Positions 1-50,667 of a stretch of 50,667 nt of DNA are shown piece by piece; the stretch's first letter is position 1; each line of letters begins with the position of its first letter. The position numbers and the translations under genes were made by a program. The notes under the pieces were generated by a model, which was not told where the DNA came from, ran no database searches, and saw only the letters and a list, made by a program, of their open reading frames with translations. Source of the DNA: Acidocella sp. (GTDB taxonomy: Bacteria > Pseudomonadota > Alphaproteobacteria > Acetobacterales > Acetobacteraceae); contig DAIDJU010000171.1 in NCBI GenBank assembly GCA_027451225.1, positions 1 to 50,667 of the forward strand. The letters run 5' to 3'.

Positions 1-710
<710 letters not shown>

Positions 711-716
711 TTTGGC

Positions 717-1727
717 TCAGCCCTCCACCAGCACATCGGTATAAAGTTCGAAAGCTTCCGGCTCCGGCGAGGTCTGCGAGAAATCCGCCGCCTCCTGCAC
801 CCGGACCTTCACGTCGTCGTCGATCTTCTTCAGCGCGGCCTCGTCCAGCCCCAGCGCCAGCAGCTTGGCCTTGGCGGCGTCCAGGCAGTCGTGCTCGGCG
901 CGCATGCGCTGCACTTCCTCGCGGGTACGGTACTTCGCCGGGTCGGACATCGAATGCCCGCGATAGCGGTAGGTCTTCATCTCCAGCAGGAACGGCCCCT
1001 TGCCCGCGCGGCAATGCGCCACGGCCTCGGCACCGGCTTCCTTCACGGCCAGCACGTCCATGCCGTCCACCGAGAGGCTGGGCATGCCCCAGGGCACGCC
1101 GTTCAGCGAAAGATCGCGCGAGGCGGAGGCGCGCTCCACCGAGGTGCCCATGGCGTAGCGGTTGTTCTCGATGATGAACACCACCGGCAGTTTCATCAGA
1201 TTGGCGAGGTTGAAGCTCTCGTAAACCTGGCCCTGGTTGGCCGCACCCTCGCCGAAATAGGTGAGGGAGACGCGGTCATTCTCGCGGTACCAGTTGGAGA
1301 AGCCAAGGCCGGTGCCCAGGCTAACCTGCGCGCCGACAATGCCATGCCCGCCGAAGAAGCCCTTCTCCTTGCTGAACATGTGCATGGAGCCGCCCTTGCC
1401 GCGGGAATACCCGCCGATGCGGCCCGTCAGCTCGGCCATCACGCCTTTGGGGTCCATGCCGCAGGCCAGCATGTGGCCGTGGTCGCGGTAGGAGGTGATG
1501 ACCTCGTCGCCCTCGCCGATGCAATGCTGCATGCCGACCACCACGGCCTCCTGGCCGATATAGAGGTGGCAGAACCCGGCGATCAGGCCCATGCCATAAA
1601 GCTGTCCGGCTTTTTCCTCGAAGCGGCGGATGAGCAGCATGTTTCCATAAGCGGCGAGCAGCTCGTCGCGGTCCATCGATTCAGCGTTTTTGCGGGGTTT
1701 TCGGCTTTTCTCGGGGCTTGCAGCCAT
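717..1727 (-). CDS. pdhA: Pyruvate dehydrogenase E1 component, alpha subunit
   Basis: A 336-residue protein of the thiamine-diphosphate E1 alpha family. The TPP/Mg motif reads YFGEGAANQGQVYESFN, followed by FIIENNRYAMGTS. The loop YRYRGHSMSDP corresponds to the conserved phosphorylation-loop region of E1 alpha. An open frame extends upstream to 1838, but ATG 1725-1727 is chosen because GGGAG lies about 8 bases before it and the protein then starts at the usual family position. It pairs with the beta subunit directly downstream to form the E1 heterotetramer. Transcription probably starts in the AT-rich stretch at 1800-1890. Confidence 0.97.
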   Translation of the reverse strand: MAASPEKSRKPRKNAESMDRDELLAAYGNMLLIRRFEEKAGQLYGMGLIAGFCHLYIGQEAVVVGMQHCIGEGDEVITSYRDHGHMLACGMDPKGVMAELTGRIGGYSRGKGGSMHMFSKEKGFFGGHGIVGAQVSLGTGLGFSNWYRENDRVSLTYFGEGAANQGQVYESFNLANLMKLPVVFIIENNRYAMGTSVERASASRDLSLNGVPWGMPSLSVDGMDVLAVKEAGAEAVAHCRAGKGPFLLEMKTYRYRGHSMSDPAKYRTREEVQRMRAEHDCLDAAKAKLLALGLDEAALKKIDDDVKVRVQEAADFSQTSPEPEAFELYTDVLVEG

Positions 1728-1892
1728 GTCCTGGGGCTCCCTTCGGCAACAGTTTCTCTGTTTCCGCCTATGCCAAGATTTTTGCGCCGCGCAAAGACGG
1801 GATCTTGAAACTTCGCTTGCTGCACTGCGAAAATTCAAATTAACTGGAAAGTGGTTAATTTGTTGTCTTCATATATGGGGGTAGAACTACCC

Positions 1893-1932
1893 ACGAAATA
1901 AAATTGCGTGCGAAGCGCAAGCCTCGCACGCA
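1893..1932 (-). terminator. Rho-independent terminator after ftsB
   Basis: Perfect 9-bp inverted repeat TGCGTGCGA / TCGCACGCA (1905-1913 and 1924-1932) with a 10-base loop. Read on the minus strand, it is followed by a T-rich run (AATTTTATTTC). It lies 30 bases past the ftsB stop and before pdhA, so it separates ftsB from the pdh transcript. Confidence 0.7.
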
Positions 1933-1962
1933 TCATTCCGTGTTGTTGCAAAAATAAACGGA

Positions 1963-2286
1963 TTATTCGGCGGCGTGGCCGGTCGAGAGATCGATGACGA
2001 CATCCCCCGGATCGGCGAGATTCAGCACTTCGCGCGCCTGCTCGTCCAGCATATCCGGGTGGATCGACTGGCCAGAGAGATCCGCGATCTTCGTCTGCCA
2101 GGCCTGACGCTCGGCATGCACGGTCTGGTACTGGGCCTGGGCCTGGGCCAGCTGGGTCTTTTGCACCTGCTGGGCTTCCAGCCCGCTTTTGCCATGCACC
2201 GCGTTCCAGCCGAAGTAATACGTGATGCCCAGGAACACGGCTGGAGCAATGACGGCGCGGAGACGGTATTTGATGATGCGCTGCAC
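1963..2286 (-). CDS. ftsB: FtsB/DivIC-type septum formation initiator protein
   Basis: About 107 residues with the FtsB layout: short basic N-terminus (QRIIKYRLR), one membrane helix (about residues 10-27), a Gln/Ala-rich coiled coil (about 32-70) and a short periplasmic tail with the DEQAREVLNLADPGDVVI segment typical of alphaproteobacterial members. FtsB joins FtsL and FtsQ in the divisome. The start is taken as GTG 2284-2286, preceded by AAGGG at 7-base spacing; an ATG 69 bases upstream would add a Arg/Asn-rich extension without a good ribosome site. Its place upstream of pdhA is the usual alphaproteobacterial neighbourhood (eno-ftsB-pdh). Confidence 0.85.
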   Translation of the reverse strand: MQRIIKYRLRAVIAPAVFLGITYYFGWNAVHGKSGLEAQQVQKTQLAQAQAQYQTVHAERQAWQTKIADLSGQSIHPDMLDEQAREVLNLADPGDVVIDLSTGHAAE

Positions 2287-2491
2287 GATAAACCCTTGAC
2301 CGCGATAGGAAGTTGGACGCCGCCGATTGTTGTCCCAACGGGGACTGTTTCGCAACAGATTTTTTGTTTAGCCTTATGATTTTAATAAATTTAATTAAAT
2401 TTTCGCCTGCCATGTTTTAGCCCGGCTTCCGCCCCGGTATCGCCTTGGGCAATGATGATGTCGTCATGATGAATTGGAGGGGTTCCCACCC

Positions 2492-2917
2492 ATGAAGCTG
2501 AAATCTCTGCTCGGTGCCGCGGCACTTGCCGCCGCACTGGGTTTTACCGCCGCCCCGGCCTTTGCCGATGGCTGGCACGACCATGACGGTGGTGGCTGGC
2601 AGGGCGGCGGCGGCGACTGGCACGGCGGTGGTGGCGGCTGGCACGGTGGCGACGGTGGCTGGCATGGCGGTGGCGGCGACCACGGCCATTGGGATGGTGG
2701 CGCCCCGTATCGCGATTGGCACGGCCATGGCTGGTGGGATGGCGATCATGGCTGGCACTGGTATCCCGGCTGGGGCCCTGGTTATGGCTATTACGGCCCG
2801 CCGCCGGTGTATTACGCGGCGCCGCCCCCGATGTACTATGCGCCCCCGCCGCCGGTCGTGGTCGCGCCCGCACCGTCTATCGTCATTACCCCTGGCGGAA
2901 TCGGCATCACGCCGTAA
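2492..2917 (+). CDS. Exported Gly/His/Trp-rich low-complexity protein
   Basis: A 141-residue protein with a clear Sec signal peptide (MKLKSLLGAAALAAALGFTA, cleavage probably after AFA). The mature N-terminal half repeats GGxWHGG-type units (about eight, rich in Trp and His). The C-terminal half is Pro/Tyr-rich (YYGPPPVYY, MYYAPPPP) and ends SIVITPGGIGITP. Start ATG 2492 has GGAGGG about 9 bases upstream. The function is unknown; His clusters suggest metal binding and the repeats suggest a surface or matrix role, but both are inference. The gene stands alone with its own strong terminator. Confidence 0.8.
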   Translation: MKLKSLLGAAALAAALGFTAAPAFADGWHDHDGGGWQGGGGDWHGGGGGWHGGDGGWHGGGGDHGHWDGGAPYRDWHGHGWWDGDHGWHWYPGWGPGYGYYGPPPVYYAAPPPMYYAPPPPVVVAPAPSIVITPGGIGITP

Positions 2918-2940
2918 GCCGCAAGGTCTGTTCTGCTTCG

Positions 2941-2973
2941 CTCAGCGCGCCCCACAGGCGCGCTGAGTTTTTT
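2941..2973 (+). terminator. Rho-independent terminator
   Basis: Perfect 10-bp stem CTCAGCGCGC / GCGCGCTGAG (2941-2950, 2958-2967), loop CCCACAG, then TTTTTT. It lies 23 bases after the stop of the Gly/His/Trp-rich gene and upstream of the convergent hemF end. Confidence 0.92.
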
Positions 2974-3028
2974 GTGCCTATCGGGCGCATGCCCGAGGCC
3001 GCGCCGCTTTACCCGAACAAAGCCCGGT

Positions 3029-3883
3029 TCAGGGCCATTTCACTTCCGGCGGCATGGACATGAGGATCGCCTCGGTATTGCCGCCGGTTTTCAGGCCGAA
3101 CATCGTGCCGCGGTCGTAGAGCAGGTTGAACTCCACGTAGCGCCCGCGGCGGATGAGCTGGGCCTCGCGCTCCTCGGGCGTGTAGGGTTCGGCCAAGCGC
3201 CGGCGCGCGATGGGCGGGTAGGCGGCCAGGAACGCCTCGCCGACATCGTGGGTGAAGGCGAAATCCGCCTCGGCGTCCCCGGAGTCGAGGTAATCGTAGA
3301 AAATGCCGCCCGCCCCGCGCGGCTCCTGGCGGTGCGGCAGGTAGAAATACTCGTCGCACCAGGCTTTGAACTTCGGATAATAATCCGGGTCGTGGCGCTC
3401 GCAGGCATTGCGATAGGCGTTGTGGAAAAGCGCCGCGTCCTCCGCCGCCTCCGTTGTGCCGGGTTGCAGCGGCGTCAGGTCGCCCCCGCCGCCGAACCAG
3501 CCTTTGGCTGTCACGATCATGCGCGTGTTCATATGCACGGCCGGCACTTTCGGGCTGCGCGGATGCGCGACCAGCGAGATCCCCGCCGCCCAGAATTTCG
3601 CCCCCGCCTCGGTGCCGGGAATGCGCTTGGCGAAATCCTCCGAGAACTCGCCTTCCACCACCGAGACATTCACCCCGGCCTTCTCGAACACCTGGCCCCG
3701 GATGACGCTCATCACCCCGCCGCCGCCGCCCGGGCGGTCCCACGCGGTGCGGACGAAGCGGCCCGGCACAGGCCCGGCCAGATCCTCGATCGCCTCGAAC
3801 TCGGCGCAGATACGGTCGCGCAGCTGCGCGAACCAAGCGGCGGCGCGGGGTTTCAGCGCCTCATGCGGGGGGATGCTACTCAT
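3029..3883 (-). CDS. hemF: Oxygen-dependent coproporphyrinogen III oxidase
   Basis: 284 residues, the normal size for aerobic HemF. Family motifs are present in order: [22 protein letters not shown], the active-site stretch [38 protein letters not shown], and the C-terminal [19 protein letters not shown]. It converts coproporphyrinogen III to protoporphyrinogen IX with O2 during heme synthesis. Start ATG 3881-3883 is chosen over an upstream TTG in the same frame (3887-3889), with AAGAG a few bases ahead. It is divergent from petA, which places heme supply beside a cytochrome operon. Confidence 0.97.
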
Positions 3884-3994
3884 GACCAACTCTTAAGATG
3901 TTCTTCGCCCGGCTGCCACTCCTGAATATTGCTTGAAATTTTCCCGCTTTCGCCTCATCCCTTGCAACAGGAGTTTCACTCCGGGGAGAAAACA

Positions 3995-4552
3995 ATGGCT
4001 GAAACAGCAGCTACCGAGGCTTCCGGGCCGGGAACCGAATCCCGGCGCGGCTTTCTCACAATTTTCACGGGGGCGGCGGCGACCGTGGCGGCGGGAAGTA
4101 TCGTCTGGCCGCTGCTCGACGCGCTGAACCCCGACGCGCCAAGCGAGGCCCAGGCCCGCATGATCGTCAATGTCGCTGATATTCCCGAGAACACCGCCAA
4201 GACGGTGCAGTGGGACGGCCTGCCGATCTATATCCGCAAGCTCACCGCCCAGCAGATCGCCGCCGCGCAGGCCGTGGTGACGGGCACGCTGCCCGACCCG
4301 GCTGATTTCGCCGCGCGCGTGAACCCCGCCTACCCGGATTACGTGGTGGTGGTGGGGCTGAACACCGGCATCACCTGCGCGCTGGAGGGCAATAGCCCCG
4401 CCGATCCGCGCGGCGATTACGATGGCTGGCTCTGCCCCTGCGATGGCAGCCAGTACGACGTTCTGGGCCGCGTGCGCTCCGGCCCGGCGACAAGGAACCT
4501 CGTCATTCCGCGCTTTACTTTTATCAACGCCGCGCAGATCCGGCTGGGTTGA
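3995..4552 (+). CDS. petA: Rieske-like subunit of a bc1-type complex, cluster ligands missing
   Basis: A 185-residue protein with the whole scaffold of the ubiquinol-cytochrome c reductase Rieske subunit: Tat motif SRRGFL (Arg 17-18), membrane anchor to about residue 41 followed by ALNPDA, then the beta-rich domain ending GRVRSGPATRNLVIPRFTF. The cluster-binding boxes are not normal. The usual CTHLGC reads NTGITC (Asn123, Gly125, Cys128) and the usual CPCHGS reads CPCDGS (Cys147, Cys149, Asp150). Only one of the four [2Fe-2S] ligands (Cys147) and the two disulfide cysteines remain. The reading frame is intact from ATG 3995 (GGGGAGA upstream), so this is not a frameshift. It leads a three-gene operon; petB begins 11 bases after its stop. 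Normal cluster function is not expected. Confidence 0.85.
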   Translation: MAETAATEASGPGTESRRGFLTIFTGAAATVAAGSIVWPLLDALNPDAPSEAQARMIVNVADIPENTAKTVQWDGLPIYIRKLTAQQIAAAQAVVTGTLPDPADFAARVNPAYPDYVVVVGLNTGITCALEGNSPADPRGDYDGWLCPCDGSQYDVLGRVRSGPATRNLVIPRFTFINAAQIRLG

Positions 4553-4563
4553 GGGGGGACGCC

Positions 4564-5559
4564 ATGATCAAGGAGCTGAAACCGCTCTCCAGCCTCGCCG
4601 CATTGCTCGGGCTGCTCACGGCCTCGGGGCTGGTGCTGGCGGTGTATTACAACCCGTGGCACGCTTTCGCCTCGCTGGGGTTCATTGAGCGCGAGGTGAA
4701 TGAAGGCTGGCTGGTGCAGGCCTATCACGCCACCGGCACGACTCTGCTGTTCGGGCTGGCTTATCTGTTTCTCTTCCGTGCCATGCTCGCACGCGGCTAC
4801 CGGGCGCCGGACGATTTGGCCTGGGCGCTGGGCGTAAAGCTGCTGGCCGTGCTGCTGCTGGCGGGCTGGCTGGGCTTTGTGCTCACCGGCGGGGCGGCGG
4901 CGTATTGGGCGCTGGTCCGGGCCGCCAATGGGGCGCTGGCACTCTCGGGCGCTGCGGGGGCTATTGGCATGTGGTTCTTTGGCGGCCCGGCGGGCGAGGG
5001 CACGCTGGCGCGGCTCGCGCTGTTCCATGCCGTGCTGGGCGTGGCGGCGCTGGCGGTGCTGGCGGCGGCGTATCGCAGGCTGAAGCCGAAGATGAGTCCG
5101 GGCGTCTGCCTGGACCATCTGGCCCGCTTCGCCGTGCTGGCGCTCATTTTCTCGGTGCTGGCCTTCTTCTTTCCCCATCTCGGCCAACCGGCGGTGAACG
5201 CTTTGCCGGGCGATCCGCTCACCTTGCCGCTCGGTACGGCGCTGCCCTGGTATTTGCTACCCCTGGCGGGCATCGCCGATGCGCTGCCCGGCGCGTGGGG
5301 CGGGATCATCGGCGTGGTGGGCGCGGTGGCGGTGCTGGCGGCTTTGCCCTGGCTGGACGGCTCCGGCCCCGAGGCTGTCCGGAGCCGGTGGTACGGCGTC
5401 CTCACCTGGGTTTGGGGGCTGGATGTCATCGCCCTGGGCATTACCGCTACGGCGCGGGACTGCCCTCAGGCCAGCCTGCTGCTGGCGCTGTTCGCCCTCT
5501 GGTATTTCTTCCATTTTCTGGTGCTGGTTCCGCTCGTCACCGCCATGGAGGCCAAATGA
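4564..5559 (+). CDS. petB: Cytochrome b-like subunit of a bc1-type complex, lacking heme bH ligands
   Basis: 331 residues, shorter than the ~400-430 usual for alphaproteobacterial cytochrome b; the N-terminal amphipathic region is missing. It aligns by eye through helices A-H: GLVLAVYYNPWHAF, EVNEGWLVQAYHATG, APDDLAWALG, LGQPAVNALPGDPLTLP, AALPWLDGS. The first histidine of each heme pair is kept (His55, His155: heme bL). The partners 14 residues on are Phe69 and Ala169, so heme bH has no ligands. The Qo motif PEWY reads LPWY, and PWGQ of helix C reads TGGA. Start ATG 4564 follows AGGGGGG. It overlaps petC. Inner-membrane location is secure; quinol oxidation by a Q cycle is unlikely. Confidence 0.85.
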   Translation: MIKELKPLSSLAALLGLLTASGLVLAVYYNPWHAFASLGFIEREVNEGWLVQAYHATGTTLLFGLAYLFLFRAMLARGYRAPDDLAWALGVKLLAVLLLAGWLGFVLTGGAAAYWALVRAANGALALSGAAGAIGMWFFGGPAGEGTLARLALFHAVLGVAALAVLAAAYRRLKPKMSPGVCLDHLARFAVLALIFSVLAFFFPHLGQPAVNALPGDPLTLPLGTALPWYLLPLAGIADALPGAWGGIIGVVGAVAVLAALPWLDGSGPEAVRSRWYGVLTWVWGLDVIALGITATARDCPQASLLLALFALWYFFHFLVLVPLVTAMEAK

Positions 5560-6260
5560 TGCGCCGGTTTTTTGCCCCGCTTTTGGCTCTGGGCCTTGTC
5601 CTCGCGGGCAACGCCCAGGCTCAGGACACGCTCTCCCCGCTGCATTTCCAGAGCGACGGGCCGCTTGGCGGTATCGACAAGGCCGCCGCACAGCGCGGGT
5701 TTCTGGTGTACCAGACCGTCTGCGCCGCCTGCCATGCCGCCAGCGCCCTGCATTACCGCGACCTCGAAGCCCTGGGCCTGACGTCGGATCAGGCGGCGGG
5801 GGTGGCCGCCGGGGTGAAGCTGGCCGATGGCTCGGCTGCCACGCTGGACTCTCCGTTCAAGGCGCCCGCCATGCCCGCCTCGGCCTTTGGCGGGGCGGTG
5901 CCGCCCGATCTTTCCTCCATCGCGGCGCAGCGCCCAGGTGGTGCGCAATATATTTACGCATTGCTCACCGGCTACACCACGGCCCCCGATGGTGTGACGA
6001 TGTTGCCTGGCCATTTCTACAACAAGGCGTTTCCGGGCGGGCAGGTCGCCATGCCGCCGGTGCTGCGCGACAACGCCGTGACCTATGCCGACGGCACCCC
6101 TGCCACCCAGAGCCAGGAGGCGGCTGACGTGGCAGAGTTCCTCACCTGGGCGGCGGACCCGAATTTGGGCACGCGGCACCAGATCGGTCTGCGGGCGGTG
6201 ATCTTCTTCACCCTGCTCAGCATTGTCGCCATCGCCGCGCGGCGGGGAGGCGGAGGCTGA
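5556..6260 (+). CDS. petC: Cytochrome c1 subunit of the bc1-type complex
   Basis: 234 residues: signal peptide (to about AQAQ, residue 23), a cytochrome c1 domain and a C-terminal membrane anchor (about residues 210-228). The heme c motif CAACH is at 56-60, followed by the c1-typical HYRDL. GGAQYIYALLTGYT and the axial-ligand box GGQVAMPPVL (Met166) are intact. The start overlaps the petB stop as ATGA at 5556; a second ATG at 5559 lies at a better distance from GGAGG (5547-5551), so the start may be one codon later. In contrast to its two partners, no cofactor ligand is missing. Confidence 0.93.
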   Translation: MMRRFFAPLLALGLVLAGNAQAQDTLSPLHFQSDGPLGGIDKAAAQRGFLVYQTVCAACHAASALHYRDLEALGLTSDQAAGVAAGVKLADGSAATLDSPFKAPAMPASAFGGAVPPDLSSIAAQRPGGAQYIYALLTGYTTAPDGVTMLPGHFYNKAFPGGQVAMPPVLRDNAVTYADGTPATQSQEAADVAEFLTWAADPNLGTRHQIGLRAVIFFTLLSIVAIAARRGGGG

Positions 6261-6265
6261 GCGGG

Positions 6266-6829
6266 CTGGACAAACTCGCGGCGCAGGCGCGGGCCTGCAC
6301 GGTCTGCGCGCCGTATCTGCCGCTGGGGCCGAGGCCGGTGTTCCGGATCTCGGCCACGGCGCGGCTGCTGATTATCGGGCAGGCGCCGGGGACCAAGGTG
6401 CATGAGACGGGCATCCCTTTCAACGACGCCTCGGGCAACAGGTTGCGGGACTGGATGGGCATAGGGCCGGACGTGTTTTACGATGAGGCGCGCATAGGCA
6501 TCATGCCCATGGGGTTCTGTTATCCGGGCCGCTTGCCCAAGGGGGGTGATGCCCCGCCGCGCCCGGAATGCGCTCCGCTCTGGCACGAGAAATTCCTAAG
6601 CCTGATGCCGCAGCTGGAACTGTTCCTGCTCGTGGGAAGTTATGCGCAGAAGCGCTACCTCGGCAAAGGCAGCATGACGGAGCATGTCCGCGCCGGGACC
6701 AAGGGCAGATACATGGCGCTGCCGCATCCCTCCTGGCGGACCGCATTCTGGGAGAAGAAGAACCCGTGGTTCGGCGAGGAGGTGCTGCCCCGGCTGAAGG
6801 CTGAGGTGAAGCGCCTAACCGCGGAATGA
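6266..6829 (+). CDS. Uracil-DNA glycosylase family protein (apparent CTG start)
   Basis: Uracil-DNA glycosylase superfamily protein of the 4Fe-4S type. Motif A reads LLIIGQAPGTKVHETG and the C-terminal box is ALPHPSW. Four cysteines fit a cluster: CTVC near the N-terminus and C-x16-C (GFCYPG to PPRPEC). The CTVC box and the family stretch LPLGPRPV lie upstream of the only canonical in-frame start (GTG 6338), so the gene must begin earlier. No ATG, GTG or TTG exists in that frame in the preceding ~70 bases. CTG 6266, 9 bases after GGAGG, gives the expected N-terminus. It starts 6 bases after petC and overlaps the convergent GNAT gene by 15 bases. The substrate is unproven. Confidence 0.8.
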   Translation: MDKLAAQARACTVCAPYLPLGPRPVFRISATARLLIIGQAPGTKVHETGIPFNDASGNRLRDWMGIGPDVFYDEARIGIMPMGFCYPGRLPKGGDAPPRPECAPLWHEKFLSLMPQLELFLLVGSYAQKRYLGKGSMTEHVRAGTKGRYMALPHPSWRTAFWEKKNPWFGEEVLPRLKAEVKRLTAE

Positions 6830-7492
6830 GGCGAGGGAGCGGATGGCGGTGCCGCCCGCGTCGAAATTCTCAGGCGAGAGCCAGGCCAGGATGGCGTCCC
6901 GCCTTGCGGGCCAGTCTTCGGCCAGGATGGAGAACATCGCCGTATCCCGCTGGCGGCCCTTCACCACCATATGGGCGCGCAGCGTGCCTTCATAGGTGAA
7001 GCCCAGGCGCAGGGCGGCGGCTTTCGAGGCTTCGTTCAGCGCGTCGCATTTCCATACCAGGCGGCGATAGCCGAGATCCTCGGCGGCGTGGCGGAGCAGC
7101 AGGAACAGCGCCTCGGTGGCCGCGCGGGTGCGCTGGAGGCGGGGCGAGAGCCAGATGGAGCCCAGCTCGATGGCCGCGTTCTGCGGCTCGATGCTCATCA
7201 GGCTCAGCCAGCCCGAGGCCAGCCCCGTGGAAACCGGGCGGATGGTCCAGAACAAAGCGTCCAGCCGCGAGGATGAGGCGGCGACAAAGCCTTCCAGCGC
7301 CTTGCGGTCGGCAAAGGGGCCGTAGGCCATGTAGGTGAAGCTGGGATCGGCGTTGCGCGCGGCCTCGGCTAGTTCGGCCACATGGCGGCGGTGCAGCGGT
7401 TCCAGCGCCACATGCGTGCCGGCATGGCCGGTGCGCGAGGGCACCGGGCGGGGCCAGGGATCGACCGCCGGGCCGAGGGGGAGGGTGTTCAC
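6815..7492 (-). CDS. GNAT family N-acetyltransferase (RimJ/RimL-like)
   Basis: 225 residues. The order matches RimJ/RimL-type acetyltransferases: VALEPLHRRHVAEL at the N-terminus, substrate region FWTIRP, GWLSLMSI, then the acetyl-CoA region WLSPRLQRTRAATEALFLLL, and the beta-bulge LVWKCDALNEASKAAALRLGF with YEGTLRAHMVVKGRQRDT. The start is GTG 7490-7492, overlapping the hldE stop as GTGA, so the two are translationally coupled. Its target (protein N-terminus, amino acid or small molecule) cannot be read from sequence. Confidence 0.88.
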   Translation of the reverse strand: MNTLPLGPAVDPWPRPVPSRTGHAGTHVALEPLHRRHVAELAEAARNADPSFTYMAYGPFADRKALEGFVAASSSRLDALFWTIRPVSTGLASGWLSLMSIEPQNAAIELGSIWLSPRLQRTRAATEALFLLLRHAAEDLGYRRLVWKCDALNEASKAAALRLGFTYEGTLRAHMVVKGRQRDTAMFSILAEDWPARRDAILAWLSPENFDAGGTAIRSLASFRG

Positions 7493-8949
7493 CCCCGCAG
7501 CCGGGCCAGGGTCGCGGTGGTGGAATGGCCGGGCAGGAGCTGCGCCAGCGCCACGGAGCCGCCCCAGCTTTCCACGAGATCCGCGCCGACCACCGTCTCG
7601 CGCGTGTAATCCGCGCCCTTGATCAGCACGTCCGGCTTGATCAGCTTGATCAGCTCGATCGGGGTGTCTTCCTCAAACAGGCAGACGAGATCGACCGAGG
7701 AGAGAGAGGCCAGCACGGCGGCGCGGGCGGCTTCGCCCTGGGCCGGGCGGGTGGGGCCTTTCAGGCGCTGCACCGAGGCGTCGGAATTGATGCCGACGAT
7801 CAGCCGGTCGCACATGGCGCGGCATTGCTCCAGCAAATGCACATGGCCGGGGTGCAGCAGGTCGAAACAGCCATTGGTGAAGCCGACCTTGTAGCCGCGC
7901 AGGCGCCAGCGCTCGGCGGCCTCGGCCGCGGCGGAGGGGGTGACGACCTTGCGCAGCGCGCCCGTGGCCGGGGCGATGGCGGTGAGGATGTCCGCCGGGC
8001 GGGCCACGGCGGTGCCGACCTTGCCGACCACGATGCCGCCCGCGATGTTGGCGAGGCGGGCAGCCTCCTCCAGCGGGGTTTCGGCGGCGAGCGCGGTGGC
8101 CAGCGTGGCCACCACGGTGTCTCCGGCGCCGGAGACGTCGTACACCTCCTTGGCCTCGCCGGGGTAATGGCGGACGGCGTCGGCGGTGATCAGGCTCATG
8201 CCGTCCTCGGCGCGGGTGACGAGCACGGCCCCGAACTCGAACTCCCGCAGCAGGGTCTGCGCCGCGTGGACGATCTGTACCTCGGTTTCCACGGGCAGGC
8301 CGGTGGCCTCGAACAGTTCCTTGCGGTTGGGGGTGACGACATCCGCCCCGCGATAGCGCGCGTAATCGCGCCCCTTGGGATCGACGATGATCTTGCGGCC
8401 CAGATTTTTGGCCCCCGCGATGAGCTGCTGGGTCACGCCCTCGCTCAGCACGCCCTTGCGATAGTCGGAGAGGACGGTGACGGAGGTGGCGGCCATGGCG
8501 TCCAGCGCGATGCGGACGAGGCGCTCGGCCAGCTTCTCGGGCAGGGCGATGGTTTCCTCGCGGTCGGCGCGGATGAGGTGCTGGCCCTGGGAGATGTAAC
8601 GGGTTTTCAGCGTGGTGGTGCGCCCGCCCTGCACCAGCAGCCAGGGCTCCACGCGCTCCTGCCCGCCAACCAGCGTGGTCAGCTCGGACCCGGCCTGATC
8701 ATCGCCCACCACGGAGACGAAAGCGGCGGCCGCGTCCAGCGCCACCAGGTTGCGCACCACGTTGCCCGCGCCGCCGGGCATCGCCACCTCGCGCGTGACG
8801 GTGAGGATGGGCACGGGGGCCTCGGGGCTGACGCGGGAGACAGTGCCGTACACGTAGCGGTCGAGCATCGCGTCGCCCACCACGAGCACGCTGGCGCGGT
8901 GGAACTTCCTGACGTAGGAGGCGAGATCGGAGGTGTGGTCAGCTGTCAT
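7489..8949 (-). CDS. hldE: Bifunctional heptose 7-phosphate kinase / heptose 1-phosphate adenylyltransferase
   Basis: 486 residues with both HldE domains. The N-terminal ribokinase-fold kinase has VVGDAMLDRYVYG, the PGGAGNVVRN box and the DVSGAGDTVVA anion-hole/catalytic box. The C-terminal nucleotidyltransferase has TNGCFDLLHPGHVHLLEQ and GADYTRETVVGADLVESWGG. It makes ADP-heptose precursor for the lipopolysaccharide inner core. Start ATG 8947-8949. It is divergent from hslO and coupled to the GNAT gene downstream. No gmhA, gmhB or hldD lies in the window. Confidence 0.96.
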   Translation of the reverse strand: MTADHTSDLASYVRKFHRASVLVVGDAMLDRYVYGTVSRVSPEAPVPILTVTREVAMPGGAGNVVRNLVALDAAAAFVSVVGDDQAGSELTTLVGGQERVEPWLLVQGGRTTTLKTRYISQGQHLIRADREETIALPEKLAERLVRIALDAMAATSVTVLSDYRKGVLSEGVTQQLIAGAKNLGRKIIVDPKGRDYARYRGADVVTPNRKELFEATGLPVETEVQIVHAAQTLLREFEFGAVLVTRAEDGMSLITADAVRHYPGEAKEVYDVSGAGDTVVATLATALAAETPLEEAARLANIAGGIVVGKVGTAVARPADILTAIAPATGALRKVVTPSAAAEAAERWRLRGYKVGFTNGCFDLLHPGHVHLLEQCRAMCDRLIVGINSDASVQRLKGPTRPAQGEAARAAVLASLSSVDLVCLFEEDTPIELIKLIKPDVLIKGADYTRETVVGADLVESWGGSVALAQLLPGHSTTATLARLRG

Positions 8950-9014
8950 GCGGAACCGCTAACCCGGCATTGACATTATGGCAACGCGAGAAAACGTGAT
9001 TAAGTGTCGGGGCG

Positions 9015-9956
9015 ATGACAGACCTTCCAGCTTTTCTTGATTCTTCTCGGCCCGACGTGCCGGATTTGTCCGTACCCCGCGGGGTGCTTCCCTTCTATCT
9101 GCCGAACAAGCCGGTGCGTGGCCGGGTGGTGCGGCTGGGGCCACTGGCCGCCACGCTGCTCTCGCGCCACGAGCATAAGACGCCGGTGAAGGCGCTGCTC
9201 GGCGAGGCGCTGGCCCTGGCGGCCGCACTCTCCAGCGCGCTGAAGTTCAAGGGCTCCTTCTCCGTGCAGGCGCGCGGGGATGGCCCCGTCTCCATGCTGG
9301 TGGCCGACTGCACCGAGGCCGGCGCGCTGCGCGGCTATGTGCGCGTGGACCATGAGGCCGAGATCGCCGAAACCGCCCAGGCGGACCGGCTGCTGGGCCA
9401 GGGCTACCTGGCCTTCACCGTGGATTTCGGCATGGACCGCGACCCGCAGCAGGGCATCGTGGCGCTGGAGGGCGGCAGCCTGGCCAAAATGGCCGAGTAT
9501 TACTTCCAGCATTCCGAGCAGCTCCCCGCCCGGGTGTTCCTGGCCGCGGGCGAGACGCCCAATGGCTGGCGCGCCTCGGCCCTGGTGCTGGAGCGCATCG
9601 CGGGGGCAGGGGGCATAGGCGAGGATGTGAGCGAGGAGGAGCAGGAAGACGCCTGGACCACCGCCTGCATGCTGGCCGACACCATCACCCAGGCCGAACT
9701 GCTGGACGACACCCTGCCGCCCGAGCAGCTGCTCTACCGGCTGTTCCATGGCGAGGGCGTGGCCGCGGGCAAGCCCCGGCGCTTAAGCTTCGGCTGCCGC
9801 TGCTCGCGCCAGCGCCTGGGCGGGATTCTGGAGGGCTTCCCCACGGATGATCTCGACCACATGGCGGTTGACGGCGAGATCGTGATGACATGTGAATTCT
9901 GTAACTACGATTTCCGCTTCGCGCGGGACTCGGTAACCGGACGCCCTGGAGCCTGA
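9015..9956 (+). CDS. hslO: Redox-regulated molecular chaperone Hsp33
   Basis: 313 residues. The C-terminal zinc switch is complete: Cys261-x-Cys263 (FGCRCS) and Cys293-x2-Cys296 (TCEFC). The N-terminal domain shows the family segments VRGRVVRLGPLAATLLSRH and SVQARGDGPVSMLVADC. Oxidation releases zinc and activates the cytosolic holdase. The lipoprotein gene starts three bases after its stop, suggesting cotranscription. Confidence 0.95.
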   Translation: MTDLPAFLDSSRPDVPDLSVPRGVLPFYLPNKPVRGRVVRLGPLAATLLSRHEHKTPVKALLGEALALAAALSSALKFKGSFSVQARGDGPVSMLVADCTEAGALRGYVRVDHEAEIAETAQADRLLGQGYLAFTVDFGMDRDPQQGIVALEGGSLAKMAEYYFQHSEQLPARVFLAAGETPNGWRASALVLERIAGAGGIGEDVSEEEQEDAWTTACMLADTITQAELLDDTLPPEQLLYRLFHGEGVAAGKPRRLSFGCRCSRQRLGGILEGFPTDDLDHMAVDGEIVMTCEFCNYDFRFARDSVTGRPGA

Positions 9957-9959
9957 CCT

Positions 9960-10694
9960 ATGAAGAGACTTCTCGCCGTTCTGCCTCTCTGCGCCCTGGC
10001 CGCTTGCAGCTCGGAGCCGCCGCCGAGCTTCGCGCCGCTGGATTATTCCTATCTGCGCCCGATCGTGCTGAAGGTGGCCAACCTGACCGTGGTGAACAAC
10101 TACACCCCAGGCCCCGCCGAGGCGGCGCTGGAGGCCCAGGACCCGGCCCCGCCAGGGCCGACCCTGCTGGCCATGCTCCAGCATCGCCTCCAGGCCTCGG
10201 GCCAGCCGGGCTCCGGCACGGTAACGATCCAGAACGTCTCCATCACCCAGGTCAATGGCAACCTTAACGGCGCGATGACGGTGGATGTGAACCTGACCAG
10301 CGCCGATGGCCGCTCCACCGGCTTTGCCGAGGCCAGCGTGAACGCCAGCCAGACCGCCCCGGACTCGGGCGACCCGGCCGACATGCAGGCGGCGCTGTAC
10401 CAGATGACCAAGACGCTGATGAACCAGATGAACGTGCAGCTGCCCTATCAGGTGCTACACAATATCCGCAGCTGGGTGGCTTATGGCGGTGCCGGGGCCG
10501 ACGCAGCTTCGGCTTCCGGCGGGAGTGCGGGCGGGGCGATCCAGGCGGCGCCGCTGAACGCGCCCACCGGCACGGCGGCGCCCGCGGTTTCCACGCCCGG
10601 CACGCCCTCCACCGGGGCGGTGAACACCAATACGGCCGTTCCCGACTACCTGCCCGGCGCCGGGCCGGCAGCGCTTGGAGCGCCGCAGCAATGA
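9960..10694 (+). CDS. Predicted lipoprotein of unknown function
   Basis: 244 residues. The N-terminus MKRLLAVLPLCALAACSSEP carries a lipobox (LAAC, Cys15), so it is probably acylated. The middle (to about residue 175) is a mixed domain with VTIQNVSITQVNGNLNGAM and an Ala/Gln-rich helix (ADMQAALYQMTKTLMNQM). The last ~70 residues are Ala/Gly/Pro/Thr-rich and probably disordered. I do not recognise a functional family. It overlaps the cupin gene as ATGA. Confidence 0.8.
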   Translation: MKRLLAVLPLCALAACSSEPPPSFAPLDYSYLRPIVLKVANLTVVNNYTPGPAEAALEAQDPAPPGPTLLAMLQHRLQASGQPGSGTVTIQNVSITQVNGNLNGAMTVDVNLTSADGRSTGFAEASVNASQTAPDSGDPADMQAALYQMTKTLMNQMNVQLPYQVLHNIRSWVAYGGAGADAASASGGSAGGAIQAAPLNAPTGTAAPAVSTPGTPSTGAVNTNTAVPDYLPGAGPAALGAPQQ

Positions 10695-11035
10695 GCGGGC
10701 TGAAGCGCTTGCCCCCGGCAGGCGGGGCGCCCTGGGAGGATGTGGCGGCGGAGAAGGTTGTGTACGGCACGCCCCAGACCCGCAGCTGGGTACTGTATGA
10801 GAACCCGCCCGAGCGCCTTTACGCCGGGGAGTGGGAGGCCACGCCCGGCAAATGGCGGATCTCCTATGCCGAATGGGAGTATATCGAGGTGATTTCGGGC
10901 GCTTGCGTCGTCGCGGGCGACGATGGCGAGCGCATCGAGGCCGGGCCGGGGGATAGATTCGTCATCGAGCCCGGCTTTAACGGCACCTGGGAAGTGCTTT
11001 CGCCTATGCGAAAATCCTGGGTTATCCGCGAATAA
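10691..11035 (+). CDS. Small cupin-domain protein (COG3450-like)
   Basis: 114 residues. A single cupin barrel of the type with WEATPGKWRISYAEWEYIEVISG as motif 1 region and GDRFVIEPGFNGTWEV as motif 2 region. Related proteins are annotated as cupin or ethanolamine-utilisation-like. The usual metal histidines are replaced by Glu/Trp residues, so metal binding is uncertain. The ATG overlaps the stop of the lipoprotein gene. Confidence 0.8.
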   Translation: MSGLKRLPPAGGAPWEDVAAEKVVYGTPQTRSWVLYENPPERLYAGEWEATPGKWRISYAEWEYIEVISGACVVAGDDGERIEAGPGDRFVIEPGFNGTWEVLSPMRKSWVIRE

Positions 11036-11057
11036 GCCCGGTTTTTGTGCTTGCGGC

Positions 11058-11086
11058 TTGACGTAAGGCGCGGGTGGGTCTAGACG
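11058..11086 (+). promoter_or_regulatory. Predicted promoter of rpsT
   Basis: -35 box TTGACG (11058-11063), 17-base spacer, -10 box TAGACG (11081-11086). This is close to the alphaproteobacterial housekeeping consensus and lies 46 bases before the rpsT ATG. Confidence 0.55.
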
Positions 11087-11131
11087 GCGCGCTCTATTGA
11101 ACAATTTTGCTTCGGACAGTTATCGGACACC

Positions 11132-11398
11132 ATGGCCAATATCGCATCTGCTGAGAAACGCATTCGTCAGACCCTGAAGCGCACGGCGCGTAACAAGGCG
11201 CGCAAGTCGCGCGTTCACACCGCCGTCCGCAAGGTCGAGGAAGCGGTGGCCGCCGGTAACAAGGAGGCCGCCCTGGCCGCCTTCCGCGCCGCGCAGCCCG
11301 AGCTGCAGCGCGCCGCCGGTAAGGGCGTGCTGAAGGCCAACGCGGTCTCGCGCAAGCTTTCCCGCCTCTCCGCCAGCGTGAAGGCGGTCGCCGCCTAA
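11132..11398 (+). CDS. rpsT: 30S ribosomal protein S20
   Basis: 88 residues, very Lys/Arg/Ala-rich, with the S20 signature [13 protein letters not shown] and [18 protein letters not shown]; ends [12 protein letters not shown]. It binds 16S rRNA in the small subunit. It sits 384 bases upstream of dnaA, a frequent pairing in alphaproteobacteria, but has its own promoter and 3' hairpins. Confidence 0.98.
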
Positions 11399-11412
11399 TC
11401 TCAGGCTGCGTC

Positions 11413-11431
11413 CGGGCGTTAAAGACGCCCG
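11413..11431 (+). terminator. Hairpin after rpsT, weak terminator
   Basis: 7-bp stem CGGGCGT / ACGCCCG with loop TAAAG, followed by TTTAAAAAT rather than a long T run. It lies 15 bases after the rpsT stop. Confidence 0.5.
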
Positions 11432-11453
11432 TTTAAAAATAGAGACGAAATGG

Positions 11454-11494
11454 CAGCGCTGTCATCTCCATGAAAACATGAGATGACAGCGCTG
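11454..11494 (+). terminator. Long hairpin after rpsT
   Basis: The arms CAGCGCTGTCATCTC (11454-11468) and GAGATGACAGCGCTG (11480-11494) are perfect complements of 15 bp. The loop contains CATG-AAAA-CATG, which could extend the stem past one bulged base. It is followed by TTCTTGTTGTG. It may be a second terminator, a protective 3' structure, or a protein site. Confidence 0.5.
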
Positions 11495-11654
11495 TTCTTG
11501 TTGTGCCTTGCTGTATGGTTGCCGTTTGGAAATGTAGTTCTTGGTGTGAGAAACTTTTCTGTAAACAAGCCTTTGATTTTATTGTTTTAAAACATTAACT
11601 CAGAGGCTTGTTCGCAGACGCGGAAGCATTGAGCGCTTGCGCCATTTTGTAATT

Positions 11655-11683
11655 TTGACCTACAGTTGGGTTCTTAATACGAC
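11655..11683 (+). promoter_or_regulatory. Predicted dnaA promoter
   Basis: -35 TTGACC (11655-11660), 17-base spacer, -10 TACGAC (11678-11683), about 100 bases before the dnaA ATG. Confidence 0.4.
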
Positions 11684-11781
11684 CATCCATAACTGTCTCA
11701 ATTCTGGGAGGAACCGGCTGGCCGGCTACTATCTTTCCGGAACAGGGAGGGTGTGAGCTGGAGTCGAGGCTGGAGCGGAAT

Positions 11782-13236
11782 ATGGGAATGAGCCTGGAGA
11801 TCAGTTCGGTGCGTGACGGTGACGCTTTGTCGAAAATCTCTCCGGCGCGGCAGGATGAGATCAGCCTGAACGAGCAGTGGGCCCGTGTGCGCGCCCGGCT
11901 CCAGGCTGAGGTCGGCGAGGTTGAGTACCGCACCTGGCTGAAGCAGGTGGCCCTGGCTGGCGTGGCTGGCGATGAGGTGACCGTGATCCTGCCCACGCGC
12001 TTTCTGCGCGACTGGGTGAACAAGGAATATGGTGAGCTGATCACCGCGTTCTGGCAGGCCGAGAACCCGGCCATCCGCAACGTGGAGATCCGCACCGGCA
12101 CGCAGACGCGCGGCACCGCCCCGAGCCTGACCGAAGCCCCCGCCCCGGTGCAGACGCTCGCCGCCGCCCCCGCGGCCCCGGTTCAGCCCGCGCGCCCGGA
12201 ATCCGCCGCCCCGCTGGATCAGCGCTTCACCTTCGATACCTTCGTCGTCGGCAAGCCGAACGAATTTGCCTATGCCTGCGCCCGGCGCGTGGCCGAGGCC
12301 CCGGCCACGCCGGGCTTCAACCCGCTCTTCCTGTATGGCGGCGTGGGGCTGGGCAAGACGCATCTGATGCACGCCATCGCCTGGGAGCTTTCCAACCGGG
12401 GCAATGGGCGGGCACCTGTTTCCGTCGCCTATATGTCGGCGGAAAAGTTCATGTACCGCTTCATCAACGCGTTGCGCTCGCAGTCCACGCTCGAGTTCAA
12501 GAACGAGCTGCGCTCGGTCGACGTGCTGATGATCGACGACCTGCAATTCCTCATCGGCAAGGACAACACGCAGGAAGAGTTCTTCCACACCTTCAACGCG
12601 CTTGTGGATGCGGGCAAACAGATCGTCATCTCCGCTGACAAGTCGCCCTCCGATCTCTCAGGCTTGGAAGACCGCCTGCGCACGCGCCTCGGCTGCGGCA
12701 TGGTGGCGGATCTTCATGCAACCACCTTCGAACTTCGCTACTCCATTCTGGAAGCGAAGGCGCAGCGCGCGGGCGTGGACGTGCCGCCGCGGGTGCTGGA
12801 GTTCCTGGCGCGCAAGATCACGACCAATAACCGCGAGCTGGAAGGCGCTTTGAACCGTCTGGTCGCGCATGCGAATTTGTTCAATCGTCCGCTGACGATG
12901 GAAACGGCGCATGAGGTGCTGCACGACGTGCTGAAGGCGCATGACCGCAAGATCTCCATCCAGGAGATCCAGAAGCGGGTGGCTGAGCATTACAACATCC
13001 GCATCGCCGAGATGTCTTCCGCCCGGCGTGCGCGCAATATCGCCCGGCCGCGCCAGATCGCCATGTATCTGGCCAAGCAACTGACCTCGAAGAGCCTGCC
13101 GGATATCGGCCGCCACTTCGGCGACCGCGACCACACTACCGTGATGCACGCCGTGAACCGGGTGAGCGAACTCATCGCCCAGGACGCCGCCTTCGCCGAG
13201 GACGTGGACCTGCTGCGCCGCACGCTGGAGAGCTAA
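11782..13236 (+). CDS. dnaA: Chromosomal replication initiator protein DnaA
   Basis: 484 residues with all four domains: N-terminal DnaB/self-interaction domain (WARVRARLQAEVGEVEYRTWL), Ala/Pro linker (about 110-145), AAA+ domain with Walker A GGVGLGKT (186-193) and Walker B VLMIDDLQF, and the DNA-binding domain with signature FGDRDHTTVMHAVNRV. It binds DnaA boxes and opens the origin. ATG 11782 is preceded by GGAG at about 6-base spacing; ATG 11788 is an alternative. dnaN and recF are not downstream but face it on the other strand. Confidence 0.98.
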   Translation: MGMSLEISSVRDGDALSKISPARQDEISLNEQWARVRARLQAEVGEVEYRTWLKQVALAGVAGDEVTVILPTRFLRDWVNKEYGELITAFWQAENPAIRNVEIRTGTQTRGTAPSLTEAPAPVQTLAAAPAAPVQPARPESAAPLDQRFTFDTFVVGKPNEFAYACARRVAEAPATPGFNPLFLYGGVGLGKTHLMHAIAWELSNRGNGRAPVSVAYMSAEKFMYRFINALRSQSTLEFKNELRSVDVLMIDDLQFLIGKDNTQEEFFHTFNALVDAGKQIVISADKSPSDLSGLEDRLRTRLGCGMVADLHATTFELRYSILEAKAQRAGVDVPPRVLEFLARKITTNNRELEGALNRLVAHANLFNRPLTMETAHEVLHDVLKAHDRKISIQEIQKRVAEHYNIRIAEMSSARRARNIARPRQIAMYLAKQLTSKSLPDIGRHFGDRDHTTVMHAVNRVSELIAQDAAFAEDVDLLRRTLES

Positions 13237-13240
13237 AGGC

Positions 13241-13300
13241 GGTGCCTTTTGGGGGACGCTGTCCCCCAAGCCCCCTGCCAGGAACCGAGTTCCTGGACCT
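13241..13300 (+). repeat. Two-hairpin repeat element, copy 1 (faces copy 2)
   Basis: Begins TGCCTTTT, then hairpin GGGGGAC-gct-GTCCCCC (13251-13267), then hairpin CCAGGAAC-cga-GTTCCTGG (13278-13296). A related element lies inverted at 13361-13416. It overlaps the end of the dnaA transcript. Confidence 0.7.
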
Positions 13301-13313
13301 CAATAATTAGGCA

Positions 13314-13348
13314 AATAAAAAGGGCTCCCTTGTGGAGCCCTTTTTATT
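13314..13348 (+). terminator. Bidirectional terminator between dnaA and ymdB
   Basis: Perfect 15-bp stem AATAAAAAGGGCTCC / GGAGCCCTTTTTATT (13314-13328, 13334-13348), loop CTTGT. A and T runs on both sides make it work in either direction, as expected between convergent genes. Confidence 0.9.
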
Positions 13349-13360
13349 GCCGGGTGGGTT

Positions 13361-13416
13361 CCAAGGGTCTCTCGGCCCTCGGCGGGGGGCAGGGGGCAGC
13401 GCCCCCTGAAAAGGCA
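13361..13416 (-). repeat. Two-hairpin repeat element, copy 2 (inverted)
   Basis: Read on the minus strand it begins TGCCTTTTC, then hairpin AGGGGGC-gct-GCCCCCT (13391-13407), then a second weaker hairpin (GAGGGCC...). The order of blocks matches copy 1 at 13241-13300 in inverse orientation. It ends just before the ymdB stop. Confidence 0.65.
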
Positions 13417-13421
13417 CGGCC

Positions 13422-14237
13422 CTACAGCTTCGGCATGGCTTGGGCCAGACGGCCGCCGAGGCGCACGGGTTCGATGCGCAGGGCGAGGCCGGTGGCGTCG
13501 TTGGTTTCGATGAACGCGCCGCAGAGTGTGGCCGGGCCTTCGGCCGGGGTGAGGCGCTCGCCGGGCATTTTGCGGATGATGCGGCCGATTGCGCCGTCCT
13601 TCTGCATGCCGATCACGGAGTCATAATCGCCGCACATGCCGAGATCGGTGGCGTAGGCGGTGCCGCTGGGCAGCACCTGATGGTCCGCCGTGGGGATGTG
13701 GGTGTGGGTGCCGGTGACGGAGGTGACGCGACCGTCGAAGGCATGGGCGAAGGACATTTTCTCGGAGCTGGCCTCGGCGTGGATGTCCACCAGAATGGCA
13801 TGGGCGGTCACGCCCAGGCGGTGACGGGAGAGCAGTTCCTCGGTGATGCGGAAGGGGCAGTCCATCGCGTCCATGAACAACCGGCCCATGGCCTGGATGA
13901 CCAGAACCTTGCGGCCATCGGGCAGGGTGACGAGCGAGAAGCCCTGGCCGGGCGTGCCGGGGGGATAGTTGATGGGGCGGATCAGGCGCTTTTGCTGCGC
14001 GATATAGGGGATGATCTCGCGCCGGTCCCAGGCATGGTTGCCCAGGGTGATGACATCGGCTCCGGCGGCGAACAGGGCGTCGGCCATGTCCGGCCCCAGC
14101 CCGAAGCCATGGCTGGCGTTCTCGGCGTTTACCGCCACGAAGTCGAGCTTGAGCGCGGCGCGCAGCTCGGGGATGTGCTTCAGCGCTGCCTCGCGGCCGG
14201 TGCGGCCGAGCAGATCGCCCAGGAAGAGTAATCTCAT
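13422..14237 (-). CDS. YmdB-family metallophosphoesterase (TIGR00282)
   Basis: 271 residues. The metal-binding boxes are FLGDLLGRTGR, VNAENASHGFGL, ITLGNHAWDRRE, ILVDIHAEASSEK and VTGTHTHIPTADHQVLP, as in the YmdB family of binuclear phosphodiesterases. Bacillus YmdB hydrolyses 2',3'-cyclic nucleotides; the substrate here is unknown. The ATG overlaps the recF stop (ATGA), so it is the third gene of a dnaN-recF-ymdB operon. Confidence 0.93.
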   Translation of the reverse strand: MRLLFLGDLLGRTGREAALKHIPELRAALKLDFVAVNAENASHGFGLGPDMADALFAAGADVITLGNHAWDRREIIPYIAQQKRLIRPINYPPGTPGQGFSLVTLPDGRKVLVIQAMGRLFMDAMDCPFRITEELLSRHRLGVTAHAILVDIHAEASSEKMSFAHAFDGRVTSVTGTHTHIPTADHQVLPSGTAYATDLGMCGDYDSVIGMQKDGAIGRIIRKMPGERLTPAEGPATLCGAFIETNDATGLALRIEPVRLGGRLAQAMPKL

Positions 14238-15337
14238 GGGCTGTCTATAGAGCCATCGCGGATGGTGTAACAGGCGGCATCCAGCCCGGTGAAGGTCTCA
14301 TGGTCGGTGCCGGTGAGCCAGGCGGAGAGCGCGCCGGTGTTCAGCGCCGTGAACAAAGCGGTGCGGCGGGCGGCATCGAGATGCACCAGGGGTTCGTCGA
14401 GCAGCAGAAGCGGCGGCGTTCCGCGCGCGGCGGTGATGAGGGCGGCATGGCCGAGCACGATGCCGATGAGCATGGCCTTTTGCTGCCCCGTGGAGGAGAG
14501 GGCGGCGGGGCGGGCGGTTTGCGCGTCGGCGATGAGGAAATCCGTGCGCTGCGGGCCGATGGCGGCGCTGCGGGCGGCGGCATCCTGGGCGCGGGCTGTC
14601 GCATAGGCGGCGCGCAGGGCGTCCTCCACCTCTAGCGCCGGGGTGGTGGCGAGGCGGGTGGCGATGGCGCAGTCCAGCTCCAGGGCAACGCGGGGGAAGG
14701 GATCGGCGGCGCCCGTCTCGATGGTTGCGTTCAGCCGGGCGAGCAGCGCCATGCGCGTGGCAGTGGCGGCGACGGCGTGGCGGGCCATGGAATCCTCCAA
14801 CCCCGCGAGCCATGCGGCCTCGGCGCGATTTTCCGCCAGCAGGCGGTTGCGCTGGGCGGAGGCGGACTCGAAGGCCGCGATCTCGCGCGCGTGGCTGGGC
14901 TCCAGGGCGACCACCAGGCGGTCGAGGAATTTGCGGCGGCCGGAGGCGGTGTCGGTGAAGAGGCGGTCCATCTGCGGGGTGAGCCAGACGGCGGCGAGTT
15001 GCTCCGCGATTTCGGCCTGGGTGCGGGGTTTTACGCCATTCAGGCGGAATTCGCGGCGGTCGGGCGCGCCCTCGGTTTGGGCGGTGCCGATTTCCAGGCC
15101 GTTATCGAAGCACGCGGCCACGGCCCAGCTGCCGGAGGCGCCAGGGCCGCGCCGGGCGAGTTCCGAGAATTTCGCCCCGCGCAGGCCGCGCCCAGGAACG
15201 AGCAGGGACAAAGCTTCGAGCAGATTGGTTTTGCCCGTGCCGTTGGGCCCGGCAAACACAATAAGCCGCGCTGCGGGTTCAAACCGTAGCGCGGCGTAGG
15301 AGCGGAAATCCGTGAGTGTGAGGCGGGAGAGCTGCGT
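14234..15337 (-). CDS. recF: DNA replication/repair protein RecF (no canonical start codon)
   Basis: About 367 residues in the usual RecF range. N-terminus QLSRLTLTDFRSYAALRFEP, Walker A FAGPNGTGKTNLLEA, ABC-type signature near ALSSTGQQKAM, Walker B PLLLLDEPLVHLD. RecF loads RecA with RecO and RecR at gaps. The homologous N-terminal residues begin directly after the dnaN stop (15341-15343), in the same frame, and no ATG, GTG or TTG occurs before GTG 15257-15259, which would delete the first beta strands. ACG 15335-15337 is the best-placed candidate start; readthrough of the dnaN TAA is the other option. The coordinates given use ACG. Confidence 0.88.
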   Translation of the reverse strand, partial: TQLSRLTLTDFRSYAALRFEPAARLIVFAGPNGTGKTNLLEALSLLVPGRGLRGAKFSELARRGPGASGSWAVAACFDNGLEIGTAQTEGAPDRREFRLNGVKPRTQAEIAEQLAAVWLTPQMDRLFTDTASGRRKFLDRLVVALEPSHAREIAAFESASAQRNRLLAENRAEAAWLAGLEDSMARHAVAATATRMALLARLNATIETGAADPFPRVALELDCAIATRLATTPALEVEDALRAAYATARAQDAAARSAAIGPQRTDFLIADAQTARPAALSSTGQQKAMLIGIVLGHAALITAARGTPPLLLLDEPLVHLDAARRTALFTALNTGALSAWLTGTDHETFTGLDAACYTIRDGSIDSP

Positions 15338-15340
15338 GGT

Positions 15341-16465
15341 TTACACCCGCATCGGCATCAGCACGTAGATGGCCGATGCGTCGTCCTGGTCGCGGACCAG
15401 CGTGGGGGCGGCGCCGTCGGCGAAGAGGAACTCCACCTTGCCCTTGATCTGGTCGGTCACGTCCGAGAGGTAACGGGCCTGGAAGCCGATCTCGAGCGGG
15501 CCGTACTGGTAGTCCACCAGATCGCCGCCCAGCTCTTCGGAGGCGGAGCCCTGCTCGGCGGAGGCGGCGGAGATCACCAGCAGATCCTTGGCCAGAGAGA
15601 GCTTCACCGGGCGGTGCTTCTCGGCGGAAATGGCGGAGACGCGGCCCACGGCGTCGTTGAAGTCCTTCTTGTCCACGCGCAGGATCTTGTCGTTCCCACG
15701 GGGGATCACGCGGTCGTAATCGGGGAAGGTGCCGTCGATCAGCTTGCTGGTCAGGCGCATGTGGTCGATGCTGAACTGGATACGCGTCTCGGAGAGGGCG
15801 ACCTCGACCTCGCCGGAGGCTTCGTCCAGCAGCTTGCGCAGCTCGGTCACCGTCTTGCGCGGGATGATGATGCCCGGCATCCCGGCGGCGCCGGAGGGCA
15901 GGGGCTCTTCCACGCGGGCGAGGCGGTGGCCGTCGGTCGCCACGGCGCGCAGGCAGGGGCCGTTTTCGCCCTCGGCGGCGTGCAGGAAGATGCCGTTCAG
16001 GTAATAACGGGTTTCCTCGGTGGAGATGGCGAAGCGCGTGCGGTCGATGAGCCCGCGCAGCTCCTGCGCCGAGATCACGAAATTATGCGTGAGCTTGCCG
16101 GCGTCCAGCTTGGGGAATTCATCCACGGACAGAGCCACGAGGCTGGTGGCGTAGCGCCCGGCGCGCAGGGCCAGAGGCGCGTCCCCGCCCGGATGGTCCA
16201 GCTCGATGACCGCGTTATCCGGCTGGCGGCGCACGATCTCGTACAGCGTGGAGGCGGGCACGGTGACGGCGCCGTTGCGCGAGGTTTCGGCGGCAACTTC
16301 CTCGACGAGGGAGATCTCAAGGTCGGTCGCGGCGATGGTCAGCTTGCCGTCCCGCACCGCCAGCAGCACGTTGGCGAGGATGGGGATGGTGTTGCGCTTC
16401 TCCACCACGTTCTGCACATGGGCCAGAGATTTCATCAACGTGGCGCGATCGGCCTTGAACTTCAT
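15341..16465 (-). CDS. dnaN: DNA polymerase III beta subunit (sliding clamp)
   Basis: 374 residues, normal clamp length, with three repeated domains: MKFKADRATLMKSLAHVQNVVEKRNTIPIL at the N-terminus (family start), the central TRYYLNGIFLH, VATDGHRLA, and the C-terminal YVLMPMRV that forms part of the hydrophobic partner pocket. ATG 16463-16465 has AAGGG about 6 bases ahead; the frame stays open further upstream but without homology. It heads the dnaN-recF-ymdB operon and is divergent from flbT. Confidence 0.97.
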   Translation of the reverse strand: MKFKADRATLMKSLAHVQNVVEKRNTIPILANVLLAVRDGKLTIAATDLEISLVEEVAAETSRNGAVTVPASTLYEIVRRQPDNAVIELDHPGGDAPLALRAGRYATSLVALSVDEFPKLDAGKLTHNFVISAQELRGLIDRTRFAISTEETRYYLNGIFLHAAEGENGPCLRAVATDGHRLARVEEPLPSGAAGMPGIIIPRKTVTELRKLLDEASGEVEVALSETRIQFSIDHMRLTSKLIDGTFPDYDRVIPRGNDKILRVDKKDFNDAVGRVSAISAEKHRPVKLSLAKDLLVISAASAEQGSASEELGGDLVDYQYGPLEIGFQARYLSDVTDQIKGKVEFLFADGAAPTLVRDQDDASAIYVLMPMRV

Positions 16466-16642
16466 GATACCCTTCCAGACACAAAACAAATTTTTGGCAT
16501 TGTTGACCGATTCGTGACCTACCGTAGCAAGGGTGGCCGCTTTGGGGAAGGTGCGGCCCTGGCAGGGGCTTAACGCATATTCACCGCTTATTAAGCCGGG
16601 CCGTGGCAAATTCGGGGCCTTGGCACCCTGGCGGATGAACGC

Positions 16643-17029
16643 ATGACGGCACTGGTACTCGAACTCAAGCAGGGCGAATCGATGATCCTCAATGGGGCGC
16701 TGATTCGCTTCAAGACACGCACGCGCCTCGAATTGAGCACGCATGCGCGGTTCCTGTTCGGCCGGCAGATCATGCGGGAGGAGGAGGCGACCACCCCGGC
16801 GCGGCGGGCCTATTACGCGGTGCAGCAGGCTTATATCGGCACCGAGGATGAGCGCCCGGCGGCGCTGGCGGCGGCGCGGCAGGTTGTCGAGGCGCTGCGT
16901 GACGCGGCCCAGGGGGATGCCCGTGCGGAGTGGGGGGCGCTGCTGGCCCGGCTGGGGGGCGATGCCGGGTTCGAGGCGCTGAAACTGGCGCGGATGATGG
17001 TCCGCGCCGAGGATTTCAGCCGGAGCTAG
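16643..17029 (+). CDS. flbT: FlbT-like flagellin regulator
   Basis: 128 residues matching FlbT, the post-transcriptional regulator that binds flagellin mRNA leaders in alphaproteobacteria: LVLELKQGESMILNGALIRF, ELSTHARFLFGRQIM, and EEATTPARRAYYAVQQAYIG are family blocks. No flagellar gene is nearby, so it is an orphan copy or the cluster lies elsewhere. The stop codon overlaps that of the convergent LOG gene. Confidence 0.8.
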   Translation: MTALVLELKQGESMILNGALIRFKTRTRLELSTHARFLFGRQIMREEEATTPARRAYYAVQQAYIGTEDERPAALAAARQVVEALRDAAQGDARAEWGALLARLGGDAGFEALKLARMMVRAEDFSRS

Positions 17030-17580
17030 TCGCCGCGCAGGTCTTCCAGCCGCGCCAGGGCGGAAGCCACGTCCGGCACGACCTCGAACAGCTCGCGCAC
17101 GCTCTCGCGCGCGAAGCCGCGGGCGATGGTCTGCTCGATCATCGTCACGAAAGGTTGGGCCCAGCCGAGGATGTCCACCAGGATGATCGGCTTGGCGTGC
17201 TGGCCTAGCTGCTTCCAGGTCAGGATCTCGAAAGTTTCATCGTAGGTGCCGAGCCCGCCGGGCATCACCACGAAGGCGTTGGCCAGGGCGAAGAGGCGGC
17301 GCTTGCGGGTGTGCATCGAGTCGGTGATGTAAAGCTCGGAGAGGCCGTGGAACTCCACCTCGCGCTTGCGCAGGAAGTCCGGGATGATGCCGGTAACATG
17401 CGCGCCCGCCTCCAGCGCCGAGCCCGCGGTAACGCCCATCAGCCCGACATTGCCGCCGCCGAACACCAGATTCATGCCGCGCTTGCCAAGGCCGGCGCCC
17501 AGGGCCTGAGCGGCCTCGGCATAGGCGGGCACGGCGCCGGGGGAGGAGCCGCAAAACACGGTGACGGAAAAACTACCCAT
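17026..17580 (-). CDS. LOG-family protein (TIGR00730), probable nucleoside 5'-monophosphate phosphoribohydrolase
   Basis: 184 residues with a Rossmann core: VTVFCGSSPG, FGGGNVGLMGVTAG, SMHTRKRRLFALANAFVVMPGGLGTYDETFEILTWKQLG. The PGGxGTxxE motif and the upstream Arg are the catalytic signature of LOG enzymes, which release free cytokinin-type bases or hydrolyse AMP. ATG 17578-17580. It is divergent from the LysM gene. Confidence 0.92.
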   Translation of the reverse strand: MGSFSVTVFCGSSPGAVPAYAEAAQALGAGLGKRGMNLVFGGGNVGLMGVTAGSALEAGAHVTGIIPDFLRKREVEFHGLSELYITDSMHTRKRRLFALANAFVVMPGGLGTYDETFEILTWKQLGQHAKPIILVDILGWAQPFVTMIEQTIARGFARESVRELFEVVPDVASALARLEDLRGD

Positions 17581-17633
17581 TCAGCTCAGCCTCGCTTCCA
17601 GTATGGCCCCGTTCGTGGCAGGCTGGGGGCGAT

Positions 17634-18590
17634 ATGGCAAGCAAGGAGCAAGCCCCCAAGGGGGGCAACAAGACACGGGTCGTCGCCATTGCCGTGCTCG
17701 GCGTGCTGGCGCTCCTCGATATCGGCGTGCTGCTGCTGCTGCGCCATGGCGGGCCCCCGCCGGTGCAGTCCGTGCCCGCGCCGAGTACGCCACCCGCCCC
17801 GGCGGTAAGCACCATCGCCCCGCCGCAATTCGACGTGGTGCGCGTGGATGTCCAGGGCAATGCCGTGATCGCGGGCCGCGCGGTGCCCGGCGCGAAAGTG
17901 TTCGTGAAAGACAATAACAACGTGCTCGGCACGGTGACGGCGGACAGCCAGGGGGCCTTTGTGCTCGTGCCCTCAGCGCCGCTTACCCCCGGCACGCATG
18001 AGATCACCCTCTCCGAAGTGCCGCAAGGCGGGGTGGAGGTTGAGGGCAACCAGACCGCCACCGTGAACGTGCCGGGCAATGGCGGGCAGGTGCTGACCGT
18101 GCTCTCCGGCCCCAATGGCAGCACTGTGCTTACCGGGCAGGGGCCTCAGGCGGGGCAGCTTGGCATCGGCGCGGTGGATTACGACACCAGCGGCCACGCC
18201 ATCTTCTCCGGCACCGCGCCGGCGGGGGCGAGCGTGGATTTGCGCCTGGACAATGTGGAGATCGGCCAGGCCAAGGCCGATGCGCAGGGGCGCTGGCATA
18301 TCGCCGCCCCGGTGCCCGACCATCCCGGCATGCTCAGCCTGGGGGCGACTGTCAGCGGGCAGGCGCTGCCGCCTGTTACCGCGCCCTTCGCGCCCGAGAC
18401 CCTGGCCGCCGCCCTGGCCGAGGGGCATGTGCTCATCGCCCCCGGCGATTGCCTGTGGCTGATCGCGCGCCACGCATACGGGCATGGCACCATGTACACG
18501 TTGATCTACTCGGCCAATGCGGGCAAAATCCACGACCCGAACCTTATCTTCCCGGGCCAGAACTTCGTTCTGCCCAAACCCAAGAGTTGA
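17634..18590 (+). CDS. Membrane-anchored LysM protein with Ig-like repeats
   Basis: 318 residues. A short basic cytoplasmic N-terminus is followed by one membrane helix (about 15-36) and a Pro/Ala linker. Two Ig-like/Bacterial-Ig modules follow (GNAVIAGRAVPGAKVFVKDNN... and GHAIFSGTAPAGASVDLRLDN...). The LysM domain at the C-terminus (GDCLWLIARHAYGHGTMYTLIY to NLIFPGQNFVLPK) should bind peptidoglycan. It sits three bases before psd, so it is probably cotranscribed with phospholipid genes. The role is likely envelope-related. Confidence 0.85.
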   Translation: MASKEQAPKGGNKTRVVAIAVLGVLALLDIGVLLLLRHGGPPPVQSVPAPSTPPAPAVSTIAPPQFDVVRVDVQGNAVIAGRAVPGAKVFVKDNNNVLGTVTADSQGAFVLVPSAPLTPGTHEITLSEVPQGGVEVEGNQTATVNVPGNGGQVLTVLSGPNGSTVLTGQGPQAGQLGIGAVDYDTSGHAIFSGTAPAGASVDLRLDNVEIGQAKADAQGRWHIAAPVPDHPGMLSLGATVSGQALPPVTAPFAPETLAAALAEGHVLIAPGDCLWLIARHAYGHGTMYTLIYSANAGKIHDPNLIFPGQNFVLPKPKS

Positions 18591-18593
18591 TCC

Positions 18594-19271
18594 ATGAATC
18601 TTGCTGAAACCGTGCAGTCGGTGATGAGCCCGCCGCATAAGGCTGGTTATCCGTTTATTCTCGGCGGCGTCGCCGCGGCGTTGCTGGGGCTGCTGTTCTG
18701 GCACCCGCTGGCCTGGGCGGGGGTGATCTTCGCCCTGTTCTGCCTGTATTTCTTCCGCGACCCCGAGCGCGTGCTGCCGCCCCGGTCGGACGTGTTCGTG
18801 GCCCCGGCCGATGGCCGCGTGGTGAGCATCGAGGAAGCCATTCCCCCCGCCGAGCTCGGCCTGGGCGAGACCAAGCTGCTGCGCGTGGCCACCTTCCTCT
18901 CGGTGCTGGACGTGCACGTGAACCGCTCGCCCATCGCCGCCACGGTTGAGAAGATCGCCTATCACCCCGGCCTGTTCCTCAACGCCGCCGCCGACAAGGC
19001 GAGCGACGACAATGAGCGCAACTCCATGCTGCTGCGCCTGGCCAATGGCCAGCAGGCGGTGGTGGTTCAGATCGCCGGGCTGATCGCGCGGCGCATTCTG
19101 TGCGAGGTGCATGAGGGCCAGAACCTGACCGCCGGTCAGCGCTTCGGCATCATCCGCTTTGGCAGCCGCACTGATCTGTACCTGCCCGAGGGCAGCAAGG
19201 TGCTGGTGGCGGTCGGCCAGCGCATGCTTGGCGGCGAGACGGTGATCGCCGAACTGCCCGGCGAAGCGTGA
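18594..19271 (+). CDS. psd: Phosphatidylserine decarboxylase proenzyme (short type)
   Basis: 225 residues, the short PSD-A type of alphaproteobacteria. Membrane helices near residues 20-55, catalytic segment FLSVLDVHVNRSPIA, and the self-cleavage site RFGSR (Gly190-Ser191), where Ser becomes the pyruvoyl group. It converts phosphatidylserine to phosphatidylethanolamine. The stop overlaps the pssA start, which makes both steps of PE synthesis one coupled unit. Confidence 0.96.
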   Translation: MNLAETVQSVMSPPHKAGYPFILGGVAAALLGLLFWHPLAWAGVIFALFCLYFFRDPERVLPPRSDVFVAPADGRVVSIEEAIPPAELGLGETKLLRVATFLSVLDVHVNRSPIAATVEKIAYHPGLFLNAAADKASDDNERNSMLLRLANGQQAVVVQIAGLIARRILCEVHEGQNLTAGQRFGIIRFGSRTDLYLPEGSKVLVAVGQRMLGGETVIAELPGEA

Positions 19272-20101
19272 TGGCACACCGCCGCCGACGCCGGTTGCCG
19301 CGTCGCCAGCGCCTCTCCGGCGAGAGCTTTAACCGCATGCTGCCGAACCTGATGACGCTGCTGGGCCTGTGCATCGGGCTCTCGGCCATCCGGCTCGGCA
19401 TGCAGGAGCGTTATGGCGCGGCGGTGGTCGCCATCGCCGTCTCCATGGTCATCGACGGGTTGGACGGGCGCCTGGCGCGGATGCTCAAGGCCACTTCGCG
19501 CTTCGGCGCGGAGCTGGACAGTCTTTCGGACTTTGTGTGCTTCGGCGTGGCCCCGGCGCTGCTGTTATATATGTGGTCGCTGAGCGAGCTGGGGGCGATT
19601 GGCTTTCTGCCGCCGCTGATGTTCGCCTCGGCCATGGCGCTGCGTCTGGCCCGCTTCAACGCGGCGCTGGATTCCGCGCCCAAGGCGGCGTTCGCGTATA
19701 ACTTCTTCACCGGCGTGCCGGCTCCGGCGGGGGCGGCGCTGGCCATGTTCCCGCTTTATGTCGGGCTGGAAGGCGACCAGACCGGCTTGGGCTGGCTGCA
19801 TGAGTTGGCGGCGTTCCCGCTGTTCACCGGCGCGGTGCTGGTGGTGGTGGCGGGCTTGTGCATCTCCACCCTGCCTGTGTGGAGCTTCAAGAATTTCAAG
19901 ATCCCCACTGCGGGGCTGTTGCCGATGCTCATTGGGGTGGTGGTGCTGGCCTCGCTGATCTTCGCCGACCCGTATCTGGCCGGGGCGCTGATGGCGGCGG
20001 CCTATATGGCGATGCTGCCCTTCAGCCTGCGCAGCTACCGCAAGCTGGCCAAGCAGGCGGAAGAGCGCCGTGCAGCCGCCGAGGATGTAGTCGAGGCCTA
20101 A
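19271..20101 (+). CDS. pssA: CDP-diacylglycerol--serine O-phosphatidyltransferase
   Basis: 276 residues, membrane protein with several helices. The CDP-alcohol phosphatidyltransferase motif DGLDGRLAR...GAELDSLSD is complete (DGxxAR-x8-GxxxDxxxD type). ATG 19271 overlaps the psd TGA; a GTG one codon upstream is possible. It makes phosphatidylserine for Psd. A hairpin repeat follows the stop. Confidence 0.95.
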   Translation: MAHRRRRRLPRRQRLSGESFNRMLPNLMTLLGLCIGLSAIRLGMQERYGAAVVAIAVSMVIDGLDGRLARMLKATSRFGAELDSLSDFVCFGVAPALLLYMWSLSELGAIGFLPPLMFASAMALRLARFNAALDSAPKAAFAYNFFTGVPAPAGAALAMFPLYVGLEGDQTGLGWLHELAAFPLFTGAVLVVVAGLCISTLPVWSFKNFKIPTAGLLPMLIGVVVLASLIFADPYLAGALMAAAYMAMLPFSLRSYRKLAKQAEERRAAAEDVVEA

Positions 20102-20114
20102 GCAGCCGCTGAAC

Positions 20115-20166
20115 TCTTGGGGAGCTTTTTGTAAAACGCTCCCCACATCCCGCAAAAACGTTTGAT
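20115..20166. repeat. Interspersed hairpin repeat (family H), single copy
   Basis: Hairpin GGGGAGC...GCTCCCC (20119-20125, 20138-20144) with a TTTTTGTAAAA centre, followed by a block CGCAAAAACGTTTGA. The same architecture occurs at 22961-23060 (two copies) and 26708-26757. It lies between convergent pssA and the DUF2188 gene, where it could end both transcripts. Confidence 0.7.
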
Positions 20167-20194
20167 CCCATCAAGTTGTGGTTAAGGCGGCCCC

Positions 20195-20437
20195 TTAGCC
20201 TTCCTCGACATCCGTGTCCGGCCGGTCGCTGCCCAGCGCCAGCTCGGTATGCCAGACGCCGTCTTCGGTTTGGTATTCGATATAGGTGGTCTCATCCGGC
20301 ACGCGCTGCTCCTCGGCCACGAGGCGCGCGGCTTTCAGCGCCGCCTCATGCGTGCGGAACGTCTCGGAGAACGCGCCGTTCAGCGTGTAAGCCCAGCCGC
20401 CGTCATGCGGCACGACTTTGTAATGGAAGTTGCCCAT
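20195..20437 (-). CDS. DUF2188-like small protein
   Basis: 80 residues: FHYKVVPHDGGWAYTLNGAFSETF, THEAALKAARLVAEEQRVP, then an acidic tail. This matches the DUF2188 pattern (a small beta-alpha-beta fold with a Val-Pro-x-x-Gly-Gly-Trp start). The function is unknown. AGGAG precedes ATG 20435-20437 well. Confidence 0.8.
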   Translation of the reverse strand: MGNFHYKVVPHDGGWAYTLNGAFSETFRTHEAALKAARLVAEEQRVPDETTYIEYQTEDGVWHTELALGSDRPDTDVEEG

Positions 20438-20495
20438 GTCCGTGCTCCTTTATTGTTCCGGGCATTATAGCCCGGTGGAGCGGCGGGGCCAATCG

Positions 20496-21461
20496 TTACG
20501 GCTGGGGCAGGACTTCCACGGTGACGTGCGAGAGCGTGCGGAAGCGGCTGAGGCGCTCGCGGTAGTACAAAGCGTCGCGCCCATTGGCGGATTGCACCGA
20601 GAGAATGGCCCCCAGATGCCCCGGGCCCAGACGCCATAGATGCAGATCGGCCAGTTCGTCGCCCTCCTGCTCCACCAATGTGCGCAGGGTCCGGGCCATC
20701 TCGGCGTCGGGCGTCATGTCCAGCAGGATCGCGCCTGTGTCGCGCACCAGGGTTAGCGCCCAGCTGGCGATGACCACCGCGCCGACAATGCCGGCGAGAG
20801 GGTCCATCCAGAGCCAGCCGAACAGCTTGGCCAGCGTCAGCCCCACGATGACGAATACCGAGACGGCGGCATCGGCCAGCACATGCACCAGCGCGGCGCG
20901 CATGTTGTTGTCGTGGTGATGATGGTGGTGGTCATGATCGTGGTCGTGGTGATCATGGTCGTCGTCGTGGTCGTGATGATGATGGTGATGCCCGGCGCCG
21001 AGCAGCCAGGCGGAGAGCAGGTTCACGCCCAGCCCCAGCACCGCGATGGGGATGGCCTCGCCAAAATGGATTGGCACGGGGGAGAAAAAGCGGCGCACGG
21101 CCTCAGCCCCGATGCCGAGCGCGATGACGCCGAGAATGATGGCGCTGGTGAAGCCCGCGAGGTCGCCCAGCTTGCCGGTGCCGAAGGAGAAGCGCGGGTC
21201 CTGCGCGTGGCGGCGTGCGAAGGTGTAGGCCAATGCCGCCAGCAATAGGGCGCCGGCATGGGTACTCATGTGCAGGCCATCCGCCACCAGGGCGATGGAG
21301 CCGAACCACAGCCCGCCGACGATCTCCAGCACCATCATCGCGGCGCAGACCCAGATCACCGCCCAGGTGCGGCGTTCGTTCTGCTCATGCGCCTCGCCCA
21401 GGAACATATGCGAATGCCCCTGCGCCACTGTAACTCCCAAGCTGGACACTGCACTCTCCAT
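20496..21461 (-). CDS. CDF-family metal efflux transporter, DmeF-like, with His-rich loop
   Basis: 321 residues, six membrane helices. The site in helix 2 is ADGLHMSTHAG (HxxxH, as in DmeF) and in helix 5 HVLADAAVS (HxxxD). Between helices 4 and 5 is a cytoplasmic loop of about 30 residues made almost only of His and Asp. The N-terminus also has GHSHMF. DmeF proteins export Co2+/Ni2+ (and others) by proton exchange; the exact ion here is inference. No DmeR-like regulator is adjacent. Confidence 0.88.
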   Translation of the reverse strand: MESAVSSLGVTVAQGHSHMFLGEAHEQNERRTWAVIWVCAAMMVLEIVGGLWFGSIALVADGLHMSTHAGALLLAALAYTFARRHAQDPRFSFGTGKLGDLAGFTSAIILGVIALGIGAEAVRRFFSPVPIHFGEAIPIAVLGLGVNLLSAWLLGAGHHHHHHDHDDDHDHHDHDHDHHHHHHDNNMRAALVHVLADAAVSVFVIVGLTLAKLFGWLWMDPLAGIVGAVVIASWALTLVRDTGAILLDMTPDAEMARTLRTLVEQEGDELADLHLWRLGPGHLGAILSVQSANGRDALYYRERLSRFRTLSHVTVEVLPQP

Positions 21462-21562
21462 GATCGTTGCCCGTATTTTAGGGGGCGCTGCTTGCGGTCA
21501 CAAGCGCGCGGCGCGTATTCTCCCGCCCCGAACCAACCCAGCGCCAGGAACAGGCTGTTACC

Positions 21563-22240
21563 ATGAATATCGCAATGATTGTCGCGGCGGGGCGGGGCTA
21601 CCGGCTCGGCGGGCCGCTGCCCAAGCAATATCTCACCCTGGGCGGGCAGCCGATTCTGCGCCGCACCATCACCGCGCTCGCCAGCCATAAGGAGATCGAC
21701 GCGGTGCAGGTGCTGATCCACCCGGACGACACGGCGTTGTACGAGGCGGCGGTGCAGGGGCTGGAGAAGCTGCGCCCGGTGCTGTTCGGCGGGGCGACGC
21801 GCCAGGATTCGGCGCGGCTGGGGCTGGAGGGCATCGCCGGGCTGAAGCCGGAGAAGGTGCTGATCCACGACGCGGTGCGGCCGTTCATCGCGCCCGAGAC
21901 CATTACCGCCGTGCTGGAGGCGTTGGAGCGCGTGCCGGCGGTGATCGTGGGCGTGCCGCTGGCCGATACGCTCAAGCGCGTGGAGAATGGCGTGATCACC
22001 GCCACGGTGGACCGCGCCGGGCTGTGGCGGGCGCAAACGCCGCAGGGCTTCCGCTATGCCGATATCCTGGCCGGGCACCGCCACGCCGTGGTGAGCGCGC
22101 CGGGGGTGGAGTTCACCGATGATTCGATGATCGCCGAACATGCGGGCATGCGGGTGGAGATGGTCGCGGGCACCGAGGATAATTTCAAGATCACCACGGC
22201 GGGCGATCTGGCGCGCGCGGAGTTCATGCTGCGCGGCTGA
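21563..22240 (+). CDS. ispD: 2-C-methyl-D-erythritol 4-phosphate cytidylyltransferase
   Basis: 225 residues: IVAAGRGYRLGGPLPKQYL (CTP-binding), GGATRQDSARLGLE, LIHDAVRPFI, GVPLADTLK, TPQGFRY, FTDDSMIAEHAG, GTEDNFKITTAGDL. Third step of the MEP isoprenoid pathway. In many alphaproteobacteria IspD is fused to IspF; here the protein ends after the IspD domain and ispF is not adjacent. A SIMPL-domain gene follows 24 bases later. Confidence 0.95.
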   Translation: MNIAMIVAAGRGYRLGGPLPKQYLTLGGQPILRRTITALASHKEIDAVQVLIHPDDTALYEAAVQGLEKLRPVLFGGATRQDSARLGLEGIAGLKPEKVLIHDAVRPFIAPETITAVLEALERVPAVIVGVPLADTLKRVENGVITATVDRAGLWRAQTPQGFRYADILAGHRHAVVSAPGVEFTDDSMIAEHAGMRVEMVAGTEDNFKITTAGDLARAEFMLRG

Positions 22241-22264
22241 GCCGGGCGTGCTAGGCTCGGGGGC

Positions 22265-22957
22265 ATGAAACACATCGCCCCCCTCGCCATGCTGCTGGGT
22301 ATGGCCGCCGCCCCCGCCGGGGCGCAGACCGTGTTGACCATCGGCGCCACCGGGCAGGTGAACGCCGCGCCGGACGAGGCCACCGCCACGCTGGTGGCGC
22401 AGGCGATCTCGCCCGACGCCGCCAAAGCGCAGGCCCAGGTGAACGCCATGATGGCGAAGGCGCTGGACGAGGCGAGGGCAACCGAGGGCGTGGTGGCCAC
22501 CACCGGCAGCTACGGCACCAGCCAGCAGACCACCGACACCCAGCCGCCCAAGACGGTGTATCAGGCCAGCCAGCCGCTGAATCTGGTGCTGCCGGCGGCG
22601 AATGGCATGCCCCCGGCGCGCTTTACCGATCTGGTGGGCAAGCTCCAGGGGCAGGGGCTGTTGCTGAACGATTTGGGCGGGGATCTCTCGGCCAAGGCGC
22701 AAGCTGCGGCGCAGCAGGCGGCGGTGCTGGCGGCGATCTCGCAGATCCAGTCCCAGGCGGAGGCCGTGGCGGCGCAGTTGCATGAGAGTGTGGGGGCGGT
22801 GAAGACGCTGAACGTGAACGCGCAAGCAGCACCCGGGCCGCGCCCGGTGATGGCCATGATGGCGATGCGCGCGGAAGCCGCGCCGGTCTCGGCACCGGGG
22901 GCGATTACGGTGACGGCGGATGTGAGCGCCGAGGTGGAGCTGGACGCGGCTAAGTAA
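22265..22957 (+). CDS. SIMPL-domain (DUF541) periplasmic protein
   Basis: 230 residues. Signal peptide to about AGAQ (residue 20). The SIMPL pattern is seen in LTIGATGQVNAAPDEATATL, SYGTSQQTTDTQPPK, YQASQPLNLVL and the C-terminal APGAITVTADVSAEVEL. Members are periplasmic oxidative-stress-related proteins of uncertain biochemical role. Ala/Gln-rich middle. Downstream of ispD on the same strand. Confidence 0.85.
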   Translation: MKHIAPLAMLLGMAAAPAGAQTVLTIGATGQVNAAPDEATATLVAQAISPDAAKAQAQVNAMMAKALDEARATEGVVATTGSYGTSQQTTDTQPPKTVYQASQPLNLVLPAANGMPPARFTDLVGKLQGQGLLLNDLGGDLSAKAQAAAQQAAVLAAISQIQSQAEAVAAQLHESVGAVKTLNVNAQAAPGPRPVMAMMAMRAEAAPVSAPGAITVTADVSAEVELDAAK

Positions 22958-22960
22958 GTA

Positions 22961-23060
22961 ACAAGAGTTTTTTGGGGCCGCCCTTTTTTGCAAAAAAGGG
23001 CGGGTTTAACGTGGGGGCTTTTGGTAAAACGCCCCCACACCCCAAAAAACTTTTGTAAGT
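22961..23060. repeat. Interspersed hairpin repeat (family H), inverted pair
   Basis: Unit A (22961-23004): GAGTTTTTTGGGG block, then a perfect 12-bp stem CCGCCCTTTTTT / AAAAAAGGGCGG (22978-22989, 22992-23003). Unit B, inverted (23011-23060): stem GTGGGGGC / GCCCCCAC (23011-23018, 23031-23038) with TTTTGGTAAAAC between, then CCCCAAAAAACTTTTG. The two units face each other between convergent SIMPL and LysR genes. Confidence 0.8.
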
Positions 23061-23072
23061 TAGATCAATCTA

Positions 23073-23972
23073 TTAATTGCGCCAGCCGCTGCGTTGGGCC
23101 TCGCGCGCGGCGGCGTCCACGATATGTTCGGCCAAGCGGTCGGTCACCGGTTGCGGCGGGGTTTTGCCTTTCATCATCAGTACCGAGAAATCCGGCAATT
23201 CCGGCAGGCCTTCCTCCTGTGCCGAGAGCACGCGCACGCCCTCGGGCAGCGGGCTGGCGATGGCGCAGGTGACAGCCAGACCCGCCATCACCGGCACCAG
23301 GCTGCCGGTGGCGCTGCCCGAGATATAGGCGATGCGGTAGCGGCGGCCGGATTTGTCCAGCGCGCGGGTGGTGGCGCGGCGCCAGGAGCAGTCATGCTCG
23401 GCCAGGGCCAAAGGCAGCGGGTCCTGCTTGTGCGGGGCGAAGCGCGCGGAGGTGACCCAGACCAGCGGGCCGCTGATGAGCGGCTCGGCGGGCCAGTTCT
23501 TGGTCTCGTGCCCCTCGGAGACGAGGGTGAGGTCCAGCCGCCCGGCTTTCAGCCGCTCCATCAGCTCGTTGGAGGGCAGGCACACCACCTCCACTTCCAC
23601 CGCCGGGTGACTCTCGGCGAAGCGGCGCAGAGCCTCGGGCAGGAATTGCAGGGCGTAGTCGTCCGGCGTGCCGAGGCAGACCTTGCCGCTCACCGCCGGG
23701 GCCTGGAAATTGCGCCAGATATCGTCGTTGAGCGCCAGCATCTCGCGCGCCCGGCCCAGCAGATAGGTTCCGTGCGGCGTCAGCTCGATCCCTTCACCAC
23801 GGCCGCGATGCAGCAGGGTCTTGCCGAGCAGATCCTCCAGCTTGCGCATCTGCATGGAGATGGCCGCCTGGGTGCGGCCCACGCGTTGCCCGGCGCGGGT
23901 GAAGCTCTGCTCCTCCGCCACGAAAACGAAGGCGCGCAGGAGGTCGGGGTCGAGACCGTGGGGGAAGGACAT
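23073..23972 (-). CDS. LysR-family transcriptional regulator
   Basis: 299 residues. N-terminal winged helix: LDPDLLRAFVFVAEEQSFTRAGQRVGRTQAAISMQMRKLEDLLGKTLLHR pattern of LTTRs. The effector-binding domain starts near residue 92 (GKVCLGTPDDYALQFLPEAL). ATG 23970-23972. It is divergent from the DUF1127 gene across ~105 bases, an arrangement common for LysR genes, so it may control that gene or itself. The ligand is unknown. Confidence 0.93.
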   Translation of the reverse strand: MSFPHGLDPDLLRAFVFVAEEQSFTRAGQRVGRTQAAISMQMRKLEDLLGKTLLHRGRGEGIELTPHGTYLLGRAREMLALNDDIWRNFQAPAVSGKVCLGTPDDYALQFLPEALRRFAESHPAVEVEVVCLPSNELMERLKAGRLDLTLVSEGHETKNWPAEPLISGPLVWVTSARFAPHKQDPLPLALAEHDCSWRRATTRALDKSGRRYRIAYISGSATGSLVPVMAGLAVTCAIASPLPEGVRVLSAQEEGLPELPDFSVLMMKGKTPPQPVTDRLAEHIVDAAAREAQRSGWRN

Positions 23973-24077
23973 AGAATAAGGTTATTTGATTTATGGGATA
24001 AGGACAATTCGTTTTGCTTATGCTGTCGCGAAGCCTAATTCGGCAGCCGAGGAACAAACCGCACGGGAGTTGGGAAC

Positions 24078-24296
24078 ATGCTGGCCGCACGGCGTGGATG
24101 GAGTGTTTTGCTGGCCTTGCCGCTGGAGCAGGTGCGCAGGATCTGGGTGCGGCTGGAGGAGATGCGCCGGGCCATCGAGACGCGGCGCATTCTGGCGAGG
24201 CTCGATGAGCAGACACTCGCCGATATTGGCGTGACCCGCGCCGAGGTGCTGGAGGAAATCCGGCGGATGCCGTGGGATACGAAGCCGCGGCGTTAA
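24078..24296 (+). CDS. DUF1127 small protein
   Basis: 72 residues, Arg/Leu-rich. The C-terminal half RRAIETRRILARLDEQTLADIGVTRAEVLEEIRRMPW matches the DUF1127 (YjiS-like) motif. GGGAG precedes the ATG. Related small proteins bind RNA and affect phosphate and C1 metabolism in other alphaproteobacteria; the role here is unknown. Its end overlaps the convergent L,D-transpeptidase gene by 4 bases. Confidence 0.85.
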   Translation: MLAARRGWSVLLALPLEQVRRIWVRLEEMRRAIETRRILARLDEQTLADIGVTRAEVLEEIRRMPWDTKPRR

Positions 24297-24802
24297 CCCG
24301 GCACGCGGATGGCGCTTAACCCCGCCTTGAGCGCGGCCAGCACGCAGGGCAGGGAGAGCGCCACGCAGCCGGCCGTGGGGGCGTAATCGGCGGTGGCGAC
24401 ATGGAAGAAGATCGCCGAGCCGCGCCCCGGCTCGATGGGGCTGAGATTCCAGTCCAGCACGCCGATGACATCGTACACATGGTCCTCGCGCCACAAAGCC
24501 TCGTGGCTGGCGGCGTAGGGCAGGCGGACATGCTTGTTATAGGCCGGGTCGGCGGGATCGTCGCACCAGCCGTCCTCGGGGTTTATGGGCTCCAGCGGCA
24601 CGGCGCAGACCGGGGCGGAAATACGGTCGGCCCGGTAGAGCACGCGGGTGAGCTTGAGCAGGCCCGAGGGGGTGCCGCCATCGCCCTCGCGCTTGGTGGC
24701 GGCGCAGACGATGCCCGAGCGCCCATGTGCGGCGCGGTAATGATGGTCGCCGCCGATCAGCACATCGCCCTGGAGCAGGAACTCAACCAATGAGATGCCC
24801 AA
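24293..24802 (-). CDS. L,D-transpeptidase (YkuD) family protein
   Basis: About 169 residues, a single YkuD domain: GDGGTPSGLLKLTRVLYRAD, then HVYDVIGVLDWN, AIFFHVA and the catalytic-Cys box PTAGCVALS. YkuD enzymes form 3-3 peptidoglycan cross-links or attach lipoproteins. No signal peptide is visible, unlike secreted members, but this compact type is common in alphaproteobacteria. Only TTG starts exist: 24800-24802 or 24788-24790, both inside the 3' end of ribA; the choice is uncertain. Confidence 0.82.
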   Translation of the reverse strand: MGISLVEFLLQGDVLIGGDHHYRAAHGRSGIVCAATKREGDGGTPSGLLKLTRVLYRADRISAPVCAVPLEPINPEDGWCDDPADPAYNKHVRLPYAASHEALWREDHVYDVIGVLDWNLSPIEPGRGSAIFFHVATADYAPTAGCVALSLPCVLAALKAGLSAIRVPG

Positions 24803-25904
24803 AGCGTTTCGCCTTGGTCTCCAGGTAGGAATTGTTCACGCCGTTGGGGGCGAATTCGTGCGGCACGCGCTCGGCGATGTCGATGCCGCAGGCGGCGAGG
24901 CCCTTCACCTTCTCGGGGTTGTTGGTGAGCAGGCGGATCTTGTGGATGCCCAGAGCCTCCAGCATGGCGGCGGCGATGTGGAAATTGCGTTCATCGGCCT
25001 CCCAGCCCAGGGCGCGGTTGGCGTCCAGCGTGTCGAGCCCTTCATCCTGCAAGGTATAGGCGCGGAGCTTGTTGATGAGCCCGATGCCACGCCCCTCCTG
25101 CGCCAGATACAGCACCGCGCCATTGCCCTCGCGCCCCATGCGGGCGATGGCCCCTTGCAGCTGCGGGCCGCAATCGCAGCGCAGCGAGCCCAGCAGGTCG
25201 CCGGTGAAGCATTCGGAGTGGATGCGCACCAGCGGCGCCTCCTGGGTTTCCGGGTGGCCGACGAGGATGGCCATGTGCTCGATGCCCTGGTCCAGCGCGC
25301 GGAAGGCGATGAGGCGGGCATCGCGCGCGGCGTCCAGCGGAACGGCGACCTCGGCCACCTTGGTGAGCGAGGCGGCGAGGTTGAGCGGGTAGGCCAGCAG
25401 GTCGGCGGCGGGGACGGCGAGCAGATCGGCTCCCGCCTTCTGGCTGGCCCAGCCCGGCTTCACCGGGGCCACGACCATGGCGGGCAGCAGCCGGGCGAGC
25501 TTGCCCAAAGCCAGGGCGGCCTCGGCCTCGGGCGGGGCTTCGGTGGTTTCGAATTGCGGGAGGATCTGCTCCAGCGTTGGGTCGGCGGCGCGCTTGAGGG
25601 TCTCGGCGTCGATGAGCGGGCGGGCCAGCTTGAGCGCGATGGCGGGGGCTTTCTCCTCCACATCGTGGCGCAGCACGGCGGCGGCGCGGGAGGGGCTGAG
25701 CAGCAGCATGGCCGGGCCGTTGGAGAGCGTGTCGATCAGGCGCAGCCCTTCCGCGCCCACGGTCTCGGCCGGGACGATGATGAGCGGGTGTTTGGCAGCC
25801 AGCACCACGGGCACGCCGCGGCGGGCTTCGGCGATGGCCCGGTGTACGGCCCGGGTACGCGGGGTGCCCAGCGTGGCCCCCGGATTTTGCACATGCTTCA
25901 TCAT
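24783..25904 (-). CDS. ribA: GTP cyclohydrolase II with inactive N-terminal domain
   Basis: 373 residues. The C-terminal ~190 residues are GTP cyclohydrolase II: SECFTGDLLGSLRCDCG (zinc cysteines), YLAQEGRGIGLINKLRAY, then NNPEKVKGL. The first ~180 residues have the length and start (VHRAIAEARRGVPVVLA) of a DHBP synthase domain but lack its acidic active-site loop (DDExRENEGD), so this half should be inactive, as known for some alphaproteobacterial RibA proteins. It commits GTP to riboflavin synthesis. ATG 25902-25904 or the next codon. It overlaps the downstream L,D-transpeptidase gene. Confidence 0.93.
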   Translation of the reverse strand: MMKHVQNPGATLGTPRTRAVHRAIAEARRGVPVVLAAKHPLIIVPAETVGAEGLRLIDTLSNGPAMLLLSPSRAAAVLRHDVEEKAPAIALKLARPLIDAETLKRAADPTLEQILPQFETTEAPPEAEAALALGKLARLLPAMVVAPVKPGWASQKAGADLLAVPAADLLAYPLNLAASLTKVAEVAVPLDAARDARLIAFRALDQGIEHMAILVGHPETQEAPLVRIHSECFTGDLLGSLRCDCGPQLQGAIARMGREGNGAVLYLAQEGRGIGLINKLRAYTLQDEGLDTLDANRALGWEADERNFHIAAAMLEALGIHKIRLLTNNPEKVKGLAACGIDIAERVPHEFAPNGVNNSYLETKAKRFGHLIG

Positions 25905-26005
25905 TATGTGTCATCAAATAGGGCGGGCTGGGGCGTCTGGCCAGAGAGGCTTTCAGGGCCGGTAAAATTCTGTATGGTCACGCTCAAGTAGCAAGGAGAC
26001 TTTGC

Positions 26006-26698
26006 ATGTCCGCCCAACGTCCGATTCTCGTGGTTGACGATGACGAGGCTCTGCGTTCGGCGCTGATCGAGCAGTTGGAGCTGGATGGGGAGTTCGCGCC
26101 CGATCAGGCCAACTGCCTGACCGCCGCCGAAGCCAAGCTCGAGATTCAGGGGGCGCGCTACGATGCGGTGCTGCTGGATGTGGGGCTGCCCGATGGCGAT
26201 GGCCGCGATTTCTGCCGCCGCCTGCGCGATAAGGGGTTTAAGTCGCCGATCATCATGCTCACCGGCTCGTCGGAGGAAGCGGATGTCGTGCGCGGGCTGG
26301 ATTCCGGGGCGAATGATTATATCGCCAAGCCGTTCCGGCTGGCTGAGCTGCTGGCCCGGCTGCGCGCGCAGCTGCGCAGCTTCGAGACCTCGGAAGACGC
26401 GACCTTTACCATCGGGCCGTACACGTTCCGCCCCTCGGCGCGCCAGCTGACAGATGCCAGCGGCAAGCGCATCCGGCTGACGGATAAGGAGACGGCGATC
26501 CTGAAATTCCTGTACCGGGCGGAGGGCAAGCCGGTCTCGCGCCAAGTGCTGCTGAACGAGGTGTGGGGCTATAACGCGGCGGTGACGACGCATACGCTGG
26601 AGACGCATGTGTACCGGCTGCGCCAGAAGATCGAGCCGGACCCCGCGACCTCGCGCCTGCTGCTGACGGAAAGCGGCGGGTACAAGCTTAATCCGTAA
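26006..26698 (+). CDS. OmpR-family response regulator, resembling CenR
   Basis: 230 residues. Receiver domain with acidic pocket DDDEA (11-13 region), phosphoacceptor Asp58 in LLDVGLPD, Thr in MLTGSS and Lys in AKPFR. Winged-helix output domain: RLTDKETAILKFLYRAEGK, LLNEVWGYNAAVTTHTLETHVYRLRQKIE. The output region closely recalls the alphaproteobacterial CenR/OtpR group of envelope regulators (from memory). No histidine kinase lies in the window. AAGGAG precedes the ATG. Confidence 0.93.
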   Translation: MSAQRPILVVDDDEALRSALIEQLELDGEFAPDQANCLTAAEAKLEIQGARYDAVLLDVGLPDGDGRDFCRRLRDKGFKSPIIMLTGSSEEADVVRGLDSGANDYIAKPFRLAELLARLRAQLRSFETSEDATFTIGPYTFRPSARQLTDASGKRIRLTDKETAILKFLYRAEGKPVSRQVLLNEVWGYNAAVTTHTLETHVYRLRQKIEPDPATSRLLLTESGGYKLNP

Positions 26699-26707
26699 AT
26701 TATAGAC

Positions 26708-26757
26708 GTTTTTGATGCCGCTTTTTTGTAAAAAAGGCGGCGCCCAAAAAACTTTTA
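26708..26757. repeat. Interspersed hairpin repeat (family H), single copy
   Basis: GCCGC-TTTTTT-GT-AAAAAA-G-GCGGC (26717-26741, one bulge) followed by GCCCAAAAAACTTTTATAA. It lies between the convergent response regulator and nucleoside deoxyribosyltransferase genes and runs into the latter's stop. Confidence 0.75.
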
Positions 26758-27312
26758 TAACTTTTCCATCGTGCGGGCGGCGGCCTCTACGCAGAGCTCG
26801 AATATGTCCAGCGCGTCGAAGGAGCGGGAGAGGCCGTCCGGCGGGAGCGTGAGGCGCAGCCCGCCGCCATAGTCCGCGGCCCCTTCGATCATCAGGTTAT
26901 CCGCCAGCCCGAAATTCTCCACCGCCATGCCGGGGATGGGGTCGGGTTGCGTCGTCATTTGCGCCAGGGAGCGGGCGGCAAAATCCTCGGCGCTGTTGGA
27001 GTAGCCGAACACCGGCAGGCCGCGCCCCAGAAACCATCCAAGTTCGACCAGCGTGCCGGCATCGGCCGAGGCGCCGCGGAACGGGGTGAGATTGGCGATG
27101 ATCAGGCCGCAGGCGCGCATCATGGCGATGTCGTCCAGATAGATCCGCCGCCAGAGCGCATCCGGGGGCAGGGAGGCGTCGAGCGCCGGGTTGAAGGGGG
27201 AGACGCCTTCCAGCCCATACCGGGCGCAGATGGCGATTTTGGCTTCGGCCTGCGCCGCGGCGTTGGGCAGGAAAACATCCGGTCCGGCGAGATAGGCTTT
27301 GGGCGCGGGCAT
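26755..27312 (-). CDS. Nucleoside 2-deoxyribosyltransferase
   Basis: 185 residues: KAYLAGPDVF at the N-terminus, DIAMMRACGLIIANLTPFRGASADAGTLVELGWFLGRGLPVFGYSN, including the catalytic Glu in the DAGTLVELG stretch, and an NLM-containing C-terminal helix. It transfers deoxyribose between bases in nucleotide salvage. Stands at the 3' end of a minus-strand group, separated by 65 bases from the next gene. Confidence 0.92.
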   Translation of the reverse strand: MPAPKAYLAGPDVFLPNAAAQAEAKIAICARYGLEGVSPFNPALDASLPPDALWRRIYLDDIAMMRACGLIIANLTPFRGASADAGTLVELGWFLGRGLPVFGYSNSAEDFAARSLAQMTTQPDPIPGMAVENFGLADNLMIEGAADYGGGLRLTLPPDGLSRSFDALDIFELCVEAAARTMEKL

Positions 27313-27377
27313 GAGGGGGCTCTACTTTTGGGTTTCCGCGTAGTCTGCCCAGATTCGGGGGGAGATGAAAACCGGGC

Positions 27378-28250
27378 TCAAGCCTCGGGCAGGCTGGGGA
27401 CCGATTGCGGTGTGGCGGCGGCGAGGTACAGGGCTTCGGGCAGGCTGCGGTACAGTGCCGCGGACCAGTCGGGGTCAACGAAGGCCGTGCCGTTCCAGCC
27501 CATCTCCACGAAGGCGAATTCCTCGCGCAGGCTCTGCTCGGGCAGCAGATGCCGGTAGAAGCGGAACTTCCCCGCCAGCGTGTTGGCGGTGCGGATGAGC
27601 TCGCGGTTGCGCGCCTGGTGGTGGCCTCCGGGCTCGAACACCGGCGCGGTCTCGGGGGCCAGGAGTTGGATGCTCTCCGCCGCGAGCTGGCTGGCGATGC
27701 GGCGGAACGCCTCGTTGGACTGGCGATGCAGCCGGCCCCAGTGATGCGCGAGGCAGACATGGTAGCGCCCGGCGGATTCATGGAAGCTGACAAGGCAGGT
27801 GATGCCGCTCTCCGCCGAGCCGAAATGCCGCCAGGTGGAGACCACCTCATCGGCCATGGCGAAGGCGGTAAGCCCAGGCGGTTGGCCGGCTTGCAGGCGG
27901 GAGGTTTGTGCCAGCAGCCCCAGGCGCTGGCGTTGGCGCGCTCGCTCGTAAGCGGCTTCGGCCTCGGCGAGGCTGGTGAAGGCGGCAAAATCGGGCAGGA
28001 CGGAGAAGCCGTCCTCATCCGCGGGCAGATCCGCGAAGAGGAAGGCGGCGTAATCGGCGATCAGGGGGAAACGCGCCAGACGGGCCGCTTTCAACGCCGC
28101 GCGGGTTGCGGCCAGATGCTCCTGCGCGGCCTGATACCCAGGCGCGCCGAGCGCGGTGGCGGCGCAGCGCGCCTGGGCGTTGGCGTATTCCGCCTCGGCG
28201 GTGGCGAGGCGGAGAGACCAGTTAGTGGCGTAGAGCGGGTTGGCTGTCAT
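27378..28250 (-). CDS. Conserved-looking protein of unknown function
   Basis: 290 residues, no signal peptide or membrane helix. The first ~110 residues are an Ala-rich helical region with many A-E-A repeats (ATAEAEYANAQARCAATALG). The second half has structured segments with conserved-type Trp, His and Arg (VVSTWRHFGSAESGITCLVSFHES, HVCLAHHWGRLHRQSNEAF, FAFVEMGWNGTAFVDP). I do not recognise the family. Its start overlaps the end of the BzdR-like regulator by 29 bases, so the two are coupled and probably functionally linked. Confidence 0.7.
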   Translation of the reverse strand: MTANPLYATNWSLRLATAEAEYANAQARCAATALGAPGYQAAQEHLAATRAALKAARLARFPLIADYAAFLFADLPADEDGFSVLPDFAAFTSLAEAEAAYERARQRQRLGLLAQTSRLQAGQPPGLTAFAMADEVVSTWRHFGSAESGITCLVSFHESAGRYHVCLAHHWGRLHRQSNEAFRRIASQLAAESIQLLAPETAPVFEPGGHHQARNRELIRTANTLAGKFRFYRHLLPEQSLREEFAFVEMGWNGTAFVDPDWSAALYRSLPEALYLAAATPQSVPSLPEA

Positions 28251-29139
28251 GGCCGATGGCGGGCCGCTCCCCCCCGCTGCGCTGGCGCAGCAACGTCATC
28301 AGCCCGGTGAAGGCTTCATCCAGCGTCTTGCCCGAGGTGTAGAAGGTGCGGTCGGCCTTGGCGTAGAAGCTGGCGCGGCTTTCCAGCGTCAGGCGGATAT
28401 CGTCCACGCCGTTGCGGTTGCCGGGCATCAGCCGCTGGTCGCCTTGGGCGAGCACGCGGTTGAAGTGATCCTCGGGCTCGGCCTGTAGCCATACGGTGAA
28501 GCAGCTGTTCAGCAGCAGCTCGAAATTCGCGGTGTCGCCCACCAGCCCGCCCGCCGTGGCGATGACGCAGGCATCATGCGTGCGCAGCGTCTCCTCCAGG
28601 GCCTGACGCTCGTAGCGGCGATAGGCGTTGGAGCCGTACAGCGCCTGGATTTCGACCGGGGCGCAGCCCGCGAGGCGGGTGATCTCGTCGCGCAGTTCGA
28701 TGAAGGGAACGCCCAGCTCGGCTGCGGCCATCTGGCCCAGCGTGGACTTGCCGGCCCCGCGCAGGCCCACCAGCGCGATACGGTTGCGCCGGTTCTGTGC
28801 CGCGCCCGAGGCGCCAAACAGATCGGACAGCACGCGGTGCGCCTCGGTCAGCTCGCGCGCATCGCGCCCATGCAGCAGGCGGCGGATCATCAGCCATTCC
28901 GGCGTGGCGGTGGTTTCGTCGCCCAGCAGTTCGGCCAGCGAACAGTCCAGCGCCGCGGCGACATGCGCCAGCACCAGCACCGAGATGTTACCGGTGCCGG
29001 ATTCGAGATTGGCCAGATGGCGCTCGGAGACGCCAGCCTCCTCGGCCAGGATGCGGCGGGTCATGCCGCGGCGGGCGCGCAGCAGCTTCACGCGCTGGCC
29101 AAGGCCGGGAAGAAGATCGGAATCGGTAGGGGGGGTCAT
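28222..29139 (-). CDS. BzdR/BoxR-like regulator: HTH domain fused to a shikimate kinase-like domain
   Basis: 305 residues. N-terminal XRE-type helix-turn-helix (LGQRVKLLRARRGMTRRILAEEAGVSERHLANLESG) joined by a linker (~80-120) to a shikimate kinase-like P-loop domain (ALVGLRGAGKSTLGQ; then ELRDEITRLAG, LYGSNAYRRYERQALEE, TAGGLV, VWLQAEPEDHF). This is the layout of BzdR and BoxR, which sense benzoyl-CoA through the kinase-like domain. No benzoate or phenyl-CoA genes are in the window, so the ligand is open. It is divergent from hslV. Confidence 0.9.
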   Translation of the reverse strand: MTPPTDSDLLPGLGQRVKLLRARRGMTRRILAEEAGVSERHLANLESGTGNISVLVLAHVAAALDCSLAELLGDETTATPEWLMIRRLLHGRDARELTEAHRVLSDLFGASGAAQNRRNRIALVGLRGAGKSTLGQMAAAELGVPFIELRDEITRLAGCAPVEIQALYGSNAYRRYERQALEETLRTHDACVIATAGGLVGDTANFELLLNSCFTVWLQAEPEDHFNRVLAQGDQRLMPGNRNGVDDIRLTLESRASFYAKADRTFYTSGKTLDEAFTGLMTLLRQRSGGERPAIGHDSQPALRH

Positions 29140-29213
29140 GAAGGCATCAATTCAAAAGCGATGGTCGGCGTTAGCAGTTTTTTGCGCGCGTCGGAAGCGT
29201 CAAACAAGTGTTA

Positions 29214-29241
29214 CTTGAACTATATTGCATAGCGATACATT
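29214..29241 (+). promoter_or_regulatory. Candidate heat-shock (sigma-32) promoter of hslVU
   Basis: CTTGAA at 29214-29219 matches the sigma-32 -35 box, with CGATACAT (29233-29240) at 13-base spacing as a weak -10. hslVU is a classical heat-shock operon, which supports the reading. Confidence 0.45.
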
Positions 29242-29297
29242 CGCGCGCCAGTTTGGCGGAATTGAGGCGGGTCTTGGCAAGGCTTGGGGCAGGTGCC

Positions 29298-29861
29298 ATG
29301 TCTCGGAACATGACAGAACATCATGATCCGGTCGGTTGGCACGGGACGACAATCCTCTCCGTGCGGCGCAATGGGCAGGTGGTGGTGGCCGGAGACGGCC
29401 AGGTGAGCCTGGGCAATACCGTGGTGAAGGGCAATGCCCGCAAGGTGCGGCGCGTTGGCAATGGCAGCGTCATCGCGGGCTTCGCGGGGGCGACCGCCGA
29501 TGCTTTCACGCTGCTCGAACGGCTGGAGGGCAAGCTCGAGCGCTTCCCCAACCAGCTTGAGCGCGCCTGCGTGGAACTGGCCAAGGATTGGCGGATGGAC
29601 CGCTATCTGCGCCGGCTGGAGGCGATGCTGATCGTGGCCGACAAGGAGCGCGGCTTTACCCTGACCGGCAATGGCGACGTGCTGGAGCCGAGCGACGGCA
29701 TCATCGCCATCGGCTCGGGCGGCAATTACGCCCTCTCCGCCGCCCGCGCGCTGATGACCGTGCCGGATTTGAGCGCCGAGGAGATCGCCCGCCGGGCGAT
29801 GAAGATCGCCGCGGATATCTGCATCTACACCAACGAAAATCTTGTGGTTGAGACGATCTGA
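29298..29861 (+). CDS. hslV: ATP-dependent protease subunit HslV
   Basis: 187 residues. Proteasome beta-type fold: [60 protein letters not shown]. The catalytic Thr17 follows a 16-residue propeptide (cut after Gly16), the alphaproteobacterial form. ATG 29298 is chosen; ATG 29310 would shorten the propeptide. TGATG overlap with hslU couples them. Forms the HslUV protease in the cytosol. Confidence 0.95.
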
Positions 29862-31177
29862 TGGAAGCTCCCGTTTACTCGCCCCGCGAGACTGTCTCAG
29901 AGCTGGACCGCTTCATCATCGGCCAGAACGACGCCAAGCGCGCCGTGGCCATCGCTCTGCGCAACCGCTGGCGGCGCCTGCAACTCGCCGATGACATGCG
30001 CGACGAGGTGGTGCCCAAGAACATCCTGATGATCGGGCCGACGGGCTGCGGCAAGACCGAGATCGCGCGGCGCCTCGCCAAGCTGGCGCAGGCCCCGTTC
30101 ATCAAGGTCGAGGCCACGAAGTTCACCGAGGTGGGCTATGTGGGGCGCGATGTGGAGAGCATCGTGCGCGATCTGGTGGAGACCTCCATCACCATGCTGC
30201 GCGAGCAGAACCGCAAGGGCGTGGAGGCCAAGGCCGAGCTGAACGCCGAGGAGCGGATCATCACCGCCCTGGTGGGAGAGCAGGCCTCGGCCGATACGCG
30301 GGTGAAATTCCGCCGCATGCTCCGCGCGGGCGAGCTGGAGGACAAGGAGATCGAGATCGCGGTCGGCGAGACGCAGGGCACGCCGATCGGCATGATCGAT
30401 TTGCCCAACATGCCGCAGGGCGGGGCGATCAATTTCGGCGATATGATGAAGGGCATGTTCGGCCGCCCGGCGCAGAAGAAGAAGCTGCGCGTGGATGAGG
30501 CAAGGCGCGCTCTGCAGCGCGAGGAAGCCGACAAGCTGCTGGACAACGAAGCCCTGACCAAGGACGCGGTGCGCCATGCCGAGCAGAACGGCATCGTGTT
30601 CCTCGACGAGATCGACAAGATCTGCGCGCGCTCAGATAGCGGGTTCAAGGGCGGCGATGTCTCCCGCGAGGGCGTGCAGCGCGATTTGCTGCCGCTGATC
30701 GAGGGCACGACCATCTCCACCAAATACGGGCCGATCAAGACGGACTACATCCTGTTCATCGCATCGGGCGCGTTCCATGTGGCCAAGCCCTCGGACCTTC
30801 TGCCTGAGTTGCAGGGGCGCCTGCCCATCCGCGTAGAGCTGAACTCGCTCTCGCGCGAGGATTTCAAGCGCATCCTCACCGATACCGAGCACTCGCTGCT
30901 GAAGCAGTACATCGCGCTGCTGGGGACGGAGAACGTGGCGCTGAACTTCACCGATGACGCGGTCGATGCCATCGCGGGCCTGGCCTACGATATCAACGAC
31001 CGGGTGGAGAATATCGGGGCGCGGCGTCTGGCGACCGTGATCGAGCGGCTGCTGGAGGAGATCAGCTTCACCGCCAGCGACCGCTCGGGCGAGGCGGTGA
31101 CGGTGGACGCCGCTTATGTGAACGAGCGCGTGGCCCCGCTGGCGGCCAAGGGCGATCTCTCCCGCTTCATCCTGTAA
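29861..31177 (+). CDS. hslU: HslUV protease ATPase subunit HslU
   Basis: 438 residues. AAA+ unfoldase: [15 protein letters not shown] at the N-terminus, Walker A GPTGCGKT (59-66), pore motif GYVGRDVE, the helical I-domain (about 110-250), Walker [12 protein letters not shown], sensor [18 protein letters not shown], and C-terminal LSRFIL that docks into HslV. Complete length. Confidence 0.97.
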
Positions 31178-31187
31178 GAGGCGGGGC

Positions 31188-31655
31188 ATGCACAAGCTCG
31201 CGGGGGCCTTGACGGCATTGGTGGCGCTGGCGGCGCTGGGCGTCGCCTATTTCGCGCAATATGGACTGCTCCTTACCCCCTGCGAGCTGTGCTTGTGGGA
31301 GCGTTGGCCTTACCGCATCGTGGCCGTGCTGGGGCTGCTGGCCATCATGACCAAGCCGAAATCCACCCGCGCCTTGCTGGCGCTCGCCGGGCTGGTGATG
31401 CTGGGCGATGTCGGCATTGCCTTTCTGCATGTGGGGGTGGAGTTCGGCTGGTGGAACTCGCCGCTGCCCGAATGCAATGGCGTGCTGACGCCGGGCGCGC
31501 CGCTGCCGCTGGCGCCGGCCACGCCGTGCGACCGGCCGGTTTATCTCATCCATGCCCTGCCAGTCTCCATGGCGATGATGGATCTGGCGGCGGCTTTTGT
31601 CTTTGCCGTGGCGCTGCTGGTTTATGTGGCGCGCAAGAGGAGAGTGTTCCGATGA
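31188..31655 (+). CDS. dsbB: Disulfide bond formation protein B
   Basis: 155 residues, four membrane helices. The first periplasmic cysteine pair is in TPCELCLWERWPYR, and the second pair is in the loop PECNGVLTP...ATPCDRP. It reoxidises DsbA and passes electrons to quinone. It begins 10 bases after hslU and overlaps coq7 (ATGA), so it belongs to the hslVU transcript. Coupling of a quinone-dependent oxidase with a ubiquinone-synthesis gene is reasonable. Confidence 0.92.
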   Translation: MHKLAGALTALVALAALGVAYFAQYGLLLTPCELCLWERWPYRIVAVLGLLAIMTKPKSTRALLALAGLVMLGDVGIAFLHVGVEFGWWNSPLPECNGVLTPGAPLPLAPATPCDRPVYLIHALPVSMAMMDLAAAFVFAVALLVYVARKRRVFR

Positions 31656-32161
31656 GCGATGAGGTGAAGAAGTTCATCCGCGTGGACCATGCCGGAGAAT
31701 ACGGCGCGGCGCGGATTTATGCTGGGCAGCTCGCCGTGCTGGGGCGCGGCAAGCACGGGCCGCAACTGGAGCACATGAAGGCGCAGGAGCAGGTGCATCT
31801 GGACACTTTCGCCGAGATGATCGCCAAGCGCCGCGTGCGCCCCACCGCCATGCTGCCGTTTTGGCATGTGGCGGGCTTCGCCCTGGGCGCGGTAACCGCC
31901 GCCATCGGCCCCGAAGCCGCGATGGCCTGCACCGTGGCGGTGGAGGAGACCATCGACGCGCATTACGCCGCACAGCGCGACACGCTGGGCGAGGACGAGG
32001 CGGATTTGCGCGACACCATCGAGGTCTTCCGGCTGGAGGAGGTGGAGCACCGCGATATCGGGCTGGAGAACGGGGCCGAGCAGGCGCCGGCCTATAAGCT
32101 GCTCTCCGGGCTGATCCGGCTGGGGTGCAAGGCTGCCATTCGTTTGAGCGAGACCATCTAG
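31652..32161 (+). CDS. coq7: 3-demethoxyubiquinol 3-hydroxylase (Coq7)
   Basis: 169 residues. Di-iron carboxylate motifs: FIRVDHAGEYGAARIYAGQ, KAQEQVHLDTF, AVEETIDAHY, and EVEHRDIGLE supply the four Glu and two His ligands. It hydroxylates demethoxyubiquinol in ubiquinone synthesis. ATG 31652 overlaps the dsbB stop. Two hydrophobic segments suggest peripheral membrane binding. Confidence 0.95.
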   Translation: MSDEVKKFIRVDHAGEYGAARIYAGQLAVLGRGKHGPQLEHMKAQEQVHLDTFAEMIAKRRVRPTAMLPFWHVAGFALGAVTAAIGPEAAMACTVAVEETIDAHYAAQRDTLGEDEADLRDTIEVFRLEEVEHRDIGLENGAEQAPAYKLLSGLIRLGCKAAIRLSETI

Positions 32162-32265
32162 GCCCACGAGACCATAATCTCGCCGTAAGCCCGCCCGAGC
32201 ATGGTGGCGTGAAACAGGCTGGGCGGGCAACCGTCGGCCTTGCGAAAACTCAAGGAATGAAGCCG

Positions 32266-32715
32266 ATGAAGTTTAAATTTGCCAAGTCTCTTTGCGTTGG
32301 TGCGACTCTGGCGCTGCTCGGCGCTCCGGCGATGGCGCAGCAGGGGCCGTATAATGGCGGCCCAGGCAACATGCAGCACATGGAGCCGCAGCCGGGCATG
32401 ATGGGCGGTGGCGATGGCTACAACCACCCCGGCAACCCCAGCATGCAGGGGCAAATGCATGGTGAAGGCCATGGCCAGATGCATGGCGAGGGCTATGGCC
32501 AGCATGGCAATGGCTACGGGCAGGGCTGCGGCCATTGCTGGCGCGAGGGGCAGCGTTTCGACGGGCAGCGCGAGGTGGTGGGGGACTGGCATAATTACGG
32601 CCTGCGCCAGCCGCCGGAAGGCTATGAATGGGTGCGCGACGGCAGCCAGTTCGTGCTGATCGCCGTGGCCAGCGGGATTATCTCCAGCATCATCCTGAAC
32701 TCGATGTATCATTGA
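32266..32715 (+). CDS. RcnB-like exported protein with His/Met/Gly-rich region
   Basis: 149 residues. Signal peptide MKFKFAKSLCVGATLALLGA (cut after AMA). The mature N-terminus is low-complexity, with HGEGHGQMHGEGYG-type repeats and a CGHC pair. The C-terminal ~50 residues match the RcnB domain: DWHNYGLRQPPEGYEWVRDGSQFVLIAVASGIISSII. RcnB of E. coli tunes Co/Ni homeostasis in the periplasm. Start ATG 32266 follows AAGGA at 9 bases; an ATG 9 bases upstream overlaps the ribosome site. Stand-alone gene between coq7 and an MFS gene. Confidence 0.85.
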   Translation: MKFKFAKSLCVGATLALLGAPAMAQQGPYNGGPGNMQHMEPQPGMMGGGDGYNHPGNPSMQGQMHGEGHGQMHGEGYGQHGNGYGQGCGHCWREGQRFDGQREVVGDWHNYGLRQPPEGYEWVRDGSQFVLIAVASGIISSIILNSMYH

Positions 32716-32722
32716 CGCGGGC

Positions 32723-32757
32723 GCTGTTCTTGCGCCGTCCAGCGGCATAAGAACAGC
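32723..32757 (+). promoter_or_regulatory. Inverted repeat abutting the MFS start codon
   Basis: Perfect 9-bp arms GCTGTTCTT / AAGAACAGC (32723-32731, 32749-32757) with an inner GCCG/CGGC helix. It ends three bases before the ATG at 32761, and no other ribosome site is visible. It could be an operator, a terminator for the RcnB-like gene without T run, or a structure controlling translation. Confidence 0.5.
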
Positions 32758-32760
32758 CTC

Positions 32761-34122
32761 ATGTCTGCGACCGTCTCTGAAGGATTGGCCAAGGGCCCCC
32801 GCCAGCGCGCCATGTTTGGCGTGGCGCTGGCGGTGTTGCTCTCGGTGCTCGACTATACCGTGGTGAATGTGGCGCTCCCGCGGATCGCGGTGAGCCTCAA
32901 CTGCCCGGACTCGGCCGCCATATGGGTGGTCAACGCTTATCAGCTCATCACCGTTATCGCCCTGCTGCCCGTGGCCGCGCTGGGGGACAGGCTGGGCCAT
33001 GCGCGGCTGTGCCGGGTGGGGCTGGTGCTGTTCGTCGTCGCCTCGGTGCTGTGCGCCATTGCCCCCTCGCTGCCCATTCTGGCGGCGGCCAGGGCGCTGC
33101 AGGGGCTGGGGGCGGCGTGTATCCTGGGCGTGAACGCGGCGTTGCTGCGCTATATCTACCCGCCGCATATTTTGGGGCGGGGCATCGCGCTGAACGGGCT
33201 TGTCATCGGGCTGGGGGTGGCCATCGGCCCGACCATCGCCGCCGCGGTGCTTTCCGTCGCCACGTGGCCTTGGCTGTTCCTCATCAACCTGCCTTTGGGC
33301 GGGGCGGCGTTCTACTTCGCGCTTACCGCCCTGCCGAATACGCCGCGTATTCCGGGCGGGTTCGACTATGCCAGCACCGTGCTGCTGGCGCTGGCCTTTG
33401 GCGGACTGATCATCGGCGGCGACCGCTTCGCGCATGAGAGCAGCCTGGGGATCACGCTGGGACTGATCGCCCTGGGCGCGGTGAGTCTGGCGGTGCTGGT
33501 GCTGCGCCAACTCGGCAAGTCCGACCCGCTGCTGCCGGTGGATCTGCTGGCGCGCGGCGGGTTCAGCACAGCGTTTCTTACCGGGTTCTTCGCGTTCATC
33601 GCTTCGAATTTCTTCATCATTCCCATGCCCTTCGCGCTGATGAACGAGCTGCATCGCGGCCCGGTGGCGACGGGTTTGCTCATCACCCCCTGGCCGCTGG
33701 CCATTGTGGCGGTGGCGCCGATCGTCGGGCGGCTGACGGACCGCTATCCGGCGGTCATTCTCTCCACCATTGGCCTGGCGCTGACCGGCACCGGGTTTTT
33801 GCTGCTGCGGCTGATGCCGGCTGATCCTTCGAACCTCGACATCGCTTGGCGCATCTTCCTGGCCGGGGCGGGGTTCGGGCTGTTTCAGCCGCCCAATAAC
33901 AAGGCGATGATCGGCACCGCGCCCAAGAACCGCATCGGCGGGGCGAGCGGCATGGTCTCGGTGGCGCGGCTGCTGGGGCAGACGGTGGGGGGCATGCTGG
34001 TGGCGCTGACACTGGGGCTGGTGCGGGACGCGCCCTATGCCGCCTGCCTGGATTTCGCGGCGCTGACCGCTTATTTCGCGGCGTCGCTCAGCCTGAGCCG
34101 GGTGTTTGTCAAGGGCGGGTGA
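32761..34122 (+). CDS. MFS transporter, DHA2 (EmrB/QacA) family
   Basis: 453 residues, about 14 predicted membrane helices. N-terminal LLSVLDYTVVNVALPRIAVSL and WVVNAYQLITVIALLPVAALGDRLGHARLCRVG are the DHA2 motif D1/motif A. Motif A recurs at GRLTDRYPAVIL. Such proteins export drugs or small organics by proton antiport; the substrate is unknown. No membrane-fusion or TetR/MarR gene is adjacent. Confidence 0.9.
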   Translation: MSATVSEGLAKGPRQRAMFGVALAVLLSVLDYTVVNVALPRIAVSLNCPDSAAIWVVNAYQLITVIALLPVAALGDRLGHARLCRVGLVLFVVASVLCAIAPSLPILAAARALQGLGAACILGVNAALLRYIYPPHILGRGIALNGLVIGLGVAIGPTIAAAVLSVATWPWLFLINLPLGGAAFYFALTALPNTPRIPGGFDYASTVLLALAFGGLIIGGDRFAHESSLGITLGLIALGAVSLAVLVLRQLGKSDPLLPVDLLARGGFSTAFLTGFFAFIASNFFIIPMPFALMNELHRGPVATGLLITPWPLAIVAVAPIVGRLTDRYPAVILSTIGLALTGTGFLLLRLMPADPSNLDIAWRIFLAGAGFGLFQPPNNKAMIGTAPKNRIGGASGMVSVARLLGQTVGGMLVALTLGLVRDAPYAACLDFAALTAYFAASLSLSRVFVKGG

Positions 34123-34128
34123 GGGCGC

Positions 34129-35046
34129 TCAGGCGGCGCGGATGCGCTGGTCCAGCCGTTCATCGTCGATACCCGCGGGCTCGGCATGCACGAGCACCTC
34201 GGCATTGCCGCCATACAGGGCCAGAACGGCGTCGGTCGCGGCTTCGCAGATGTCGTGCCCGGCGCGGACGGTGATGTCGCCGTCCATCTCAAGGTGGAAT
34301 TCGATGAAGCGGCGGTCGCTGGCGTTGCGGGTGCGCAGGTCGTGCAGGTCCACCACCCCCTTGCAGGAGCGTACGGCGGCCTTGATGAGGGCGCGTTCGT
34401 CCCGGGGGAGTTCCTCGTCCAGCAGCACATGCAGCGCGTTGCGGATGATCCCGGCGGCGCACCAGATGAGGTAGAGCGACAAACTGAGGCCGATCGCCGG
34501 GTCGACGCGGTGCCAGCCCGTGAGCCAAGTGATGCCGAGCGAGGCCAGCACGCCGATATTGACCACGATGTCGGCGACATAATGCTGGCGGTCGGCGATG
34601 ATGGCCGCCGAGCGGGTGCGGTTGATGACCCAGCTTTGCAGCGCCACGAGGCAGGCCACCGCCGCCAAGCTGCCGACGGTCATGACGATGCCGGCTTGCA
34701 GCGCCTCCAGCGGGGTGGGGTGCAGGAGTTTGGCACCCGCCTGATAGATGAGCACGCAGCCCGCCCCCGCCAGCAGCAGCGCTTGCAGAAAGGCGGCCAG
34801 CGTCTCGCCCTTGCCATGGCCGTAGCGGTGGTTGTGGTCCTCGGGCCGCCCGGCATAGCGCACGCCGATGAAGGTGACGGCGGAGGTGCAGACATCGAGC
34901 ACGCCATCCACCGCGGCGGCGAGCAGGGCCATGGAACCCGTGAGCATCCAGGCGGCGAGTTTGATCCCCACCAGAATCAGGGCCATCACGAAGCTGGTAT
35001 TCGCCGCCAAGCGCCGCAAGCGTTGGTTGGTGTCGGCCTGTGTCAT
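34129..35046 (-). CDS. CDF-family cation exporter under a yybP-ykoY riboswitch
   Basis: 305 residues, six membrane helices plus a C-terminal cytoplasmic domain. Helix 2 site VDGVLDVCT (DxxxD) and helix 5 site HYVADIVVN (HxxxD) match the Fe/Zn (FieF-like) type. The RYGHGKGETLAAF loop is typical. No His-rich loop, unlike the other CDF in this window. The 5' leader holds a clear yybP-ykoY aptamer (35129-35244), so its expression should rise with Mn2+. Function as a Mn2+ exporter is therefore inferred from the riboswitch. Confidence 0.88.
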   Translation of the reverse strand: MTQADTNQRLRRLAANTSFVMALILVGIKLAAWMLTGSMALLAAAVDGVLDVCTSAVTFIGVRYAGRPEDHNHRYGHGKGETLAAFLQALLLAGAGCVLIYQAGAKLLHPTPLEALQAGIVMTVGSLAAVACLVALQSWVINRTRSAAIIADRQHYVADIVVNIGVLASLGITWLTGWHRVDPAIGLSLSLYLIWCAAGIIRNALHVLLDEELPRDERALIKAAVRSCKGVVDLHDLRTRNASDRRFIEFHLEMDGDITVRAGHDICEAATDAVLALYGGNAEVLVHAEPAGIDDERLDQRIRAA

Positions 35047-35128
35047 GCCCGGAGGCTCCTGGGGGTCGTGGGTGAGAACAGCAAAAGCCCCGCAACCCGC
35101 AGACCCTGGGCGGCTTGAAGAGCTTGCT

Positions 35129-35244
35129 GGTCTCGCCGAGCGTTCTGCTTAAGAACGCCGCGCACGCCACAGGCCAAGGCCCGAGTATGTTGACATGCGC
35201 TCCCTCACGACGGAGGGCGGGCTACTCCCCAATGGAGGCAGACC
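35129..35244 (-). ncRNA. yybP-ykoY (manganese) riboswitch
   Basis: Minus-strand RNA from 35244. P1 pairs GGTCTGCC at the 5' end with GGCGAGACC at the 3' end. The two hallmark loops are present: GGGGAGTAGC (near 35221-35230) and GTCAACATACTCGG (near 35180-35193). Two further helices, including CCTCCGTCGTGAGG, complete the aptamer. A GC-rich stretch with GGGGCTTTTGC before the gene could form an expression platform. It lies ~80 bases ahead of the CDF start. This family senses Mn2+. Confidence 0.9.
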
Positions 35245-35322
35245 TAGTGAGTTTTGCCCGGGGATGCAAGGCGCCGTTAAGCCTCGATTTCCTTAACCCG
35301 CGCTTTACGCTAGAGTTTGCGC

Positions 35323-37692
35323 ATGAACGAAATTCGGCCGGTGGAGCACGGGGTGGAAAAGCTTGAGGCGCTGGCGCAGATCGAGCGCAAGCTGGTCTGG
35401 CTTGCCTCCTGGATGATCCACCATGCCAACCATATCCGGCCCAACCCGGAGGGGCTGAAGGTCGGCGGGCATCAGGCCTCCTGCGCCTCGGTGGCGACGA
35501 TCATGACCGCGCTGTATTTCGACGCGCTGCGCCCCCAGGACCGCGTGGCCGTGAAGCCCCATGCCGGGCCGGTGCTGCATGCCATCAACTATCTTTTTGG
35601 CCGCCAGAGCCTGGAGAAGCTGAAGGGGCTGCGCCAGCTCGGCGGCGCGCAGGCTTATCCCTCCCGTGCCAAGGACGGGCCGGAGATCGATTTCTCCACC
35701 GGCTCGGTGGGGCTGGGCGTGGCGCTGACGAGCTTTTCCGCGTTGATCCAGGACTATGTGGAATCGCACGGGCTGTTGCCGCCAGGGGCGACGCGGGGGC
35801 GCAATATCGCTATCGCGGGCGATGCGGAGCTGGACGAGGGCAATATCTACGAGGCGCTGCTCGAAGGCTGGAAGCACGATGTGCGCGATGTCTGGTGGAT
35901 TGTGGACTATAACCGCCAGAGCCTGGATTCCGTGATGCCCGACCGGCTGTTTGGCCGGTTCGAGGGGCTGTTCCGCGATATGGGCTGGAAAGTCGCCACG
36001 CTGAAATATGGCCGCAAGCTGGAGGCCGCCTTCGCCCGGCCCGGCGGGTACAGCCTGCGCGGCTGGATGGATGAATGCCCCAACTCCACCTATTCGGCGC
36101 TCACGTTCCAGGGCGGCGTGGCGTGGCGCGATGCGCTGCTGACCGATCTGCGCAAGAGTCGGGGCGTGCGGGCGATTATCGACCCGCTGACCGATGACGA
36201 GCTGGCTGCGCTGATGACGAATCTCGGCGGGCATGATCTGGAGGCGCTGACCAGCGCCTTCGCCACCGCCGCGCAGAGCGACCAGCCGACCTTGTTCCTG
36301 GCCTATACCGTCAAGGGGCGCGGGCTGCCTTTCGCCGGGCATAAGGACAACCATGCTGGGATGATGACCCGCGAGCAGATGGACGGGTTCCGGGCCGCCA
36401 ATCATGTCCGCCCCGGGCATGAATGGGAGCAGCTCGAAGGGGTGGAGAACCCGCGCGCGGTGGAGCGGTTCGTGCAGTCCGTACCGTATGCGGTGTCGCT
36501 CACCCCACATGGCCGGCGCCTGCCCGCCGAGCCCGTGCCGGTGCCGCAAAAGCTGCCGCAGCCGCGTGTGACCGGGCGGAAGATGAGCACCCAGGCGGGG
36601 TTTGGTGAGATCCTCTCCGAGATCGGCCGGGCGCAGGGGGAGAGTGCCGCGCTCTCGCGCCGGATTGTTACCACCAGCCCGGATGTGGCGGTCTCCACCA
36701 ATCTGGGGCCGTGGATCAACCGGCGCGGGGTGTTCGACAGGCATACGCGCGAGGATGTGTTCCGCAACGGCAAGTTGGTGAGCGCGCAGCGCTGGGGGGC
36801 GGACCCGCATGGCCAGCATGTGGAGCTGGGTATCGCCGAGCAGAATTTGTTCCTGCTGCTGGGGGCGGCGGGGCTGAGCCATGATCTGTACGGGGCGCGG
36901 CTGCTGCCGGTGGGCACGGTGTACGACCCGTTCGTGAATCGCGGGCATGATGCGCTGTTTTATGCCTGCTACCAGGATGCGCGGTTCCTGCTGGTCTCCA
37001 CGCCCTCGGGCATCACGCTGGCGCCGGAGGGCGGGCAGCATCAGGCCACCAACACCCCGCTGCTGGCCGTGGTGCAGGACAAGCTGGCGAGCTTCGAGCC
37101 CGCCTATTGCGACGAGCTGGCGATCCTGCTGCGCCATGCCTTTGAGTATATGCAGCAGCCGGAGGGCAGCGCGGTTTGGCTGCGGCTTTCCAACCTCGCG
37201 CTGCCGCAGCCGGAGCGGGCGCTGAACCCGGCGCATGTGATTGCGGGCGGGCATTGGGTGGTGCCGCCGCAGCCGGGTGCTACCATCGCCATCGCCTACC
37301 AGGGCGCGGTGGCGGGGGAGGCGGAGAAGGCCTTCGCCGTGCTGCGCGAGGATGTGCCCGAAGCCGGATTGCTCGCCGTGACCAGCCCGGACCGGCTCTA
37401 TGCCGGATGGCGCGCCGCCCAGCGCAGCCGCCGGCAGGGGGTGAAGGCGGGTTCGCATGTCGAGGATCTGCTCAAGCCGCTGGCGGCTGATGCGGCGCTG
37501 ATCACAGTGCTGGATGGGCATCCGGCGGCGCATGCCTGGCTGGGCGCGGTGCGCGGCCAGCGCGTGATGGCGCTGGGGCCGGACCGGTTCGGGCAGTCGG
37601 GCGATGTGGGCAGCCTGTACCGTGAATATGAGATCGACAGCGCCGCGATTCTGGACGCCTGCGCCGAGGCGTTAATCCCGGAGAGCGATTAA
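35323..37692 (+). CDS. AceE/MdeB-like 2-oxoacid dehydrogenase E1 (transketolase-type)
   Basis: 789 residues, a single-chain homodimeric E1 of the AceE type. N-terminal RKLVWLASWMIHHANHIRP, HQASCASVATIMTALYFDAL; TPP/Mg motif GDAELDEGNIYEALLEG and VDYNRQSLDSV; the second half has VELGIAEQNLFLLLGAAG and GITLAPEGGQHQ. It resembles MdeB-type 2-oxobutyrate dehydrogenase E1 or the transketolase-like proteins common in alphaproteobacteria. No E2 or lipoyl gene adjoins. The usual pyruvate E1 (pdhAB) is elsewhere in the window, so the substrate is probably different. ATG 35323 is preferred to TTG 35317. Confidence 0.88.
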   Translation: MNEIRPVEHGVEKLEALAQIERKLVWLASWMIHHANHIRPNPEGLKVGGHQASCASVATIMTALYFDALRPQDRVAVKPHAGPVLHAINYLFGRQSLEKLKGLRQLGGAQAYPSRAKDGPEIDFSTGSVGLGVALTSFSALIQDYVESHGLLPPGATRGRNIAIAGDAELDEGNIYEALLEGWKHDVRDVWWIVDYNRQSLDSVMPDRLFGRFEGLFRDMGWKVATLKYGRKLEAAFARPGGYSLRGWMDECPNSTYSALTFQGGVAWRDALLTDLRKSRGVRAIIDPLTDDELAALMTNLGGHDLEALTSAFATAAQSDQPTLFLAYTVKGRGLPFAGHKDNHAGMMTREQMDGFRAANHVRPGHEWEQLEGVENPRAVERFVQSVPYAVSLTPHGRRLPAEPVPVPQKLPQPRVTGRKMSTQAGFGEILSEIGRAQGESAALSRRIVTTSPDVAVSTNLGPWINRRGVFDRHTREDVFRNGKLVSAQRWGADPHGQHVELGIAEQNLFLLLGAAGLSHDLYGARLLPVGTVYDPFVNRGHDALFYACYQDARFLLVSTPSGITLAPEGGQHQATNTPLLAVVQDKLASFEPAYCDELAILLRHAFEYMQQPEGSAVWLRLSNLALPQPERALNPAHVIAGGHWVVPPQPGATIAIAYQGAVAGEAEKAFAVLREDVPEAGLLAVTSPDRLYAGWRAAQRSRRQGVKAGSHVEDLLKPLAADAALITVLDGHPAAHAWLGAVRGQRVMALGPDRFGQSGDVGSLYREYEIDSAAILDACAEALIPESD

Positions 37693-38985
37693 GGGCAGCG
37701 CGGCGGGCAGGTCCTCGGCCAGCAGGCCGGGGCCTAGGCTGCGCGCGGCCTCGCCATGCAGCCAGACGGCGGCGCAGGCGGCTTCGAATGCTTCCATGCC
37801 CTGCGCCAGTAGCGCGGCGCACAGACCCGCGAGAACATCGCCCGTGCCGCCGGTGGCGAGAGAGGCGGGGGCGTTGGTGTTGATCGCGGCGCGGCCATCG
37901 GGGGCGGCGATCACGGTGTCGGCACCTTTTAATATCGTCACGGCTCCGGTGAGGGCGGCGGCGCGGCGGGCGGCGTCCAGCTTGCTGGGGCCGGTCTCGC
38001 CGAAGACCCGGACAAACTCGCCTGTATGCGGGGTGATGATGCTGACGCCCCGTAGTTTTTCCGGCGCGCCGGTGCAGGCGGTCAGGGCGTCGGCGTCGGC
38101 GAGGATGGTTTTGCCGGCGGCGATGAGCTGGGGCAGGGCCTCGGCGGCGCGGGCCACGCCCAGGCCGGGGCCGATGATCCATGTGTGGCGGCGGGGATCT
38201 TGCAGCAGCGCGGCCAGTGGGTCGGTGCGCAGGATCAGCCCGGCTTCGGGCAGGACCATTGGCGTGGGGGCGGCCAGCGTGACCATGCCCGCCCCAGCCC
38301 GGCGCGCGGCGGCGCAGGCGAGGCGCGCGGCCCCTGGCAACTCACCGCAGAGCACGGTGACGTCTCCGGCGCTGTATTTATGGCCGGTGGCTTCGCGGTT
38401 GGGCAGGGTGAAGAGGGCGGGGGAATTCTCCCAGGCCTGGGGGGCGATGTCCGTCAGCACGGTGTCGGGCATGCCGATGTCCCGGAGCAGAAGCGCGCCG
38501 CACAGGCCCCGGCCGGGGTAGAGTAGATGGCCGGGCTTCTTGCGGAAGAAGGTGACGGTGAGCTCTGCCTGTGGGGCGAAGCCGCGTATCTGGCCGGTGG
38601 CGCCGTCCACGCCGGAGGGGACATCTACCGCCACGATGCGTTTGGCGGCGCGGAGCAGGCCGGCGATCTGGGGTGAGGTGTCGCGGGAGAGGCCCGCGCC
38701 GAAAATGGCGTCGATGACCAGCTCGGCGCGTTGGACTTGTTCGACCGTGGCGGTGAAGGCGTCGGCCACCCGCACCGGCCATCCGGCCTGGGCGAGATAG
38801 CGCGCCGCCACCTTGCCGTCCCCGCCATTATTGCCCGGCCCGGCCAGCACCAGCACGCGGCAGGGGCGGTAGCGTTGCAGGATGGCGCGGGCCACGGCGC
38901 GGCCGGCGGCTTCCATCAGCGCCGCCACGTTTCCGGCGGCGGCGTCGGCGCGGGCCATCTCGGCGGGGGTTAGCAATTCGTCCAT
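37672..38985 (-). CDS. nnr: Bifunctional NAD(P)H-hydrate epimerase / ADP-dependent dehydratase
   Basis: 437 residues with both domains. N-terminal YjeF epimerase: LLTPAEMARADAAAG, VLVLAGPGNNGGDGKVAARYL, DAIFGAGLSR, VAVDVPSGVDGATG. C-terminal ribokinase-like dehydratase: HKYSAGDVTVLCG, GPGLG, ADADALTA, TPHTGEFVRVFG, LKGADTVIAAPDG, GGTGDVLAG. It repairs damaged NADHX/NADPHX. ATG 38983-38985. The 3' end overlaps the convergent E1 gene by 21 bases. Confidence 0.94.
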   Translation of the reverse strand: MDELLTPAEMARADAAAGNVAALMEAAGRAVARAILQRYRPCRVLVLAGPGNNGGDGKVAARYLAQAGWPVRVADAFTATVEQVQRAELVIDAIFGAGLSRDTSPQIAGLLRAAKRIVAVDVPSGVDGATGQIRGFAPQAELTVTFFRKKPGHLLYPGRGLCGALLLRDIGMPDTVLTDIAPQAWENSPALFTLPNREATGHKYSAGDVTVLCGELPGAARLACAAARRAGAGMVTLAAPTPMVLPEAGLILRTDPLAALLQDPRRHTWIIGPGLGVARAAEALPQLIAAGKTILADADALTACTGAPEKLRGVSIITPHTGEFVRVFGETGPSKLDAARRAAALTGAVTILKGADTVIAAPDGRAAINTNAPASLATGGTGDVLAGLCAALLAQGMEAFEAACAAVWLHGEAARSLGPGLLAEDLPAALPLIALRD

Positions 38986-39046
38986 AAAAACATTCGCCTT
39001 TCTAACGAATCTGCCATTAACTGCGCGAGGCAGGAGGGTTGAACGA

Positions 39047-39676
39047 ATGGGTAAAGTGATTGCAGTTGCACAGCAAAAAGGCGGTGCGGGCAAGACCATG
39101 CTGGCGGCGCAGTTTGCCGTGGCGCTGGCGGGAGAGGGGCGCGTGGCGCTGCTGGATATCGACCCGCAGGGTAGCCTGACCGTGTGGGGCAAGCTGCGCG
39201 ACGGCGCGCCCAAGGCGGCGCATGAGGTAAGGGTGGAGAGCGTCTCCGGCTGGCGGCTGGCCAGTGAGCTGGAGAAGCTGAAAGCCGCTTACGACTACGT
39301 GCTGATCGATACGCCGCCGGTGATCGACAGCGATGCCCGCCGGGCGATTCGCGCGGCGGACCTCGTGCTGATCCCGATGAACCCGGCCCCGCCGGACCTT
39401 TGGGCCGCCGAAGGTACGCTGAAGCTGGCCGCCGAGGAGAAGCGCAAGACCGCTTTGGTGTTCAACCGCGCGCCCGCGGCCTCGCGCCTGCGCAAGCGGC
39501 TGGAGGCTGAGATCGGCGCGCGGGGGCTGACCCTGCTGCCGGTGGCGCTGGCGAATCGAGCGGGCTACGCAAATGCCTTCGCGGATGGGCTCGGCGTGAC
39601 GGAAGCAGGCCCCACGACCCAGGCGGCGGACGAGTTGCGGGCGGCGGCGGCGGCGTTGAAAGACCTCTTGGTGTAA
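39047..39676 (+). CDS. ParA-family ATPase (orphan)
   Basis: 209 residues. Deviant Walker A QQKGGAGKTMLAAQ, then LLDIDPQGSLTVW and VLIDTPPVIDSDARRA. GGAGGG lies 9 bases before the ATG. No ParB or parS-like site is next to it, so it is an orphan ParA/MinD-type protein, perhaps for positioning a cargo. The chromosomal parAB pair would be expected elsewhere. Divergent from nnr. Confidence 0.9.
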   Translation: MGKVIAVAQQKGGAGKTMLAAQFAVALAGEGRVALLDIDPQGSLTVWGKLRDGAPKAAHEVRVESVSGWRLASELEKLKAAYDYVLIDTPPVIDSDARRAIRAADLVLIPMNPAPPDLWAAEGTLKLAAEEKRKTALVFNRAPAASRLRKRLEAEIGARGLTLLPVALANRAGYANAFADGLGVTEAGPTTQAADELRAAAAALKDLLV

Positions 39677-39921
39677 AACTTATGAAAAAAACTTCTTCTT
39701 GTCCGATTCAAATGCAGAAAAGAGCATGTCGAGACTTGCAAGGGGGTCTTTTTTCCGCCACAATCTGGGTGTGGCATAATTGAACAGGTCGCGGGGAGCC
39801 GAGGCCAATATAAAGTGTCAGCCGCCAGGTTTAGGGAGCGAACAAAAAAGAAAACCAAAAGGTTATGGCCGGCCCAAAAGGGTCGGCCTTTTTTTTGCGC
39901 TTTGCTCGGAGGGAGGCTCGT
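39677..39921 (+). other. parA-yciI intergenic region, possible small RNA
   Basis: 245 bases with no supported ORF. A TATAAA (39809-39814) is followed ~55 bases later by a strong terminator (39867-39896), leaving room for a transcript of about 75 bases. No good -35 lies at 17-base spacing. The alternative is that the terminator simply ends the parA transcript. No known RNA family is recognised. Confidence 0.35.
39867..39896 (+). terminator. Rho-independent terminator
   Basis: Stem GGCCGGCCC / GGGTCGGCC (39867-39875, 39880-39888, one G-U pair), loop AAAA, then eight T. It lies 190 bases after the parA stop and ahead of the convergent yciI end. Confidence 0.88.
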
Positions 39922-40212
39922 TCAGCCTTTGCGCCGGTAGAAGCGGTTGATTTTCACCTCGCCCCACACGCCGTGGATGTTGAATGGATCGTTGGTGACA
40001 TAACGTTCCACCGCGTCGCGGTCGGCAGCCTGGACAATCAGCAGGGAGCCGTTCATCACGTCGCCGTCATCGGTCTGCAGCGGGCCGGAGATGATGGTCC
40101 TCACGCCTGCGCTGTCCTGCTCCTCGTTATACGTGCGATGCTCAGCGTAATGCTCCAGCCGGATGGCAAGGGTGTCAGGCTTATCAACGGCATAAATGGC
40201 GTATAGCGGCAT
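39922..40212 (-). CDS. YciI-family protein
   Basis: 96 residues with the YciI ferredoxin-like fold: PLYAIYAVDKPDTLAIRLEHYAEHRTY, SGPLQTDDGDVMNGSLLIVQAADRDAVERYVTNDPF, VKINRFY. The conserved His in LEHYAEH and the Asp in NDPF are present. Members act in aromatic or chloro-aromatic degradation or are uncharacterised. It is divergent from the FAH-family gene, which suggests a shared pathway. Confidence 0.9.
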   Translation of the reverse strand: MPLYAIYAVDKPDTLAIRLEHYAEHRTYNEEQDSAGVRTIISGPLQTDDGDVMNGSLLIVQAADRDAVERYVTNDPFNIHGVWGEVKINRFYRRKG

Positions 40213-40359
40213 GTTCCCTTGGCTCTTTCTATCGACTCAACTCTACGGGTAATATGAAATCGCCAGTTTGACACGCGACACGCACGCGACCCAGCCTTGT
40301 GCTGCGCGCCGTGTGCAGGATTTTTCAGGCCACGCGGGCCGCAACAAGGAGCCGGAACA

Positions 40360-41205
40360 ATGAAACTGCTGCGATACGGAGACACGGGCGCGGAGAAATG
40401 GGGCGTGCTCGATGCCGAAGGCCATGTGCGGATTCTGGACGACGCGCTGGTGCATGTGACTGGCGATGAGCTGAGCCCCGAATGGCTCGCACAGCTCGGC
40501 AAGCTGGACCCGCAGACCCTGCCGCTGCTGAAGACGAATCCGCGCATCGGCCCCGCCGTGCCGCGCCCGCTGAACTTTGTGGGCGTGGGGCTGAACTATG
40601 CCGACCACGCGGCCGAGACCGGCGGCAAGCTGCCCAAGGAGCCAATTCTGTTCCTCAAATCGCTCTCCTGCTTCTCCGGGCCGTATGACGACATCATCAT
40701 TCCCCCCGGCAGCACCAAGACCGATTGGGAGGTGGAACTGGGCGTGGTGATCGGCACCAAGGCCAGCCGCGTGAGCGAGGAAAACGCCCTGGACTACGTG
40801 GCCGGCTATTGCGTGGTGAACGATGTGAGCGAGCGCTCCTACCAGAAGGAACGCGGCGGCCAGTGGGACAAGGGCAAGGGCTGCGAGAGCTTTGGGCCGG
40901 TGGGGCCGTATCTCGTCACCAAGGACGAGGTGCCTGACCCGCAGGCGCTGGCGCTGTGGACCGAGATCGACGGTGTGCGCCGCCAGAACGGCAACACCGC
41001 CGACATGATCTTCGGCGTGAAGACGCTGGTGGCTTATGTCAGCGAGTTCTTCGTGCTGCATCCGGGCGATATCATCGCCACGGGCACCCCGGCGGGGGTG
41101 GGCATGGGCATCAAGCCCGAGCCGATTTTCCTGCATCCCGGCCAGGAAGTGCGCATGAGCGTGCAGGGCCTGGGCGAGCAACGCGCCAAGACTGTTGGAG
41201 GCTAA
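40360..41205 (+). CDS. Fumarylacetoacetate hydrolase family protein
   Basis: 281 residues, FAH fold. N-terminal cap to ~65, then PLNFVGVGLNYADHAAE, KSLSCFSGPYDDIIIPPG, the metal-binding KTDWEVELGVVIG (two Glu) and VVNDVSERSYQ (Asp), PVGPYLVT, and the C-terminal GDIIATGTPAGVGMG. Such enzymes hydrolyse or decarboxylate acylpyruvates or open-ring aromatic acids; the exact reaction is unknown. AAGGAG precedes ATG 40360. An ABM gene follows 5 bases after its stop. Confidence 0.93.
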   Translation: MKLLRYGDTGAEKWGVLDAEGHVRILDDALVHVTGDELSPEWLAQLGKLDPQTLPLLKTNPRIGPAVPRPLNFVGVGLNYADHAAETGGKLPKEPILFLKSLSCFSGPYDDIIIPPGSTKTDWEVELGVVIGTKASRVSEENALDYVAGYCVVNDVSERSYQKERGGQWDKGKGCESFGPVGPYLVTKDEVPDPQALALWTEIDGVRRQNGNTADMIFGVKTLVAYVSEFFVLHPGDIIATGTPAGVGMGIKPEPIFLHPGQEVRMSVQGLGEQRAKTVGG

Positions 41206-41210
41206 AGACC

Positions 41211-41501
41211 ATGGTTACCGAATTCGCCGAAATCGAAGTGAAGCCGGGGATGGAGGCGGAGTTCATCGCCGGGGTGGAGACGAGCAAGCCGGCTTTTCTC
41301 CGCTCCGAGGGCTGCCACGGGCTGCATCTGGTGCGCTCGGTGGAGAACCCGCTGAAATTCGTGCTGCATGTGCAGTGGGAGAGCGTGGACCATCACATGG
41401 TAAAATTCCGCGCCGCCCCTGAGTTTCAGGAATGGCGGAACAATGTGGGGCATACTTTCGCCGCCCCCCCGAATGTGTGGCACGGAGAGAAGGTGGCGTA
41501 A
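41211..41501 (+). CDS. Antibiotic biosynthesis monooxygenase (ABM) domain protein
   Basis: 96 residues with the ABM dimeric alpha/beta barrel: TEFAEIEVKPGMEAEFIAGVE, GCHGLHLVRSVENPLKFVLHVQWESVDHHM, FRAAPEFQEWRNNVG. GGAGG precedes the ATG. Members are cofactor-free oxygenases or hydrolases of small ligands. The gene is in an operon with the FAH-family gene. Confidence 0.9.
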   Translation: MVTEFAEIEVKPGMEAEFIAGVETSKPAFLRSEGCHGLHLVRSVENPLKFVLHVQWESVDHHMVKFRAAPEFQEWRNNVGHTFAAPPNVWHGEKVA

Positions 41502-41514
41502 GCCACCTTTTTTC
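41490..41514 (+). terminator. Rho-independent terminator overlapping the ABM stop codon
   Basis: AAGGTGGC / GCCACCTT stem (41490-41497, 41502-41509) with loop GTAA that contains part of the TAA stop, then T run. It ends the FAH-ABM transcript. Confidence 0.85.
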
Positions 41515-41516
41515 GT

Positions 41517-42008
41517 TCAGAGGGGGCGGAACATCACCAGCGCGTCCACATAGCCCAGCCGGGGGTGGTGGAACGCGAGGGGCAGGCGGCCGATAATCTC
41601 GAACCCGCAGGACTGCCAGAGCCTGATGGCCCGCTCATTCGTGCTGACGACGAAGTTGAACTGCATGGCCCGGTAGCCGCGCGCTTTGGCGTGGGCGAGC
41701 GAGTGTTCGCACATGCGCCGGGCGATGCCCCGCCCGGTTGCCGCGGCGCTGGTCATGTAGCCGCAATTGGCGACATGCGCGCCCCCGCCGGTCTGGTTGG
41801 GGCGCATGTAGTAAGTGCCGAGGATCTCGCCATCCTCCTCGGCGACGAAGCTCTCCTTCTCGGGGGAGAGCCAGTAGGCCAGGGCGTCGGCCTCGGTCAT
41901 GTCCGGGGGGAGGGTGTAGGTCTCGCCAGAGCGGATGGTGGGGCCGATGATCGACCAGATGGCGGCGCGGTCCTCAGGAAGGGCGGGGCGGATGAGCATG
42001 GGCGGCAT
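41517..42008 (-). CDS. GNAT family N-acetyltransferase
   Basis: 163 residues from ATG 42008 (MPPMLIRPALPEDRAAIW); ATG 41999 gives the usual MLIRPA start and may be the real one. GNAT boxes: ADALAYWLSP, FVAEEDGEILGTYYMRPNQ, then acetyl-CoA loop ATGRGIARRMCEHSLAHAKARGYRAMQFN and NERAIRLWQSCGFEIIGRLPLAF. Resembles phosphinothricin-type or YhhY-like acetyltransferases; substrate unknown. Divergent from prfC. Confidence 0.88.
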   Translation of the reverse strand: MPPMLIRPALPEDRAAIWSIIGPTIRSGETYTLPPDMTEADALAYWLSPEKESFVAEEDGEILGTYYMRPNQTGGGAHVANCGYMTSAAATGRGIARRMCEHSLAHAKARGYRAMQFNFVVSTNERAIRLWQSCGFEIIGRLPLAFHHPRLGYVDALVMFRPL

Positions 42009-42083
42009 GGTATGAAGGGCGCGGGGCTGGGGCAAGCGCTGGCCCCGGTTGGTTTGGCGCGGAAATCCTGCTAGGTGGCCGCG

Positions 42084-43652
42084 ATGGACCAGGCCCTCCC
42101 GATCTCAGAAACCATTCCCGGCGTGCCGCCCCGGCGCACTTTCGCCATCATCTCGCACCCGGACGCCGGTAAGACCACGCTGACCGAGAAGCTGCTGCTG
42201 TTCGGCGGTGCGATCCGCGAGGCGGGCATGGTGAAGGCGCGGCAGGACCGGCGGCAGACGCGCTCGGACTGGATGAAGATTGAACGCCAGCGCGGCATTT
42301 CGGTGACGTCGTCGGTGATGACCTTCGAGTTCGGCGGGGCGGTGTTCAACCTGCTCGATACGCCGGGCCATGAAGACTTCTCCGAAGATACGTACCGCAC
42401 GCTGACTGCCGTGGATTCCGCGGTGATGGTGATCGACGCGGCCAAGGGCATCGAGTTGCAGACCAAGAAGCTGTTCGAGGTCTGCCGCCTGCGCAACATC
42501 CCCATCACCACCTTCATCAACAAGGTGGACCGCGAGGGCCAGAACCCGTTCGAGCTGCTCGACGAGATCGCCGATACGCTGGCGCTGGATATCTGCCCGA
42601 TGGTCTGGCCCATTGGCATGGGCGGGCTGTTCAAGGGCTGTTACGATCTGCGCAACGACAAGCTGGTTTCCGCCCGTAAGCCGGGCGAGGAAGAGGCCGC
42701 GAAGAGCTTCGACATTCCGGCTGAGCAGAAGGCGCAGCTGGATGAGGATGTGGAGCTGATCCGCGCCGCCTTCCCGGAATTCGACCAGCAATCCTATGCC
42801 GAGGGGCATCTGACCCCGGTGTATTTCGGTTCGGCGCTGAAGGATTTCTCGGTGCGCGAGTTGCTGGAGGGGCTGGTGGCCAACGCGCCCCCGCCGCAGC
42901 CGCGGGAGTCCGATACACGCGTGGTGGAACCCGGCGAGACGCCCGTGACCGGCTTCGTGTTCAAGGTGCAGGCGAATATGGACCCGCAGCACCGTGACCG
43001 CATCGCCTTTACCCGCATCTGCTCGGGCAAGTTCACGCGCGGGATGAAGCTGACGCATTCGCGCACCGGCAAGCCGATGGCGATCCAGGCGCCGATCTTC
43101 TTCTTCGCGCAGGACCGCTCGCTGGCCGAGGAGGCTTATCCCGGCGACATCATTGGTATTCCCAACCACGGCACGCTGCGGGTGGGCGATACGCTGACCG
43201 AGGGTGAGAAGCTGCGCTTCACTGGTATCCCGGACTTCGCGCCGGAAATCCTGCGCCGTGTGCGTCTGGCCGACCCGATGAAGGCGAAGCAGATGAAGAA
43301 GGCGCTGGAGGATCTGGCCGAGGAGGGGGTGACCCAGGTGTTCCGCCCGATGAACGGCTCTGACTGGATCATCGGCGTGGTCGGCGCGCTGCAGTTGGAC
43401 GTGCTGGCGAGCCGCATCGAGCAGGAATACAACGTGCCGATCGCCTTCGAGCAGGCGCCCTTCGACACCGCGCGCTGGATTTTCTCGGAGGATACCGCGC
43501 GGCTGAAATTTTTCATCGAGGTGAACAAGAGCGCGATGAGCGAGGACCGCGAGGGCTCGCCTGTCTACATGGTGCGCAATAGCTGGGAGCTGAACCGGAT
43601 GAAGGAGAACTTCCCCGAGGTGACCTTCTCGGCGACGCGCGAGCGGCGTTAG
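42084..43652 (+). CDS. prfC: Peptide chain release factor 3
   Basis: 522 residues, full-length RF3. G-domain: SHPDAGKTTLTEKLL (G1), RGISVTSSVMTF (G2), LLDTPGHEDFSEDTYRTL (G3), NKVDREGQ (G4). Then the RF3-specific domains II and III with FRPMNGSDWIIGVVGALQLDVLASRIEQEYNVP. It recycles RF1/RF2 after termination. ATG 42084 with AGGTGG ahead; an in-frame GTG at 42075 is less likely. The stop overlaps that of the convergent EAL gene. Confidence 0.97.
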   Translation: MDQALPISETIPGVPPRRTFAIISHPDAGKTTLTEKLLLFGGAIREAGMVKARQDRRQTRSDWMKIERQRGISVTSSVMTFEFGGAVFNLLDTPGHEDFSEDTYRTLTAVDSAVMVIDAAKGIELQTKKLFEVCRLRNIPITTFINKVDREGQNPFELLDEIADTLALDICPMVWPIGMGGLFKGCYDLRNDKLVSARKPGEEEAAKSFDIPAEQKAQLDEDVELIRAAFPEFDQQSYAEGHLTPVYFGSALKDFSVRELLEGLVANAPPPQPRESDTRVVEPGETPVTGFVFKVQANMDPQHRDRIAFTRICSGKFTRGMKLTHSRTGKPMAIQAPIFFFAQDRSLAEEAYPGDIIGIPNHGTLRVGDTLTEGEKLRFTGIPDFAPEILRRVRLADPMKAKQMKKALEDLAEEGVTQVFRPMNGSDWIIGVVGALQLDVLASRIEQEYNVPIAFEQAPFDTARWIFSEDTARLKFFIEVNKSAMSEDREGSPVYMVRNSWELNRMKENFPEVTFSATRERR

Positions 43653-44935
43653 GCGATGGTCTGAGCCGAGGTAAGCTTGAGGGCCAAAGCGGCGGGGGCG
43701 ATTGGGGGGCTCATGTAGAAGCCCTGGCCCTCGTCGCAGTTCCAGGATTTCAGCATGTCGTAGGCTTTTTCTGACTCGATGCCCTCGGCCACGACGCTGT
43801 AATCCAGCTCATGCGAAAGATCGATGAGCGAGCGCACGACCATGGCGGCGCGCGGGTCGGTGGTGATCTTCTGGATGAAGCTTTTGTCGATCTTGATGAT
43901 ATCCGCCGGCAGATGCGTGATGTAGCTGAAATTGGCGAATCCGGTGCCGAAATCGTCGAGCGCGATGCGGATGCCGGTGGCGCGCAGGGCGCGTAGCTCC
44001 TCGAGCACCACGGGGTCGTTGCTGACCAGCACGCCCTCGGTGAATTCCAGCTCGATGCGTGAGGGCTCGACGCCGTAGCTGTTCAGCAGGTCGCTGACAT
44101 GCGACGCGAAGCCCCGGCGCGTGAGGTTGCGCGGCGAGACATTGATGGCGGTGTTCAGCCGCAGCCCCTTGGCGGCCCAGGCGCCGGCCTGGGCGATGGC
44201 GTGATGCAGCACCCATTCGGTGAGAGGGTGGATATGCGCTGTGGCTTCGGCCAGCGGCGCGAATTCCGCGGGGGGAACGTTGCCGAAGACCGGATGACGC
44301 CAGCGCAGCAGGGCCTCGGCGCTGGTGGGCTCGCCGGTGGCCATGTCGTATTTCGGCTGGAAGTGCAAATAGAGCTGGTCCTCCGCCTTGAGGGCGGTGG
44401 TGAGATGTGTGAGCAGCAGGAAGCCGCGTTGATGGGCGGTGTCGGTCTTACGGTTGTAGTGCGCCCAGTCGCGCCCGGTGTCGCGGCAGTCCCGCGCGGC
44501 GGCGAGCCCGGCGCGGAGCACGAAGGCGGCGTCGGCATCGTGGCAGTCGGCCACGCCGAGGGCGATGTCCGCCATTACGGGAATGCGCCCGCAGGTGACG
44601 GGTTTGTTGAATTGATCGTTGATCTTGTGAAGAAGGTCCGGCATCGCCCCAAAGGGCATGATGAAGGCGAAGCTGAGAATGCTGATGTGGTAGATGTCGA
44701 TGGCCGGGTCCATGACCTCGGCTAGGCGCACAGCGCCGGCGCGCATGAAATCTTCCGCATATTCGTGCCCGATGGCGCGCAGCAATTCGTCGAATTGTTT
44801 GGGGTCGGCCAAGGTGAGCATGACCAGCTGCGCCCCAGGTTTGGGCTGGTAGCTCGCCATGAATTCCATGCGGTTTGGCAGCCTCGTAATCGGGTCCAGC
44901 CGTCCCAGCGGTCGTGTCGTGCACTGATGATTCAT
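43649..44935 (-). CDS. EAL-domain cyclic-di-GMP phosphodiesterase with degenerate GGDEF-like N-terminus
   Basis: 428 residues. Residues about 10-165 have the start of a GGDEF domain (DPITRLPNRMEF) but no GGDEF active site (ISILSFAF at the expected place). The EAL domain has all catalytic boxes: SAEALLRWRHP, INVSPRNL, IELEFTEGVL, ALDDFGTGFANF, KIDKSFI, VVAEGIES, GQGFYMSPP. It should hydrolyse c-di-GMP; the N-terminal domain may be regulatory. No signal peptide or membrane helix. Confidence 0.92.
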   Translation of the reverse strand: MNHQCTTRPLGRLDPITRLPNRMEFMASYQPKPGAQLVMLTLADPKQFDELLRAIGHEYAEDFMRAGAVRLAEVMDPAIDIYHISILSFAFIMPFGAMPDLLHKINDQFNKPVTCGRIPVMADIALGVADCHDADAAFVLRAGLAAARDCRDTGRDWAHYNRKTDTAHQRGFLLLTHLTTALKAEDQLYLHFQPKYDMATGEPTSAEALLRWRHPVFGNVPPAEFAPLAEATAHIHPLTEWVLHHAIAQAGAWAAKGLRLNTAINVSPRNLTRRGFASHVSDLLNSYGVEPSRIELEFTEGVLVSNDPVVLEELRALRATGIRIALDDFGTGFANFSYITHLPADIIKIDKSFIQKITTDPRAAMVVRSLIDLSHELDYSVVAEGIESEKAYDMLKSWNCDEGQGFYMSPPIAPAALALKLTSAQTIA

Positions 44936-45073
44936 GCCGTTTTAATTCCGCTTATGCCCTTTAGAAGTGTGGATGCCAGAATTGCATCCTAACTGCTGAA
45001 TATTTGCGTTGCGGTTAATGAACGGTATTTAATGTAGCACGAATCTGGAACGAATTTGTTGTATATCAATCAG

Positions 45074-48000
45074 TTAATAGTTGAACTGATAGGTTATGCC
45101 AACGCTGCTGCTCTGCCCCCCGGTGGTGGTGGATGTGCCGGTCGAGGTTTGTAGTTTTAACCCTTTGTAAAGGTTTACTTGCACGTTGGCCTGGGTGCCC
45201 TGGCCGGTGGTGGACTGGGTCGCCCCGACATACACGCCCGGCGCGACATACCGCCCCGCCTGTACGGAGGGCGCGCCGGAGCCGTTGCCGCCGCCCAGCG
45301 AGAGTTCGTCCAGCCCCAGTACATTGCGCATCTTGTCCAGCGGGTTGAGCCCGGCGCCCAGCCCGGAAAGCTGTGCCAGCGCTGCCGCCAGCGAGGCCGC
45401 CTGGAACGGGGAGAGGTTGGCCGTGCCCTCGCCGAAGAGCAGGCGGGCGAGGATTTCATCCGAGGGCAAGGTGGGGCTGCTGGTCAGCGTGATGGTGGGT
45501 TTGGCCGCGGTGCCGCCGATGATCAGCGTGGCGGTGGTGCCGTCCGAGGTTGTGGTGGTGGCTTCGAGGTCGAGCGCGGGCATGAACCCGGCGCCGGTGA
45601 AGCTGATGCGCCCCTGGGTGAATTGCAGTGTTTTGCCCGCCAGGGAAAAATCGCCCCGGATCAGGTCAAACCCGCCCAGCGGCGTGGGGTTGGCGGCGGT
45701 GCCGGTGATGCGCACGCGCCCGCCGAGCACGGCGAACAGCCCCTGGCCGTAGATGAAGATCTGGTCCTTGGCGCGGATGTCCAGCGCCAATGCGATGGGC
45801 GGCGGCGGGGCTGGAGGGGGGGGCGGGGTTTCGCCCGCGCGCAGGATGGTGAGCTTGGCCACGCTGGGCGGCAGGGCGTGGGGGATGTTGATGATGGCTT
45901 TGTCCAGCGTGAGCTTGCCGTTGAGGGCCAGATTGCCGCGCAGCTCGCCTTGCAGGGTGATGTCGCCGTCCAGCGTTTCGGTCAGCAGATCGGACGAGGC
46001 GGGGGTGGCGTGGTCGGCGTGCAGGGCGATGTTCACCGGCATGCCGGGGGTGGCGAGATCCAGCGTGCCGTGGCCGGTGATCTGCCCCTTGCCCGCCTGG
46101 GCGGTGAGGGATTGCAGGGTGAGGGTTTGCCCTCCGGCCAGGAGTTGCGCCTGGATATTGGTGAGATCCAGCCCCGAGCCGATATTCTGGATGCTGCCAT
46201 TGGCCAAAGTGAGCGTGCCGGTGGCGCGCGGGGCGGTGAGCGGGCCGGTGAGGCGCAGATGCGTGGTGGCCGTGCCGCGCGCGATGCTGCCCTGGGCGGT
46301 GAGGATAGCGTCCAGCAGGCGCAGATCGGCTGTGCCGTCGAGCCCCAGGTTGAGCGTGCCGGTGGGTTTGAGCGGCACATCGCCATTGGCTGTAAGGGTG
46401 AGGCTGGGACCGGCGTTGAAGGCGAGGTCGAGATTGGCAAGGCCGGTATTGAGCGTGGCGGTGCCGGTGAGGCTGGCGGGCGGCAGGGAGGCCGCGCTGC
46501 CGGTGTTCAGGTGCAGCCCTTGCGCGTTCAGGCTGAACTTGCCGCCGGGATCGGCCAGCGTGCCGGTGAGGTTGGCGCTGGCGGTGATGGTGCCGGAGGC
46601 GTCCAGGCTGGGGGCGAAGAGTTTGGCCGCCGAGAGCGGCAGGGCTTGCACCTGCGCGGTGGCGGCGAGGGTGGGGGTGAGCCTGCCGTCCAGCCCCACG
46701 CGCCCGCCCGCCACGGCGATGGAGAGATGGCGGATGGCGAGGCCGGTTTTGGCGTCGATATCCGCTGGGCCGAGCAGGCTGGGGGTGAGGCCGTGCCAGG
46801 AGGAGGTGAGCCGGGTGACGTGCGCGCTGTGGGCGGGGAGGTTGAGGGTGGCGGCGAGGCTGGCGCTGGCAGGGGTGTTGTCCACGCTGGCGCATTGCAG
46901 CTCGGCTTGCAGGGCGAGAGCGGTCTCGGGGCCCTGGGCGTGGAGTGTGGCGTCCAGCGCGCCGAGGCGGGGCAGGCCCTGGATGCCTTTGGCCGTGGCG
47001 TCGAGCTTGAAATCCTGGCCGTCCGGGTGGGCGAGAGCGAGTTTGACCGCGCCGCCAAGTTTCACCGGCAGGAAGGGGGCGAAATCCTGCAACGCCGCGA
47101 TGGCGAGATTGGCGGTGCCAGTGGGCAGCATGGTCCCCTTGGCCAGATGCAGATCGGCTGTGGCGTCCAGCGAGCGCCAGCGCGCCGTGGTGATTTTTAG
47201 CCCGGCGTTGCCTGTTTTGTCGTGGGTTAGGGCGGCGTTCAGCGTGAGGGGGGCGTTCTCCAGCGCGCCGCTGCCGGTGATGGTGCCTGTGGGTGCGCCG
47301 GAGAGATGGGTGAGGTTGAGCTTGATGTCGAACGGCGCGGAGGGGATGCCATGGGCGGCGATGTCTCCGCCCAGCTCGGCGGCCAGGGCGTAATCGCCGG
47401 TCTTGCCGGTGATGTGGCCGGTCTCGTGGATATTGCCGGAGATTTCGGGGGAAAGGGCGGCGATGTCGCTGAGCGTGATGCCGGTGGTGAGGTCCATGTC
47501 CTGGGCGGCGATGCGCCCCCTGGCCGTGGCGGCAAAGACCGGGCCGGTGAGCTGGAAGTCTTCCAGCGATACGGCGTTGCCGTGCAGCTTGGCGCGTAGG
47601 GTCAGGGTCTCCTGCGCGCCGAGGAATTTGGCGAGATGGGCGGGCGGGTTAGCGATGGTGGCTTTGCCGTCCAGCGCCAAGGTGGAGGTGTTGGCGTTTT
47701 GCTGCGCCACGCTGAGGTGAAGCTGCGCGGTGCCGCCGAAGCTCTTGCCCGCCAGGGCCGAGAAGGGGGTGAGCTCGGGTACGGTGAAGGTGAGGTCGGC
47801 CCCGGGGTGGCGGGGGGTGAGATTTAGCGTGCCGTTGCCAGTGAGTTTGGCGTTGCCGAGTGCGGCGGCGAAGGTGAGGGCGGCGGCGTTGCGCGGGCCG
47901 GAGAGGGTGGCGTCGATGAGCAAGGGGGCGCTGACCGTGGGACCGGCGAAATGCCCGAGCAGCCCGTGCGGTGGTTCGGAAACATGTAGGTTGAGCGCGG

Positions 48001-48571
48001 CGGTTTTGGAATTGAGCGCGGCGGTGAGGTGGTATTGCGCGGCGTTGTCCGGTGTTGTGGCGTCGAGCGTTGCCGTTGCGTGGCGGGCATTGCGCAGTGT
48101 GGCCGCGCCGGTGACGTGCAGGGCCACGGCCTCACCCGCCAGCGAGGCGGGCAGGCTGAGTGTGCCGATGGAAAGCTGGCCGAGTTCGATCTTCACCGGT
48201 GGCAGGCTGGTGCCGCCGCTGCTCTTCTTGCCGCGGGGCGCGGGTGTGCGGGTGATGGCGATGGTGGCGGCGCTCAGCTTGTCGACCGCGACGGTGCCGA
48301 GCAGAAGTTGCTGCGGCCGCCAGCGGAGTTCCAAAGCCGTGCCGGTGAGCCAGGTGCCTTTTGCGTCGGCGAGCGTGACATTGGCGAGCCTGATATCGGT
48401 GGGGAAATGCCCGGCGAGGCCGGTGATGTGCACGGTGGGGGCGGCGAGGCGGTTGATCTCGGTTTCGGCGAAATGCCGCCCGCCGCCTGTGTTCAACGCC
48501 ACGCACAGGCCCAGCGCCGCCAGCGCGGGCAGCAGCAGGAGCGTGAGCAGAATGTAGGCCGCGCGGCGCAT
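45074..48571 (-). CDS. tamB: Translocation and assembly module inner-membrane component TamB
   Basis: 1165 residues. N-terminal membrane anchor (MRRAAYILLTLLLLPALAALGL), a very long stretch of repeated beta segments typical of AsmA/TamB proteins (HITGLAGHFPTDIRLANVTL, many GTATLNTGLANLDL-type units), and the C-terminal DUF490/TamB domain (VRITGTAANPTPLGGFDLIRGDFSLAGKTLQFTQGRISFTG) ending GITYQFNY. With TamA it moves outer-membrane proteins or lipids across the periplasm. The ATG overlaps the tamA stop (TGATG). Confidence 0.95.
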   Translation of the reverse strand: MRRAAYILLTLLLLPALAALGLCVALNTGGGRHFAETEINRLAAPTVHITGLAGHFPTDIRLANVTLADAKGTWLTGTALELRWRPQQLLLGTVAVDKLSAATIAITRTPAPRGKKSSGGTSLPPVKIELGQLSIGTLSLPASLAGEAVALHVTGAATLRNARHATATLDATTPDNAAQYHLTAALNSKTAALNLHVSEPPHGLLGHFAGPTVSAPLLIDATLSGPRNAAALTFAAALGNAKLTGNGTLNLTPRHPGADLTFTVPELTPFSALAGKSFGGTAQLHLSVAQQNANTSTLALDGKATIANPPAHLAKFLGAQETLTLRAKLHGNAVSLEDFQLTGPVFAATARGRIAAQDMDLTTGITLSDIAALSPEISGNIHETGHITGKTGDYALAAELGGDIAAHGIPSAPFDIKLNLTHLSGAPTGTITGSGALENAPLTLNAALTHDKTGNAGLKITTARWRSLDATADLHLAKGTMLPTGTANLAIAALQDFAPFLPVKLGGAVKLALAHPDGQDFKLDATAKGIQGLPRLGALDATLHAQGPETALALQAELQCASVDNTPASASLAATLNLPAHSAHVTRLTSSWHGLTPSLLGPADIDAKTGLAIRHLSIAVAGGRVGLDGRLTPTLAATAQVQALPLSAAKLFAPSLDASGTITASANLTGTLADPGGKFSLNAQGLHLNTGSAASLPPASLTGTATLNTGLANLDLAFNAGPSLTLTANGDVPLKPTGTLNLGLDGTADLRLLDAILTAQGSIARGTATTHLRLTGPLTAPRATGTLTLANGSIQNIGSGLDLTNIQAQLLAGGQTLTLQSLTAQAGKGQITGHGTLDLATPGMPVNIALHADHATPASSDLLTETLDGDITLQGELRGNLALNGKLTLDKAIINIPHALPPSVAKLTILRAGETPPPPPAPPPPIALALDIRAKDQIFIYGQGLFAVLGGRVRITGTAANPTPLGGFDLIRGDFSLAGKTLQFTQGRISFTGAGFMPALDLEATTTTSDGTTATLIIGGTAAKPTITLTSSPTLPSDEILARLLFGEGTANLSPFQAASLAAALAQLSGLGAGLNPLDKMRNVLGLDELSLGGGNGSGAPSVQAGRYVAPGVYVGATQSTTGQGTQANVQVNLYKGLKLQTSTGTSTTTGGQSSSVGITYQFNY

Positions 48572-50391
48572 CAGAAGGCTTCTCCCAGCCCGATATAGAG
48601 CGCGAAGCCGCTACTGCCAGCGGTGCGGGTGAGCGGCACCGTGATATCCAGGCGGATTGGGCCGATGCCGGTGTAATAGCGCGCGCCGATGCCCGCACCC
48701 ACGCGCACCGTGCCCATGAAGGGGGCATTGCTGGCGCTGACCTGCCCGGCGTCGATGAACGGGACGATGCCGATGGTCTTGGTGATGTGCTGGCGGAGTT
48801 CCAGGCTGAAGGCGTCCATGGCCGCGCCGCCTTCGGGGGTATCATCGGGGAAGAGCGGGCCGATAGTCTGGTAGGTATAGCCGCGAACCGTGCCCGAGCC
48901 ACCCGCGTAGAAGCGCTGGTCCGGCGGGACCTGGAAATGATGCGCGCCCTGGATAGTGCCCACCTGCCCGCGCATGGCGATGATGCCCCAGTTATTGGCC
49001 TCCACCGGCACATATCCGGCCATTGAGCCGAGGGCGATGAGGAACATGTGCGATTTGCCGACGATCGGCATGGTGGGGGTTAGGGTGAGCGAGGCGTTGA
49101 AGCCGTGCGTGGGCTCCAGCAGGCTGTCCGAGGTGTTCCAGTTGAAGGCGATGGGGAATTGCAGCAGCACGTAAGTGCGGGTGGCGCCTTGCTGGTCCAC
49201 GCGCTCGGAGATGAAGCTGGGGCCGTAGGTGATGGTCTTCGTGGCGCCGATGGGCCGGTTGAGCGAGGCCCCGACCAGCAGCGCGCGGCGGCTATAGGCG
49301 GTGAGCGATTCCTTCAGCCCCTCGACGCTGAGATTGAGCGTTTGCCCGCGCGCGTAGAAATCCGGCTTGGCGAAGACGGCTTTCAGGTCGTAGCCCGGCG
49401 CGGTGGTGCCGGTGCCGCCGAGGTCGTTGGCCATCGCCGAGAGGGTGAGCGTTTCGGCATGGCCGAACAGGTTGCGGTTGAGCCAGGAGGTGCCGATGCT
49501 GATGCCGGTATCGGTGGCGTAGAGGCCGCTTAAGGTGACGGCGTGGCGCTTCTGCTCCAGCGTGCGGAAGGTGATGGGCGCTTCGTCCTGGGCGGTGACC
49601 GGGGCGGGCGGTTCGGGCGTGACCGAGGAGAACACGCCAAGGCCGAGGAGGGAGTCACGCGCGGTTTGGATGGCGGTGTCCGAATAGGGCTGGCCGGGGG
49701 CGAGGGCGATGTGGCGGCGGAGGAAGGCGGCGTCCATGCGCTTGAGGCCGGTGAAGCTGATCGGGCCGATATCCACGCGCGGACCAGGGGTGATGCTGTA
49801 GGTGACATCCAGCAGATGCGAGGCCGGGTCGGCCACCGCCACCGGCTCGCCCACCGTGGCGTAGGCGTAGCCCGCATTGTGCAGGGCAGTGAGCAAGGCG
49901 GGCTGAGCGGCGAGGATGGGGGCGGCGAAGGCGGATTGACCCGGCCTGACCATGACGGCGGGGAGCGAAAAGCCTGAGGGCAGGCCAGGTGTTGCCACCT
50001 GCCCGAGCTTGAAGCGCGCGCCCTTGGCCGGGGCGATTTGCACCTTTGCGGTGGCGCTGGCGGGGGCCTGGGTGAGGGCATCGGGCAGGTTGGGATCATC
50101 CAGCGCCGCGCCGTTGATGGTGATGGTGACGCTGCCGTCGTCGTACCCCTGGCTGTGCAGCACGGTGAGGAATTGCTGCGCATCTGCCCGGGCGCGGCCG
50201 ACGAGGGCGAAGGGAGCGGGAGGCAGGGTTTTTTGCAGCGAGACCAGGGCGGAGGTTTGGCGCAGCAGGCTGTCCAGCGTGGGGTCGCCCGAGGGGGCGA
50301 AGCTGACGGTGTAATGTACGGGATCGGCGGCGTCGGCAGGCGCGCCGAGGAGCAGAATGGCACTTAACGTGGTTATTATCCGCCGCCGCAT
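48571..50391 (-). CDS. tamA: Outer-membrane assembly factor TamA (BamA/Omp85 family)
   Basis: 606 residues. Signal peptide MRRRIITTLSAILLLGAPADA, three POTRA domains (to about residue 270; GYDDGSVTITINGA, GYAYATVGEPVAVAD, ITPGPRVDIGPISFTGLKRM), then a 16-strand barrel domain (surface-antigen region, with FYAGGSGTVRGYTYQTIGP, the conserved VRGY lid-lock motif) ending LYIGLGEAF with C-terminal Phe. Partner of TamB in one operon. Confidence 0.95.
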   Translation of the reverse strand: MRRRIITTLSAILLLGAPADAADPVHYTVSFAPSGDPTLDSLLRQTSALVSLQKTLPPAPFALVGRARADAQQFLTVLHSQGYDDGSVTITINGAALDDPNLPDALTQAPASATAKVQIAPAKGARFKLGQVATPGLPSGFSLPAVMVRPGQSAFAAPILAAQPALLTALHNAGYAYATVGEPVAVADPASHLLDVTYSITPGPRVDIGPISFTGLKRMDAAFLRRHIALAPGQPYSDTAIQTARDSLLGLGVFSSVTPEPPAPVTAQDEAPITFRTLEQKRHAVTLSGLYATDTGISIGTSWLNRNLFGHAETLTLSAMANDLGGTGTTAPGYDLKAVFAKPDFYARGQTLNLSVEGLKESLTAYSRRALLVGASLNRPIGATKTITYGPSFISERVDQQGATRTYVLLQFPIAFNWNTSDSLLEPTHGFNASLTLTPTMPIVGKSHMFLIALGSMAGYVPVEANNWGIIAMRGQVGTIQGAHHFQVPPDQRFYAGGSGTVRGYTYQTIGPLFPDDTPEGGAAMDAFSLELRQHITKTIGIVPFIDAGQVSASNAPFMGTVRVGAGIGARYYTGIGPIRLDITVPLTRTAGSSGFALYIGLGEAF

Positions 50392-50538
50392 GGGGGGAGT
50401 GTGCCAGTTTTGGCGGGGAGGGGGAAGCGGGGCTGGATCGGGGGGCGGCCCAGCCTCCTTCCGAATCGGGGCTTTGAATACCGGACATTCGGTTCAGGGC
50501 CTGAGCGAGCGTAACCCGGCCTGCCACCAATCTCCCCT

Positions 50539-50667
50539 CTACCTCCCCCGTTTCGGCTTCTCCGCCTCCGGTGTATCAAACCCGAGATAAGCCAGCCCGT
50601 CGTGCATGTGTTTCGGCAGCGGGGCTTCGACGGATAAAAATCCGCCCTCGGGGTGCGGCACCACCAG
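50539..50667 (-). CDS. RluA-family pseudouridine synthase, C-terminal end only
   Basis: The minus strand is open from the window edge to TAG 50539-50541. The 42 residues include VVPHPEGGFLSVEAPLPKHM and LAYLGFD, the typical C-terminal strand and helix of RluA/RluC/RluD enzymes, then a basic tail KPKRGR. The catalytic part is outside the window, so the rRNA or tRNA target cannot be assigned. Confidence 0.75.
   Translation of the reverse strand: MVVPHPEGGFLSVEAPLPKHMHDGLAYLGFDTPEAEKPKRGR

Follow-up and report, generated by a model that had tools for sequence, protein, structure and literature searches.

The petABC operon of Acidocella: a cytochrome bc1 complex that may have been retired from quinol oxidation

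What is left for a cytochrome bc1 complex to do once the ligands for its catalysis have gone? The question is raised by the petABC operon of the window, by which we mean the whole stretch of 50,667 nucleotides analysed here (contig C171; draft Acidocella genome of 2.6 Mb, 97% complete). The three genes were consecutive, on the same strand and unbroken in frame, and the petB stop overlapped the petC start by 4 bases. Pfam searches recognised cytochrome b (5.4e-21) and cytochrome c1 (3.6e-59) in the products of petB and petC; in that of petA they found the Rieske N-terminal anchor (2.3e-10), with the Rieske domain itself (E 0.016) below its cut-off. NCBIfam still named the petA product a Rieske subunit, above cut-off, and PDB sequence searches gave a Rieske protein, a cytochrome b and a cytochrome c1 for the three products. 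In this genome c1, cytochrome b and a Rieske protein of bc1 type were each matched once. Open reading frames, Pfam and the petB/petC overlap confirmed the gene order and intact frames reported in a preliminary description of this DNA, which had proposed a previously undescribed complex.

The complex has in fact been known since 2023, when Degli Esposti et al. (PMC10715153) termed the bc1 complex of Acidocella and Acidiphilium deranged. Genus and operon are the same as here, and so, as set out in the main text of that paper, are the loss of three or four Rieske ligands with the disulfide cysteines kept, the loss of the bH ligands and the intact c1. In our data the window had lost three Rieske ligands and kept the disulfide, the altered Rieske extended to 35/35 Acidocella, and the bH ligands were lost with c1 intact. 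We lean slightly towards the view, taken as one joint reading, that Acidocella petABC encodes a vertically inherited cytochrome bc1 complex that has been retired from quinol oxidation.

Redox sites of the three subunits

Divergent from petA lies a gene that we take to be hemF, called hemF-like here. It adjoined the pet locus in 33 of 35 Acidocella loci, the remaining two being contig ends, and in 18/19 canonical outgroup loci, and it marks the ancestral place of petABC in Acidocella, Acidiphilium and most canonical relatives. Homology and this neighbour together gave common descent and a shared locus with Complex III. The canonical alphaproteobacterial bc1 resembles the Acidocella complex in gene order, hemF-like neighbour, subunit homology, bL histidine pair and heme c1, but, unlike the 35 Acidocella, it has the Rieske ligand set, the PEWY Glu, the bH pair and the Qi-site Asp.

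Table 1. Genes and redox-site residues of the pet locus in the window
Feature	Position	Strand	Basis
hemF-like gene, divergent neighbour of petA	3029..3889	-	homology measured
petA, Rieske protein without cluster site, 185 aa	3995..4552	+	sequence, Pfam
PetA ligand positions, now Asn, Gly, Asp	4361-4363, 4367-4369, 4442-4444	+	alignment
PetA disulfide Cys, kept	4376-4378, 4439-4441	+	alignment
PetA remaining cluster-ligand Cys (first Cys of box 2)	4433-4435	+	alignment
petB, cytochrome b, 331 aa	4564..5559	+	sequence, Pfam
PetB bL pair, His55 and His155	4726-4728, 5026-5028	+	alignment
PetB bH positions, now Phe and Ala, each 14 residues after a bL His	4768-4770, 5068-5070	+	alignment
PetB PEWY Glu, now Pro (motif LPWY)	5245-5247	+	alignment
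petC, cytochrome c1, 234 aa	5556..6260	+	sequence, Pfam
PetC CAACH	5721-5735	+	sequence
PetC axial Met166	6051-6053	+	sequence

The window PetA retained a Tat-type N-terminus, its membrane anchor and both disulfide cysteines, and had lost three of the four cluster ligands (box 1 NTGITC against the canonical CTHLGC, box 2 CPCDGS against CPCHGS). The window PetB was shorter than the cytochromes b of its relatives. The preliminary description had stated that both partners of c1 lack the cofactors needed for bifurcation; this stood for three of four Rieske ligands and for the bH pair, whereas the first cysteine of box 2 is still a cysteine. Its claim that c1 retains CAACH and Met166 was borne out.

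With the window Rieske protein as query against 38 Acidocella genomes, an orthologue was found in 35, the window counted; G005, G029 and G030, which are 77-85% complete, gave no Rieske match. The alignments comprised 19 canonical outgroups and, from Acidocella, 35 Rieske proteins, 35 cytochromes b and 34 cytochromes c1 (contig ends truncate the Rieske gene of L077 and some c1 genes). In what we take to be bovine numbering, C139 was Asn and H161 was Asp in 35/35 Acidocella, H141 was Gly in 29 and Ala in six, and C158 was Cys in 23 and Ser in 12. The complete [2Fe-2S] ligand set of two Cys and two His was thus present in 0/35, as against 19/19 outgroups. The disulfide cysteines C144 and C160 were each present in all 35, as were S163 and Y165. 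The latter two residues tune the cluster in working Rieske proteins. This role of Tyr165 is mentioned in PMC10715153.

In cytochrome b, the bL histidine was kept in 35/35 Acidocella on helix B and in 34/35 on helix D (Leu in L063). A single bH histidine was left on helix B in nine and on helix D in ten, the two never together, so that of two bis-His heme sites, with ligands read from sequence, the bL pair was complete in 34/35 and the bH pair in 0/35. The PEWY Glu was Pro in 35/35 and Glu in 19/19 outgroups, and the Qi-site Asp aligned in 0/35 Acidocella and 19/19 outgroups. In none of the 35 species were all four Rieske ligands present, nor the PEWY Glu, nor the two bH histidines together. 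CxxCH and the axial Met of c1 were found in 34/34, the 35th gene being lost at a contig end. AlphaFold2 models built on alignments of five sequences reached mean pLDDT of 40.7 for the Rieske protein and 42.5 for cytochrome b and were discarded. From these residues the Acidocella complex is predicted to be unable to run a Q cycle, because it has no cluster site, no bH pair and no Qi Asp.

The family's long-form Rieske/cytochrome b loci, which we take to be those of acetous bacteria, served for comparison. Here 7/7 Rieske proteins kept CTHLGC, the box 2 pattern was matched in 4/7, and PEWY was kept in 9/9 of the cytochromes b from outside Acidiphilium. The bc1 of acetous members has been called of doubtful use (PMC10715153).

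The losses differed in pattern. PEWY Glu, C139 and H161 were each locked to one replacement residue in Acidocella, whereas the helix-B bH position carried 12 residue kinds, His among them, a pattern that drift would be expected to give. On a tree of the hemF-like gene (59 rows, 53 with cytochrome b data; gains and losses counted alike), the PEWY Glu changed once, a change common to 35/35 Acidocella and 11/11 Acidiphilium cytochromes b, while for the bH His at least six changes were counted on helix B and at least four on helix D. Since PEWY changed once and the bH histidines repeatedly, we infer that the Glu-to-Pro change preceded a piecemeal decay of bH. Taken alone, Glu-to-Pro proves nothing, because the PEWY Glu is not strictly essential: R. 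capsulatus E295V still grew photosynthetically (PMC10583091).

Constraint on the Acidocella genes

Among residues invariant in the outgroups, those kept in at least 90% of Acidocella numbered 26/30 in c1, 22/36 in the Rieske protein and 35/121 in cytochrome b. Pairwise dN/dS, calculated with our own Nei-Gojobori script for 15 pairs of six Acidocella species, was 0.15-0.46 for c1, 0.15-0.40 for Rieske and 0.35-0.83 for cytochrome b, with 0.09-0.34 for ctaC and 0.05-0.17 for ctaD as controls. The c1 value was lower than that of Rieske in seven of the 15 pairs, equal in one and higher in seven, and it lay above ctaC in 11/15. By dN/dS, c1 and Rieske are similarly constrained; c1 stands apart by its kept ancestral residues. 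Cytochrome b appears strongly relaxed. In the wider set, medians were 0.32 (Rieske, 389/595 pairs usable), 0.49 (cytochrome b, 414/595) and 0.29 (c1, 280/561), and no usable pair reached 1; the unusable pairs (206/595, 181/595 and 281/561, respectively) had dS outside 0.05-1.2 or were saturated.

In the absence of selection, the divergence of the window from its nearest relative should have produced about 16 stop codons; none was observed. No internal stop or broken frame was found in the operons of the 35 Acidocella species, at synonymous distances of up to 1.7 and with three genes cut by contig ends. Decay in one strain and assembly error were ruled out, as 35/38 Acidocella genomes share the pattern. 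A second, working copy was also ruled out, and with it the canonical bc1 operon that had been suggested as a check: cytochrome b matched exactly once in 34/37 Acidocella genomes and not at all in three (G037 was left out of this count), and Rieske matches of bc1 type never exceeded one per genome in the 38 examined. Because the pattern is genus-wide and under purifying selection, it is no one-strain accident, and the maintained complex that the preliminary description had envisaged, which has no Q cycle and the ligands of heme c1 and a single b heme, is supported at the level of sequence.

Rieske head and anchor in Acidiphilium

GTDB genus g136 was identified as Acidiphilium by pieces of two G305 contigs that match Acidiphilium multivorum AIU301 plasmids at 100%; on the hemF-like tree it is sister to Acidocella (support 99/94). 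Eleven of its 13 genomes carried petB and petC. In 11/11 cytochromes b the bL pair was kept, neither bH His was present and Pro stood for the PEWY Glu, and CxxCH was present in 11/11 petC genes. Judged by pattern, the c1 Met was found in seven and not in three (G228, G323, G325) of the 10 complete c1 genes, the c1 of G329 being cut at the end of its locus.

The Rieske states, read from the gene upstream of petB, formed a series. G270 had all four ligands, with the cluster-tuning Ser and Tyr changed and both bH ligands gone. Full-length ligand-less proteins with both disulfide cysteines were found in four genomes (G323, G324, G326, G329). In six others (G172, G228, G305, G325, G327, G328) only the N-terminal anchor was left, as a stub of 47-73 residues. 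In 6/6 the stub's stop overlapped the in-frame petB ATG or sat 1-2 bases before it; only 47-83 bases separated that stop from the first profile-matched residue of cytochrome b, and there is therefore no room for a Rieske head domain. An anchor profile built without Acidiphilium recovered four stubs with E values of 5.3e-4 or lower, that of G228 at E 0.31 and that of G305 not at all; the latter two were counted for their position and frame, and G305 in addition because it resembles the stub of G327. The anchor was thus present in 11/11 petBC-bearing genomes and the head absent in six. Two stub pairs gave dN/dS of 0.13 and 0.42, from few sites.

The ligand-less Rieske states of the two genera took separate places on the cytochrome b tree, suggesting that Acidocella and Acidiphilium lost the cluster ligands separately, with the disulfide cysteines kept both times. 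The stub-bearing G325 was sister to G323 (100/100; one deep Acidiphilium split has support of 88/76). Because a stub thus pairs with a full-length ligand-less protein, the head was probably deleted at least twice in Acidiphilium, or three times should the position of G270 on the hemF tree be correct. The main text of PMC10715153 describes Acidiphilium as having no Rieske gene, whereas among our 11 there were one with all ligands, four ligand-less and six stubs; it also has bH-ligand mutations always accompanying Rieske mutations, which G270 contradicts.

Neither petB nor petC was matched in G330 (99% complete) or G322 (83%). Both genomes had a full-length NuoD-type gene and an aa3-type COX1, three of the latter in G330. 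As these genes stay without petB and petC, the petBC assembly appears dispensable in the G330 lineage.

Respiratory setting and competing explanations

A bd oxidase or a ~690-aa bo3-type COX1 was found in 24/24 Acidocella genomes of at least 90% completeness (G037 being judged on bd only), so that ubiquinol would have a bc1-free route to oxygen wherever this can be judged; a need for petABC in quinol oxidation was ruled out for these 24. Two genomes were too incomplete to judge: G008 (80%) with an aa3-type COX1 only and no bd match, and G019 (77%) with a partial COX1 only and no bd. In the COX1 tally, a reading of individual match rows, 19 of 23 genomes at least 90% complete had a full-length ~540-aa aa3-type frame, G026 a frame from position 28 on, and G014, G015 and G035 pieces; the CuA motif was present in the six COX operons inspected. 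The cytochrome c oxidase that the preliminary description had proposed to look for is thus present in Acidocella genomes, and its picture of a lineage relying on quinol oxidases holds for the bo3-type and bd enzymes but is incomplete, since the aa3-type oxidase is also kept. In the window genome a 536-aa COX1 passed the CtaD cut-off, and a 691-aa COX1 with a CyoA-like partner was best matched by CyoB, below curated cut-offs. Among the other genes of this genome are those for a small cytochrome c and for a di-heme cytochrome c whose N-terminus is hydrophobic.

With these data we regard it as marginally probable that a catalytically retired bc1 has been kept as a heme-c1-bearing membrane assembly, rather than as a new linear or bifurcating enzyme. 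Most likely the complex does not oxidise ubiquinol, which would be left to the bo3-type and bd oxidases. The Rieske anchor, cytochrome b and c1 would still form a membrane assembly, heme bL perhaps serving as a folding pin in cytochrome b, and the assembly would expose heme c1 to the periplasm, its most likely role being that of a tethered c-type heme or of a docking or assembly platform for another redox partner. The near-fixed Rieske replacements, the kept disulfide, the bL pair, the c1 ligands and the persisting anchor argue for a retired assembly. The absence of petBC from G330, the c1 Met pattern missing in 3/10 Acidiphilium, c1 dN/dS above ctaC in most pairs and the high values of cytochrome b argue against it, and it became slightly less probable because c1 is no more constrained than Rieske by dN/dS. 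Of the ideas in the preliminary description, the scaffold is the best supported, with the graded decay in Acidiphilium standing against it. More tentatively, and with some doubt, selection may have turned the bc1 of both genera into a cluster-free heme-c1 assembly, with the apo head locked and its disulfide kept, followed by at least two head deletions in Acidiphilium.

The main rival is plain decay, in which the complex is functionless and its genes are lost at different speeds, c1 and the membrane anchor going last. The Acidiphilium series, from all Rieske ligands through ligand-less proteins and stubs to c1 without the Met pattern and no petB or petC, is what slow loss would leave, as are the relaxed cytochrome b and its shortened window copy, and G330, which keeps its Complex I and aa3 genes without petBC, speaks against a general need of either for the assembly and leaves decay in contention. 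We nevertheless consider it rather unlikely: frames are unbroken across 35 Acidocella species, the c1 dN/dS range overlaps that of ctaC, the replacements of C139, H161 and PEWY Glu are fixed against the 12 residue kinds at helix-B bH, and two separate ligand losses both kept the disulfide cysteines. Linear transfer from quinol through heme bL to heme c1, without bifurcation, had been raised in the preliminary description as a straight electron chain. It would use just the ligands that are kept, and the retained cytochrome c oxidase needs reduced cytochrome c; it is nonetheless very improbable, because no Rieske cluster, the usual link between cytochrome b and heme c1, is predicted to form. Heme bL lies too far from c1 for direct electron transfer in known structures. 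Quinol oxidases, moreover, occur in every Acidocella genome of at least 90% completeness. In a working bc1 the cluster-bearing head moves between the quinol site and c1 (PMC4583038), a mobile head that in Acidocella could not hold a cluster, and linear transfer was weighed and then set aside in PMC10715153. That paper put forward structural support of Complex I, together with a bypass through iron oxidation. A partner stabilising Complex I would fit the strong NuoD-type match (E < 1e-100) in 32/38 Acidocella genomes, with pieces in G027 and G035 and weak matches in G001, G019, G033 and G036. It seems improbable as a general explanation given G330 and G322, which have a full-length NuoD-type gene without petB or petC, and G036 (96% complete), which has petABC and a NuoD match of 1e-21 on a ~594-aa frame, for which a missing contig could account; the role could still hold in some species.

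If the cluster-free assembly is real, Rieske head and anchor would be separable parts, and heme c1 would be a docking site or an electron relay without a Rieske cluster. The two genera offer a natural dissection of a textbook enzyme, asking which parts of Complex III stay selected once the catalytic parts are gone, and the series from ligand-bearing through ligand-less and bare anchor to no petBC makes the role of a dead bc1 testable. It also bears on why cytochrome c oxidase persists where a Q cycle no longer reduces cytochrome c. We found no further title on Acidocella or Acidiphilium bc1 or Rieske in the open-licence literature, and the main text of PMC10715153 makes no mention of PEWY or of purifying or positive selection, some of which its supplement may show. 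Relative to that main text, the new elements are a 99%-complete Acidiphilium that keeps Complex I and aa3-oxidase genes without petB and petC, the genus-spanning Glu-to-Pro change, the contrast between a kept c1 and a relaxed cytochrome b, the separate ligand losses and their order, and the anchor stubs coupled to petB.

Rieske genes: annotation and remnants

Automatic annotation does not register the state of the ligand-less Rieske protein encoded in the window. NCBIfam names it ubiquinol-cytochrome c reductase iron-sulfur subunit, with a score above the cut-off, and the loss of its ligands is therefore masked. In Acidiphilium, Degli Esposti et al. (2023; PMC10715153) describe the Rieske gene as absent. 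Here, by contrast, a shrunken gene was found in 6 of the 11 Acidiphilium genomes carrying petBC, where all that is left is an anchor stub of 47–73 residues, whose stop codon touches the start of petB.

Positions of the genes and gene remnants discussed
Feature	Position	Source
Ligand-less Rieske protein	3995-4552 (+)	window
Cytochrome b	4564-5559 (+)	window
Rieske anchor stub	immediately upstream of petB	Acidiphilium loci L165, L166, L167, L168, L169, L171

Variation in cytochrome b

A Cys-bearing N-terminal stretch (e.g. RLPCLGxxC) opens several Acidocella cytochromes b (petB of loci L032, L033, L034 and L035), and none was seen in the canonical cytochromes b aligned. In the window cytochrome b, an N-terminal stretch and a short loop are missing that are present in its relatives.

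One Acidiphilium genome (G270; loci L126 and L164) retains all four Rieske ligands, with Ala for Ser and Phe for Tyr at the cluster-tuning positions, while its cytochrome b has lost the heme-bH ligand pair and carries PPWY. This combination looks like an intermediate stage.

Complex I and oxidase markers

No petB or petC match was found in another Acidiphilium genome (G330, 99% complete), despite which it holds three aa3-type COX1 genes, plus NuoD-type genes. In an Acidocella genome with petABC (G036, 96% complete), the NuoD family match was only weak, reflecting either a contig missing from the assembly or a species without Complex I. The window's genome has two NuoD-type genes, each of about 407 aa (G000:C31 and G000:C156); either it encodes two Complex I enzymes or its draft assembly is contaminated.
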